From contig ML210277.1 in assembly GCA_004369085.1 (NCBI GenBank), positions 22,803 through 86,802 on the forward strand: 64,000 nt of DNA. The letters are read 5' to 3'. The notes beneath the pieces were generated by a model. The model did not search any database. It had not been told where the DNA came from and saw only the letters and a program-made list of their open reading frames with translations. The translations under genes were made by a program, and so were the position numbers. The first letter of the stretch is position 1. Every line of letters begins with the position of its first letter. This document shows, piece after piece, positions 1 through 64,000 of this stretch. This DNA is from Coprinopsis marcescibilis (taxonomy: Eukaryota; Basidiomycota; Agaricomycetes; Agaricales; Psathyrellaceae).

Positions 1-745
1 CCGGTTTTTTTCAATGAAGGGATCAATGCTGTCTTACGGCTCAGATTCAGCAAATGGTTGCCGTCGGACAATGACAATTAGAAATGCCTTACCTTGACTT
101 TGCCCCTGGTCGGCCAGCACAGCAAGAATAAAGACAGACAGAGTATCCATGCGTGCTTCAGGATAGTCATTGGACTCTCCAGATTCGAGGTCAAAAGGCG
201 TCCAATCTATGTTCCACGCTAGCTTCTTCATAAAAAGGCTAGACGAAGCCTTGAGTGTTTCGTAAAATGGACCTGAGAGAACATCAATACGTCAACTTAA
301 CACTTGGAGCAGACCAGACGATCGCCTCTGTACCATCACGCCTCATAAGTATGCTAATAATTCTTTTGCTGTGCCACTCCTGTGCAGGATACATCTCTGA
401 CTCGTCCGGGTGGTCACCATCGCATAACAGCACTTGGATCATTGCGAGGCTGAGACGGCAGAGGTTGTCATCTATCACTTGCATGACTTCACCCTCGTCG
501 CGGGAAATAGATGTATGGACCAGAGGTAATAGTGTGTTCGATGCCGAAGCTCGAATGGATTTGTCGGGGTGGTCGAGATTGTCGAACGTTCTCTGCACGA
601 TCCACGCCAAGCGCTTTCCGCTCAAATTCATCGCCAACTTGACATGTATGTTCGTCCCTGTAGTAACAGAATGGATCGCTCCATTATCACTGGCGGTTTG
701 TAAAGCGACGGGGTCGGTGCTTGGCTGAGTGTATACAGGAGACAT
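1..745 (-). CDS. Unknown protein, partial, runs off left edge
   Basis: I do not recognise this gene. A 153-codon open frame starts at an ATG whose first base is 745. A plausible intron starts after residues EAI (donor gtctgg) and ends at an acceptor just before codons for ASSSLFMKKLAWN. That leads into a second exon ending near 95 with CAAG followed by gtaagg. A last short exon (ALIPSLKK) may reach the window edge. One segment (TFDNLDHPDKSIRASASN) resembles a helical HEAT-type repeat, but only weakly. The real start could lie further upstream. The 3' end is missing. Exon joins are my inference and the function is unknown. Confidence 0.35.
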
Positions 746-1961
746 TGAGAGTGAGAGGCTACAGGCACTGGTTCAAGGTGACAGTCGCGAAGGCTTCAAT
801 TGTTCGGTTTGCTAAGCTTGTGGCATGTTTGCCCCACCGTCATCAGAGTTTCCACAACACGATGCTAAATATTTGCAGCACTCTTCCCACCATTTTCACA
901 GCGCCGGGCGATTGCAGGCTCTCGTTACTTTCTCCCAGACATATCCAGTGGGCGATCTCAAAAGAGCTGCCATAGCCTATCTGTTCACCGGCGCTTATTA
1001 CGATGCCCCCTCCTAGTATTCAGTTGGAAAGTTGTACGTCCCTGTGGATCTTGTTTGAGTCTAGATACATCTTAACATTCGACCAAGGCTCGAAGTCTGA
1101 GCGATACTTTACGATGGAAGTCAAGTTCAGACTGCGAATATATGGACGGCCATCCCCAAATGATGTATGGGAGACAGTGGGCAAGCAAACCTCACCAGGG
1201 AAATGGCACCTTGGCAGCCTCCAACAAGCTCCCACCAGGTCTGGCGGGCTTGTTCTGCAGCTCACCAGCAGTACTAAGTGAGTACAAATTGCCTTGACTC
1301 ATGCAAGAAGATCAAAGTACTCTCACGTAGGGCCTGCCTGCTCGATGAGGTCCTCGATTCCGAGTCCGTCAGCATTGAAGTAAAGGCCGCATCGTTTTGG
1401 AAGCAACTTAGAAGACCTTGGCTGAAGCTAGAGCACTGGCAAGTGACTATGGTGCGTATCAATACCAATCGTGAGAAGACAGCCTGTTGACCTTTACCTT
1501 GATCCTGAATCCTGGCAGCCTGGGGTCGATGCAGTCAATCTGGACCGTACAACAGGACAGATGGAGTGGCGATGGCAGACATATGGTGTACGCCATTCCA
1601 TTCGAGGAGCACGGCGCTAGATCCAGACTTCCAGGCAACCGCACTATCTGATCACTCGCACAATCCGCACAGCTGAATCCACGACTAAACGTACATGGAT
1701 TCCCGAGCGTCAGCTCTTCGGCACTTGTGGGATGTGCAGTGTCAAGCGACCACAGCTGTAGATCCAATGGATCTCGTCATATATGGGCCTCCTTTTGTCC
1801 TAATCCTAGCGAATCATCAGTACATACGGTATTTACGTACATAGCGGAATAACAATAGCATATGGACCAGGGTACATGCATTGACAGTCCGTGACATGAC
1901 GAATTGATTTGGCCTCAAAAGTGGTCAGCGGTACTCTAACGCTTAAGCGCTTCCTCTGACC
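746..1961. other. No confident gene
   Basis: Several open frames of 60 to 100 codons occur on both strands. None has an ATG in good context, a recognisable domain or consistent splice joins. This stretch may contain upstream exons of the partial minus-strand gene or the promoter of the gene starting at 1962. Confidence 0.4.
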
Positions 1962-2899
1962 ATGTCTCAGCACAGTCAGCAGCCAAGCCTCCAGACAAGG
2001 ATGAACACTGCAGCAGACGCTGGAAATCTCCTGAGTACTCTCGAGCAACAGCTGGAAAAGATACCCTTGGAGAGTCTACCACAGGCCAAGTCCAGCGCCC
2101 AATTTCTGAACACTTTGGCTGGTGTGGTGAGTTTACAAACTCGGAAACAGCTTAAGCTCGATCGTTGACACAGGTGTTGACAGTCGACATTCCTGTCTTC
2201 AGTCGAAGTTGGCTATATTCAATTTGCGTTGGCTTCAGACCCATCTGGAAACCCAGAAAAAGAGGCGCAAACACCCACCTCATCTCTACTAGCATGGAAG
2301 GCTTTGAAGTCTTTTGCCTTCCTCTCTCTTCTGCTCAGCGTCCTTGGAGCCGTCTTCTCCTTGATGGTGGCACAACTTATACTTAATCAAATCGACACCG
2401 TTGCTCGCAGCGAATCTATCGTCCAAACAGTCCGAAAGATAATCTACCCCACGCCCCCTCTCATCGCCATTACCGGGCCCGGCCAGACTAATCCTCCGGC
2501 TCGCACCTCACAAGACTGGGAAGAGCTTTGCAACAGGCTTCAGTCATCCACTTTCAACAGCCGGCGATTCAACCACATCTGGAATGAACATCTACAAGAC
2601 CAAAGCAGGGTTGGAAGCATCATCTGCTTCTGTGGAGCCACGTTCTTCTTTGTCTCTGTCGTCGCGTATGTCTGTGTTGCGCACAGTTGGGATGTGTGGC
2701 TACCTACTGTGATTGGATTTTTCTGCGCGCTGGTGGTATCCGTATACTCTTACAAGGAGGCACATCCGCTCCAGATCAAAGGTGTGTACTCCAAATGCTG
2801 AAACAAACTTACATCTCACTTGTCTTTTCGAATAAAGCTCGAGTCCAAGGACTTTTCAAGCGAGAAAGACGGCAGGCTGCGAATGTGGCGCCACCATAA
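1962..2899 (+). CDS. Three-TM membrane protein of unknown function
   Basis: Three exons (1962-2126, 2184-2781, 2838-2899) total 825 nt, a 274-residue protein ending in NVAPP. Introns are 57 and 56 nt with GT-AG borders and compatible phases. The N-terminal third is hydrophilic and may form a short helix (LSTLEQQLEKIPLES). Three hydrophobic segments follow: one starting SFAFLSLLLSVLG, one around SIICFCGATFFFVSVVAY, and one around TVIGFFCALVVSVYSY. Between the first and second lies a loop of about 80 residues. The basic tail (FKRERRQ) suggests a cytosolic C terminus. I do not recognise a family. It resembles the lineage-specific integral membrane proteins common in Agaricomycetes. Confidence 0.68.
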
Positions 2900-3196
2900 G
2901 AACAAATAAAATAATGGAACTCTAAATTTGATTAAAATAAACCCGCAGGCTGCCACTCAGGCAAAACTACCATCACTGTCAGCCGCCCATACGCCAAGCA
3001 GGGAGTCGAGCCTGCTGGGCCAGGTCAGAAGGGAGGTACGTCGATGGGTCCAGGGGAGTTGGCACTGCGATATGATAGACCTCCTAAACCGACACAGGAG
3101 CCCAACTATTCTTCGGCCCCAGTTGAGGCTCTAAAGGGACACCCATTGTAATTCTTCGCTATATTTCATCAACAAGTACACTAATTCAATGAGTAC

Positions 3197-5132
3197 TCAG
3201 AGCACAGATGACGCCATCACTAGTGTTAAAGACAAGCTAAGCATACATACAAGGTAAGGTAGTGACGAAGAATTGAGCGAATCCAGTGTACCATTTACTG
3301 AAGGTCCCCTGGACGCGTCTCTACTCGTTCGCGGAGTAGCGAACGCCCTTGGAAGTCCAGTTGCATGCGGGGAGGGAAGGCACGAGACTGCTAAATCGGA
3401 TAGACTTTCGGCCCAAGAAGCGTGAGGGTTGAGACTTGCGTTCCTGTTGAAATCGCAGGCCGCAGAGCGTCTATTCTGTCGCTCGTAGTAATCAGACATT
3501 GCATATGACAGTTTCACCCCTGTTTGAGAAGCATGTATCAGTCAGTGTTTGAGCAAGGATGTCTCCGAACCGGTCAACTCACTTGGCGCACAGCCAGAAA
3601 CACGGCCGTAGCTTCCATCCAAACCATTACTGCCTATCTCTGTACAACTCCCGCCGTTCTCACCCAGAAGTCCGCATGCGACGCCGATTAGAGGCCCGAC
3701 GATGTCAAGGTTGTTAGCAGCTACTGGGCTAACCACGCATGTCAGACCGACCTCCAGGCAGTTGCATCCGGCGTGATTTGGTGTCCCAGGTAGAGCGGAG
3801 GAGAATGGAGAGCTCGAGGAAAAAGTCGGATAGTTCGATGCCATGGCCGCATCCTTGGACGGATTGTTTGTAGAGTTGACCGCCCGATACCGCTCGCCAA
3901 GCGCCCTTAGCTCTGAGCTGACCTCTGCAGATGTCCCGTTTGTAGAGATGGCGACCATTCCGAACTTCCCTTCGTTAGATTCGGCAGGAAAGTAACTGAA
4001 GGCTATCCCTCCCGACCAAACCGAAGTCATATTTTCTCCGAAAAGCGACCCGACTTCTGTCCAAGTACGAGGACCAGCTTTGACGCATCCAAATTCGCTG
4101 AAGTACGTGACAACATTGTAGTCAGCGAATTGTGCGACATCTTCGTTGTAGCCTGAACTCTCAAATGAGCTTCCGGATCCACACCATGTGCTTGAAAAAT
4201 GGCAGTTTTGTTTCAATGTTTTCGCAACCTAGTTGAATCCAGCTACTCACTACTCGTTAAGCCCGTATATGTCGATGGCTGTTTCCTCCGATCCACAGGA
4301 CAAAAAGTCGGCCAGGTCCTTCCTGACCGTAAGGTTCCCATCTATCGCTGCATACCCCACCAACCGCTGGGAATCAAGTGATTTTCTAGCCGCAAACATC
4401 ACATCATCAATACAAGACATCAATCTGAGGAAGGATTCTCACAAATAGGCCTTGATGTCCCTAGCGGCCGCTTTCAGGAATGGTGCCGCGCCAAATGTAG
4501 TGGAGTTGTTATCGACGACCTCATTCCCAACATTATAAGCGATGACGTTGTCGTACTTCTCAAACGCGTCAATCGTCGCCAAGTAGACGTCCATGATGTT
4601 GGTGGACCACGAGGGAAAAGTTCTATCGATGGAACCTACGATTGGTAGGCTTAGATCGAGGCTAGAGAAATCACCAAAGTTAGTTCTTGCACGCGCGCTT
4701 ATTCGGCAATTGGCGCGTACATGATGTAGATATTGGCATTACTGAAGGCTTGCATGCATTCGTCGTGATTCAGAGAGGAATTCACACTGTACACGCGAAG
4801 GGTGTTGATGGATGCTGCTCGGAGTATCGGCAAGTCGCGTCTGCATTCCTCTGCGTCCGCCAATGGGTCGATAAAAGTGCCTGGCTCTCCGAAATGGTTG
4901 TCATCCGACTCGTGTAGCTCCCCTAAGCCTAAGAGTCAGCTTGAGAAGAGCATATAGGAGATCGCTACTTGCCTTGGGGCTGGTAAGCGATGCCCTTGAT
5001 AAAGAACCGAGTGGAGCCACCTCCAACCTCCTCCTGATAAAGCCAGCGTCCCTTCCGGGTAATCTGAGGGATCGACAGCACCGCGACAGCGAGAATGTTG
5101 ACCAAAGTGAGCTTGAAAACTACACCGAGCAT
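3197..5132 (-). CDS. GH72 beta-1,3-glucanosyltransferase, copy A
   Basis: Gas/Gel-type enzyme: it cleaves beta-1,3-glucan and transfers the new reducing end to another chain, elongating wall glucan at the plasma membrane. Six exons sum to 1647 nt (548 aa). The order is signal peptide, GH72 barrel, X8/CBM43 module and GPI signal. Family motifs are FFIKGIAYQ, INTLRVYSVNSSLNHDEC, the acid/base Glu in YNVGNEVVD and the nucleophile Glu in TYFSEFGC. The Cys-rich X8 domain starts near PNHAGCNCLEVGLTC. The tail is Ser-rich and ends in a hydrophobic GPI signal (LVCMLSLSLTLVMASSVL). Intron 1 (4923-4972) uses a GC donor (CAAG then gcaagt); its paralogues use GT at the same site. This is the most downstream member of a four-gene tandem array and is apparently intact. 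Confidence 0.94.
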
Positions 5133-5676
5133 GGCGATGGACAACTCATGGTATAATAAACGCCATGGCCTCCCATAGGAGGAACGGTCACAAGAAGGCC
5201 GATAACACTGGTATGAGGTCACTGGTATGTCATGAGCGAATCGACTTGCCTCGTGGCCCAATAATTGCCGATTCCCGGTCGGTTTTCCGTTTCGAGAAAG
5301 ATAATAGGTCACTCACGATGGTTAACAAAGTTACTTTATGTACTTTACTTAGGCGTATTTGGCCTTACTGTACAAAATGAAGTAAGCTGAGTATACTTGC
5401 CTTGATAAAGCTACTTTGCCAAGTATACTTTGGCAGAGCGAAAGTACAGAACACGAATAAGTGAGTATGGTACACAGCTCGTACACAGCGAGGTCACTCA
5501 TCATGATTCATCACTGGCAGGAGCTGTATGTATGTAGTTCCATTAACACATCTAAGCGACTACAACTATAGATGGATGCTACCTATGTCCGAGGGTATCA
5601 TAAAGGCTTCAATATCTTAAGCATGAACGTAACAAACATGTAAACGAAAGCTTGTCAAAAAGGTATAACTGGGATT
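5133..5676. other. Spacer between GH72 copies A and B
   Basis: Contains the promoter side of copy A and the 3' flank of copy B. The stretch 5330-5460 is AT-rich with recurring short words (agtatactt, tgccaagtatact). No gene is seen. Confidence 0.5.
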
Positions 5677-7637
5677 TCATGCCAAAACCCAGAAAGCACT
5701 CATAGCGCTGACAAAAGCAAAGGCCCCGATTCGTACCGCTGAGCCACTGGCACCGTTTCCTCGGTTGTTATTCGCAGGTGGATTGTTTCCACCGTCGTTA
5801 CCGGCAGAAGGGGCGGGGTTTGGCGACCCAGAGTTGCTGGAAGGCTCGGAAAGGGCAGGAAGGATGGCTGCATTGGGGCTGGGGACGCATGTGCCGGCAG
5901 CTGCAGGCGCATCGACGGTGGGAGAAGCACCAGGATTCAGAGATGCGTTCCCACCAAAGTTGCAAGACTGAGCATTTCTGCCTTCGCGTTCGTAAAAGGA
6001 GCTCATCGCGTATGCAAGCTTGACATCTATTTCGACAGGTCAATCGCGCCGCCCCTTACGTTGCAGAGAGCTGTCGGTGAAAGCGCACGTACCTGGACCA
6101 CAGGCAGCAGCGCGTCCATAGACGCCAGTTGCACCGTTTCCGTTGAGTTCGTCGCAGCTACCTCCTGCGCGACTCAAAAGTCCACAGGCCTCCCCGGTGA
6201 GCTGGGCCCGCAAATCAGCATCGGCAACAGCCGCGGCATTGGGCCTGCAGCTGAGAGCACCCAACAAGCAGCTACACGCCTCGTTGTTAGGCGTTCCAGG
6301 GAGAGTGTTGGATGCCCCTGTCGGAGCGACGCATGTTCCGTAAGTGGGCGCAGCAACAGAGTCTCGGGAAGGCGAGTTGGGTCCGTTGAATGCGCCATAT
6401 CGCTCGCCAAGCGATGTAAACTCCTCGCTGACAGTGACCGTGGTGTTGTCCGCCGAAAGCGTTACGACGCCAAAGTCACCGTTCACAGCTGCGGTGGGGA
6501 AATAGTTGAACGCAACACCGCCCGACCAGGCCACGGACATATCCTCTCCAAGAAGAACTTCAACTTCGGTCCATGGACGAGGCTCAGGCCGGGCGTCAGT
6601 GCACCCGTATTCGCTGAAGTATGCGACAACGTTGTAGTCGGCGAACTGGGTGATGTCGGCCCTGTAACTCGATTGGTCCAGCGAGCCTCTAGATCCACAC
6701 CAGGTGCTTAAGCAGACGTGAGTCTCAGTGAACCAAGCAGTGTCGGACCAAGCACTCACTAGTCGTTCAGACCGAAAATGTCAATTGAAGTCTCTTCAGA
6801 GCCGCAAGATAAGAACTGGGCAATGCTACGGTGAACACCAGAGTTTCCAGGGCTATCCAAGAAGGTGGAGCCAAAGCCAACGAGACGGTCCGAGTTAATC
6901 GACTTGCTGTAGATCAAGGCATCAGCGAATGTAAAGCGAAGAGCCATGAGCTACCCCTTACAGATACGCCTTGACGTCACGGGCAACCGCTTTTAAAAAC
7001 GGCAATGTCGCAAGACTTGATTGAACCCTATCGACGACCTCATTGCCAATGTTATACACAATGACGTTGTCGTATTTTTCAAAAGTGTTAATTGTTCGAA
7101 TGAAAACGTCCAACATGTTGGTGGACCAGGAGGGTTGGGTGCGGTCGATCGAGGCAATAACAGGGAGCGTGAGGTCGAGGCTATAATTAGATGAGAATGA
7201 GTTCTTGTGCTGGGATTCAAGACGAAGTGACCTACATGACATAAATATTTGCATCGCTAAAGAGCCGCATACACTCGTCATGGTTGAGTGAGGAATCAAC
7301 ACTGTATACACGTAGCGTGTTTATAGATGCGGCTCGGAGATGTTCAAGGTCTCTTCTGCATGCCGCAGCGTCCGCCAACGGGTCGATGAAAGTCCCAGGC
7401 TCGCCAAAGTGGTTGTCTTCGGACTCGTGCCGTTCGCCTTCAGATAAAATGAGCATTTTCGCGTTGCCAAAGTCTCATTCGTTACAGACCTTGCATTTGG
7501 TAACCAATGCCCTTGATGTAGAACCTGGTCCCATCCTCCTGATACAAGTACCGCCCAGTACGAGTAACCTTTGATATCGCTTGCACCTGCACGGCAAGTG
7601 CACAGAGTGCGGTAAGCGCTGAAAAAGTGACAAGCAT
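5677..7637 (-). CDS. GH72 beta-1,3-glucanosyltransferase, copy B
   Basis: Second gene of the array. Six exons (148, 202, 219, 147, 614 and 350 nt) sum to 1680 nt, a 559-residue precursor. A signal peptide is followed by FYIKGIGYQ. Catalytic Glu residues are present in YNIGNEVVD and AYFSEYGC, so activity is expected. Exon 4 carries a four-residue insertion (FLDSPGNSG region) relative to C and D. The X8 module follows (NNEACSCLLGALSC). The Asn/Gly/Pro-rich stalk (NNPPANNNRGNGASG) then leads to a hydrophobic GPI signal ending FWVLA. First three exon lengths match copies C and D exactly, showing recent duplication from one gene structure. A TATA-like element lies roughly 75 bp upstream on the minus strand, near 7713. 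Confidence 0.94.
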
Positions 7638-9274
7638 AACCGAAGCCTAGAGGGAAAAGAACGGGAAGGGATAAACGATCGTTGTGGTTAGGGATAGCGG
7701 TCGGTATCGACGCTTATAAGAAAGAGGGAACGGAGGCGGGCAACCGTGACCGTAGACAACCCTGCTTAAATACCCTTGGAAATAAGACAGAGTATAAACC
7801 CCGATCCCAACATGGCCGTTCTTACGGCCCAACGGGACCTTATTGATATACACCGCTCCCACAAGCAATCATCTGTATTCTGGATTAATAAACTTTGACA
7901 CTCCCCTTGACGCTGAACCCAACTTGCAAGTGAAAGTCTGAAACAGGGCCAAGCTTCGGCTCGGGATCACACCCGCTTGCCTATCCCTCTATCCTGCGAC
8001 ATCATTTAGCGCAAAAATAAACGAGAGCGGGAAATGCCTACTTGAAACTGCGCCGTAGAAGGTGCAATGGGGCGACCTCGCCGTCTAGGCAAAGGGTCCA
8101 ATGAGGCACAATGTCAGTTCCCGAGCCAACAAGTTTCTCCGGCCTCCCAGGGGTGTGACGTTAGAGAACTGCGCAGTCAGATCAATTTCCGGTCTTCCGC
8201 ATCGTGTCCGCAAAAAAAAAGGCCCAGCCTACAGATACATAGGAGTGTTAGCTGAGTCAGAGATATTAAAAATCAGTCCAACGAGAAGACAGACTCACGC
8301 TGTCTTTCGAAGACGAAGAGTTTCAGTGACTCCCCTGTTCAAAATACGGGCAAGTGCGCCCATGACAAAAGAACGGGTGCCATGTGGATGTTGCCATCAG
8401 GTTGGTTGTTGTAAGACAACAAATTGGCTTTCTAGATCTTGAGAACCGCAGCATCCGATCAAGTAGATGTCAGCCTTCAGGCGCTTGTAGAGATTTCGTG
8501 TGAATGGAAAGCGGGCGCTCAGCGCTCAATGTTCGATTCGAATTCCCAGAGCAAGTATAGTACAAGGTTGGAGGCTTATTTTTGCAGGACATGATCCTTC
8601 TTTGCGTACTGAGGTCCCTGATCTCATGATCTCATGAGTGAACGAGGTGTAGGCGAGTGACAGATCACGGAAAACTTGTTGACGAAGCGAGTCCGGCTGT
8701 GTGACATGGGTCTCTTCGTTCTTGTATCCAAATCCTCTGTACTGAGCGTTCTCATCGCAGGCCTGCCTGGAGCAAGTTCAAGGTATATACCGTGCGGTGT
8801 GCGACGCACTTGACAATGTGAGTGCTACATAACCCATCCGTCCGTCCGAAAATATCTATTCCCATTGTAAGACCTGACCCAGCACTGCGGAAGGCCAAAA
8901 TGCTCACGAAAAAGGGGGCCGTTCAGTCACAAGCACCTCGACTCAAAATCCTTCGCCCGAGCATCTGATAAAGAGTTACAGACCGTTCGTTTCAAGTTCA
9001 TTCATCGATGAGGACGGAAACCCTTGGCGTAACCTTGTCAGGAGCGTGATCGCCCACCAAAATAACTGCACTGGCCAAGGCCGCCAAGCTCATTCAGGCC
9101 CTTGATCCGGTCCCTCTCGTCGGTCTCGACGGTTTGCAGACTAACAACAGAGCATTCCCAGATACAAAGCGAGACATGTTCAAACGATTAACAGACTCCT
9201 CCAACAACTAGGTAGACATATAAACAATTATCCACGACCAAAGGGGTATCATATATCATCTCGCAAAACCCACC
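7638..9274. other. Spacer between GH72 copies B and C
   Basis: About 1.6 kb with the copy B promoter at its left end. A plus-strand frame of 113 codons (8101-8442) has no recognisable domain and no splice support. I see no convincing gene. A short direct repeat (atctcatg twice) lies near 8620-8635. Confidence 0.45.
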
Positions 9275-11217
9275 CTAAGCCAACCTCCAAACCGCATAAA
9301 GCGCACCAACCAGCCCCGCCAAAACCGACCGACCAACCTCCAGCCCACCCGCACCGCTCCCTCGCCCAGGGGCATTGCTCCCGCCAGTAGGGTTGGGCGA
9401 ATTGCCGCCAGCAGACGAGGTGGGAAGAGCAGGAAGGAGGGTTGCAGCAGCATTGGCGATGCACGAGCTCGCAGCCGCAGGCGCACTCCCAGCCCCAGAC
9501 GCACTCGGATTCACAAGTGCATTCCCATCAAACCCGCACGCATCCCGGTTCCTATTCTCACCCTCGTAGAACGAGCTCATGGCGAACGAAAGCTTGACAT
9601 CTACACAAAAAAAGAGATTAGTCCAGTTCAAACTTGTAAGTACGCTTCGCAGTTTTGGAGGCTGCGCAACAGCACGCACCTGGCCCGCACCCGGAAACTC
9701 GCCCATAAACACCAGTGGACCCACTCCCACCAATCTCAGCGCAACTTCCCCCCGCCTCGCTCAACAGCCCACACGCAACCCCCGTGAGCTCACCCGTCAC
9801 CTCAGGATCATCCGCAACAGCCGGATTAACCACACAGCTCAACGACCTCAACAAGCACGCGCACGCCTCACTATCCGGCGTCCCAGGCAGCACCTCCGCC
9901 GCACCCTCAATCGGCACACAAGTCGGATACACCGACGCCGCCACCTCCCCCCTCGGGGGCGCATCTGGGCCCTGCACCGCCGCATACTGCTCCCCCAACG
10001 CCGTAAACTCGGCACTCGCCGTCGCCGTCGCATTGTCCGCCGAAAGCCGCACCAGCCCAAACTCCCCCTCGAGCGCCTCCGTCGGGAAATAGCTAAACGC
10101 GATCCCGCCCGATCACACCTCCGCCATCTCCGCCCCGAACAGCGCCTCCACCTCGCTCCAGATGCGCGGCCCGCCCGTCACGCAGCCGTACTCGCTAAAG
10201 TAGGCCACGATGTTGTAGTCTGCGAACTGGGAGATGTCGTCGCGGTAGCGCGAGTTGTCGAGGGAGCCGCCGGAGCCGCACCAGGTGCTGGATGGGGAAA
10301 TAAGTTTGCTTGTTTGGGTGCGTGAGTGGCGGGCTTACTATTCGTTGAGGCCGAAGAGGTCTATTGCGCCTGCGTCGGAGCCACAGGAGAGGGAGTCGGC
10401 CACGGCTTTGCGTACGTCGAGGTCCCCATCGATGGATGCGTAGCCGACGAGACGGTCAGAGTTGATCGATTTTCTGAGAGCATGGTCAGTAAGCATGGGA
10501 CGAGAGTTAAATTTGATATATGATACTCGCAGGTATGCTTTTACATCGCGCGCGGCGGCTTTGATATACGGCAGAGCGGCGAGACTGGTAGCATTGTTGT
10601 CGATAACCTCGTTACCGACGTTGTACGCGATGACGTTGTCGTACTTTTCGAACGCGTTGATCGTTGAGAGGTAGGTGTTGAGGATGTTGGTCGACCAGGA
10701 GGGCTGGCCGCGGTCGATGGAGGCGACCACTGGGAGACTCAAGTCCAGGCTGTCCACCAGCGGGTGCAGTGAGAACACGGAGTGCCGTAGGCGGTCGGTG
10801 TGCACTCACATGAGGTAGATGTTGGCATCGCTGAGCAGCTGCATGCACTCATCGTGATTGAGCGAAGAATCGACGCTGTAGACCCGCAGAGTGTTAACAG
10901 ACGCAGCCCTCAGGAGCTCCAAATCTCTGCGACAGCCCGCTGCGTCCGCTAAAGGATCGATAAACGTCCCCGGCTCGCCGAAATGGTTGTCTTCCGACTC
11001 GTGTTGCTCGCCTGTGCCGTGGTGAGCAAGCCGCGGTGCGAGGCCGTTATCGAGTCATGCATTACATACCTTGCTGCTGGTAGCCGATACCCTTGATATA
11101 GAACCTGGTCCCGTCCTCTTGATACAGGTACCGCCCGGTGCGCGTAACCTTTGGGATCGCCCGCACCTGCGAGACAAGCGCAGAGAGCGCAGCGAGGGCC
11201 GATAACGAAAAGAGCAT
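9275..11217 (-). pseudogene. GH72 copy C with one in-frame TGA
   Basis: Third array member. Exons of 148, 202, 219, 135, 608 and 326 nt sum to 1638 nt, so the frame is otherwise perfect (545 codons before the final stop). Codon 293 (plus-strand 10113-10115, tca) is TGA where copies A, B and D have Trp in the VWSGGIAFSYFP motif. Both catalytic Glu codons (YNVGNEVID, AYFSEYGC) lie upstream. A terminated product would therefore keep the active-site residues but lose the end of the barrel, the X8 module and the GPI anchor, and would probably misfold. Downstream sequence (X8, GPI tail ending VGALYAVWRLA) is uneroded. Intron 3 (10474-10530) has a GC donor (gcgagt). Alternatives: assembly error, allelic null or readthrough. 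Confidence 0.85.
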
Positions 11218-11899
11218 GCTCAAACCCAGCTAGGAATCCGAAAAAAGAAAGAAAAAGGCAGAAAAAAGCTGAACACAGTTCGAGCTTTGGTGGTGGGAAG
11301 GCGAGAACAGAACGATGCCAACTTGGCAACCAAGTTGGGGCTTTTGGTAACACCGCTCGGCTGGTGTAGCATCTCATCAAACTTTGGGCTGCGAACCGCA
11401 AATCAAGGTGGTCAGATGTCAAGAGAAGAGTCACCGTGGGTACTTACGACCATGACGCCAGTCCATACTCACTAATTGTAAAATTAAATCAGAACTCAGA
11501 ATTTGCTGTCTGATTTTGACGAACGCCATGTGGTCTTTTACTTTGCAGAGAGGAGCGACGAGCACGGATCAACCTCGTTTTTCAAAATCCCAAGTCTCAG
11601 GCCAAGTTGCATGGCACCAAGTTCTGAAGCCCCTAGACAAGGGCTTCTCGGCCACCGCACACCGCGCTCGCGTTTCAAAGTTTGCCTGCACATTGCCTGC
11701 ACGTATTCCGAGCTTCAGAAAACAAGGAGGGTATAGTATAATCAACTCGGCTCACAAGTCCAAATCACTACAACAAATACTTTTATTCAGTAGCTAGCAG
11801 CAATCATTAACCACCCCTATCCTCGAAACAACATATTTTAAGCAGAGTCAAAGTATAGGCACTAAATAGTATATGCCAAGTCCAACAACTTCCCCCCGC
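11218..11899. other. Spacer between GH72 copies C and D
   Basis: Holds the promoter of copy C and the 3' flank of copy D. No ORF here shows a domain or splice support. Confidence 0.5.
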
Positions 11900-13857
11900 T
11901 CACAAAACCAACAGCGCACCAAAAGTACCCGCCACACCCGCCAAAAGCACACCAACAGCCGCCAACCCCTCGCGCGCACCGCCGGCGCCATTGCCCCTTC
12001 CAGTCTGCGAAGGATTAGCAGGGGCCGCGCTCGGGCTGCCGCCATTCCCACCCGAGGGCGTTCCAGCGGAGGGAACAGGCGACGAGGGCTGTGCAGAGGG
12101 CCTGCTACCACCCCCGGGCACGCTGGTGGCGCTCGGACTGGCGATACACGACTCGCCCTGCGCTTCAGCGGTATCAGCTGCAGAGGCCGCGGCATTAACA
12201 GTCGCGTTCCCAGAGAAATCGCACGCTGACGCAAGACGGTCCTGGGACTCGTAGTACTGGCTGAAGACGTAGGACAGCTTGGTGGCTAGACACAAAAAAG
12301 TCAGCACGCGGCGGTCATATTGAACGACGCTACTCACCCGGATCACACCCTGAAATCCTGGCGTACACACCAGTGGCACCGTTCCCTCCGATCCCAGAAT
12401 CGCAGTCCAAGCCCTCGCCGTCGAGCAGATCACACGCGGTGCCAATGAGCGGACCGACGATATCCAGATCATCCGCCACAGCACTCGCAACCCTGCAGCT
12501 CAAGCTCTCAAACAAGCAATTGCACGCCTCATTGTTCGGGGTGCCGGGCAGGGTGAGGCTGGCGCCAGTGACAGCCACGCAGGCGGGGTAGACAGTGGCC
12601 TCCGCGTCGGCCTGTGCAGGGAGGGCGGGGCCGGTGTTGGCGCCATATCGCTCGCCCAGGGCTTCAAGGTCCGCAGAGGGGGTCGCGGTGCTGTTGTCGG
12701 CCGAGATGGTGACCATGCCGAATTTCCCGTCATTAGCCTGTGCGGGGAAGTAGCTGAACGCGATACCGCCGCTCCAGACTGCGCCCATCTCCTCGCCGAG
12801 CAGGACGTCGACCTCGGTCCAGGGCCGGGCACCGCCGCTGACGCAGCCGTACTCGCTAAAGTAGGTCACGACGTTGTAATCTGTGAACTGCTCAATGTTG
12901 GAGGTGTAGCGCGAGGTTTCTAGGGAGCCGCCGGCGCCGCACCAGGAGCTAGGGGGTAAGGGGTTGGTGTGTGTGTGGTTTGAGGGAGGGGGAAGACGTA
13001 CTATTCGTTCAGGCCGTAGATATCGATTGCGGTGTCGTCTGAGCCGCAAGAGAGAAAGTCGGCGACGGCCTTGCGGAAGGTGAGGTCTCCATCGATGGAG
13101 GCGTATCCGACGAGCCTCTCGGAGCCGATCGAACGACTGCAAGTACAAATGTCAGGCACATATATAGGGCAGAAAAAGAGGGACGGACAGGTAGGCCTTG
13201 ATATCGCGGGTGGCAGCCTTCAGGTATGGGAGTGCGGGGATGGAGGTTTCGATGTTGTCGAGAACCTCATTTCCGATGTTGTAGGCCAAGATGTTGTCGT
13301 ACTTGTCAAACACCTCGATTGTTGCGAGGTAGGTGTTCATGATGTTGGTGGACCATGAGGGGACTGTGCGGTCGATGCTGGCGATGACTGGAAGACTCAA
13401 GTCGAGGCTTAGAAAAAATCAGTAGGTGCGAGAGCTGAAAGAGGGGGAGACGGACATGACATGGATGTCTGCTTCGCTGAGCAATCGCATGCACTCGTCG
13501 TGGTTCAGGGACGAGTCGACGCTGTAGACGCGGACTGTGTTGACGTTGGCGGCCTGGAGGTTGGGCAAGTCGCGGGCGCAGCCTTCAGCATCTGCCAGCG
13601 GGTCGATGAAAGTGCCGGGCTCGTTGAAGTGGTTGTCGTCTGCCTCCAATACTTCGCCTGGGGTTTATTGTGAGTGAGCGAAGAGTCGGCTATTCGAGAG
13701 AAGACGGACCTTGGGGCTGGTAACCAATGCCCTTTATGAAGAAGCGGGTGCCATCTTCCTGGTAGAGGAAGCGGCCAGTACGTGTTACACGCTGGATGGC
13801 GTGGACGTTGCCGACGAGGGCTGCGAGTGCTGCCAATGCTGGCAGAGAGAGACGCAT
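11900..13857 (-). CDS. GH72 beta-1,3-glucanosyltransferase, copy D
   Basis: Fourth and most upstream gene of the array. Six exons (148, 202, 219, 135, 611 and 386 nt) sum to 1701 nt, 566 residues. It has a signal peptide (LPALAALAALVGNVHA) and FFIKGIGYQ. Acid/base Glu is in YNIGNEVLD and nucleophile Glu in TYFSEYGC. The VWSGGIAFSYFP motif is intact. An X8/CBM43 module follows (NNEACNCLFESLSC), then a long Ser/Pro/Gly stalk and a GPI signal ending GTFGALLVL. It is expected to be an active wall-remodelling transglycosylase. A TTTATAAA element about 40 bp upstream of the ATG is a likely core promoter. The intergenic region is shared with the divergent gene at 14416. Confidence 0.95.
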
Positions 13858-14415
13858 AGTGTAGTAAGGGAGAACGTAAAGGAGAGGAAGGGTTTATAAA
13901 GAATGGAAGGGTGCTCGAGGCGAGAGGTGTACAGCCGTGGATGGGAGAGCGCGATTTTGCCCTGCTTTTTGACCCTCATCATGGCATCACGGTTTCTTTT
14001 GCCCGTGACAAGGAGCTCGCTGGGCGTTTCGTAAGGGGCGAGCAGCGCATGGACCTGATTTTCGGTGTACCTGGGTGCAGTACTAGGATGCAATGATGAT
14101 TTATGTTGATAAAAGGCTCTGAACATAACAGAAAACATACAATTTCGAGGACGAGTCTGCAAGTGCGGTGGTTGCGGAAGAGGCTTGGAAGGGCTTGGTA
14201 TGGCTTGGCAGAGGGAAGGGTGCAGCCAAGTGTCTTGCGTTGAGTGAGCAGCAAGGCAATTCCTGTGCGAGTCGCTGGACCGAGATCTCCTTGTGTCCTT
14301 GTAGTAACTGACAGTGATAGTGATCGTCTCGGCTGGCACGTGTGACTGGGCGCGCTGACTAATGGAAAGGGCGGAGAGCTGATGGCGGGTTTCAAGTGAC
14401 GCCATCCTCTCAACG
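13858..14415. promoter_or_regulatory. Divergent promoter region, GH72 D / RMD1-like
   Basis: This 558-bp region separates two divergently transcribed starts (13857 minus, 14416 plus). A TTTATAAA element at 13893-13900 is well placed for the minus-strand GH72 gene. No TATA is obvious for the plus-strand gene. Confidence 0.55.
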
Positions 14416-17400
14416 ATGAACTCGAATGTCGGCCGACGAGAAGGCAGCGGGCCCCAGCTGCAAGTCGCCCGCCGATCCAGCCTGCGCCCGTCCAGCGGGA
14501 TCTCCCGGCTGCTCTCTGCAAATCCAGCGCAGAGTACTTCGGCTCCAGACGTCTCGCACCTTCCAGTCGTCAAGTCATACGGAACCGTGACAGCTCCCAG
14601 ACGTCCTCCCAAAACGATCAGCGATGCCCTCGATTTGGCAGGCGTCGCTACCGCCCCCAGCGCAAGTCGCAGATCCGCACCGAGACTGCTGCACTCGCCC
14701 TTCAGCTCACCCGCCGCCGTCCGTTCCTCCTTTCTCGTCCACCCTGCACCACCCGCAAAATTTGGTATCACCCTCGCACCCCTGCCAAAGCCACAGCGGA
14801 CGACCAAGACATCCCAGAAACTCGTCGTGCTGCCCTCTGCGCCGCAGACGAAACCCCTCGCACAGCAGCTCGTCTTGCTCGACGAGGAGCAGGAAACAAG
14901 CGACGATGCGTCCCACCCCCAAGTCTCGCTCCAGCGTCGCACCCGCCCCCCTCCAAAATCCCGCACTCTGCCCCGCAGAATCCTCGACCGCAAGCAGCAA
15001 ACCAGACCCAGCCTCGAACATCGCGTGGACGCAGAAGCAGACGACGAATCCCGTCCAACGCAAAAACGCGTGCGTGAGTACAAAAGCGCCGCAGAGCGCA
15101 TGACGAAGGACGAACGGAAAAAAGCGGGCTATAAACGCATAACGGCCTACTGCATCGCAGAGGGCTTCAAGATGAAAGTCCTCGCCGGCTTTCTCAAGCG
15201 GGAACACAACGCACAACCCCGCGTATTCGACGAGGCGGTCTATGCAGTACGCTTTTCTATCATCTTATCAACCCAAGCTAATCATTTTTGCAGCTCTACC
15301 ATCTCCCGCTACTACCAGGCTACGGACCGCAGACCAACGTCCGCTCGTCCACCGCCCCGGAACCCACAAAAACAGTCCATACAATGCTCCCAATCCTCGA
15401 AGAAGTCGAAGAGCCGCACTACCACTTTGACCAGCCCACCACAACCGGGCCAACCACCCACCCCGCACCAACGGACCGGGACCCGTCCCACCCCGACGAC
15501 CAGCAGCAGCAACGTCTCCCCGGGATGGTACACCCCATCTCTGTCGAAGAAGTCAGAGAAGACTATGGGTACGTCACAAGCGGCTCCCTCCCCACCGACC
15601 ACCCCCTCCCCCTCCCCACCCAATCCACCACCTCACCCAGCACCTCCTGGACACCCCAGTACAACAACTATCCCAGCAGCAGCGTCTCCTCTGGCGACTC
15701 GCCCCGCACACTCGCCGCGGCCCGCACATTCGCGCTGGAGGACGATCCGAGCTATGCGCACCACGGAGCGGGCTACGGCTACAACGCCCACGCCGAGATG
15801 GAAGAACGTGCGTCTACGACAACGCTCGAATCGGACGATGCGGGTGCAGCGACCGATCCTGGTGTTTATGGGGTTTGGGAAGCTGGACGTGCGGCGGACG
15901 GGGACGACGCCAGCCTGTCCTCGTCCTACTCGGGCGCTGACCGGACTATGCTGCCGGCTGTTCATTCCCCTGGGCAGACGGATACGGATACGGATAGGGG
16001 GGCCTCGGGTCTGACCACCCGCGCGCCTCCCTCGCTCCGCAAGGAAACGAGCACGGGGAGTGCGAACGGGGCGACTAGCAGTGGGGGCGCGAGTGAAGTT
16101 ACGGCTGTAGGCGGCGGTGGTGCCCCCGTGGCTAACCACGCCGGGTCGCCTCTAACTGAGGACCCGGAGCACCACGCGCAGTCCGCGTACGAGCACCAGC
16201 TGGCGTACGAGCGCGCGCGGGAGGCGGACGAGGCGCGTGCGGCGGCAGACCGCGAAGCGCTGCACCAGCGCGAGTACCTCCACGCCCTCGCGCGCGAACA
16301 CGAAAGGGAACGCGAGCGCGAGCTGGAGAATGTTGCCGAGGCTGTGTTTTTTGACTATGGGGTCGTGGTGTTTTTTGGGTTTGATGAGCGCGGGGAGCGG
16401 GATGTGTTGGAGGATATTGAACGGGCTGGGGCGGTTCGAAGACGGATTGGTGAAGATGAGTGGGAGATTGAGGAATGCCATTTTACGGTGGGTGCTTTTT
16501 TGCGTTGTGTGTGTATGTGTGCGAGGGCTGAGATGGTTTGAAGCATGATACGCAGATTTCGTATCCGAGGATTTACAATGATTTCTTCAGTATGTCGGCT
16601 CCATTCCCAACGCGCAGAGGGAAAGGCTAACTAGGTGCAGCTCTTAAATCGCGTTCGCATCTGTTAAAACTGTCCATCGCGCACGCGCTAGCACAGAGCA
16701 CGTTGCTAGCGCGATACGAGACACTCGCACAGCGCACGCTCTCCTCGCCGCTCGCCACCAGCATCCCGCGGCAGATGGCGCTCTCGGGCTCGCTGCAGCT
16801 GCGGCGGCACGAGGCACTCAAGCTCACCGGCCGGCTGTTCAAGCTGCGGCGGGATGTGAATCTGGTGTCGAATGTGCTGGATGTGCCCGAGCTGTTCTGG
16901 AGCGAGGCGAGCTTGAAGGATTTGTATGATGCGGTTAGGGAGTATTTTGAGATTGGGCCGAGGGTTGAGAGTTTGAATGAGAAGATTGGGGTTGCTAGTG
17001 ATTTTGTGAGTGGTTTCTTGGTTCGGTTGGCAGGGGTGGATTGCGTTGGGTGGCTCGCGTTTTTTCCACCTTTGGGTTCCGGTTTCCTGTTGTTTGATTG
17101 GGCTTTTGCGTCGTTGAAGCGGCGGTGACTGACTGATGTTTCAGCTGGACGCGATTCATGACCATTTGAACGATAATGCGATGGAACGCATCACGCGTAT
17201 CATCATCTGGTGAGCCTTTTTACAGTTTCATCGGGCGTCTGCGTCTTTTGCTCACTGCCTATCAGGCTTATCGTCGTTGCTATCCTTGTTGAACTTGTAC
17301 GTTGCCTTTCCTTCCCCCCTTTTTCTTCTTTGAACGCACAAGGATGATGGAGTTTGATATCCGGCATCCGTCATCCACCATCCGTCATCACCAAACTCAT

Positions 17401-17681
17401 GCATCAATACTAACGACGTGTTACATACGCAGGGAGAAATCATCGCCCGGCTTGTGGTGCACTCTACGCTGGAGGGAAGGGCAACTACCGGAGTGGGGAT
17501 CTTGAGCGCTTTTTTGAGGGTGTTCACAGCCTCGCGGGACGATGGTTCCTCGGCTGTCGGTAGTGCTGGTGTTGGTGGTAGTGCTTCGGCGGCCGGAAGC
17601 TTGGCTTCATCCGTTCCGTTGTCGAAATCGGAAGTCTTGGAGACTTTGGAACGGATGATGAGCAATCCGTATGGTCTCTAA
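14416..17681 (+). CDS. RMD1/Sif3-type DUF155 family protein
   Basis: Seven exons (starting 14416, 15294, 16556, 16641, 17145, 17266 and 17433) sum to 2769 nt, 922 residues. The long N-terminal half is low-complexity, Ser/Pro-rich and basic, and is probably disordered. The conserved DUF155 (RMND1/YagE) part begins around RITAYCIAEGFKM and LYHLPLLPGYGPQTNVRSS. It continues with VFFDYGVVVFFGF, YPRIYNDFFTLKSRSHLLKL and DVPELFWSEASLKDLYDAVR. It ends in one hydrophobic segment (IIIWLIVVAILVELGEIIA), so it is likely a tail-region membrane protein. Yeast RMD1/RMD8 and fission yeast Sif3 belong to this family. Their molecular role is poorly defined (meiotic division and sporulation phenotypes; RMND1 acts in mitochondria). 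Large inserts between conserved blocks are typical of basidiomycete members. Confidence 0.88.
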
Positions 17682-17754
17682 GTAAGTAAGTAGTAGTAGT
17701 AGCTGATTGAGTACGTATTAGATGGGTGGTTGTGTATGATGTATTGGCGGAGGT

Positions 17755-17830
17755 GGGGATGGATGGATGGTGTTGATTAATGTAATGTGGGGATGGATGG
17801 ATGGTGTTGATTAATGTAATGTGGGGATGG
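17755..17830. repeat. 34-bp tandem repeat, two copies plus a partial
   Basis: Unit starts ggggatggatggatgg and ends attaatgtaatgt. Copies lie at 17755-17788 and 17789-17822, with the first 8 bases of a third copy following. It is just beyond the stop codon of the RMD1-like gene. Confidence 0.95.
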
Positions 17831-17940
17831 TGCATGCGGATTGGATTTTGTGTTAGCGTTGGCTGTTGGATGAAGGATCCGATAGATGATTCAATTGATC
17901 TTGGTGGCGTGCGCAGTGCGCAGTGCGTCCGAGTGCGCGG

Positions 17941-17973
17941 TCACTACATAGTCACTACATAGTCACTACATAG
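17941..17973. repeat. 11-bp tandem repeat, three copies
   Basis: Unit tcactacatag is repeated three times without mismatch. Confidence 0.95.
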
Positions 17974-18154
17974 TCACCAGCGAATGACTGGCATGACCGT
18001 TGAGGACGGGCGATCGGAGGGTGACTGCATACTTACTACGGATGGGTGGACTACTGAGTTGTGATTGTCGGTCTGTCATTGGTGGCTTGACTCCGTGCCC
18101 GCCTGGTACGGGTCGATGCGCGCAGGCGTACCTGTCGCTAGCGCATAGTCACTC

Positions 18155-18284
18155 GTAGTCAGACCCCTTTTTTGTACATAGCGTTGCGTTGAGAGTGAGT
18201 AAGCAAGGGTACTACTACTGTAGTCAGACCCCTTTTTTGTACATAGCGTTGCGTTGAGAGTGAGTAAGCAAGGGTACTACTACT
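18155..18284. repeat. 65-bp perfect tandem duplication
   Basis: Units at 18155-18219 and 18220-18284 are identical, beginning gtagtcagacccctttttt and ending gggtactactact. Perfect identity in non-coding DNA implies a recent duplication or an assembly duplication. Confidence 0.95.
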
Positions 18285-18455
18285 ATTCAGTGGATTGAAT
18301 GTGGAACTTTCGTCATGGTGTCATGGTCCCAATGCCATTTCATATAATGTAATACAATATAATGGCGTCCTTTGACGACCGCGCTTGATCCCCGTACCTA
18401 TACAACCTTTGCAGGTGCGGTGCAACCGGTAACGCACGGACTCGGATGTACCACC

Positions 18456-18483
18456 TTACGGTTTACGGTTTACGGTTTACGGT
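18456..18483. repeat. Heptanucleotide repeat (ttacggt)4
   Basis: Four perfect copies of ttacggt. The unit is not the usual fungal telomere unit (TTAGGG) and the array is short. Confidence 0.95.
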
Positions 18484-18736
18484 CTTAACGTTACGCGGGG
18501 AGGTTGGTCCTTGGTCCAAGTCAGACTCAGCCTCTGATCATGATTCATGACTGTGACTGTTAACCGGGCGCTTGAACCCCGCACAACTTGAAACCGCTAG
18601 GCAGACGGCAGACGGCCTGTGCGGTGCAACGGGCTCGGAGAGAAGGAGAACTGTGTGTATATAAATATAAATAGGTAGATAGCTATGCAAGCTTGCCAGT
18701 GAGGGCGTGAAGCGGGGCGGGTGTAATTGCTAGATG

Positions 18737-18756
18737 GGATGGATGGATGGATGGAT
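18737..18756. repeat. (ggat)5 microsatellite
   Basis: Five tandem ggat units followed by a degenerate gggtggat. Similar atgg-type runs occur at 17760 and 41890. Confidence 0.9.
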
Positions 18757-20204
18757 GGGTGGATGGACAATGGACACACGCGGATGTGATACGGGCCATA
18801 CTCTATAAATCATAACCCCAAACGAATCTCTCAGCTCTTCCTCTCCCACTTGCACTTGTACTTGCACTTCCTGCGTCTCGGATTCCCGGAGCCTGCGCAC
18901 ACAGCCTCCACCAGTACGCTACCACCGAATTCCTTGCTACGCCCGAAATGCTCTCTCAAGTCCCAAAAGACTAATACACGGAACTGACCCGCAGCTCGTC
19001 GCATGACAGTTGTTGGCGACATGCCAACATGTCGCCGGTAGCACAATCCACAGCCTTGACCTCCCATCGGACAAGCTCTAAGGGGTCCTGCCAATACAAT
19101 CCTGACTCCTGAATCACGATCCGCCTTTCTTTTCTTTCTTTTTCCTTTCCTTTGCTTTCCTGCATCGCTTTCTCCTCTGATCTCAACATCTTGGCCTCAC
19201 GAATCCCAAAAACCCCGCACCTAAACCGCCGTCTATACCTCCCGTGAAATGCACCTCCATCAGATCGACTCATCATCTTTTGGATCGTTAGGTCAGCTAC
19301 GGAGACTAACCAGTAACTAGCGTACATATGCACATATGTCCTTCATCACCTGTTCCCTCTGCAAAACTCGTAAATCACCAACTATCAGTGCTACCATGTT
19401 CTATTCCATGCATGTCCCCGTCCCGCCCGCTCGATAAACTCCAGCCGTATTCCCGGTCAATGCACTCCCAATCGATATCATTCCAATCCACCTTTCTATC
19501 ATTCGGCCTTTTACCATGGGTTAAAAACCGATCTCAATTGATAAAAGGAGCTCATGTTGTGGAGATTGAGCACTGGTCACAAAGGTGAGGTCGAAAGGCA
19601 GCTCCGCAACTTGAACTGAACTGGCTGGTGGTTCCCGATGACTTTTTTCTTGCTGTGCTGACGGAAATAGCCTAAAATCTCCCGGTCCCCCTCCCCTGTA
19701 CCTGGATCCATTCCCCGACCAACCCGAAATAGACTAGCACTAACCGGATTAGTATCAGGGTATCACGCTATCCATCAACTAGACGACAATCGTCATCTCA
19801 TTACATACTCGTTCGTTTGCACTAACAGCAATAGTGAGACGACCTGATGGTGCACGACTACACCGAGTCCCAGTGAACACAAGAATGCTGATTTCTGTCA
19901 ATCTTTTCCTATCGTTGGACCAATTATCCAAGCCAACATTGTAAAACCTTCCGCCAAAGGGTAAAATTACGATAGTTTCTATATCTGTCGCTGGGTTAAT
20001 TACATGGTACAAGTCTATGGTTGTTGTTCGTCGGGAGACGCGTACATAAAAACGTCCTTTCAAGATATGACACGTGGAATCTTGATTCTTGTCAGACCAA
20101 TAAGGCGGCACGATACCAAAGTTGATACGTGCCAAAGAAGTGGCACAACTTGTTCTCGAGATGGATGGATGGAGAAAGATTGCTGGCAGGTTTGGAGGAC
20201 CGAT

Positions 20205-21557
20205 CTACTTCCCACTCCCACCGAAAGTTTTGAAAAAGACCAGGCCGGCAAGTGCGATGGAGTAGCCTGAAACAACCATGTTAGTAGTGAAGTAAACAAG
20301 GACCAGATATTGCTGCGCAAATGGCAAGTGCCTTACCAAAAACTTGTGTAGGAGTAACCGTGGAGCCGAAAAGAAGAACGGAGCCTGTAATGAGGAGGAT
20401 GTCCTGGTTGATTGAGCGTATAATGGTCGGCGGCAGAAACGCGGGCGAGAGATTCGCAAAGACACGAAGAATGAGTTTTCTGCATCATGACATTAGATTA
20501 GGGAGCATTCGCACCTTGAAAACGCCAGCGAGGGTAAGAACTAGACCGCTGGCCGCTCCGACCAAGAAAACAGCGGCTACGTTCAAAAGGAAGGCGACCG
20601 AGGCGTTGCTGATCAGAATAGCGGCGCCGAGATTCTTAAGGGCATAGAAAGGAGCCCAGCCTTCTGTAAAGGGAATGAAAAATGCGGTAATGACGGCGCA
20701 GACTGGGGCGTAATAGTGCAAAGAAACGAGAGGATCCATTTTGAGATTGTGCAGGAGAATCTGAATCATAACAAGCCTGGATGATTCGAACTAAAAGAAA
20801 TGCTAGGCGTGAGCTAAGTGAGGATCACAGGTGCGGGAATCACATACGCCAACGGCGGCAGCCTGAGTCAGGAACCCGAACATGTCGAAGTTCAGTTCAC
20901 CCTGGGATGCGAGGGCAACTCCCAAGGAGATCATAACCACGATTAATGCCAATTTCCTGTTAGGCTCCTGAAGCCTGAAAGTCCAAGAAATCAGGAGGAT
21001 AGCAACCGGTGTAAAGGCCTAGGGATGTCTATCAGCCTGGCAATGGTGAGGCATGCATTGAAATAACTCGCCTTGAGCATTTGGATGTATGCCACACTTA
21101 GGTAGAGATATGCGGTGTTACTGAGGATGAGGCTGCCAGAGAAGAGGAGACCTATTGGTAGGATAGACCGCATGAACATGTCTTTACTCATATGAATGTC
21201 GTTCGCTGCGTCTAAGAGATGGGTCGTCCTCTGTAGTATCCGAGTCCCCACTGCAGCGAAGGCCAAATGGAAAGTCACCAGGAACACTGGGTATTCGAAT
21301 TTGAGTTCATTGTAGACATGGTTGTTGTAGATGATGACCGAGGAGCTGAGCACAATCCATATAGGGATGATTACTGTTGCAGAAAGTTTGTACTTCTGCG
21401 GTCTTGATGTCTGGGCAGAAACTGGTGTCGGAAGCGGCGAGTCTCTGCTGCCGTTGGCTGCCTCTGTGTCGACGTCGAAGATGACCTTATTGCTCAAACT
21501 TTCCTCCGCCGCCCGCTTCTCCTCGTCCGAGATGTTGGTCATTGGAATAGATGACAT
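20205..21557 (-). CDS. Triose-phosphate/nucleotide-sugar transporter family (TPT) protein
   Basis: Five exons (486, 171, 276, 67 and 62 nt) sum to 1062 nt, 353 residues. A hydrophilic N terminus is followed by about ten hydrophobic segments of the drug/metabolite transporter superfamily TPT group. Diagnostic stretches are VYNELKFEYPVFLVTFHLAF, YIQMLKAFTPVAILLISW, LVSLHYYAPVCAVITAFF, LTLAGVFKDILLITGSVLLF and GYSIALAGLVFFKT. Such fungal proteins are usually placed in Golgi/ER membranes as sugar-phosphate or nucleotide-sugar antiporters; the substrate cannot be read from sequence. Intron 1 (21019-21071) has a GC donor (AAG then gcgagt), forced by the family motif QMLKAFTPVA. Intron 3 is longer (20404-20514). 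Confidence 0.92.
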
Positions 21558-22628
21558 TTGAGCGTCCTAAGGGTTATGAACTGGAGGGTATACAAGGCCG
21601 GGGCTGTCGGTAATGCGAATATAATGTTGATAACGCTGTATTGGGTTGGTTTTGAGCAATTCTTGAGTTGGTGCAGACTTACAGTGACTAGAAGGGATAT
21701 AATCAAGAGAAATACGAAAGGCGGTTTGGAGAGGAAGACCTCGAAAGGTGGCGGGGAGGAAGGAACGCCTGGAATGAATGACATTCTTGTCTGTGCGCTG
21801 CTTCATGAATGCCAAATGATGGGCCGCCCTAAAGTAGGGCACGTGGTTCTTGCTGGTGAACATCGCGCTCGCTGCATCTTTGTGGTGTTTGGTCGCTGCG
21901 TCCAATGTCAAGCCTCCAGGGCTACGTTGACCGTCGTGTTCTTGTCATTCTTCAGGATGGACGTGTGATTGTCGTAAGCTTCTTGCTATCCCTTCTTCTG
22001 TCCTTGTTGTTGATTCCATTCCAGGGCACACTGGCTGGCTATGATCAAAAATCGAATGTGGTGCTAGCAGAGTCGAAAGAGCGCGTCTTTAGCACAGACG
22101 AAGGCGTAGAAGAGATTCCGTTGGGGCTGTATTTGGTCAAGGGCGACATGATGTGCGTAATCTGCGACTCAGAGTGATTGTAGTGCTGATCGGTTTCTTA
22201 TAGAATCCTTATTGGAGAGCTCGACGAGGAAATCGACCAATCGACCGACCTGTCGACCGTACACGCAGAACCTATACCGCCAATTCGATTTTGAGAACTC
22301 TTGCAAACTCTCAAGACATGAAACACATCGATGACAACATCCGTCCACGATTCTACAGTCAGGGGTTGAGAAAGCGACACCGCGTCGCGCATCGCCCTGA
22401 ACATCGAATCAATACGCGGCTCAGTAGGCCCTCGATAATCGATTACCATCGCTTTCTCTGGTCCTGGTTCATACACTCCCAACCAATCTTGCCGTCCTCC
22501 CCTCGAACCAATGTGTACTGCGATGCCTCACGATACATCAATAAAAACTCTACTATGATACAGTGGTTGGATCTAATGCCAAATGTCCAAAAGTTACAAG
22601 TGTCTAACCGATCCCTAACCTACGCTTA
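21558..22628. other. Intergenic, no confident gene
   Basis: Contains the promoter of the transporter. Frames such as 21558-21968 plus and 21567-21911 minus show no domain. They read as chance frames. Confidence 0.4.
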
Positions 22629-23425
22629 TCAATCAAAATTTCTTCCAGAGTTGAACAGAAGTGCAGCAAGAATACAAGCATCCAACAGTCCTCCTTGAAC
22701 AGCCTTGGTTGTAACGTCCAGACTGAGCATCGCGCCCGAAGCAGCATCTCTCCCTTTGGATATCCGAGCGACAAATTCTGATGGGTTATTACCCGCAGTG
22801 TACAACTGGTGGCCGTTGTACATCGAGCCAGTGTCGCGGTTCAATTTGATCGTGAAGAAGATATCAGGATGCAGCAACAAAAAACCAAGGATAGCGAATA
22901 CATCAGCGATCAGGAAGGAAACATAACGAAGGAGAAACTCACACAAATCATCCCGGCGGATGGGACCCAACTGTATTGCTGACCCCGTACCATCATCGTC
23001 CGGTAGCGTTTGTCCGCGCTCAACGTCAGCCATTGGCTTGCAGCCTGCCGGGCAACCATGTCAAGCAACGCGACATATGGCCGTTGCTGCCATTCAATGG
23101 TTCCCGCTGCCTCCCCAGTTCCATTCCCAGCTTGGTCGTTGATGATTATTGTATTTCCGACGGCATGAGTAGCAATGGTGAAATATTTCTTGCCGTTTGC
23201 CCCCATAACCGTCGAATTTAGGATGGTTTTCATTGCAGACATGAATTGGAAAGACATAATCTGCAATTGAGCATTTCCGACAGCCGTCACGTTTGGAGAA
23301 GTGCTTCCAGAAAGCAAGTTATAAGGTACTGGAGTCGACTGTCCCAGTGGTAACGCGCCATAAATTGAGGCAGAGATCGGATTCTGCTCGCTGTACCATT
23401 GAGCAAAAGGGTTGTCACCGGACAT
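22629..23425 (-). CDS. Unknown protein, two exons
   Basis: I do not recognise this protein. The first frame starts at ATG 23425 (MSGDNPFAQWYSEQ) and continues through a hydrophilic region with VGNTIIINDQAGNGTG and ASQWLTLSADKRYRTMM. A second frame runs to the stop at 22629. It contains a strongly hydrophobic stretch (YVSFLIADVFAILGFLL) and ends LLDACILAALLFNSGRNFD. The two frames need one intron. Candidates are a 54-nt intron after RYRTMM (donor gtacgg, acceptor gtgtgag) or a longer one after AGMIC (donor gtgagt, acceptor ccaccag). The first keeps the hydrophobic segment, the second removes it. A TATAAAG box 88 bp upstream supports this start. Confidence 0.5.
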
Positions 23426-26400
23426 AGTAGTAGAGAGAATGCAAAAAAGGGCGAGTGCGGGGACGAGAGCTGCTTGCGGAATGTTGGTCCTCGAGGCTTC
23501 CAGCGCCAGTCTCTTTATACTTGGCCGAAGAAGAAAGGCTAAAGAGGTATCGATCAGTAGAGATCTTCAACTGAGATCTGTGCTGTAAAATCAATTACCA
23601 CTCAGCGTGTCCTGATGATTCGTCTACCACCGAGGGACGGGAATCAAGGCAAAGCGCGGGCGTCGCAGGCTCGGAAACAGCTTACTCTCAAAGTCAGCAA
23701 CCTCACAACCAGTGACTGGCATCTATAGCTGAAACACTCTAGACATCCGAAAACCCAGCTAGGTATCTGAATGGCTTAGTAGCAGTTACGGTATTCTTGA
23801 AGTCTTAGCGCCCTGCACGGACTTTTGGGTCGGGCTAGGACATAATTAGGAGTGCCACACTGAGATTCCTCGAAGGGGAATTGGTCACACCAACCTTGTG
23901 TGCACGGTGCTGTATTGAGACTTGTGTGTAAACGGGTTTTCCATACCAAGACGCCCTCTTGAATTGGAACAACCGTATCCAAAGGAGCAAGCTTGCTCTC
24001 CAGCACGATCATTAACCTCAGTTCTTCCGAGATCGCCTTGCAAACAACATATCTCGGATAGATGCATAGCACTGACGAGGGAAAATCGAACCGTTCTCCG
24101 TAAATGGGGCTGTCCTCACGCGGGGATGTGTTTCTCAAATCTCATATTCTGCTTTCCCCAATGGAAACGTTTATTTGCTCGAAAAAATGGAGCTCTCAGA
24201 GCGACACTAGCTCACTAGTAAAAGGAGAACACGCCGACGCAAGTGAGACGGCGCTTGGACAGAGCTACGAGCTGGTGCGCTCCGAGACCGGTGACCGGAT
24301 GGCGGCCCATCATGAGCCTGAGTCAGTTTGTGTCGACGTTCAGCCACGTGGCTTGTGGGTACCTGTGGACCTTCAAACCGACAAGATACCCGCGCCAAGC
24401 CTTGTATTTTGACGCAAGAAAATGGGCAGTATCTGTAGGTATAATCCTCGTAAGTGGAATAGGGTGTACGTTTGCCACGCTATCAGTGTTGGGTGTTGGG
24501 TGTAACCTAACTAGTAGGCACACAACGGTAGCCACATCGGGTACAACAAGGGGTCTTTATGTCGGGCATCGCGGACAATATCACTGAGCTGATGGATTGC
24601 CAGGTCCATCACAATTTCCGTTTACCGAAGACGCTGGAGGTGCACATGCACTTGTTGCACACGATTTCTACCAATTTTCACACCAGCCTGTGTTTGAAAA
24701 GCCGCGGGAGGAGAACACGGAGGTTGATTGAAGTATCTTGGTTTGACCGCAAGAGTATGGTCGTTTCGCAGCCTGCAGGAAGTATCGGGTCCGGGTTTGA
24801 AAGTGCGCAGGGTACTTGCAACAATCTAAGGGAGACATGGAGACGCCCCCTGCAATTCGGACTCTAACAAGTACCAAAAGCATAGCCCACCGAATGACCC
24901 GTTCATAGGATCATTGTTGGGTCATCCTGTATTTGAGGCTGTCTCAGCATATTTAGACGAGTATTGGACTGCGCTTTATGATAACCACAGCAATGAGATC
25001 AAAGGAGAAACATAACTACGTGCTAGGCGATCTCATGCCTTGTAAATGTTTTCTTGTTTTAGCTTAGAAGATTTCGGTTTCATTTCTGATCCTGGCGCTT
25101 GGTGGCTTGATTGATTCCTCGGGACTCGGGATCAACTACCCCATGTCTAGAGCTATCGGATATCTGGAGGGGCCCTTTGGCGGTGACGTAATTGAAATTA
25201 GTCTGCCTCATCTTTTTTACATCAATCATTGCGAAAGCGAAGATTGTGCCCACTCGATGGGGCGGTCAGAGTGAGTCCTCGGTTACAAAGTTTTACGGTC
25301 CGGAGGACATAACTCAGACGAGATTGAAGCAGATTTCCGCAAACGCGTATCGTATGTGCTACGGGTATAACAAATTGACCTTTCCCCTCGTCCCAAAAGG
25401 CCTGGGCGTACTGATGAGCGCTTGGATGCGTACCCACTTAACGGACTGCTCGGAAATCGGTGCCCCGGATACGTTTGAGCCGACTCATCAAACTTGGATG
25501 ATGTATGAGAGGGAGGAGTCCATTTGGCTTCTGAATCTAACAATTGAATCAACTGATACTTAACTGGAGTGGGACGCCGTGCCTCCAAATTCCTATTAAT
25601 ATTGACAGTTTCCGGCGGTCGGATGCGTGCCTAGAAATAAGTTACACTCCAGGGCTTTTCACGGCCTGGGCCGCTCATCCCATCATGTACACTCCATCCA
25701 AAGTTCATCAGGAGGCATCTTCGCTGTGCCGAACAGCCGGCCACGACAATTTATGACGCTTTCCGACTCCTCCGGGCGTTGGAATCCCGACATAGCCCAG
25801 AATGTCTTTAGCGCTGCGTTGCAAGAGTCGAGGTTTGGGCGCATGGGATACAATGCGTGTCCACTTCGGCCTTAGCGGCGCGCCTCGCAATACGGCATCA
25901 AGTACACGGATCCTCGGGAAGGAAAGAGAATACATATGCGGACTAGCGGTATATCTAATGTCAGCTAAAAGATCGCGACGGAGGAACCCCAGATCTTGTA
26001 GACGCTAGTAGGACCACCATTTCTACGCTTTCCGTGGCCAGGATACCCGCTGTGGGCTTGTGAAAGGAGACAGCGCCCGCGGTGGCGCACTACGGGTAGG
26101 CTATAGTAGGGCGTAGCGCAGCTGCGCATTAATAATCCCGAAAGTTAATATCCTTTCAACGAATGCTTAGACAATAGAGCCATTCCAAGGTTGGTCCTGC
26201 AGAGTATCTTTAGACTTCCGGTAGTGTCGGCAGCCAGAGATAATGAAACGGCTATTCGGTAGTGGCCGACTCTGATCGTATTTTTAGTGTGAAAGATTCA
26301 ATCAACACGGGCATGGGCATTTGGAATAGAGTGATTTAGCAGTCAGTACTATCTCTGCAGGCGCTTAAGTTTAGACAGGATGAAACAAACAATCTCGATC

Positions 26401-26597
26401 CGTAAAACTGGACTATCATTCGGTCAGGGCGCAACGGGTATCCATGGAAAGAAAATAGACAAGTCGTCTTTGGCGATTCAGAGTTAAATCTATTGGCTCG
26501 TGAGCCTTGTGTTGAATTAGGAACTGTATCAGACGACTTACCGCAGCTAATATGGTGCCACGCGATGCGTAGAATCGGATATCCCTGGGCTTGTGCA
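23426..26597. other. Gene-poor stretch, 3.2 kb
   Basis: Many frames of 60 to 120 codons occur, none with a recognised domain. The longest plus-strand frame (25192-25563) would need a TTG start and has no splice support, although its first residues look like a signal peptide. I see no transposase, reverse transcriptase or terminal repeats. Confidence 0.4.
23513..23519 (-). promoter_or_regulatory. TATA box for the gene starting at 23425
   Basis: TATAAAG on the minus strand, 88 bp upstream of the ATG. The spacing resembles the AKR and pheromone genes in this window. Confidence 0.5.
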
Positions 26598-27959
26598 TCA
26601 CTCGTGTTTCTCGGACAGATGCTCCTTCCACCAATCTTCGAAAATACTTTGGTCAAGGCCACCATCTACCCCAAGACTTTCCGTCTCCTTGTTAGAGAGT
26701 CGGCTATCTCGAGGTCTCGAGGTAGTTGCTGCGCTGACCGGTGGGTTGGTGATTGGGGTAATGTGTCCGTGGGGAATTCCAAGAATTTTGGCAAATATCA
26801 AGCACATCTCATACTTTGTGAATGGCTCTTCTGCCGTATAATGAAGAATGGAGGGTATCGGTTTGTTAAGGGCTTTCAGCGATGGGTCAACGTTCTACCC
26901 AAATCGGAAGGATAGGAGTGCTGCTTACCAGTCAGTCTGACCAAGAAATTGGCGATGTCGATAACATTCGTTGGGTACCTCGTTGCGTCGTGGTCCATAT
27001 CGTAGATTTTACCAGATTGATCTCTCACTACGTCAAGGAGAATATTGACCGCCGAGTCAGAGTTTTTGGGCGCCGGACCATACCTGGGAGAAATCAAAAA
27101 GTCAGATACAAGTTTATGTAAAAACAGAGACCATCAGACAAGATAGGCACCCGCAGAACCACACTCTTAGCACCCTCTACGGATAACACCGCGGTCTCCC
27201 CATCCCTTTTTGTTAGGCCATATAGGTTCGAAGGGCTCGTTTGTGACGATGGCAGGTATGGAGGGGCCTTCCCGTCAAAAACGTAATCTGGATGATCTCA
27301 TTGAGAAGGGCCCACTTTCGACAGCGGAACGGAGATGCTTGCCCGTTGAAATGTAGACAAGAGTGAAGCTGAGCTCTTTTGCCAACTGCGCAAGATAGCC
27401 TGGTACACCTGCGTTGAGCTACGATTCCAGATTGACATGCGATGTCTGGCGATGAGCGCTGACAATGGTTAGAAGGCAGTGAGATCAACCTACGAGCCTT
27501 GCCGCGGCTGGATCCTGTGTCAGAAACCGTTAGCCAGTCGACGATTAGTTGAGGCGGTCTGAACTGACTTTCTCAGCTACGTCAGGTCGACGCTCGGCAG
27601 CGCAATGTATTACCCCTAATCAAACCCGCCATGTGTCAGACCAGTTGAGGTAGTTGAAATCTGGAAAAAAATGAATTGGATTGGTTCTAACTCACAGTCT
27701 GGGCGAAATTCGCGGAATTTCTTCTCGACTTCTTCTTTATTGGTCAAGTCCAGCTTCTCAAGTCCTTCTGAAGCTCGAGAGAATGCCAGGCCTAATACAT
27801 TGGTACCATGGGCCTTCTCGAATGCTGTCTTGACAGCACTGCCCAGTACTCCAGAAGCCCCTTTAGATTCCAAGCGGAAAGGTCATCATGCGAAGGTCTT
27901 GAATAGATTGTTATATAGCTCCCATAATTATCCCACTGACCTGTTACGATCACTTTCAT
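26598..27959 (-). CDS. MAT2B/RmlD-like NAD(P)-dependent reductase
   Basis: Extended short-chain dehydrogenase of the RmlD substrate-binding family, related to dTDP-4-dehydrorhamnose reductase and the regulatory beta subunit of methionine adenosyltransferase. A tiny first exon encodes MKVIVT. After an intron the frame completes the Rossmann motif TGASGVLGSAV. Later exons give VIHCAAERRPDVAEK, STDYVFDG-like DYVFDGKAPPY, and SPSNLYGLTKRDGE carrying the YxxxK pair. These are followed by ATRYPTNVIDIA and a C-terminal exon ending DWWKEHLSEKHE. At least six introns are needed. One (27084-27139) has an atypical but GT donor, gtctga. The family could serve S-adenosylmethionine synthase regulation or sugar reduction, and sequence alone does not decide. 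Confidence 0.82.
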
Positions 27960-30341
27960 AGAGGATGTTCCTTACGAAAAGATTGAGAATCCAACACAAG
28001 GCAGGCACTGGCGTGAAAGCCCTCAGGCATCCAGATGCAGTATGCCGGACATCATGGCAGATGCCGCAATATTCCCACGTCTTGTTCTAGCTATGCGCCA
28101 CCAATTTTGAACAACTCATCCTTTCACCACGACGAATATCTTTTATCCACTGCCAGCGTCGAATTTCTCCCTCTAGACCGAGCGCTCTCACCAGCTATCT
28201 GCACAATACTTACAAATCCGCACCTCCTTATATCGGCCAATTTTCTACAATCTCGGCTTCGACGTTGGTCCTTTGGAAGGAGTTAATGTGAGAGGACCAT
28301 TACCCCCGGGCCCCGAACTGTCCTCGACTTCGACCTGAGTTCCCATGTCGTTCCAACCCACCTGGTGCCACCATTTGCCATTCCTTCCGTATTAACACCA
28401 CTACCATCGATCAAACTACAGCTACAAGTACATGCTCTCCTGCTCGACCGGACTGCGAAGAGGAGTGCAAATGATAATAGGTTGGCACTCCTGTGCAGCG
28501 TCAACCCAAGGGGCATGGTGTAAGAGGAAAACGTGGCGCTTCTCCTTGTTTCTTGCGATATCGGCGATTGGTGTGCTTCGAGTAAGCATATGGAGTTGGT
28601 ATTGAGCACTGGAAAGGTTCAGCGCTTGCTAGAATCTGCTTTTTCCGGATGAGCTTAACATCTTTCTAAATCCCCTTCCGGGGGTGTCCAATTGACGTTC
28701 TTATCGAAGATTCAACGTTCCATCAAAGAAGCCAACGAGTTCATTATACAGACTCTCATTCCGTCTACTCTCAAACCCTTTCCCGTGTTCTATAACAGCC
28801 TCGGTCTCCGATGTAGGTATGCCTGTGAGTTTAGAAATCCGCGTACGTTTTCTATCAATTCGTTCGTTTCGGTTTTCTCGTTAAAATTTATTCTAGGAAG
28901 CAACCTGCCATACTAAACGCCCCTTGTGTGCTCGGAAATTCTTGGAATCTCCTCCCAGCAAGCTCCATGCCAGGTTTGCTTCTCAATCGACCGTTTCGGT
29001 ATACACATCAATATTGAGTTTTCCATATGCTTGTTTCACCCAATGGTGTAAGCTTTTGACATTTGGCCCTCAGCCTAATCTCCAAATTAGAAATCCTCAT
29101 GCTCCACGCTGCCTACAAACTGAATGTTTCCCTCCTTCCCTACGGAACCGTTTACGACATAGATCACCGTCACTGACTTGCCGCAGCAAGTGCGCACACA
29201 ACAATGCGATAAAAGTCCAGCGCGGAGAATACTACCCCATTTTATCTGAAGAGGGAAGGATGCCGTTAATGCCCAAGATTAGCGCCGGAAATAAGGGCCT
29301 TCGACCAGCTTAGCGACAACACAGATACCATTACATGAATGGCACTCAATCACAGTGAAGGCCGGTTAGGAGTTCGTTCGAGGATGGATACCGGGATAAC
29401 AGATTACATGCGGTTACCTTCCCTATCGACAGTGACTAGATATGACAACGGTATGTGCGGGTTTGAGATACTCTTTACATATCCGAAGGTTCGTCTAGTT
29501 GACAACAATCAAAGGCGTCGGTATACCCTTGACCCATTGTGAGTTGTGGCAAAACTATACGGAGTATTACTAACACCCACCGCAGGCTCACCTTCAAACT
29601 GTTCCACATCGCACAATAGTCACAAGTCATTTAAATTTCGCCCAGAAGCCTATAAAAAGAGAAGGCGACCTTCTTTCCCTTCTTTCTCCCGCTCCAAAGC
29701 GATGTAGGTCGAATTCCTCAAGAGTATTCCGCCTGTATCGGGCTTGATCTGGTATGTTCAAGCTGGGAGAGTTGGTATCCATGCCCCGATTCCGTCATGT
29801 AGCTTTCAATACATTTCCCTGATCAAACCATTCTAACTCAGGATCGGTTGGGCGACGGCAAGGAGAGATAAATGAGAGTTTTCGGTGTGACGTGTTTATC
29901 GACCGTGAATATTGTCTCTAAATAATGTCCTCATTTTGGTCCATAGCCTCATCCAGGACGATTAGCGAGATTTTTGCTTGGACAGGGTTTCAACTCCAAT
30001 TCAACTGTTTCCCAGGCCAGTTTCCGTGGAACTTTCCGATAGCAGAGCCCGGCATGTCGTATGTTGAGATGTTTGAAAGACGTGGGATGCCCCCTGATGC
30101 CATATACGAGCCTCATTACTGTTGAAAGCATTTGATGCTTCTCATGCCTTACCATTGAGTTGGTTCTATTGACCGGTTCAATCAGGAAGGATAACGAGAT
30201 CGTCTTGACTGCCCGGGCGGTTTACGTCGGTAGTGCCGAATGTGGTAAGCTCTAGAAATTCCTTTATATGCGCGGGGCTGATTGGGTTAGAAGAAGATTC
30301 CTGCGTCAAGACTATATATTGTGGTATTCAAAGTTCAGCAT
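27960..30341. other. Gene-poor stretch with an isolated TATA element
   Basis: No gene is supported. A good TATA (tataaaaa, 29653-29660) is followed by a CT-rich run (29672-29692), the look of a core promoter. The first ATG after it is immediately followed by TAG. It may drive a long 5' leader of the arrestin-like gene at 30342 or an unrecognised RNA. Confidence 0.35.
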
Positions 30342-32015
30342 ATGCTTCCAGAGCGCTCTCCCTCTCCTTCCAGTGCAATGCGTCGCCGTGCAGCCACCGT
30401 ATCCCACCCTTCCGTTCACGATAGCTCCTCCTCGCGCATGATTCCACAAGCTGTCTACTCTCATGTCTCGACCTACAGGTGCGGATTCATTTATGACAAT
30501 GCTCTCGCGACCATCGAGTTGATTTCGTGTCTGTAGATCTGTTCAACTAGAGCTCCAGCTTTATAGCCCGTCTTTGAAGGTCGACGCCCGTGGACCCATT
30601 GCAGTATTTAACAACCATGACGAGATCGGCGGCAAGGTTGTCCTTGATTGCCCAGCGAGCGACACAGGGAGGCTCACTCTATCGGCAAGTGGACTCCGCA
30701 CAGTAACGAACAGTAGGAGAGAGACCTAACGGCTTTATAGATTGAAGGGGCATTCACATACCCTTCCCACTGGGATGGCGAGACGTATTCAGAGCCAAGG
30801 CGGAACGTCTTCTTCACCCATTCACACATAATCTCTGTCTCGAATGAGGGAAGCAGTCGGTTCACGTTCCGTGATGCGTTCATGAAGCGTCGCCCCAGTG
30901 CATCCCATCTTCGCCTTTCGTCTCCCTCGGTGGAAAGGTCCTACCCATTCCAACTTCCAATCCCTCAGGGCTCACATCCTGGGCAAGAGCTTCCACCATC
31001 CTTTACCTCATTGGACTCAAAACGCGGGAGCTCCTTGGTGATATCGTCTGATATATCATATAAAATCCTAGCAACCTGGGAACCAGACAATCTCGAGATG
31101 CCTCCCTCATAGTGAGTCCAGTATTACAGCCTGTTTCTATCTGAATTCCTCTAATGGGCTACATAGTCTCGAGATACCTGTAATCCTTCAGCATGACCCC
31201 GATTTCCAGTCGGAGGATGCACACGACGATGTTTGGTTAGAAATGCCCTTGATTACAGAGCGACCCATGCCCGTTCGCCTCGCGGTACGTTCTTACCTTT
31301 CCAGAAAAATCAAACTTTATATTGAACTGAACTTGTTTGTCATTTCTGTTTTTAGGTCGCCCTTCCTAAATCGGTCACTTTTTGTCGCCGCTCGTCAATA
31401 CCGTACTTTGTGGTCTTCACGACACATCCGCGCTCTCCGGCCATGACCAAGGAGATCGCAGCTGACTCGACCATCTCCGTCGCTCTCATTCGACAAATCG
31501 TGATTAACGAACCTCAAAGCATGATGTCCATCACACCTCCTTCATCCCCGTCAGGCGAAGATGGCGAGTCCTCTCGCCACAATTTCTTACGGCTTGTCGC
31601 AAAATCTGGTCCCCGCCTAATCAGCGGCAGAAAGCGTGGATACGAGGAGATGCAGGACAAGCCCTTGCCGGACATTCCACCCTCAAGGACAGCCTTTTCC
31701 GAGTCCAAGACCATCTATCGGGAGATTTTTGTCGGATTCTCCAAGCGGCCCCGCCGCAGGTGCGAAGACGGCAAGCACCCCTCCCTGGAAGAACAGACTG
31801 CCCTTCCGGATGGCCTGCACAAATCCAAGATCTCTCTCGATGCCGACATGCTCCCCTGTATAGACTGGGCGGGTGTCAGCGTCAAGGTGTGTTCTGATCG
31901 ATTGTGTCTTCTATTTGCCGGCACTGATTATGTTCTATTTCAGTACTATCTCGATGTTTCTGTTTCAATTGGGCAAGATGATTGGAGAGCCCGCATGCCA
32001 GTTCGGATTTTCTGA
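30342..32015 (+). CDS. Arrestin-like protein
   Basis: Six exons (137, 148, 371, 118, 531 and 72 nt) sum to 1377 nt, 458 residues. After a Ser/Arg-rich leader the fold resembles the fungal arrestin N-like domain: VQLELQLYSPSLKV, KVVLDCPASDTGRLTLSIEG, FPFQLPIPQG-type FQLPIPQGSHPGQELPPSF and SYKILATWEP. Later strands include ITERPMPVRLAVALPKSVTF. The C-terminal part is charged and Ser/Pro-rich, with a basic patch (FSKRPRRRCEDGK). Alpha-arrestins act as adaptors linking membrane cargo to Rsp5-type ubiquitin ligases. No clear PPxY motif is seen here, so that partnership is unproven. Intron 2 (30685-30740) is GC-AG (TCG then gcaagt). Confidence 0.75.
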
Positions 32016-32427
32016 TTCATCCACTAACTAGACGTCACTCATTCTCGCTTTCGCCGCTGTTTTCGACCTTCATCCCTTACCACCTTCGTTCTATCATTAT
32101 TCATATTTTATCCAATTACTTACAGCAAAACCTCAACTGTACTTGTACATACTATGTAGTCATCTAGAGGCAGCAACAAACACGAATAACATAATAGGAT
32201 TACAAACGAAGTTCGAACGCTCTTACACACAACCTGTACTCCACGATGTGGGATCAGGCGGAAACCCATCCGACTAGGGCGCATCCAATGTTCATCCACA
32301 CCCCAGACCCAAGCCTTCTGATGTTCGAAGAACATCTGCGTATGCCGCTGAGGGCCTAACGCGACATACTGATGACTATCCGACCGGAAGCCGTGGAGAC
32401 CCCTAGCAACACAGGGCAATCATTCCT
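32016..32427. other. Convergent 3' spacer
   Basis: Lies between two genes ending toward each other (32015 plus, 32428 minus). It should hold both polyadenylation regions. No ORF of note. Confidence 0.5.
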
Positions 32428-35400
32428 TTACTTCATGCTTGCAGCGATTTGATCGAGTTCTCGTGCAACCATTGAATTCGGACATTTCTTTCTTAGCTCT
32501 CTGAAAAGCCGAAAGAAATTTTAGCCATCCTGCGCTCCCACAAGATATAAACGTTACGTACTCGAGCTTGGATTTGTCCCCTCTCTCCTTGCATTCTTTT
32601 CCCGCGAGGCGCCATTCCCCACATTCTGCGTACAGATCGGCACGCTTAGGCGAATCACACTTCGCGACATATGTGGTGGCTTCTTTGGTATATCCTTTTG
32701 TGACAAGCCACTGCACAAAGGGCTCGTAGCCAATAGGACTGCGCTTCGATTTCGCAAACGCCTCCAGTCCTTCGAAATCTTGTGCATCTATGAGAGCGCT
32801 GAGCTTCACATACCAGAACCTAAGATAGGAGGTAGGAACAGGGTAGCAACCATATGCGTTAGGAATAAAATCAGGCGACAGTGATTCTTGGCTTTACGCA
32901 CCGTTTGTCCGGTATCCTGAAGTCGCTCTTGATCTTATCCGCCCTTTTCGACATCCCGTTAAGTAGACATGTGCGCACTGTCTCATTGACGCTCAATCCA
33001 AAGAAGGCTACTTTGTTATCCATTTCGGATTCCAGTTGCTGCTGCAGGGTCAGAAGCCGTACGTTCTCGTCCATCATCTGTGGCTGACATCAGTATCGTA
33101 ACTAGGTGTACCCTGATCAGTACATACCTTGGATTCAAAATTCCGGTCCTTATCTTCAGAGAAAAACTTCTGGGCTGCTTTGATGGTCGTTATCTTTGCT
33201 GCAGGGTCCTGAAAAGTCGTAAGCGATGAGTTGCTCGCGTTTCAAGGTAAACACACCACTACCTTCATCCAAGTAGCCTCTTCAAGACATAGGATAGCAC
33301 TTTCAACGCGTCGGTCGTCAGAGTAGTAGAAATCCCGGAGCATTTCCCTGTTCTGCTCTCGCGCATATACTTCCAACAACCGTGTTGCGGGTATTAGCCG
33401 AGCACCGCCATCTTCCAGCAGCCTAAAAAATGAGCCGAGAGAAAGTCGTTTGTGCAGATGGAGCAGGACGTGGTAAACTGAGACCGCAGTCAGTACACAA
33501 GAGCGATATGCGACGTGAATCCATACCTAGATCCGTGTCGCCACTGTCCACCGCTTTGATCAGGGCGAGTTTATCTTCCTTCATTTCCAACAAGAGCGGC
33601 ACTTGGTCGGAACCCTTGGCTTCGTGATCTAGCAACTGCGGGGAAACGAAGCCCGGTCAGAGTCGATCCACATTGTACCCTACACGGGGTGAGAGGTTTC
33701 TTACCCGTGTGGCCAGTCCGCCTCGTCCAACTTCCCAAGCCTTCTTCGCAATTTCAGCATAGCTACAGTCGCCCCCGCGTAGCTGCTGGAACTTTTCAAC
33801 GATAGCATTGCAGACCTGTTCATCAGCCGCGGCTTCCGCATCCTTCCCAAGGCCTGCTGCTGCTGCTGGCTTTGATCGAGTGATTTTGCTACACGCCCAA
33901 TGTTTGAGTACGGCATCCGGTTTCAAACCAAGGAAGCTTGATATTCGGAGCGCAAGAAGGTGCATATTTCGAGAGATCAAGCGGTTGATGAGGTGTGACG
34001 GCGAAGCGTAATTATACCTGATATATGCGTGCTCAGTTACAGGAACTTCGCGTCATAGTCAGTCTAGAACTCACTGGGTATACGTTAATGGTATGGCGAC
34101 CTCATAGAAGCGGACTGCATTTAGAACCTTCAGGGTATGCCCCATGTTGACGAAATCTGTCGGATTGTGGAAGTCCAGAAATCCCCGGCCGAATTTGGCG
34201 GCCTGGGAGGGCGATCAGCTTGAAAACCCTGATTTTAGACTCCAGGAAGCGTACATTTAAAAGATTTCGTTGCCATTGAGGTTCCCATTCTTGGCCCGCC
34301 GCATCAATACATTCGTCTACAGCTTTGGCTAGGTCGGGCCGGATAGATCGTATGCTCTCATCCGCCTTTGGAGACCGGTTCGTGAAGCTTTCCCATGCGT
34401 CATAGAGAATTGCGGAAGGTGTTGTTGAACCAGGCCTGAAAATAGACATAGTAGAAGCTAGAAGCTGATTAGGACAGAACAATTCAGACAATCTGAAAAA
34501 CATACAAGGGACTTTCTGAATCAAATCGCAAACATCTGCACTCGAAATGCGAACACCATCCATTTCTGTGACAGCAAAGGTCGACCCTGAGTAAGAATAC
34601 CTTTCGGTTGGATTTCTTGAATGCCCTGTGCGAGAAAAATAATGGGAAAAATGACATACTGCAGTGTATCTCCTGAAGGGCCGACGAGCAGAACCAGGGA
34701 TGGCCACGTTACAATGATTGCATCGTTACCGCACCACTCGACTTGTTGAATAGGACCGTCAATTCCAGCCACACCGGAAGTCTCGAATTCAGTTATATTT
34801 CGATGGAAATCGCTTGACACCACCCAAAGTGTTCCTGAAAAGGTCATCAAGGCCAGAAATTTCCCGTTTGGTGAAGGAGATATGTGTGTAAAGGGCCCTC
34901 GCGCGAGTCTCTGGTCCACACTTTCCAGATTGTCGACCGTGTATATCGTACTGTCAACCGAGAGCAAGACTTCCACATGTCGCGAGATATTGAGATCCGG
35001 CGGTATGATCGACCAAGCGTGGGGTGGTTCAGTCATTACTGAAAGGATCGTCAGCTTCTACTGCAAGAGAGACGCGTCAGCAAACGTACTTGGATTCGCC
35101 AACGCCAGCGGTCTAGAACCCTCCCAACCTTTGACCTCTAATAGCGTTAACGAGCTGGTCAGTGCTACCAGGCCACCACCATGAATCTTCGCGTCTATAA
35201 CCCCTGTTTCTGCAGTATCTGAGCCAAGGGAATATTGCTGATATTCCCCTTGCAGGTCATAAACTCTGTAAACGCCTTCTTCGTTTAAAATAACCAGCCT
35301 TTCATCTGCTGTCCAGCCAAACTTAATGATCTTGCCCTGGTCCCACTATCGTCATGATGTCAGTAGAACTGTTCGATCATTGGGAAATGGAATCATCCAC

Positions 35401-35717
35401 ACTGAACAGGAGCAGTCCTTCCCCTGCAGGAGACCAAACTTGAATCTGTGCCCTCGTCACCGCAGGCATGAGCTGCCCTAGTGTCAACAGTTTGGTCGAG
35501 TCTCGCATTAGAGCTGCATAACGCGAATACCTTGAGACTTAACTTCTGGGTGAAAGAGTGTATTACACTCACCTAACGGGCCACCATGTTGGCATGCAGC
35601 CACCATATAGTCGCTTAGCTCAGGGAGTTTCCCAGGTGTTGAGTAGAGTTGCTGCCGCCTGTAGAACGTCGTTGCATCGCCAATGGCTTCCCAGTGTGCT
35701 GTTGGATGGCTAGCCAT
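32428..35717 (-). CDS. VPS16: VPS16, HOPS/CORVET core subunit
   Basis: Class C vacuolar sorting subunit. It binds VPS33 and forms the core of the HOPS and CORVET tethers that drive vacuole and endosome fusion. The N terminus ([14 protein letters not shown]) starts a Vps16_N beta-propeller region, with segments such as [20 protein letters not shown] and [20 protein letters not shown]. The C-terminal half is the Vps16_C helical solenoid. It includes [22 protein letters not shown] sequence on the minus strand near 34000, [20 protein letters not shown] and a final [15 protein letters not shown]. The last exon joins after KLE and ends at a TAA at 32428-32430. At least ten short introns interrupt it. 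Frames look continuous across the exons I followed. Confidence 0.92.
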
Positions 35718-35973
35718 GGTATCTCAAGGGGAGCTTGCGCTCGGATGCCGCGTGCCAGAGCCTAACCCTGGTCCCGACATTTGTCCCTGTTTGGGACGAA
35801 AGCTGCTTAATCAAAGCTGCTCTCTCACGCAATAAGCGATGACGAGTAAAAATGCGCCCTCTGTGTCAAGTTCAAGTTCACGCAAAGTTCAAACACTACA
35901 GTCCAAGGATACTTAACATTTTATAAAATTCGCTACGACCAATACAATAACCACCGACATAGTGACAGATCAT

Positions 35974-36665
35974 TCACCAGACTGGAGGGCCAGCGTACTT
36001 CACGAGTTTTAGGTGGACGCGAGATAAGTCACCAGCGATTGAAACATGGGACATTTTGTTGCTGCTGGGTGTCTGGCGCAGGGAAATGGGTGCATTGTAA
36101 CTGATGTGAGGGGCTGAAACTCACATCGAGGTTGCGTTGGTATGTAGTCACGAGCTCAAGCGAGTCGGCAGACCCGTCCTCGAACGCAAGCTCCAGCATG
36201 TACTGGAGAATAATCTGCGTATCGGTCACTGCGACTATGCACAATTAATGAGTCTGAGAAACAGAGATGGGACAGTCGATGGATCTCATACCGTTCCGAG
36301 GACTAACAAGATATGGCGTTGAGAGCCTCGTCTAAGAATACATGCGTGGTCAGATGGCGTACCTGAACTCAAAGCTCTTGCAGAACTTGTAGCACCACTC
36401 CACAAAGAGGGCCTTCGACTCGCGGGTAGGTGCAGTGGCGGGGAGATGGCAGAACTTTACAACGGCTGTGTCTAAGAAGCAGTCGAGAAGGGCGTCGAGG
36501 CTTTTACTCTCGATAGCCTGCATTACCTAGCGAATATTAGAGTGTCAGCGTCTGTCAAAGCGTCCGGTGTTTCGCAAGACCTACTCTTTGCACCCAAACA
36601 AGTGCCGCCTCGTAGTCTGCGGGACTAGCAGTGACTTTGACATCTTTGAAAAGGTCGAACTTCAT
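35974..36665 (-). CDS. Small NTF2/SnoaL-like protein
   Basis: Short ORFs join into one gene. Exon 1 is MKFDLFKDVKVTASPADYEA to WVQR. Exon 2 is VMQAIESKSLDALLDCF through HLPATAPTRESKALFVEWCY. A small exon (PRN) follows, then AVTDTQIILQYMLELAFEDG to YQRNLD, and a last exon ending RVHLKLVKYAGPPVW at 35974. All four joins keep frame with GT-AG borders. The layout (N-terminal helix with AIESKSLDALLDCF, then alternating strands) resembles the NTF2-like cone fold used by SnoaL-type proteins. Family membership is inference from pattern only, and no catalytic residues can be named. It lies head-to-tail with VPS16, 256 bp upstream of it. Confidence 0.5.
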
Positions 36666-38580
36666 CTGGGACACAGTTACGGATTTTTAGGAGCCGACGA
36701 TGGTTTTGGGATGTTATACATAGTTCAAAAGCATTGCGTCCAATGTTCATTGTACCCTTTGGCACTCTCATATCAGCTGATTTGGATATATAGACATTGA
36801 ATGGACATAGAATAAACCTCACAGTCCCTGCTAACTGACTCCTCTTTGAGTATAGCTCGCGATTGACAGACATAGGGCCCTATTTCTATGGGCGGCTATT
36901 ACTATGATAACCGTAGTACTATTAGGTAGTTGACTTGAAAGGTCAACAGACCTTTACTCATCTATTGAATTGTCGTCAAAGCTCCGTAAGAATACAGTGA
37001 ATAGGTATATGTTCTACATCACATGTCTGTATGCGGCAAAGCATATTATGTCAAGTCAAAGTAAGCGCCTAGATGCTTTAGGCTTTCCGACTGAATAAGC
37101 TTTCCGACTGAATTAACTTCCGCGGAAGATATTCCCTGTCACATCCCGCACATAACCAATGCGTTACATTCAATCACGGTCAGATGGTGATTATAGATTG
37201 ATATCACGATGCAGACTCAAGCGTCAAGTTGAAGAGCCGATCATGTATGTATTAGGGCGTCAGGCGGGGACTGTTGATCTGCGAGGCGGAAAGATCTTTC
37301 CGCCCCAGATCTCTGAGTAATAGACAATCAGCACGCACTCTGTGCATCTGGGCCATACGTACTATGACAAGCTGCAACCTTTGCCACGGTACAGGTCCTG
37401 AGTTTGAGAAGTATCGGAAACAGTTGTGAGAAGTCGCCACTGACCGCCTGTGTGACACTTCTTCAGAAATACCATAGAAGGTTGAATTAATGGAATCAAC
37501 CACCTTAAGAAGGGCAATGAAGGAGAAGTTCCAGGCCATAGGGAGATTATCAATAGTACTTCGCCCTGTGCATCTGTATAAATATGGGATGACTGAGATA
37601 GTATATCCCTCGAGAAGGTCGCACGACACCCTGGAAGTAGAACGTTGTCGTGAATAGAGAAACGTGAGATACATACGCTTGACGACAAGAAGAGCCTCCA
37701 GACTTCATTCAGCGGTTCAGCGACTGGAGAAGTCTTCCAAATGAAATTGCGTTCACTTGACTGCTAAAAATATGCTAAGAGACTCTCACAGCTATGTGCC
37801 GCGTAGCCTAACAGAACTATTCTCACATCACGCATACCAAGGCTTTCAGGCTGAATTTCGACCGGTTAACTGAGGGTAAGTTGTTTCAAACAACGCGAAC
37901 CACGACGAAAATTGCCGGTACGCATTAAGCACAGCCCACCACTTCGAATTTGAGCCCCGCATGTTCAAACGACTAGAAAAGCACTCCGAGTCCCGAACCC
38001 GTTGAATCCCTGACATCTGCCGCCATTTCAAGCTCTCACAACATCCTCGATGTAAATTCGAGCTCTATGTGCAGTGGATCTCTTGGCAGACAGGAAAGAC
38101 ACTGCGTCACATATACAGGGAAGGGAGATGACCTCAAGCCCTGGTGGATATTGATATTAAATGAACGGATGGTCACTCCACCGATTCAGAACCTCAGGAC
38201 TGTTCAGAGGATTATAATTCAAGGGCCAACTTTCTTTCACTTTGAAGTATAATACAGGTCGGAGTCCACGGGTATCTTAACGCATAAAATTTAGCTGCTC
38301 GATGCGTGAAGTAAACTTGGGCGTCAACTTAGGCGTCCACCGTAAGCGTCGGGCCCGGTTCTATTAGCGTGTCGTTATACATCAATGAATCACTCCCACG
38401 ATAGACCACCAATTCCGCGACTCGAAGTCCCCCGTTCGATCTGGTCGTCTCGTTCCTGCCACTACCCAAGTGCTTGCCGCAAGCGTTTCCAACTTTGACT
38501 TTCTGATTTATCAAAATTCAAGGTTCCACTGTGGATTGCGCTGTAGTAATCTGCTTGCAAACCCCTTATACACGCCCAAG
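36666..38580. other. Intergenic, no confident gene
   Basis: Minus-strand frames at 37252-37688 are open but overlap one another and show no domain. An AT-rich stretch at 36900-37200 contains two near copies of ctttccgactgaat (around 37084 and 37099). Confidence 0.4.
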
Positions 38581-41169
38581 ATGTCTTCCCAGAGTACATT
38601 CTTATTCCCTCCAAACCCAACCACCTCCAGAGGTTCATCGACCAAGCTCAGTTCGAACAAGGATCGCATTGTCTATACCACGGGGAAGGTCGTTGTAGTA
38701 TGTGGATGTCCCTCCAGCTCACCCTTTACTCGCTTTTAACGACGATCAGGTTCGTGATTTGAAGGTAGAGCCCACTGCATCTGAATCCGCCAGTCGATCT
38801 CAATCTTGACTGGTTCTGGAGAACCCAGCTTTAACGTTTGCATATACCGGTCATACCCAAAACGCCACTGTCGCACGTATCTCGCCCTCTGGTTACTACT
38901 GCGCATCTGCAGATGCCACGGGAACAGGTGGGCTCACATTGGGCTATTGGATTGACATCGGATATTCATATAGTTTTTCGAGTTCGCGTTTGGGATATAG
39001 CTGGCGAGGACAAGACTTTGAAAGGAGAGTACAAGGCCCTTGCAGGGCGTGTGTGAGTACCTTTGTCGCCTCATCGTAGACATTCGTACTGACTACGGAA
39101 ACGACAGCAATGATCTCGCTTGGGATGGCGAGAGCAAGCGTATCATAGCAGTGGGGGATGGACGCGATAAGTTCGCGATTCCCTTTACACGATGATGTGC
39201 CTTCCTCAGTCTTGGCTCTGTACAGATTTGGACACGCTTTCATGATGGATTCTGGCTCATCTACTGGTGAAATAATAGGACATTCAAAGGTACACATTTC
39301 AAAGGTTCTTGAAGCTCTTAGACCTAATGAACTGTAGGCTATCAATGCAGTTTCAATCAGACACCAACGCCCATTCAGAGCAGCAACAGCCGGAGACGAC
39401 ACAGTCATCAACTTCCACACAGGTAATTATCCATCCTCGCTCCCTTTCCCTTCCTACCCCTGATGCGCCATTTTTGCAGGCGTTCCATTCAAATATGACA
39501 AGGCAGGTATACTCAGTTGGAAGATGCACACGGCACTCCAATAACACCCCCCATTTGCAGTCCATCAAGACCCACAGCAATTTCGTCCACGACGTCCAGT
39601 TCTCGCCCTCAGGAGACCACTTCGTCAGCGTCGGGTCAGATGCCAAGTTCTTCATCTACGACGGCAAGACAGGCGACACCGTCGGCGAGTTCACTGACAC
39701 CCTGCACCGCGGCTCCATAGTGAGTAATCTACCCAAAGCAACCATCTCAAACACACGTTTAGTCCATTACATAGATGGCTGCTTCCTGGAGCCTGGATAA
39801 CAAATCTATCATAACTTCTTCAGCAGACCGCTCAGTCAAACTATGGGATGCAGAAACCCGCAAGACCCTCGCAACCTGGATAGTCGGTGCCGCTGTTGAA
39901 CATCAGCAAGTTGGAAATACCTGGAGCCCCAGCGTCGGCATAGTTTCGCTGTCCATCTCTGGTGAGCTCAACGTCTTTGACCCCCGAGTCAGCGACAAAC
40001 CCACACAGGTATACTCGGTGCGTGTTTCATCTTTCATACATTACCGGAAGGTGCCAACGCCTGCATGTGGTTAGGCTCCCCAAACATCCATCACCTCGTT
40101 CATCCCTGCCAAAGAGGACACTTTCATTGCCGGCACATCAGACGGTCGCGCCTTCTCCTACTCAACCAGCGACGAACAATCTGCTGTCCTCCAAGGTCCA
40201 GGTCACTCCGCTTTTGTCACAGGAATTGCAGCTTCCTCCTCTGGCAACGTTGCATATTCAATCGGATATGACGACGAAGTGCGCGAACTCGACCCTTCGT
40301 CGACTTCCTACCTGTGCGTCACTCATTATTCTCCTCCCACGTAGCACCTGTCTGACACGCAAGTACTAGCCCTGCGTCGATAAAGACATCCGCCCAACCC
40401 AGGGCTCTGGGCATCGCAGGAGATGGTACGGTCTTTGTTGCAGAACCCGAGCTCGTCGAAGCCTTCAGGTCCAACCAGAAGGTATTCGAACTAAAACCCA
40501 CATTCAAGCCGACCACCATAGCGGCAAGCGGTTCGAACGTTGCCGTTGGGGCTGAGGTGAGTTTGATTCTCTCGTGTTGACTTTATCTGACACATCTTTC
40601 GTAGGACAACAAAGTGTATCTGTTCGAATGGGACGGCAAGACTTTGAGGGAATCCGGGGTGCTTGATTCCAACAAGGGTCCCATCTCCGCCCTTGCTTTC
40701 TCACCAGACGGTGACCTCCTTGCGGCAGGTGATGTAAGTACCACGAACCACAGTGACGGCACCCTACACGACAGCAACTGATTCATCTTTTGGTAGGCTA
40801 AAGGCAAGATCATGCCATACAATATCAAAGAGAAAAAGGTCGGCCCTTTCCCTTTCCCTTTACCGTAATCCAGTCTCCAACTCAACCACGTTCATACAGC
40901 ATGTAACTGCCCTCTGGGTCTTCCACACTTCCCGCATCAACTCGCTTGCATGGACGTCTGATTCCAAGTTTTGCGCATCAGGCTCACTCGACACGAACAT
41001 CTACGTCTGGAGTCTAGGCAAGCCAGCAAAGAAGGTCGCAATCAAGGAAGCCAACCCTGGAGGTGTGAATGCTGTGGAATGGACCAATGGCGGCAAAGAT
41101 GGACGGTTGGTGTCTGGTGGCGCAGATGGGTGTGCGAGGGTGTGGCAAATTACTTTCCCTGAGGTGTAA
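38581..41169 (+). CDS. AIP1: Actin-interacting protein 1 (WD40, AIP1/WDR1)
   Basis: WD-repeat cofactor that works with cofilin to disassemble actin filaments in cortical patches. It starts MSSQSTFLFPPNPTTSRG. About a dozen exons give successive WD units: GHTQNATVARISPSGYYCAS, TVRVWDIAG, NDLAWDGESKRIIAVGDG and AINAVSIRHQRPFRAATAGD. Further units are NFVHDVQFSPSGDHFVSVGS, DRSVKLWDAETRKTLATW, INSLAWTSDSKFCASGSLD and a final GGADGCARVWQITFPEV. Two seven-bladed propellers are expected, and a length near 600 residues fits the family. The join at 38928-38990 (ATGT to VRVWD) fixes one intron. The second exon around 38755-38820 is less certain. Orthologues are single-copy in fungi. Confidence 0.9.
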
Positions 41170-41407
41170 GGAGAATGGTGTCAAGAAGCGATTGTGGATG
41201 TGGATGAAAGCAAGAAGCCGAACCAACGAATTATATCAACCATATCCATGTATGTACAATCTTAAAGCAAAGAGTAAAACCAGTATACGCGAAACAGGGA
41301 ACAACACATGTAACACGTAAAAGGCACCAGAAGAGCAAATGAATCAAGGCCATTGTCCATACAGATCAGTAAAATAAAGGAGAAATAGCCTGCTGCAAGG
41401 CTTTGTT

Positions 41408-42639
41408 TTAGGTCATTTCGACATCTAGTTCCACAGCAGCAGAAGGGTCAGTGGAAGGGGGCGCAGACGCTGGAGTGCTATCGCCCATGAACGCATCCAA
41501 CTCCTTGTCCAAATCTTCTGCGGTCTTGGGCTTCTGCTTCTGCTTGGCCTCCTTCGGCCTCTGAGGTCGGGGAGCCTTGGCGCGGATCGGTCCAATTCTT
41601 CCTCTACCTTGCGCGATACTATAACAGCGCAAGCCTTGAGTTAACCATAGTGCATGGATCCACTTAATCGAGCTCACCCTTTACCGGCAGCAGGCTGTTT
41701 CTGCACCGTGGCGGTGTCGTCACGGCTCAACCGCTCTAATAGCGGTTTCTTCTCCATCCTGTTCAGGAGCGATGCGGTTGATGGAGCACTTGCTGACCTC
41801 CGTGGAGCAGGAGGTGCTTGGAATTCGATCTTCATCGGTTGTCCTGTATTGATTAGGCGATCAGCACTCATCTTCAAGGGAAGGGAACGAGATGGATGGA
41901 TAGATGGATGGATGGTTTACCCTTTGCGAGGATCCCGTCATACTGCTTCTTCGCCCTTACAGCTTCAGCCTCAGTCTCGAATGTAATTAGCGCAGTCCCC
42001 CTCGACCTTCCGCTGTCGTCATACTAGAGGTCCAGTCGTCAAGAGGTCGGTTGTAGGGCGTCCATGATCCAACGAATCGAGCATGGTGGAGGTCGTCGTC
42101 CGCACGGAATCAAAAAAGGGAACAGAACAGAAGGGGTCGAATAATGTTGGCAAAACTTGTCTTTCATATCAAGTAAAGTCGGTGCTTGGTCGTACCAGGA
42201 GTAGTGGCTCTCGGACGAGCGTGCCAATTTGGCCAAAAATGGACTGAAAGGCGCATTATACCGTGTCAGCTTGCGTATGCAAAACCAGGGAGAGGGAGAA
42301 GATGGGGAAGAAGAAGACCCACGTTCAAATCCTTTGGCATAACCTCATAATGTAAGTTTGTGACCTTGATTTTGCAGGAGACGCCGGTTGATGGTGTGCT
42401 GACGAGGGTGCTGCCAGCGCTATTCGCGCCTTGTTTATTGCCCCGTCGGTCGCTGTTTCCGAACAGGTCGTGTTGCCAGGGTGCATCTGCGTCGCCTTTG
42501 GGGGGCCTCTGTCATTCCCAACCGTCAAAATTCGTCGAAAATAAGGACGAGTGGTCCTGTTAGAATCGGATTAAAACTTCTAAAAGATGTTTGCCCTCAC
42601 GTTGTAGGGCTTTCGTGCGTTTCCTCTTAAAGATGCCAT
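41408..42639 (-). CDS. ALY/REF-type mRNA export adaptor (RRM)
   Basis: RNA-binding adaptor of the TREX pathway (yeast Yra1, fission yeast Mlo3, animal ALYREF), nuclear. A short first exon encodes MASLRGNARKPYN. The next begins RPPKGDADAPWQHDLFG and leads into the RRM, with RNP2 in CKIKVTNLHYEV. After introns come IFGQIGTLVREPLLL and RNP1-like RSRGTALITFETEAEA. Then follow AVRAKKQYDGILAKG and QPMKIEFQAPPAPRR. The tail is basic with QGRGRIGPIRAKAP and PKTAEDLDKELDAFMGD, the C-terminal helix typical of the family. The intron within RNP1 is long (about 170 nt) compared with neighbours. Confidence in family is high. The exact first exon is inferred. Confidence 0.85.
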
Positions 42640-43243
42640 TGAAATTTGAATTAGAGTAGAGGAAAGAGCAGAGCTTGGACGGTGATGATGACGGTATGAG
42701 TACAAGACTTGAATGGAGTTCTTTGCGGGGGCGGGCTGCAACTGAGACCGGCAGTGCCGGCACAACCGGAACCACCCGACTGGGGTTTACCGGGCCATAG
42801 CGGACCGTGACCGTTGTCATTGGCAGAGAGGAACAGACTCAAAACACACTCATGGCCGTTACGTTTTCCAGCTAGTCGAACATCATCTAGCCTAGTCAAA
42901 CACCCATTGCCGCTAACTGCAGAGAATCGGATCCACGAGAAAACGACAGTGAACGAGCTTGTCGTGAGAACTTCGCCCTCACGTCCTTTGCTCACTCAGT
43001 ACAATTCACGGAACTCCATTCCAAAGACCAGATAGCGCACCATAGCCCCGCTTTAATCAGTAGTACACGGACAGGGCTTCACCAATGTTCCCAAAGAGCA
43101 AACCAACATATAACCACGTAAATGGTGACGCTAAATGTTAACCATGCTAAGTCGATCCACCTTTCGTTCGAGGGTCGATATTTGGATGAAGAGGGAGGCA
43201 ATATCAATATTGCATATTAGTCGGTGTGTACTGATGTAACGTT
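42640..43243. other. Promoter side of ALY/REF and 3' flank of mL59
   Basis: No gene is seen. A minus-strand frame (42651-42995) overlaps the export-adaptor start in another frame and has no domain. Confidence 0.45.
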
Positions 43244-44060
43244 TTAGAACGGAAGCTTGGGCATCTTCTTCATAGCCCTGGGTGGTTTGAGAGGGTTGGG
43301 GCGCCTCTTCTTGTAGAACTATAACGGCAAACTGTCAGTAGGGAATAAAAAGCAAGTTGCAAGAACAACGCACGGCTTTGTATTTGGCAATTCTGTCCGA
43401 CATGTGAACCATAAGCTTGGCGGTCCTCTCCTCCCTCTTGACCTTGGCCCTCTCCCAAGCGTGTCCCTTGAACATACGCTTCTTGCCAGCATACAACTTG
43501 ATACCAATATCCGCACCAGCCTTTTGCTTCAAATCAACCGCGCCCTCCCAAAGCATACGTTGTGCCTTGGGATCATTCGCAGAAGGATATGATGTCCAGC
43601 TCCTGGGGGCTTTGACCTCCGGAATTACGGGTTGCCGGCGTCGCGTTTCTGCAGTAGCCTGCTCCTCAAATGCCTGAGACGCGAGTTGAGCGTAATTGGG
43701 GTTGAACCTCTTCACCCGTGGGTTGGTCGGGTCCAAGAGGGGAGTTTTCGGGCCCGGTGGTAAGTGGTGAAGCAAACCCGCTGCCTTCGCTTTCTTCACC
43801 AGTTCCGCCTGTCGTCGCAAAGAGTATCTGGGGTCGCCCCAACGTTTCGTTTTCTCGTTGAAACGTGGAATGAAAGGGTTGAAAACCCGGAGACCCTTGG
43901 TAGGTTCTACGTTTTGGCCAGCCGAACTCGATTCTGCCGTTGTCGCAGTGCTTGCTGGCAGTGGACCATTGCGCCTGATTTGTTGAGCGGCGTGTCGAGA
44001 TTCCCGGCTTAGGAATTTGAAGACGTCCTTCTTGGCAGCATTAGAGATAGCGGTGGTCAT
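43244..44060 (-). CDS. Mitochondrial large-subunit ribosomal protein mL59 (MRPL25-like)
   Basis: Fungal mitoribosome protein. It starts MTTAISNAAKKDVFKFLS; an in-frame ATG 30 nt upstream is possible but less likely. Family features are VFNPFIPRFNEKTKRWGDP, YSLRRQAELVKKAKAAG, LLHHLPPGPKTPLL and a basic region KLYAGKKRMFKGHAWERAK. A single intron follows IAKYKA. The last exon reads FYKKRRPNPLKPPRAMKKM and ends KLPF, a characteristic tail. The N terminus is basic and amphipathic, as expected for mitochondrial import. Length (about 250 residues) is longer than the yeast protein but usual for basidiomycetes. Confidence 0.85.
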
Positions 44061-46573
44061 GCTGGCCACGACCGGACGAGTACAGCTCACAACCTCGCGT
44101 TACGCGCCGACGCTCAAATTCCTTTGTTTGCATAAGACGCCGTTGGCAATCATGCGCCGGCCGGGCCGAATTTGCGATTAAATTTAAATAGTCAAGAGGC
44201 GCGGGGGTGCATTGGCAGAACTTGTTTCTGCGATATCGTGTTCTCTTGAATCCTGAAACCTGTGGTATACACCTAAAACGAAACATTTCCCAGCAATACA
44301 CCAACTGTTACCTCATGGCCATCTCGACGAATCATCCCTGTATGTCATCCTCACTGCTCGTCTGACCTTTTAGTGTCTACACTTTGCCATTTGCTAAGTA
44401 GGTTCAGAACCCGCATCCGTGCTGGTCAATTGGCATCGGTTAACTTGTTTTGAAAAGCCATCCGTCTCGATTCCTCCTCGATCAATCAAGGGATGCCTGT
44501 CCCAACTCAAGTAGCTTCGCTTGCGACGAGCCAAGTTAATCCGCATTCGAGGTCTTATAGTATCTGCACTTTATGGTACCGAATAACCCCTGGGATTCAA
44601 TGTGAATCCTTGGCAAGAAAGGACATACTGTGCTCCCCTTGTTTATCACGCAAGCCCGTCAATCTCTCGCGACTTTGCCGGCCCAATAAAATACCACAGG
44701 TAAACGTATCAATCATGTTCTTCAGTAACCAAGGCACACATTGACGGGACACCAAACTGCTGGATTCACGCACGTTATAAACCGCGAGCTCTGTTGCTGA
44801 TTTCCACCTTAAACATGCATTTGCCAAATACCAACTGCATGTTTGTGGGGCCGGCGCCCAGGGTAAGTTTGTGGACATCGAGTACCAATACATTGCCGAG
44901 TCTGGGTCCTGTGGTCAGATGTCGCACACCTAGCCTGAGGCTCTGCGTGGGTGTACGGTATAGGTCTGTATAGACCCTTAGAGACCCTGGTTAATCTGAG
45001 CATGGTCCATGGCCTGTCATTGAAAGTGAGTGCCCACCTCGACCGTGAAGATGCAACGTTAACTACACAGCTTGGGCAACGCCTTCTTCTAGCTATCGTC
45101 CACTCAACAAGGCCGATGTGGGGATCTGTATGCTCGCCATCCATCGTTCCTGGAATTTAGCATTCTCCATGCCCACTTCTATAATTATGCCAGCTCTCGA
45201 TTCCATCTTTTCTCAGCGTCAAGCCCCATCAGTGTTTCGATTATGCGAATATAGTACAACGCCACTGGCGATGACAGAAGCACAAAGTGCTGTAGGTATA
45301 TCAAGCTGGCTGCTTGTAGGCTGCATTCTATTGTTCGATGCCTCCGATGTGGGTACACTTTCCGATGTGTAGACTCGTTATGGAAGTAACCCACTGTCCA
45401 CTGATTGTTTGTAGCAACTGCAGCCTGCAACCTGCTGGCAATTATAACACTGCTGGGACGGGTATATATCTCGCGCTGAAAAATTCACGCAATATCCTTG
45501 ACTATATTTTTTCAAAGATATTGTGCAGTACAGAATGTTTGAACAATAGGTAACATATAGTTATGGATTTTGAGTGGATATGGCAGGTTGTCATAGAATC
45601 TGATCGCATCTGTACTTGCTCGTCTCCCTTATTGTGTAGGGAGACAACAGAGGCATTGTTAGAGTCCAATTTTGTTGAGCATTGCAATATGGTTGGCAAA
45701 CCATAAACTAAATGTTACATATTGTACGAATCATTTTGCAGCTTACTATATGTTCCCGCTGATATGATACATTTAGTTTTAGATTTAGCGGTCATTTTGC
45801 GACGCGAAGTATTTTCCCGTCCCAGCAGTATAATTACCAGCAAGGTCTCCAGACGTCCATGAGCGATGAGTGTTGAGCGACGCCGTGGGTGTACTGCTTT
45901 TTCCAAGCTTTTTCAAGATATGTTGTGCAGCGGCGATCGCCCGAGTTAAGCGCGGGAGCCTAAACAAGCAGTGTCCTCCCACGATGACTGCCGGCCGCCG
46001 GACTCGGGGACCAGCTGGCAATCGATGACTCTCGCGAACGCGAACAGCCTGAGCGTCTCTTCTTTCAACAGCTTTTACCGACGTTGCGCCTCAGCAGTGT
46101 ACACTTCCGAAAAACCGCTCGTGAAATGCAGTGCTCTGACTGACATTAATGGAACCTTTGTTGTCTTTGCTCCTTTGCCAACGGCTACTCTTGTTCTCGT
46201 CCCACCACCAGGACACAAGGTCTCTTGTATGCGCTAAACGACGAGGAGAATTCATTCGGAGATCTGCGATCTCTGGCATGGGGTAGGCAGACAAGCAGCA
46301 TGACCATACGCGTAATTTATAGACCAACAGGTTGCAGTCACCTCAGGCAGCACCGCCATGGGGTACGTACTCGGGATAATGCAACCACAGCGCATGTTCA
46401 GCTGTAGACGTATGTACACTGGCAACGTAAGACAGCAGGTTGGGCTCCTGACAAGGGTATCAGACCCGACCTACACGCACACAACACGTTGAAAGGATAT
46501 AAAAAGCCCACGAATTTTGACACCGCTCTTCTCCCTATTTCTGCCCACCCACCTCGTCTTACTGCAACCGAGG
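44061..46573. other. Gene-free 2.5 kb, promoter of F-box gene at right end
   Basis: No frame here shows a domain. Frames at 44597-45144 minus and 45970-46240 plus are short and unsupported. A clear TATA (tataaaaag, 46498-46506) sits 68 bp before the F-box gene ATG. Confidence 0.45.
46498..46506 (+). promoter_or_regulatory. TATA box of the F-box gene
   Basis: tataaaaag, 68 bp upstream of ATG 46574. No ATG occurs between them. Confidence 0.6.
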
Positions 46574-47755
46574 ATGAACACTATCCAGCATCTTCCGACG
46601 GAGTTGCTCATTGACCTCTTCTGTATCTCTCTCGGTGATGCGGTCCCTCTTCCTGCGCCTCTCAAGCGCGGTGTCGTTTCCAACGTATCACATAACCCGC
46701 TGAACCTGGGCCTCGTCTGCAAACGATGGCGTAGCATAACGTTCACTTTCCCCGCCCTCTGGACCACTATCAACGTCCGGAACCCCATACCCTCCGATGT
46801 TCCCGTCTTGAACGAGTGGCTCGAGCGTTCAGGGCAACATCCATTGGACATATCATTTCAGGAAAGCCATTCGCACAGCAAGAACTCTGCAATGGCTCAA
46901 ATTCTCCCAGTCGCACTCCAACACCACACGAGATGGCGAAAGCTTCGACTGGCCATTTCCAGCGATGCAGAAGCGGCGTTTTCCGCTAGTCGAATCTCGT
47001 CTCTTCCCCTCCTCCAAAGCATCACGATAATCGGCCTAGGTAAAATACACCCTGTTGTAAAGGACGCCTTTCTTTCGCAACTCTACGGCTCTTCGCCGGC
47101 ACTACAGGACCTGAAGCTTGGGATCAAGTTGGACAACAATACCTTGGCCCATGTACCTTGGGAACGGCTTGAATCTGTCGACCTCCGAAGTGTCCACGCC
47201 TCGCAGCTACACCCTATTCTCAAGGCATCCCGCAACCTTCGAGACCTTAATATCCGAGGCGTCGAAGGGATGCCCCAGTACTTCGTCACCCATGTCGAGC
47301 TTCCTTTTCTACAAAAACTATCTGTTTCAGCGGACGATGCCCTTTGCGGCTTTTTTAGCTCTGCGACTCTTCCAGGGTTGACGGAACTGCGAATTGGTCC
47401 CGGTATTAACCCAGACCGACATTTTATTTGGAACAGCCTTGAACGGCTTCTCCAGCGGTCTGGTTGCACCTTGCGGAGTCTCGAGTGCGGTGCCTTGAGT
47501 GAAGGCAACCATTCGTCGGACCCTCTCATGTCGCTGCTGTGGTCTCCCACCATGGCGGGTATCCATGAGCTCACCGTATTCTCTAATGTTAGGGCTGGGA
47601 CGGTCATGTCTCTGGTACATGGGGATTATCCCACAGTGCACTTACTCCCTGAGCTGCGAATGCTCACGATTGGGAGGATGACCTCGGTGGATCAAGGAAT
47701 GGTTTCTACGGTGATGTCGTCTAGGTCCCAGTGTTGTGCACGTGTGTGCAAATGA
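46574..47755 (+). CDS. F-box protein
   Basis: Single-exon frame of 393 codons from ATG 46574. The first residues (MNTIQHLPTELLIDLFCIS) and LGLVCKRWRSITFTFPALW form the F-box that binds Skp1 in SCF ubiquitin ligases. The remainder has Leu-rich, irregular repeats (SLPLLQSITIIGLGKIHP, LESVDLRSVHASQLHPILKA, PGLTELRIGPGINPD) consistent with an LRR-like substrate domain. Many Agaricomycetes carry large expanded families of such proteins, and the substrate cannot be inferred. It ends abruptly after a Cys/Arg-rich segment (SQCCARVCK), so a further 3' exon may be missing from this model. Confidence 0.82.
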   Translation: MNTIQHLPTELLIDLFCISLGDAVPLPAPLKRGVVSNVSHNPLNLGLVCKRWRSITFTFPALWTTINVRNPIPSDVPVLNEWLERSGQHPLDISFQESHSHSKNSAMAQILPVALQHHTRWRKLRLAISSDAEAAFSASRISSLPLLQSITIIGLGKIHPVVKDAFLSQLYGSSPALQDLKLGIKLDNNTLAHVPWERLESVDLRSVHASQLHPILKASRNLRDLNIRGVEGMPQYFVTHVELPFLQKLSVSADDALCGFFSSATLPGLTELRIGPGINPDRHFIWNSLERLLQRSGCTLRSLECGALSEGNHSSDPLMSLLWSPTMAGIHELTVFSNVRAGTVMSLVHGDYPTVHLLPELRMLTIGRMTSVDQGMVSTVMSSRSQCCARVCK

Positions 47756-48345
47756 ATCTTATAATACACCGTATGCGGAAGAGGAAATCCTTTGGACTGA
47801 ATATTGTATTGGATTCTCGCATTTTGCCTTCTGATATCTAATAAATATCATCGAATATGAGGAAACTCACCTTAAGTATCATGTGCACTATTAATATATG
47901 CTTTAATACGAGAACCCAACAGATCCGAGTTATCGTATCTCGACTCTTGTCTTGACTTCGCACTGGCAGCCCAAAGTCCCCTTCCCTGAATGAATCATAG
48001 GTTAATTCCTGGGACCATGCTGTCACAGTCACAATTCTGTCACGGCTTGAAACTGGGCAACACCGTCAGCAACGCTTCACCATCGTCCACCAACCGTTCT
48101 CAGCTTGAAAATCACACTCCTTCAACCATTGCTTTCGAATTCGTTCATCGAATCAATCAATATACCTGGGCGGGCCTGCGCAATATTTAATGATGTCATC
48201 CCTTTCACTGGCACCGAGATGACTCCAGATCGGAGCCATTCAATACGTGACTGTACCGTACCGGACTGCGCATTCTGAGTTACTTCAAAAGCCTCGATAG
48301 CGATACACAAGCAGCAGCTTCAAGCTAACCGACTCCTCGACGAAA
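47756..48345. other. Intergenic, F-box to HAD gene
   Basis: No gene is seen. Contains the F-box 3' end and the HAD promoter. Confidence 0.5.
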
Positions 48346-49363
48346 ATGGCCGGCAAACTCACTGACAGGAAGGTCTTGATTTTCGACGTGTACGGGACCC
48401 TGATGGTACGGAAACTACGGAAACGTTATTGATCTTTATCTCGATCGCACCGCTGATGCTAGCGTCCGACAGGATTGGGAGAGTGGCATATACAATGCGC
48501 TGCAGCCTCTGTTGTCCAAATTCGAAGCCTCAAATACGTGGAGTCAGAAAGAGGCGTTGCAAGCGTTCGGCTCTGTTGAGACTGATCTCCAGAGCCAGTA
48601 CCCAGAGATGGTCTATTCCGACCTTCTCGCCAAAGTCCACGAAGTGTTGGAGCAACGATTGAAGGCATTGTCGTCTCAGGATATTCAGGCTTCGACACTG
48701 GACGCAAAAACGAGCGCGAGTGAAGGCACATCTGAGGGGGCCTCGACATCAGCAGCAGCCGTAGACCCCACTATCGACCCACACGTCATTTTCGGCAACT
48801 CTATCAAGCACTGGCCCATCTTCCAAGATTCCGCCGAGGCTCTGAAGCGGCTCTCTCGCCATTTCAAACTCGTCGTCCTATCCAACGTCGACCGACAGTC
48901 CTTCCAGCACACCCACGCCGTTCTATCAGAGGGTACCTACCCAAGCGATGTCACACCTTACCTTTATCCATCCAACAACCCGCATAAATTCTGGCATCCA
49001 CAGGCGACAGCAGGCTCCAAATCCCCTTTCACGGCTATAGCAACAGCGCAGGATACTGGGTGTTACAAGCCTGCTTTGGGCGGGTTCAGAGCCGTGTTGG
49101 ATTATATTCAGACGCAGACTGACCTTTTTGATGGAACACTCGAGGGGAGCACCGATGTTAAATCCAAGGTTCTGGTTGTCGCACAAAGCTTGCCTCACGA
49201 CCATGTTCCTGCCAGGGAGCTTGGAGTACCAAGTGTTTGGATTGACCGCCAGTCGGCTGTCACTTGCAACGAGCTTCCTGGGGACCAGAAGCCATGGACC
49301 TGGAGGTTTGAAACATTGGGTCAGATGGCGGACGCTGTGGAGAAGGAGCTTCTCTCGAAGTAG
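48346..49363 (+). CDS. HAD-superfamily hydrolase, haloacid dehalogenase type II-like
   Basis: Two exons (60 and 891 nt) give 316 residues. Motif I is in VLIFDVYGTLM, with the nucleophile Asp. The residue two after it is Tyr, as in 2-haloacid dehalogenases, instead of the Asp of phosphatases. Motif II is KLVVLSNVDRQSF (Ser/Asn). A Lys in the TGCYKPALGGF segment fits motif III, and VLVVAQSLPHDHVPARELG replaces the usual acidic motif IV. A Ser/Ala/Thr-rich loop (SASEGTSEGASTSAAAVD) interrupts the cap. The start is fixed by the 67-nt intron immediately after MAGKLT..TLM. The biological substrate is unknown; many fungal members are annotated by similarity only. Confidence 0.85.
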
Positions 49364-49720
49364 GATGCCTTTCGGCTGCGGAAATATGTAAAATTGGACG
49401 CAATTGTATCGACCAATTTCCAAAGTTCAGTGGGATTGAACCCAAGAGCATTGCGAAGCTGGATCCGAACTGGTTCCTACTGGTAATACGAAAAATACAA
49501 GGGGTTGAAGGTTATCAAGTGCGCCGGTGGTTTCGGGTTTCATGCAAGCGCCGATCGGCGATGGAACAGCGGCAGGGGTGGAAGTACGCAGACGCGTGGA
49601 AGGCAAACGCGTGGAGTTGGAAAGAATACCTCTGACGTTCGTGGCGTCATCGTTGAGGCCACTCAAGGTGTACCGTGTTATGTATTTATCTGAACAAGCC
49701 TGGCCGCTTTAAACATTAAC
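49364..49720. other. Upstream region of GH72 copy E
   Basis: No gene is seen. It is GC-mixed, with no clear TATA within 100 bp of the GH72 start. Confidence 0.5.
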
Positions 49721-51679
49721 ATGTTTCGCTTTCCACTTACAGGATTCTTGATTAACACCCTACTACTCTGCGTACTTGGTATACCAAGGATATTTCGCGA
49801 AGGAAAATGGCTCTATGAAGAGGATCGAGGACGTGATCATCGGTTCTACATCAAGGGAATTGCATACCAACGACAAGGTCAGTACATCCGCTGTGTTGAG
49901 GTCACTCTTACTGACAGCGGTAAAGCAAGCCCAAATGTTGCATTTAACGAGGCTCAGATCTTCCACGACCCATTGGCAGATCCAGACGCATGTAGACGGG
50001 ATCTACCTCATTTCTCAAGTGCTTCTATCAACACACTTCGCGTTTACCATATCAACTCGTCTCTCAACCACGACGAATGCATGGAGATGTTTTCTGAGGC
50101 AAACATATACGTAATGTAAGTGTCTAGTTTAACTTCAAGGATTTACTTTATACTAATGAAAGTTATTCCCAGTCTCGATTTGAGTATCCCCCGTACCGGA
50201 TCCATCGTTGATGGCACAACTCCTTGGTCCACCAGCATTATGGATATGTACTTCTCGACCATTGATGCATTTGAGAAATACGACAACATTCTCGCTTATA
50301 ATGTCGGGGACTCTACCGTCGATTACAAGAACTATACAACCTTTGAAGCGGTACCATATTTGAAGGCGGCAGTCTGGGATATCAAAACTCATCTGTGAGT
50401 TAAAGAGTGCTCATCCTATGTCACTGCTAATGTGTTTCTGGGCTACCTAGGAGAGCAATCAATTCCACAAAGCTTGTGGGGTACGCTGCAAAAGCAATAA
50501 ATTTCACCAACTTTCGCGTGCCGGGGGTTTATGAATTTCTAACGCATACTGCTCCTGATCGGCAGAGGGATTTGGCCGACTATCTTTCCTGCGGTGATGA
50601 GCCAAATGCCATCGATCTTTACGGTCTAAATGACTAGTGCGATTCTCTGATACTAAACCCCTGGTTATATTATTGCTAACTCTCATTCTTTGTAGTTCAT
50701 GGTGTCCGATGTACGGAAACACAATGACCAAGTCCCGATATGAAGAGATCTTTGCTCAGTTCTCTTCCTACAACAGGCCCATATACTTTAGTGAGTTTGG
50801 GTGCGTTTATGATGGAGACAGAAGATACCCCCGAGTCTGGGACGAGGTAGACGCCTTGTTCACAAACATGACCTTGATCATGTCGGGAGGCATCGCCTTC
50901 AGCTACTTCCCTACTCTCGTTGATCAGCTGGAGTATGGAATGGTCAACGTCACCGAGGATGGCACGGCGATCAACGTAAGCGCGGAGTTTCTAGCGCTTG
51001 GAGAGCGCTACTCAGCGAACAATGGGCCAGATACGCCAAGTCCAAGTAATATCGGAAGTGACGACCCAGTACAATGCAATGCGACGTCTGGGCTGTATGT
51101 CAACTCCGACCTCGAGACACTACCCGACACACCTAATGCAGAACATTGCGACTGCTTGCAAAATGCGCTGAGCTGCCAAGTCAGCCCTGCAGTTGCCGAA
51201 GAAATAGAAACTGTTGCTCCATTAATCACAACCGTCTGCCGGCAGCTTTTAGGCAGCGGCGGTGACTGCTCGAGCATATTTGGGAACAGAACTAGTGGGG
51301 AATATGGACGCGTGGTTGGGTGCTCGCCAGGTACGTCAGATTCGTTCGTGCCTCATACTTTTGTCATACTGATGCGGATCCCATTTCATTTTTAGGAACC
51401 AGACTTTCGTATGCTATGAGCCAGCTGTACGAGCTGCGGGAAAAGGATCCCACCTTCTGCGACTTTGAAGGGAACGCCGGAGTTAATATTGGTGCCCTTT
51501 CAGCTGGCACGGCCGAAGAATCGTTGCGCTCGTGTTTTGGTTTGCAAGGATTATCGAATAGCAGTGCCGGGCCTCCTGGACCCGTCGATGAAACTAGCGA
51601 TACAAGTTTCAACGTCCTTCTGACCTGGCCTAGCAAGTTATCCCTTCTGGGCGGACTAATTGTTATGGGCGGCTTATAG
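49721..51679 (+). CDS. GH72-family protein copy E, acid/base Glu missing
   Basis: Six exons (157, 190, 222, 186, 635 and 284 nt) sum to 1674 nt, an uninterrupted 557-residue protein. The order is signal peptide, GH72 barrel, X8/CBM43 and a hydrophobic C-terminal (GPI-type) signal ending LIVMGGL. FYIKGIAYQ, SSLNHDEC and the nucleophile Glu (IYFSEFGC) are kept. The acid/base motif that reads NVGNEV in copies A and C is NVGDSTVD: Asn-Glu is replaced by Asp-Ser at 50309-50314. Trp of VWSGG is Met (LIMSGGIAFSYFP). A longer exon 4 inserts residues around NFRVPGVYEFLTHTAPD. Transglycosylation is therefore unlikely. A glucan-binding or structural role is possible, supported by the intact frame and X8 cysteines. 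It is a dispersed paralogue, on the opposite strand to the array. Confidence 0.9.
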
Positions 51680-53062
51680 TAGTAGCTGAGAATTTAAATT
51701 TGCCAGTGATATCATTCCAGCATGGCTCCACCGTGGGGAGACGGTTTGTGAACAATTGAAAAAGCTGGCTTATGTATTTTGTAATGGAAGTACATCTCTG
51801 TTTTGGCTCTCTGAGTCCCCTCTAAAGCAACTGGTGGTTTCCGGCATACACGGAAAGGCGTGTATGAGATATTTTGTGCAGCACGGACTAGGTTCATAAA
51901 TCATAGTAATGACAGACCGAGGTCCACAAGTGTATTGAGAACAGACTTCATCTCGCCGATGATCCTTTCGTCTTCTTCAAGTACGGTTGCGCGGATGAGT
52001 GACTCGGAGATGCCCTTGTGATTCGTAAAGTAGGCGGGGGACACAGATCACCAAAATTCGGTCTCGTCGGTGTAGGTGGGGGTGGCATCAGCGTCAGAGA
52101 CCGTGCTCCAGGGCTGGATCCTGCTGGCTGTGTCAGCTGAAGATTGGACTCCTTCAACGGGCTTGGAGGAGGTGAAGGGAGGGAGCATGGTATGGGGGAA
52201 GAAGGTGCCGATGATCTTGACTCCATTGGTCACAGCGATGAGAGGCGAGAAAGGCGCAGTTGTAATTTCAGGTTGGTTACTAGTGCTTCAAGGCTCGGGC
52301 AATATGGCAAGCGTCAGTACTTCAGTTCTGATCACTGGGCATGGGGTGAGTGTGTTGTCGTTCGCTGAGATATCTCAGTGGTAGTATTTATACTACCCCC
52401 CAAGTCCCGAGTACCCTGGCCTAGCCAGCATGCACCACCTGTCATTCGCTCTTGTTACAGTTCATATAACGTGCTAATTGTCTTGCTACTCAGTTAGTAA
52501 ACAACCACACCTACCATACTCGAAACTCAGCGAACATATAGCATGGAAACAAGAGATAAAAACAAATAAATGACAGGCGAAGAGAGTGTCTAGTTGCGGA
52601 TAGCATGAGAGGCACGAAGGAAACAAGAGCCTAGGGGCAGCATTGTTGTTGTTCTTCGCGCATATATGTTGTGTACCTTGTTCCCCAGTTATGATGCTTG
52701 GTTGATTCTCTGATGGGTGCAGTGCAGTTAACCCTTCCCATGATCATCTGTCATCTATGATCCTGTATACGTGCTCCCCAGACAATTGAAGGAGAGTCGA
52801 AATCCACAGGAAGCTCCTCGAGCTTTTGAACGGAGAATGCGCCCAATTACACTTTGAGTACACTCGTTTGTCCAGAAAGGGAGGCGTGTTTGTGAGTGTT
52901 GTCATGCTGCGTGTGGAATATATATGCCTGCATGAGCTGTTGTCTAGGATGCGATAATATACAATGCCTTGAGATTAGTCCGACAATAAGCGTCTCTTAT
53001 GAAAAATCGTCCATTTATCGACCCCCGTGCGTGCTTTCGGACCCTCCGAGGATACCGCGATT
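51680..53062. other. Intergenic with a broken minus-strand frame
   Basis: On the minus strand a readable frame (VTNGVKIIGTFFPHTMLPP to PTYTDETEFW) meets TGA at 52048-52050. It then stays open to 51901 (YFTNHKGISESLIRATVLEE, ending LVDLGLSLL). This could be a decayed or misassembled gene of unknown family. Nothing else is seen. Confidence 0.3.
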
Positions 53063-54452
53063 TTACCCACCGAGGGATTCTGGGGGATTGGTGGAAACGC
53101 GTGTGGTGAATTCGATGTCTCCATCCGTGAAATCTTCTGTTCTGGTTGCGTCTCGTCGTATGCGACCTACCCGGTTTATATTGATGAGGATGCGGTAGCC
53201 CTATATGTTCCAGTCAGATTTCGATGGATCGAGGGAGAGGATGAAGGGATCTAGATATTCACGCAAAAAGAAAAGGCAGCGTTAAGCCAGCCAAACAAAA
53301 TGCCAATGTATGCGTCCTTGGCCATGGTGTACAGAAAGGCTTCCGTCACCAGGATAACTGCAAAGAAAGAAAAGTATGGTGAACACAAATGTTGAAGATA
53401 TTTATTCAGAAAGGAATGACGCACGGAAAAGCAGAGTAAAAGCCCAGGTGCTATCCCGCATAATGATTTTGAGAATGGGGATCGTTCCCCATCCCGATTT
53501 GACTGCCCGAATGAATTTGCACGTCGTGATAACGAACAAATAAACCTGGAAGACTATGGGCACTCCACTTTTAACATCAATGGCGAAATCAAAGTTATGG
53601 AATGGACGTTTAGAACGTTAGGATGGGTAGAGCAAGGTGTCAGTCAGTCAGCTAAGCCGAATAAGGGAGTATCAAAGGGCGGAGCTTACGCAGCAATGAA
53701 GAACGTTGTGGGGGCGTAGAAGACACCACAGAACTGGTCATATCGAAGATGGGGCACTCCTAGCCCCAGACCCACGCTTGCGGTGATGAGCTCTGCGAAG
53801 TATAGAGACCATGTGAGGTATTTGATTCGGCGGTTTCCTGGGTAAAGGGCGAATACTGCGCGATAAAGGAGGCATGAGTGACCAGAAACCCCGAAAAAGG
53901 AGTAAAACGTACCTCTGAGAAGGAGGATGTAGTCTACAGCAGCGATGATAAGAATGGTGGCCAATGCTTGGTATGTATTCCAGATGTAGCAGTCGTGGTT
54001 GGAATATGTGAAGCGAGGCGTCCCGTAAAATTGGATGGAGCTGTTGCGCCGTGCGGCGGCGGCAGTCGCCAGTTGGTGAAATGTCGCATGAAGGCTAGAG
54101 AGACTGGAACCTCACATTAAGAACAGTATTGGGAAGTAACGGATGAAGAAGAAGTCGATTTTCGTAGCACCCCATGAGATCCTGAAGCGGTTCTTTCAGA
54201 ATTGCCATAGTTAAGGGATAAGGATAAGGTGACTGGGCTTACGGCCAAATGTATTTGACCTATTTGTATGCCGCGTTATCAGCAGTCGGCGGATTTCTAG
54301 CAGGTATGGGTTACGCACCTCGTCGTCAAAAGTAATAGCAACGTCGTATATCAAGAAAAACAGAGCAGCAACTGGAGCCGCTTTACCATGAGCATCGTTG
54401 CGCACACCCCAAGATTCATTCACTGACCAGTGCTGTATGTCACCGCTTGCAT
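53063..54452 (-). CDS. DUF6533-type seven-TM membrane protein
   Basis: Multi-exon gene typical of Agaricomycetes. It starts MQAVTYST, then after an intron AAPVAALFFLIYDVAITFDD. Next comes EVKYIWP, joined over an intron to ISWGATKIDFFFIRYFPIL. This is the conserved DUF6533 N-terminal signature: two helices, the first ending in an acidic 'tFDDEV', then a Trp and a basic patch. Further TM segments are LATILIIAAVDYILLL, YLTWSLYFAELITASVGLGL and FVITTCKFIRAV plus flanking residues. Then comes a helix near DAYIGILFGWLNAAFS. The cytosolic tail reads RILININRVGRIRRDATRT and ends ESLGG. Function of the family is unknown; topology resembles a small receptor. Some internal joins (53280-53700) are approximate. 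Confidence 0.75.
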
Positions 54453-55846
54453 CCCGAACAAATGGTCTTCAAGCTCTGCCGGGGTCGCTGGTAGTCCATA
54501 AAACCCATCTTGCAGCTGGCGTGCCAGTAGGGGACTGGAAAACGGTGTAGTTATCAGCGAACGGGCCTGCTTGTCGCGTCACACCCAACTTGGGGCCTCG
54601 CCAAACTCAACCGGACTCACTAGTTGACCATCGAAGCACCATAAGATTCGGGGTATAGCAATCAAGAAGAGAAGAAAGCGAAACAGTTCCGGACGGTGAG
54701 CATATGATGAAAACCCAAGGATTTGCAATTCAAGAGGCCAGCATGACCCAACATTGTATTCGGAGGCAGTAGTCACAATCCATGCTGGACATCAACTGGA
54801 CAAATAGTACTACCACTGGCAGCTACCGGCAGTGAGTGGTAGCAGGTGGTAGCAGGTACATAAGCACTGGCAAACACCGCTGAAGAAAGGATATCGAGAT
54901 GGTGGGATTATGTTCGTAGCCAGTAGTCAACGAATCACTGAAGAGGTTTAATCATATCGTCGTGTGAAACGAAGCGAGCGGATCTAGGTCTACCATGTAC
55001 ACTAGGTTGGTCGTTCTCCGAGGTGTTGCTATCAGCTTTGTGAGTCATTTGGCAATTCCACCAATCTTGAAAGAAAGTAATATGGGGTATAGAGTAACAT
55101 TGCCACGGTTGATACAGGTACAAAATGCAAGAGAAACAAGAGAGAGCTAAAGAGACGGGTGCAGCGCGCGAGTGCGCAGTTACGTGTATTTTATGTTACA
55201 ACTTGGAACCTGAGGTCCTAAACTACTTGTTGAAAGGGCTCTACCAAACAAATGACCGACAAAGCGAGAGTCTGGATGATCGCCGAATGATAACATGTAT
55301 CTACCTACGTTTATATGGTTTATAAGAGATAAAGGAAGGAAGGTCCGTCAGGAAGAGGGTAATGGATAGTGAGAGGAAGAGGAAGAGGAAGGGAGGGATT
55401 AAAGCATGGTGCATGGTGTAGTAGCCAGGGTGGTTAGGGTACGAAAATAGCGCAATGATACGAACTAGTACGGTGGATAAGAATAATGTGAAACGTCAAA
55501 AATGCAAAGATGTGATAAAAGAACGAAGAGCTTCCAAAGACCGTGCATCAACGGAAGTGGGAGAGGTGATGGGACCGAGATGGAACGAAAGGCACAATTT
55601 TTGGAGTGTCCATAGAATGTGGCGTAAGGGAAAGGAGTGTCGGCTAGGGCTTGAAGCCTGGTGATGCCATGGACGGCCGGGGAGAACCGAGAAACGTTGG
55701 AGCTGAACGAATGACGTAGAACGCAAAACAATCAAAGCGAAGCTTATGTGAGGAGTTATGCTTTGGGATAAACCAGAGGGATGGCGGGATAGAAGGAAAG
55801 AAGAGGTGATTCCTGCAGAGGAAACCGTAATGCCCACCGTAGAACC
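54453..55846. other. Intergenic, no confident gene
   Basis: Contains the promoter of the DUF6533 gene. Near 54820-54860 a short direct repeat (tggtagcaggt twice) occurs. Region 55350-55400 is purine-rich (gaggaag runs). Frames on both strands at 55450-55850 overlap and lack domains. Confidence 0.4.
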
Positions 55847-56811
55847 TCAAACTTCGTTCCTCTTGAGAATAGTCATCAGACCCGGAATTCCTTTGGCCTG
55901 GTCAAGAGCAACGGGTCGCCTGGGATCTGGCTTGCTGGAACGAGTCGCTGCGCCTGTGTAACGGATCTGAAATCAAGCGAACGTCAGTCATTTGCTTGGT
56001 TCATGTCCAGAAGAAGCAAATCGAAACGCAGGGAAGAGGACATACCTGAACACGATAGATGCCATGCTTGGGACCGCAAATTGTCGCCTGCCACCTATGA
56101 GTCATACACAGTCAGAACATTGCATGGCAACGGGAATTTTGAGAGAAAGACTCACTGCTCCTGTACGAGGGCGTTGGCCGGTATATGGAGGTTCTGAGAG
56201 ACATGCTCCATCAAAGATGACCTCGTAGCCCTAAGCAGAGTGACGAGGTTGACGCCACCAGCACACTCGAAAGTGTCCCAGTACTCGACAGGCAAGGGGT
56301 CGAAACCCTGTTCGATGGCTTCAGAGATTCCAGCGTGAGTCGAGGGCTCATCTCCAGATGAGAAGACGAGATGGTGAGGTTTGGCCTTGAGAGGCTTTGG
56401 TGATCTGGCATAAGGCCCACCGCTGAGCTTGCGGGCCTTGGAACGAATAGGAGAAGTAGGCGGGGACGAGATGACTGTTGGCGAACTGGAGTGACCATTG
56501 CCCAGAGATGCATAGGAACTTTCTTTTGCAACACTCGGTTTCGTTGGGGTCTTGGGTTCCTCGGTGTCTGCTTCTTCGGTTGCTGGCTCCTCGACGCCAT
56601 CCTTGCTCGGAGCTCGAACACCAGCTCTGAGCGAGAACCGGCGCAGACGAATAAACATGCTTGCCACGTCTGCGAACCGGAGCTTGGTTTTTGCAGGCGT
56701 AGACGTGTCGCGATCGGATGCTTCCTCTGCGGTCGACGACGCTGGGTGTGCGATGGTGGGTTTGTCGGTCTTGACACCTCCTGAACGAGTGCGCTGGCGG
56801 AAAATGGACAT
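55847..56811 (-). CDS. Unknown protein with disordered N terminus
   Basis: Three exons, all GT-AG with frame kept. The first, from MSIFRQRTRSGG, is rich in Ser, Thr, Pro, Lys and Glu (EEPATEEADTEEPKTPTKPS) and probably disordered. A folded-looking segment follows: AIEQGFDPLPVEYWDTFECA and LVTLLRATRSSLMEHVSQNL. It continues over the second exon (WQATICGPKHGIYRVQ) into the third, which ends GIPGLMTILKRNEV. I do not recognise a named domain. The compact conserved-looking C terminus after a phospho-site-rich leader suggests a regulatory protein, but that is inference. Confidence 0.65.
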
Positions 56812-59459
56812 GCTTTGAGGCTAGAGCGCAAGCTTCAGGGATCTTTAGGCGCAAAGAAGGGCAGGGTAATGGGGGGAATAAACAGAATTATGAGATGGCA
56901 GTCGGATGAAGCCTTTATCGTGGGGCCTGACGGTGTCGTTTCGAGTTAGCGCCGTCGGCGGAGCTTTTATGCGGCATTCCCCGAATCCGGACGCGGACTG
57001 GACCCTTTCCTATCAAGTATTCCATTTCGGACTTTTTACTACAATCTTCCTTTGTCTCCTGGGACCCCGCATTCAACGTGAGTCTCATTTCGACAAAGTT
57101 CACTCGTAGACCTCGTTTGTACTCTAGGATTAATCCTTCAACAAGACGAGCCCGGCTCCTTTGTCTTCCCGAGCTAAAAGAAATCTGGCCGGCAAGACGA
57201 TGATGGACAGGCGAGCTGGGCTTGACCAGGAACCCCGGGCCATCGATAGATATCAAATGAAGAAGGATGAAGCTCGAGCGCTGGTACATAGCGCCGCACT
57301 TCGCACTTCCTGAATCCTTGATGATCAGGGTCGGAGTATCAACTGTTCATATCCCTGCCCATGCCTTTCGCAATGGACCAGGAGATCACGTACCAAGGCG
57401 AGTACTTCACTAGATTTGTGCCAAGAGAGATTGGGTTACACGGAATGTCGATTCCTAAAAGAGCAAGCGAGCTCCAGAATAACCCGAGAAAACCGAACTG
57501 ACCGGGCCCTCCAAGAATAGTGGTCTTGAGGTCTTCCGTGGAAACCTCATCATCAGCATGATGGCGTTCGATTGAGTTTCTTGTGACGAACAGACACTCG
57601 TAATGATTTCTTGCACCAGCTCCATGGAACTTTATTTACTTAACAGAATCCTAAAAATGTCCCAATTGTTTTGCTTAGGGCCATTGCTTGGCCATTGCAA
57701 CGTACCTGCGTCTGTCCGTCACCAGGCTGTTACCTCGACAACACTCCCGCAAACAATATTTATTTTTGGGATGCCGGCGATAACGAAAGGAGCAACATTT
57801 CTCTCCATCGACTGGAGCCTGATGCCATTGAGTCGGACCTTGACACCACCCGAGTCCTGTATCTGGAGCAAGTGGTTCGCCAGCGAGGGTCCTTCACGAA
57901 AAGCTCGAAACAACCGCGGCTGGGGCCTTGGCAGCACTCGTACCCCTTTCTGAGCGAGGCAGACCCTTATCATAGTACCCTGCATCATCGTCATCATCAT
58001 CGAATCCTCGCTTGAATTTCCGTCGCGTTCTTATCTTGTTCTTGCCTTTCCCTCTGGGTCTGGAAGGAGTCTTCCCACACCACCATACTTCTTCCTGGAT
58101 CTCCAGGGGCTGCTTTAAGCTTGACGGGGCCCGTCCCTTTCCTCGAGAAACAATCCAAGCTCGGTGACTTTATTGGTGGGACTGCGATCCAGGTACACCC
58201 ACGTATAGATATGTGGGTACATGCATTAATGTGTTACGACATGCTTTGACCACGAGGTTGGAGCTCACCTAAAGTGTACAACGCTGCTTCTCAGGCCAGC
58301 CTGCGCAATCCTGCATTTTAAGTCCCGCTGTCCACCGAGAATAACGAACGACAAACAAGACTGTGATAGACCCTACACAAACGGTAGACTCAAGCATTGG
58401 CGAGTCAACATCTGCCAACAACCATGAAATAGGTGCGATTGCTCGACAAGTACGATCCACAATTTCTGGCTGGCCGTGCTTTCTGGAATCCGCGTTCGTC
58501 CCACATGTTGGCACCTCGATAATTGGTTTCTGGAATGTGACATATGTTCTTTGGAAAACCGCCGTGGCCCTAGACGCTTCTGTTAGTAGGCCAGCGAGAA
58601 GAGGGTGAGACCTGGTGAGACGAAAGGTATTCGAATCAGGCATTCCTCGATTTGGTCGCTTGACCCGGCTCTGGCCTGCTTCGGCTTGTGTTCTTCTCTT
58701 GGCAGTTTCCAAAGGTTCATACCATCAGCTTACGCTATCTTCGACGAAAATCATGTTCTGCATCACCTCCAATGGCAGCTTCCGAACGGGGCGACTTTGT
58801 GCTACGATCTCCATTCGCACGCAGCTTCAGAGGAAGACAGCTGCGGTTTGGACTATTGACTATCTTGAATTTACTCGTAGAGTTATCGACTTTTCTCTGG
58901 AATAGTACCGAATTGATTGGAAGGGTGCCGCGGGCGCTATCTGAGACACCGGGATCAAAAGCTCTTCGCCAACAAGGTTTCTGGGTTCTGACAAAGCCAA
59001 GTACTTTGTCTGGCAAATTCGTACCAAACTTGCGCCTTACAAAGACGTGTTCAGGTTTTGAGATTTCTAATCACCATTAGCCAAATTTACTGACGAGATA
59101 GTGCGATATGTATCGCAGGGTCCGAGTCGTACTGCAGGTGCACGTCAGTTTGTCCTGCCTTCTAGCTGGTGAATCGTGTTCGCATGTCCGGTGCAGCGCG
59201 TCTTATGGTGCGACATCGGGCCCGCTTGCTCACTAATCAGTAACAGAAAGGGACGCGTACCCACTTCTATATCTGTAATGTTTTTGGACCATTATTTCTT
59301 CGGTTAGTCATCGACGAAGCCTTGCAGTAAAGCGCTAGGGGTTGGCAAAGGTATAAAAGGGTCGAGCTATGAGCTATAGTCGACAGCAACTCGACTTCTA
59401 CATCCTCTCACAACACACCCAGCTTTCAAACAGCCAACCAGTTACCAGTACTATCAAAT
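56812..59459. other. Mostly gene-free, one orphan open exon
   Basis: On the minus strand 57339-57635 is open for about 98 codons without a usable ATG. It reads ECLFVTRNSIERHHADDEVS, then TTILGGPGQFGFLGLFWSS, and stops after KGMGRDMNS. It looks like a last exon of an unrecognised gene or a relic. Upstream minus-strand frames (57719-58000) may belong to it, but I could not join them. A TATA for the AKR gene lies at 59352. Confidence 0.3.
59352..59359 (+). promoter_or_regulatory. TATA box of the AKR gene
   Basis: tataaaag, 108 bp before ATG 59460. Confidence 0.6.
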
Positions 59460-60905
59460 ATGTCTATCGTTCCACCTCCCCCAACCCCCACCACCGCTCT
59501 TGGCCGCTACAGACAGCTTGCACCTTCTGCGGGCGTCCACGTTTCCCCTCTCCAGCTTGGTGCTGCCAACATTGGCGATAAGTGGCAGGATTTCGGATGG
59601 GGGAAAATGGACAAGGAGTCCAGCTTCAAGCTTCTCGACGCGTACTTCGACAAAGGCGGTAATTTCATTGATACAGCCAACTTTTAGTGAGTGTCTGTTC
59701 GCTAAGTCTCCCGACGGCAAGCTGACACCTCAACTTAGCCAAGACGAATCATCTGAGGAGTTCATTGGTGAATGGGCCGAGAAACGTGGCATTCGAGACC
59801 AGTTGTTCCTCGCGAGCAAAGTATGTTTCCTACGCACTTTCGTTTGGAGCGTTATCCTAAGCTTTCCTATTCAGTATACCATGAACTTTAAGCCTAGGGA
59901 TGACAAGGTCGTCCAGAAGGTTCTATTCGCAGGCAACGGAATCAAGACCATGAACTTGTCTTTCAATGCCACTCTCAAGAAGTTGCGCACTAACCACCTC
60001 GACTTGTTTTACATTCACTTCTGGGACTGGTCCGCCAGCATCGAAGAAGTTATGCACGGTCTCCACAACCTCGTTACGCAGGGCAAGATCTACTACTTGG
60101 TAAGCCGTTCGAAAAATATGCAGCTGCCACAAAAGCTGACCGGTTTCTCTTCAGGGTATCTCTGATACTCCGGCTTGGATCGTGTCATCTGCGAACCGAT
60201 ATGCGAGGGATCACGGTTTGACACCGTTCTCCGTCTACCAGGGCAACTGGAGCATCCTGGAGCGATCGTTCGAGCGTGATATCATTCCTATGGCTCGCCA
60301 CGAGGGCATGGCTCTTGCGCCCTGGGGAGTTTTGGGAAGCGGAAAGCTTCGTACGGATGCCGAAGAAGAGGCACGAATCAAGTCTGGCGAGAATGGACGC
60401 ATCTTTACTGGCCCTGAATGGCGCAGGAACGACGTTGAGAAGGCAACATCACATGCTCTTGAGAAGATCGCTAAAGAAGTCGGGGCCAAGTCTATCACTT
60501 CAGGTAAGCATCCTGCCCTCGCTGTCTTCAAGCATCTGACCAGGTTGGTTTTGGTGAAAAGTTGCGATCGCGTATGTCTTGCACAAGGCTCCGTTCGTCT
60601 TCCCGATCATCGGGGGTCGCAAGGTCGAGCACTTGGAACAGAACATCGAGGCCCTCGATATTGCGTTGACTGACGAGCACATCAAGGCTTTGGAGGCTGT
60701 TACTCCGTTTGATCCTGGATTCCCTCACAGCATGATTGTGAGTGGCATTTTCTTCATAACTGAGAACAAACATGAAACTTACATCTTCTTCAAGGGAAAC
60801 GGCGAGACGTTGTCCGGCTTCTTGTCAATGGCCGGTGTCACGGACAAGGTCTCCACCCTCGCTCCTATCCGCCCTGCTAAGCAAGGAACGTCCAACGCCA
60901 ACTAG
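59460..60905 (+). CDS. Aldo-keto reductase, aryl-alcohol dehydrogenase type
   Basis: Six exons (227, 82, 225, 349, 176 and 111 nt) sum to 1170 nt, 389 residues. It is a cytosolic NADP(H)-dependent reductase of the AAD group, which interconverts aryl or aliphatic aldehydes and alcohols. The catalytic tetrad is visible: Asp in [10 protein letters not shown], Tyr in [10 protein letters not shown] (split by intron 1), Lys in FLASKYTMNF and His in [10 protein letters not shown]. Cofactor-binding segments are [25 protein letters not shown] and [19 protein letters not shown]. The sequence is full-length and intact. In wood- and litter-decay fungi such enzymes accompany lignin-derived aromatics, but substrate and pathway here are inferred. 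It is the nearest gene to the pheromone-like ORF, 1.05 kb away. Confidence 0.93.
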
Positions 60906-61959
60906 AGCTAAGGCCTTGTTTCCGGGTTTTGTCATGTACATCATCATGCGCTTTTGATATTTTGTAATCTTCTGGTAACCTTTTCCGCAGCTGAATACAT
61001 ATGTTGTTGGCGCTATAGTGACAGGCCTGGTCCTGTCCGCAGTTATATCTGAGTGAACGTCCTCGAGGGTGTGTTTCCTACGCTTTCGAATGGAGGTACA
61101 GCCAGTGGAGCGATCATTTGTAATGTGGGCGCCTATCATAATCTTTATCGTTGTCTGCTAAAGTGAATGTATGTTGAAAACTGGAACCGTAGATTTCATT
61201 GTTGTTGTAAGCTCCAGGATCGCAAGGTATAAGAGGCGATCTTCCCTGTCGTAGTTGGACTATGCCGACAGGCCGTCTAAGCATGATTTCATCAGTCCTC
61301 TCCCTAAAACAGAGCTTTGATGGCACAACTCTCGATTTATTACGTCTCAGCCCATCAAACACATCTATCGTTCCTTCCTTTCCCTATAGTTGTCTATATG
61401 CTCAGCAGGCGAGCAGTGGGTGTGCCACTCAACCTCTCAAAGCCTCAGGCTTCCCGTATAAATCCTCACCGAAATATCTGGACCTTTGAACAATGACAAC
61501 ACGCTTATTCTTGCACTCGCCCGAATTACATGTGCATTTTTCAGACCTCGCTTTGAGACAGTGGGTACGTACACTGTCGGCGCATGGGCTCTGTACAGGT
61601 CCCACCGATGTCTGTTCCTTCAATTCAGTTTCCGGGATTAAAGACCGGAATATAATTGCTCGGACCTATCGGAGCTAAGAAAGGTACTACGACACAAAAG
61701 GCGTACGCTCCATCCATCTCCGACTTTTGTTCAAATTGTTCAGGAACCGACAAATTTGGTAATAGTCACTCATCTAACTGTCATAACGTCGAAGACTTAC
61801 CCACAACCTATCATATTATTGTTGTTCGGTCTTCAAGACAGTATACCGCTCTGTATAAAGGGTGCTGGACCTTCGGTCGTATTTCCTCAGAGACATCGAC
61901 TCTAAAGCTCTCCAAGTACCTTCTTCTTCCACACTTCTTCCTTCGCCAGAACGGATACT
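60906..61959. other. Spacer between AKR and pheromone-like gene
   Basis: No gene is seen. The right end holds the pheromone promoter. Frames of 60 to 100 codons here lack domains. Confidence 0.45.
61854..61860 (+). promoter_or_regulatory. TATA box of the pheromone-like gene
   Basis: tataaag, 106 bp upstream of ATG 61960, followed by a CT-rich run before the start codon. Spacing matches the neighbouring AKR gene (108 bp). Confidence 0.6.
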
Positions 61960-62133
61960 ATGGATTCTTTCATCGTCCTCCCAACCATCGACGCCCCCAC
62001 CAACGAGGAGACCGGCGGAAGCCGTGGGTCGACCTCCTACTGCGTCATTGCCCAGCGTCCTGTTCTCGACACTCCCATTGATTTTGAGACGGGTGGAAGC
62101 CGCGGAAGTACATCGTACTGCACTATCGCTTAA
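61960..62133 (+). CDS. Mating-pheromone-type lipopeptide precursor, two units
   Basis: 57-codon ORF. It begins MDSFIVLPTIDAP, the MD-S/A/T-F opening common in basidiomycete pheromone precursors. It ends SYCTIA, a CaaX box for farnesylation and carboxymethylation. Residues 17-31 and 43-57 are a direct repeat of 15 residues, ETGGSRGSTSYC then VIA (first) or TIA (second), with 14 of 15 identical. Spacer residues 32-42 (QRPVLDTPIDF) partly mirror residues 6-12 and 40-42 of the other half. Nine of the fifteen codon pairs differ only synonymously and one changes Val to Thr, so the peptide appears to be under constraint. The terminal unit should mature as a lipopeptide sensed by a Ste3-type receptor. 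Whether the internal unit is released is unknown. No receptor gene is in the window. Confidence 0.85.
   Translation: MDSFIVLPTIDAPTNEETGGSRGSTSYCVIAQRPVLDTPIDFETGGSRGSTSYCTIA
62008..62130 (+). repeat. Two 45-bp coding repeats inside the pheromone-like ORF
   Basis: Units at 62008-62052 and 62086-62130 encode nearly the same 15 residues but differ at many third positions, so this is an old duplication kept at the protein level. Confidence 0.85.
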
Positions 62134-64000
62134 CTGCGCAGTCAGCCAAACTTCACATCTTATCATTATTGTCAGTCAGCCCTCTTTCTCTCGGCGAATA
62201 CGATCAAGTCTGACATTCACCTCTCTTCGTAGCGGCATAGCATCATCTACCATCAGCTCAATTTCTGTCATGTCACATTCACGACCGCAACGTATACCAA
62301 CAGCATTTGTACATCAAGCCCATTTTCGTTCACCTAGCTATACAACATTCGACTTCCACACCGTAATACTCCCCATTCAGTACCCATAGTACAGGCCTGG
62401 CATTCTCTGTAGTCTCTCATCACCCATATAACTGTATCCGAGTCACTCTCGTACCGTACTACTTATAAGACTTCACCCAACAGCTGCATACGCTTCTTTT
62501 TCATCTCAATAACTAGTACAAGTGAGGCAGATAAGGGAAGCGGGCTTCTGGTATTTATGAAGAGTATACATGTGCTCCTGTTTAAAGCTTCGAGAGGTTG
62601 TCCGAGTCTACCAGACTTCTGGAACAGGACCAGCATGCTTTATCCATAATGGCAGCAAGTCGGACACATCGGCCACCGCAACTACGTTACTCAGCTTGCT
62701 GCCATCAGAGGTCTGTAATATTGCATGAGTAAACGATGCAGCGTATAAGGCTGGAGTAGTTATTTAAATGGCTTACCCTATCGAAAACTGAAGCAAAGTC
62801 GCAACTCTGCACCGAGCCACCTTTAAACTTGTAACTGACTTGAACCTTCAGAACCAGCTTTTCACCGTTGAGACTGACTACATTCGATGAGAACAAGTTA
62901 GCGATATCATCCTACTGGCAGAAGCTCATACATCACGCACTATTATGAAGGCTGCATGATGGTCATAATATGAGTTAGTCTGCGGTCCCATAACATAGAG
63001 CGGGGGTATGAGGACGGTTGACGAGAACGTCGTGGATGAAATTCACGCGCGAGCACTGGACCTGATGGGATCCGGCACTTGCCGGCTCCCTTCCACACAT
63101 TACCTACGACTAATTATCTACTTAAAGAGCCAGAGGGAGGCCTGCTTATTGTCTATATCCTATCTATGGGCCTGGAAAGGTATAAAGAAGCTATTGAATC
63201 CCGTTTATTTACCTTACTTGTGCGTAAATTCCAGAAATCGCCGAAAAATCAACGAAAAATGCTAATAAACATTTCAGAGTAAACCGCATTACTCGAGTAT
63301 AGGGGTTTTAGCCAGCATTTGACATAGTATGAGAGATTTAAGAGAAGGGTTGCATTATCTAGTGTAAAAAGTAAAGTTTGGAATACCTGAGAGTCTGGGA
63401 TGCACGAAAATGCTTGCCTATTTCACCGCAACTCACTGATCAAATACCACAGTACCCACCTCCAGGTATTTTGCCCACTGTGCTTAACATGCTAGGTGAA
63501 GATAGAGCTCTAGACACGCTATACTGAGAAAAGGCAGCAGACAACGGGATGTATTCATAACTGTTATGACGCAAGGCAAATGATACGCCTTAGTCGTTCG
63601 TTGATAGTTTGCGACAGAGTTAAGATGGTAGTTCGTCGAGGTGAATGAGTTGGTCGAAAGATTCGAGACGAACTAACGTCAAGAGGATTGAGTTTTCCGA
63701 AGTGTTCGAGGAAGACAATCCGTCAATGAGAAGACTAACAAAAGTCTTATTCGTAAACTATCGAGTTACAAAGAGAAACAAGATCAAAACTAATGTACAA
63801 CTACCTATTTAGGTAAGTATTTATATTTAATCCTTATCTCTTATCGATGTTATCGATAAGTTCCATCCGTTATCTACAACTAAAAGAGAAAAACTACTAC
63901 GTCATATCCTCGTGTTCGTTATCTTCCTTAAAAATATCCCCAAGATCCGGATTGACAGTTAGGAGTATCTACCGATTCGTAATCAAACAATCCCATTCTC
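62134..64000. other. Gene-free right end
   Basis: No gene is supported. From about 63600 the sequence becomes AT-rich, with cgaaagattcgagacgaac-like words and tatcgat pairs (63844-63857). It could be the edge of a mobile element, but no terminal repeat or coding domain is visible. Confidence 0.35.

Follow-up and report, generated by a model that had tools for sequence, protein, structure and literature searches.

The locus examined here raises the question of why a short mushroom gene would encode the same pheromone-like unit twice in one chain, and whether the inner copy becomes a signal of its own, forms part of a longer peptide or is a mere remnant. The gene lies on contig C132 of Coprinopsis marcescibilis (Agaricales, Psathyrellaceae). 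The window, by which we mean the whole stretch of 64,000 nucleotides that was analysed, comprises bases 22803-86802 of this 86,802-base contig; the contig stops at window position 64000, about 1.9 kb past the gene, and sequence is readable on one side only. Our preferred reading, to which we give a probability of roughly 0.6, is that the encoded precursor carries, in two cassettes, a pheromone-like peptide of the non-mating-type class that becomes farnesylated; the internal unit would be released, both cysteines would be lipidated and the product would serve a role other than mating-type discrimination.

The precursor gene and its copies in the genome

The chain encoded at 61960-62133 of the forward strand is MDSFIVLPTIDAPTNEETGGSRGSTSYCVIAQRPVLDTPIDFETGGSRGSTSYCTIA, followed by a TAA stop (Table 1). 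The initial annotation had read this ORF as 57 codons with an MDSF start, an internal CVIA box and a terminal CTIA box, and had seen two units in one chain; the translation agrees on every point, with ETGGSRGSTSYC followed by VIA internally (CVIA at residues 28-31) and by TIA at the end (CTIA at residues 54-57). With its 57 residues, MDSF-type start and C-terminal CaaX box (CTIA) the protein fits the short-precursor pattern, and the Pfam model PF08015 'Pheromone' matches it in two stretches with a score of 32.9 bits, the cut-off being 22. A comparison of P0001 with solved structures gave no match. The chain is laid out as MDSFI followed by 26 and 26 residues, and the likeness between the halves is limited to the unit itself: the cores are identical at 12 of 12 positions and the segments preceding them match at 3 of 11. 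Pro segment, Glu, Gly-rich core ending in Tyr-Cys and CaaX box follow one another in each cassette. The residues before the cores are EE at unit 1 and FE at unit 2, the latter not a charged pair, and the Glu before the core is invariant at both units in a 15-row alignment.

Table 1. Features of the two-unit precursor gene, in window coordinates
Feature	Coordinates	Strand	Basis
Two-unit pheromone-like precursor ORF, 57 codons plus TAA stop	61960..62133	+	translation; Pfam PF08015; 14-copy family
TATAAA, 106 bases before the ATG	61854..61859	+	TATAWA enrichment across copies
MDSF N-terminus	61960..61971	+	in 14/14 intact copies; pooled pN 0, pS 0.57 over these codons
Pro segment before unit 1, VLPTIDAPTNE, residues 6-16	61975..62007	+	3/11 identical to segment before unit 2
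Unit 1 core ETGGSRGSTSYC, residues 17-28, predicted peptide copy 1	62008..62043	+	amino acids as in unit 2, pS 0.66
aaX of internal CaaX box, VIA, residues 29-31	62044..62052	+	internal Cys in 14/14 intact copies
QR after internal box, residues 32-33, candidate release site	62053..62058	+	junction residue rule, 111/115
Pro segment before unit 2, QRPVLDTPIDF, residues 32-42	62053..62085	+	translation, segment comparison
Unit 2 core ETGGSRGSTSYC, residues 43-54, predicted peptide copy 2	62086..62121	+	translation, pS comparison
aaX of C-terminal CaaX box, TIA, residues 55-57	62122..62130	+	translation

Searched at protein level, the 36.3 Mb genome (448 contigs) yielded 19 matches with E no higher than 10. 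The genome holds 14 intact two-unit ORFs of 56-57 codons, the window copy included, on six contigs (one on C132, two on C176, six on C56, three on C47 and one each on C216 and C141), and both the internal Cys and the MDSF start are kept in all 14. The window ORF is more than a chance reading frame, given its PF08015 score, these 14 intact copies and cores that are identical despite a pS of 0.66. Core variants among the copies are GGSRGSTSYC (window), GGGSGGTQYC and GGGSGSTSYC. Within a chain the units have diverged in two of the 14, namely C141 (4 of 12 positions alike) and C56b (6 of 12). A degraded copy at C56:23763-23909 has an unrecognisable unit 1 and retains the terminal unit ETGGRNGSISYCVIA. 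Single-unit precursors are present on C16, C37, C86, C71 and C122 (two on the last), and C31:108051 is another short CaaX precursor; the single-unit precursor on C16 bears an identical unit, ETGGSRGSTSYCTIA. The match at C31:40723 (E 0.055, within a 577-aa frame) is probably due to chance. Among the database proteins listed by single-sequence and profile searches the window copy itself is missing.

Some copies show a mosaic or clustered arrangement. The gene at C141:48189-48359 combines differing units, unit 1 reading ETGGSRGSTSYC and unit 2 ENRAKGAVSYC, and the latter resembles ENRARGAVSYC of a single-unit C122 precursor, as if cassettes can mix. Copies with the TQYC core form arrays at C47:5464-8916 and C56:65156-67010, in which they stand about 1.6-1.7 kb apart; the longest matches between the two arrays are about 78-86% identical and run far past the ORFs, as in segmental copies.

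A TATAWA motif lies no more than 160 bases upstream of the ATG in 11 of the 14 copies; four control intervals have it in 0, 1, 1 and 2 of 14, and shuffles in 634 of 7000. A splice form that would remove one unit found no support in the window copy, where a search from -10 to +200 with GTNNG-type donors revealed no canonical in-frame intron. The splice signals there are donors at +64 and +181 and acceptors ending at +96, +182 and +186; the candidate introns of 118 and 122 bases (within the 35-150 range) both shift the frame and extend beyond the stop, and the one from +64 to +96, of 32 bases, shifts the frame too. Elsewhere in the window are a frame matching aldo/keto reductase at 59380-60165 (60.1 bits, cut-off 24), near the precursor and with no evident link to it, the mitochondrial ribosomal protein mL59 at 43335-44099 on the reverse strand, and a glucanosyltransferase GH72 frame at 50634-51395 on the forward strand.

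Constraint on the two units and relatives in other species

The two window cores, of 12 codons each, combine the pS of 0.66 with zero amino-acid differences; the pN of 0.10 computed between them comes from a Ser codon switch (TCG/AGT) that is counted through its steps. Pooled over 91 copy pairs, which are non-independent and many of them close to synonymous saturation, pN/pS is 0.35 for core 1, 0.26 for the internal aaX, 0.39 for core 2 and 0.31 for the terminal aaX. The dN/dS of the window copy is 0.06-0.09 against C176a, C176b, C56f, C56a and C216 and 0.12-0.33 against seven further copies; against C56c dS is saturated and the ratio is not computable. An in-register blastn match was obtained for 87 of the 91 pairs, and in 74 of these 87 the homology stays between about -12 and +180 relative to the ATG, whereas in 13 it reaches further. 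Synonymous divergence with identical cores, low pN/pS and homology mostly confined to the ORF support a real gene in which the internal unit matters.

Relatives were collected with two profiles, A2, built from 12 of this genome's 14 copies (59 proteins with E no higher than 1, scored among the 7987 candidates sharing most words), and A3, built from 23 two-unit proteins (the best 120 of 186 matches listed); both favour two-unit proteins. Two [YF]C boxes were found in 115 of 130 proteins (the window protein and 129 returned, among the matches listed) and one box in the other 15. Homologues ending in CaaX do exist in other species, and the profile searches placed the two-unit form, among the matches listed, in at least 16 named species of Agaricales, Jaapiales and Amylocorticiales. 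These are C. marcescibilis, Coprinellus micaceus, Candolleomyces efflorescens, Hebeloma cylindrosporum, Hypholoma sublateritium, Pholiota molesta, P. conissans, Collybia nuda, Tricholoma matsutake, Termitomyces sp., Lyophyllum shimeji, Tricholomella constricta, Sphagnurus paluster, Dendrothele bispora, Jaapia argillacea (Jaapiales) and Plicaturopsis crispa (Amylocorticiales); the lineage was looked up for five of them, and the others we take to belong to the Agaricales. Four C. cinerea proteins among the matches (P0044, P0050, P0052 and P0056) have one unit each, and the two-unit form may still occur in that species. The PF08015 cut-off is passed by four of nine two-unit relatives scanned and missed by five.

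The architecture of these proteins is regular. Among the matches listed, the box cysteines are 23-27 residues apart in 112 of the 115 two-unit proteins, and the second box is the chain end in 109 of the 115 predicted chains, the remaining six continuing beyond it. Box type depends on position: among the 115 listed, CVVF occurs 36 times as the internal box and never as the terminal one, and the X of the terminal box is Ala in 113. Immediately behind the internal box stands Q, H, K or R in 82 of the 115 listed, and in 29 one of these comes after a single A or S that follows CVVF, which makes 111 in total under a junction rule drawn up post hoc, after the sequences had been seen; the exceptions are P0038, P0082, P0093 and P0126. 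In the RHA precursors of red yeasts, a Lys stands after each internal box. One box is lost or altered in the relatives P0090, P0118, P0128 and P0130, with Ser for the internal Cys in P0090 and an altered internal box in P0118. CVVFA followed by K or R is shared by Coprinellus (P0105), Lyophyllum (P0071) and Tricholoma (P0048), which suggests an origin of the two-unit form before these lineages diverged.

The two cores of a chain also track each other across species. In 111 listed proteins from outside the genome studied, the 10-residue cores agree within a chain at 8.95 positions (with identical cores in 61 chains), against 5.49 when re-paired, and in the subset of 33 that are under 60% identical the corresponding values are 8.52 (16 identical) and 4.70; in both sets the observed sum was reached by 0 of 20,000 re-pairings. 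Homogenisation thus affects the core, which is predicted to outlast maturation, and spares the aaX and pro segments, which would be removed. The suggestion that the internal copy might be a processing or specificity remnant is unlikely, as the internal units are constrained like the terminal ones and follow the terminal core across many proteins.

Predicted maturation and alternative readings

According to excerpts of PMC10320760, CaaX processing proceeds by farnesylation of the Cys, removal of aaX and methylation of the new end, and the substrate of farnesyltransferase is a C-terminal Cys box. Since the enzyme needs such a C-terminal box, the internal Cys cannot serve as a substrate in the chain as translated, and a prior cut after the box would be required. 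In the maturation that we propose, an endoprotease would cut after the internal box near QR and expose Cys-Val-Ile-Ala, both cysteines would then be farnesylated, the aaX trimmed and the ends methylated, a further cut close to the conserved Glu would remove the N-terminal side, and export of the peptides would follow. The predicted product of the window gene is a single lipopeptide made in two copies per chain, (E)TGGSRGSTSYC(farnesyl)-OMe, which may act through an STE3-type receptor in a role apart from mating-type discrimination. The initial annotation had envisaged two related lipopeptides, of which the number survives as two predicted copies and the variety does not, since the units differ only in VIA and TIA, which would be trimmed away, and have identical cores; with the same peptide predicted from either unit, the gene would double its output and not make two signals. 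The genome contains ICMT and one Rce1-like match. The window junction reads QRP, and a proline after Arg disfavours common trypsin-like proteases. A five-residue prenylation motif is conceivable for CVVFA, and farnesyltransferase activity on extended sequences is mentioned in the same excerpts (PMC10320760). The computed [M+H]+ values of the predicted farnesyl methyl esters are 1422.693 for ETGGSRGSTSYC and 1293.651 for TGGSRGSTSYC, and those of the longer predicted esters are 1551.736 for EETGGSRGSTSYC and 1569.762 for FETGGSRGSTSYC; the unlipidated internal piece ETGGSRGSTSYCVIAQR would appear at 1771.839 and the uncut two-core form E17-C54 at 4173.027.

The last two masses belong to an alternative in which the internal unit is excised and never prenylated, or the uncut chain is a long two-core peptide lipidated only at its end. 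That the internal Cys is no farnesyltransferase substrate as translated (PMC10320760, in part) is in keeping with this alternative, and two equal receptor-binding cores would also account for the identity within a chain. In the tandem HPP1 of Trichoderma, moreover, removal of one or both Kex2-type sites did not eliminate fertility, and the authors concluded that either the sites are non-essential or recognition extends to the unprocessed precursor (excerpts of PMC3068285). We nevertheless think it unlikely, because the Q, H, K or R found after the internal box in 111 of the 115 proteins listed would be superfluous for a bivalent or unlipidated peptide. The CaaX-like tail that follows the internal Cys in 115 of the 115 listed points the same way, although the definition of a two-unit protein demands that tail and P0090 and P0118 deviate outside the definition. 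It is more doubtful still that the identity within a chain is mutational in origin, produced by gene conversion of tandem copies, with an internal copy that has no function of its own. Five TQYC copies do share codons between their units (pS only 0.20-0.32), and their units 1 and 2 form a single clade (0.978), which also includes the long-branched C141 unit 2; gene conversion probably contributes to unit identity in these five. In contrast, C176a, C176b, C56a and C56f show the same pattern as the window gene, with a pS between units of 0.57-0.94 and at most one difference among the 12 core residues, and the aaX and pro segments are not homogenised.

A further alternative is that the gene encodes a true mating-type pheromone of the B/PR locus that discriminates partners. 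The common Pfam family and the MDSF/CaaX layout would be expected of such a gene, and linkage to a receptor at chromosome scale is possible, with C132 stopping at the window end. The 18 STE3 matches (exon level), however, lie on C24, C40 and C210, and the genome-wide search found no STE3 on C132 or on any other contig that bears a two-unit gene (C176, C56, C47, C216 and C141). A pattern scan of five stretches of 6-10 kb around STE3 located three single-unit CaaX precursors near the receptor genes, on C210 and C24; all three carry an ER dipeptide ahead of the core, which the window gene lacks at both of its cores. The dipeptide also occurs in the precursors C31:108051 and C71, on contigs without an STE3 match, and is not exclusive to STE3 neighbours; in the translated window precursor the ER/DR maturation motif of mating-type precursors is absent. 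Many near-identical copies in one genome are also ill-suited to allele-specific recognition, and we consider a mating-type role very improbable. The word 'mating' in the original description of the gene is not supported, with a core like that of the published non-mating-type class, no ER dipeptide and no STE3 match on C132.

Significance and comparison with known precursors

Under the preferred reading of a two-cassette precursor, two constrained copies of one peptide in each chain would show that the peptide matters, and they supply masses to seek. The two-copy design across many gilled mushrooms and some relatives hints at lipid-peptide signalling apart from classical mating-type pheromones. 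A wider proposal, tentative and in our estimate somewhat short of even odds, is that the Agaricomycetidae possess an old multi-copy lipopeptide system apart from mating recognition, built on two near-identical cassettes with a protease-freed internal CaaX or CVVFA box and providing ligands for orphan STE3 receptors. If this were true, a protease would free the internal box before Gln, His, Lys or Arg, so that both copies could be farnesylated, and the peptides would be the ligands of orphan non-mating-type STE3 receptors. The two-unit precursor offers a natural test of internal CaaX release, and the position-specific internal box with its junction residue may serve as an annotation motif for genes that the Pfam cut-off misses, as it does in five of the nine relatives.

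In the open-licence literature we found no description of a two-unit precursor in Agaricomycetes; supplements and reviews (e.g. Kues 2015) may have one. The available portions of the Agaricomycete mating-gene papers PMC5100862, PMC4101180, PMC5755439, PMC8970355, PMC5473757 and PMC12387193 contain no two-unit precursor, and those of PMC7329392, PMC10569646 and PMC2916851 have nothing on such precursors. Tandem precursors are known from red yeasts, rusts and ascomycetes, and the two-unit form in Agaricomycetes appears to be new within the accessible parts of that literature.

The comparison with Rhodosporidium RHA that accompanied the first description is apt, as those genes hold pheromone sequences in tandem, with spacers that are CAAX-like (PMC3068285, PMC3236058). 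Like the window precursor, RHA (rhodotorucine A) precursors carry two or more units, each with a CaaX-like box, and we claim no homology. In contrast, RHA genes are mating-type genes of red yeasts (Rhodosporidium/Sporidiobolus), whereas the window family has two units, a Q/H/K/R junction and many copies, none of them on an STE3 contig. The enzymes that release the rhodotorucine A units are said in the same text to be unknown (PMC3068285, in part). Cereal rust MFA1, and Microbotryum as cited with it, similarly have tandem pheromone repeats in one short precursor; unlike the window gene, MFA1 has three similar, non-identical repeats and is a mating-type gene associated with STE3.2-3 (excerpts of PMC10977897). 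Repeated motifs of which the last is a C-terminal CaaX are also found in HPP1 (h-type, Hypocreales; PMC3068285) and in VdPpg2 of Verticillium, where a figure legend names internal CaaX-like motifs (PMC11077750; both in part), although these are ascomycete precursors with three and five repeats, respectively, and the mushroom gene has two units.

The closest likeness in mushrooms is to the non-mating-type class described in the accessible sections of PMC8305134, which shares with the window gene an MDS/AF start, a Gly-rich core ending in Tyr-Cys, a C-terminal CaaX box and the occurrence of several similar genes. Its consensus is given there as GGGSGNGAYC for C. cinerea and GGGSGNNAYC for L. bicolor, the maturation dipeptides before the core are listed as ER/DR/EH/NH/EE/DE, and none of the A. 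bisporus non-mating-type precursor genes is linked to ste3.2. The C. cinerea proteins P0044, P0050, P0052 and P0056 have the core type of this class, which the core of the window gene resembles. The difference lies in the number of units: the four A. bisporus precursors have one predicted peptide each (PMC8305134, in part) and the four C. cinerea proteins one unit each, whereas the window family has two with a conserved junction. The sequences are thus best described by treating the window precursor as a probable variant of the non-mating-type class, with two units per chain, and not as a plain member of it.
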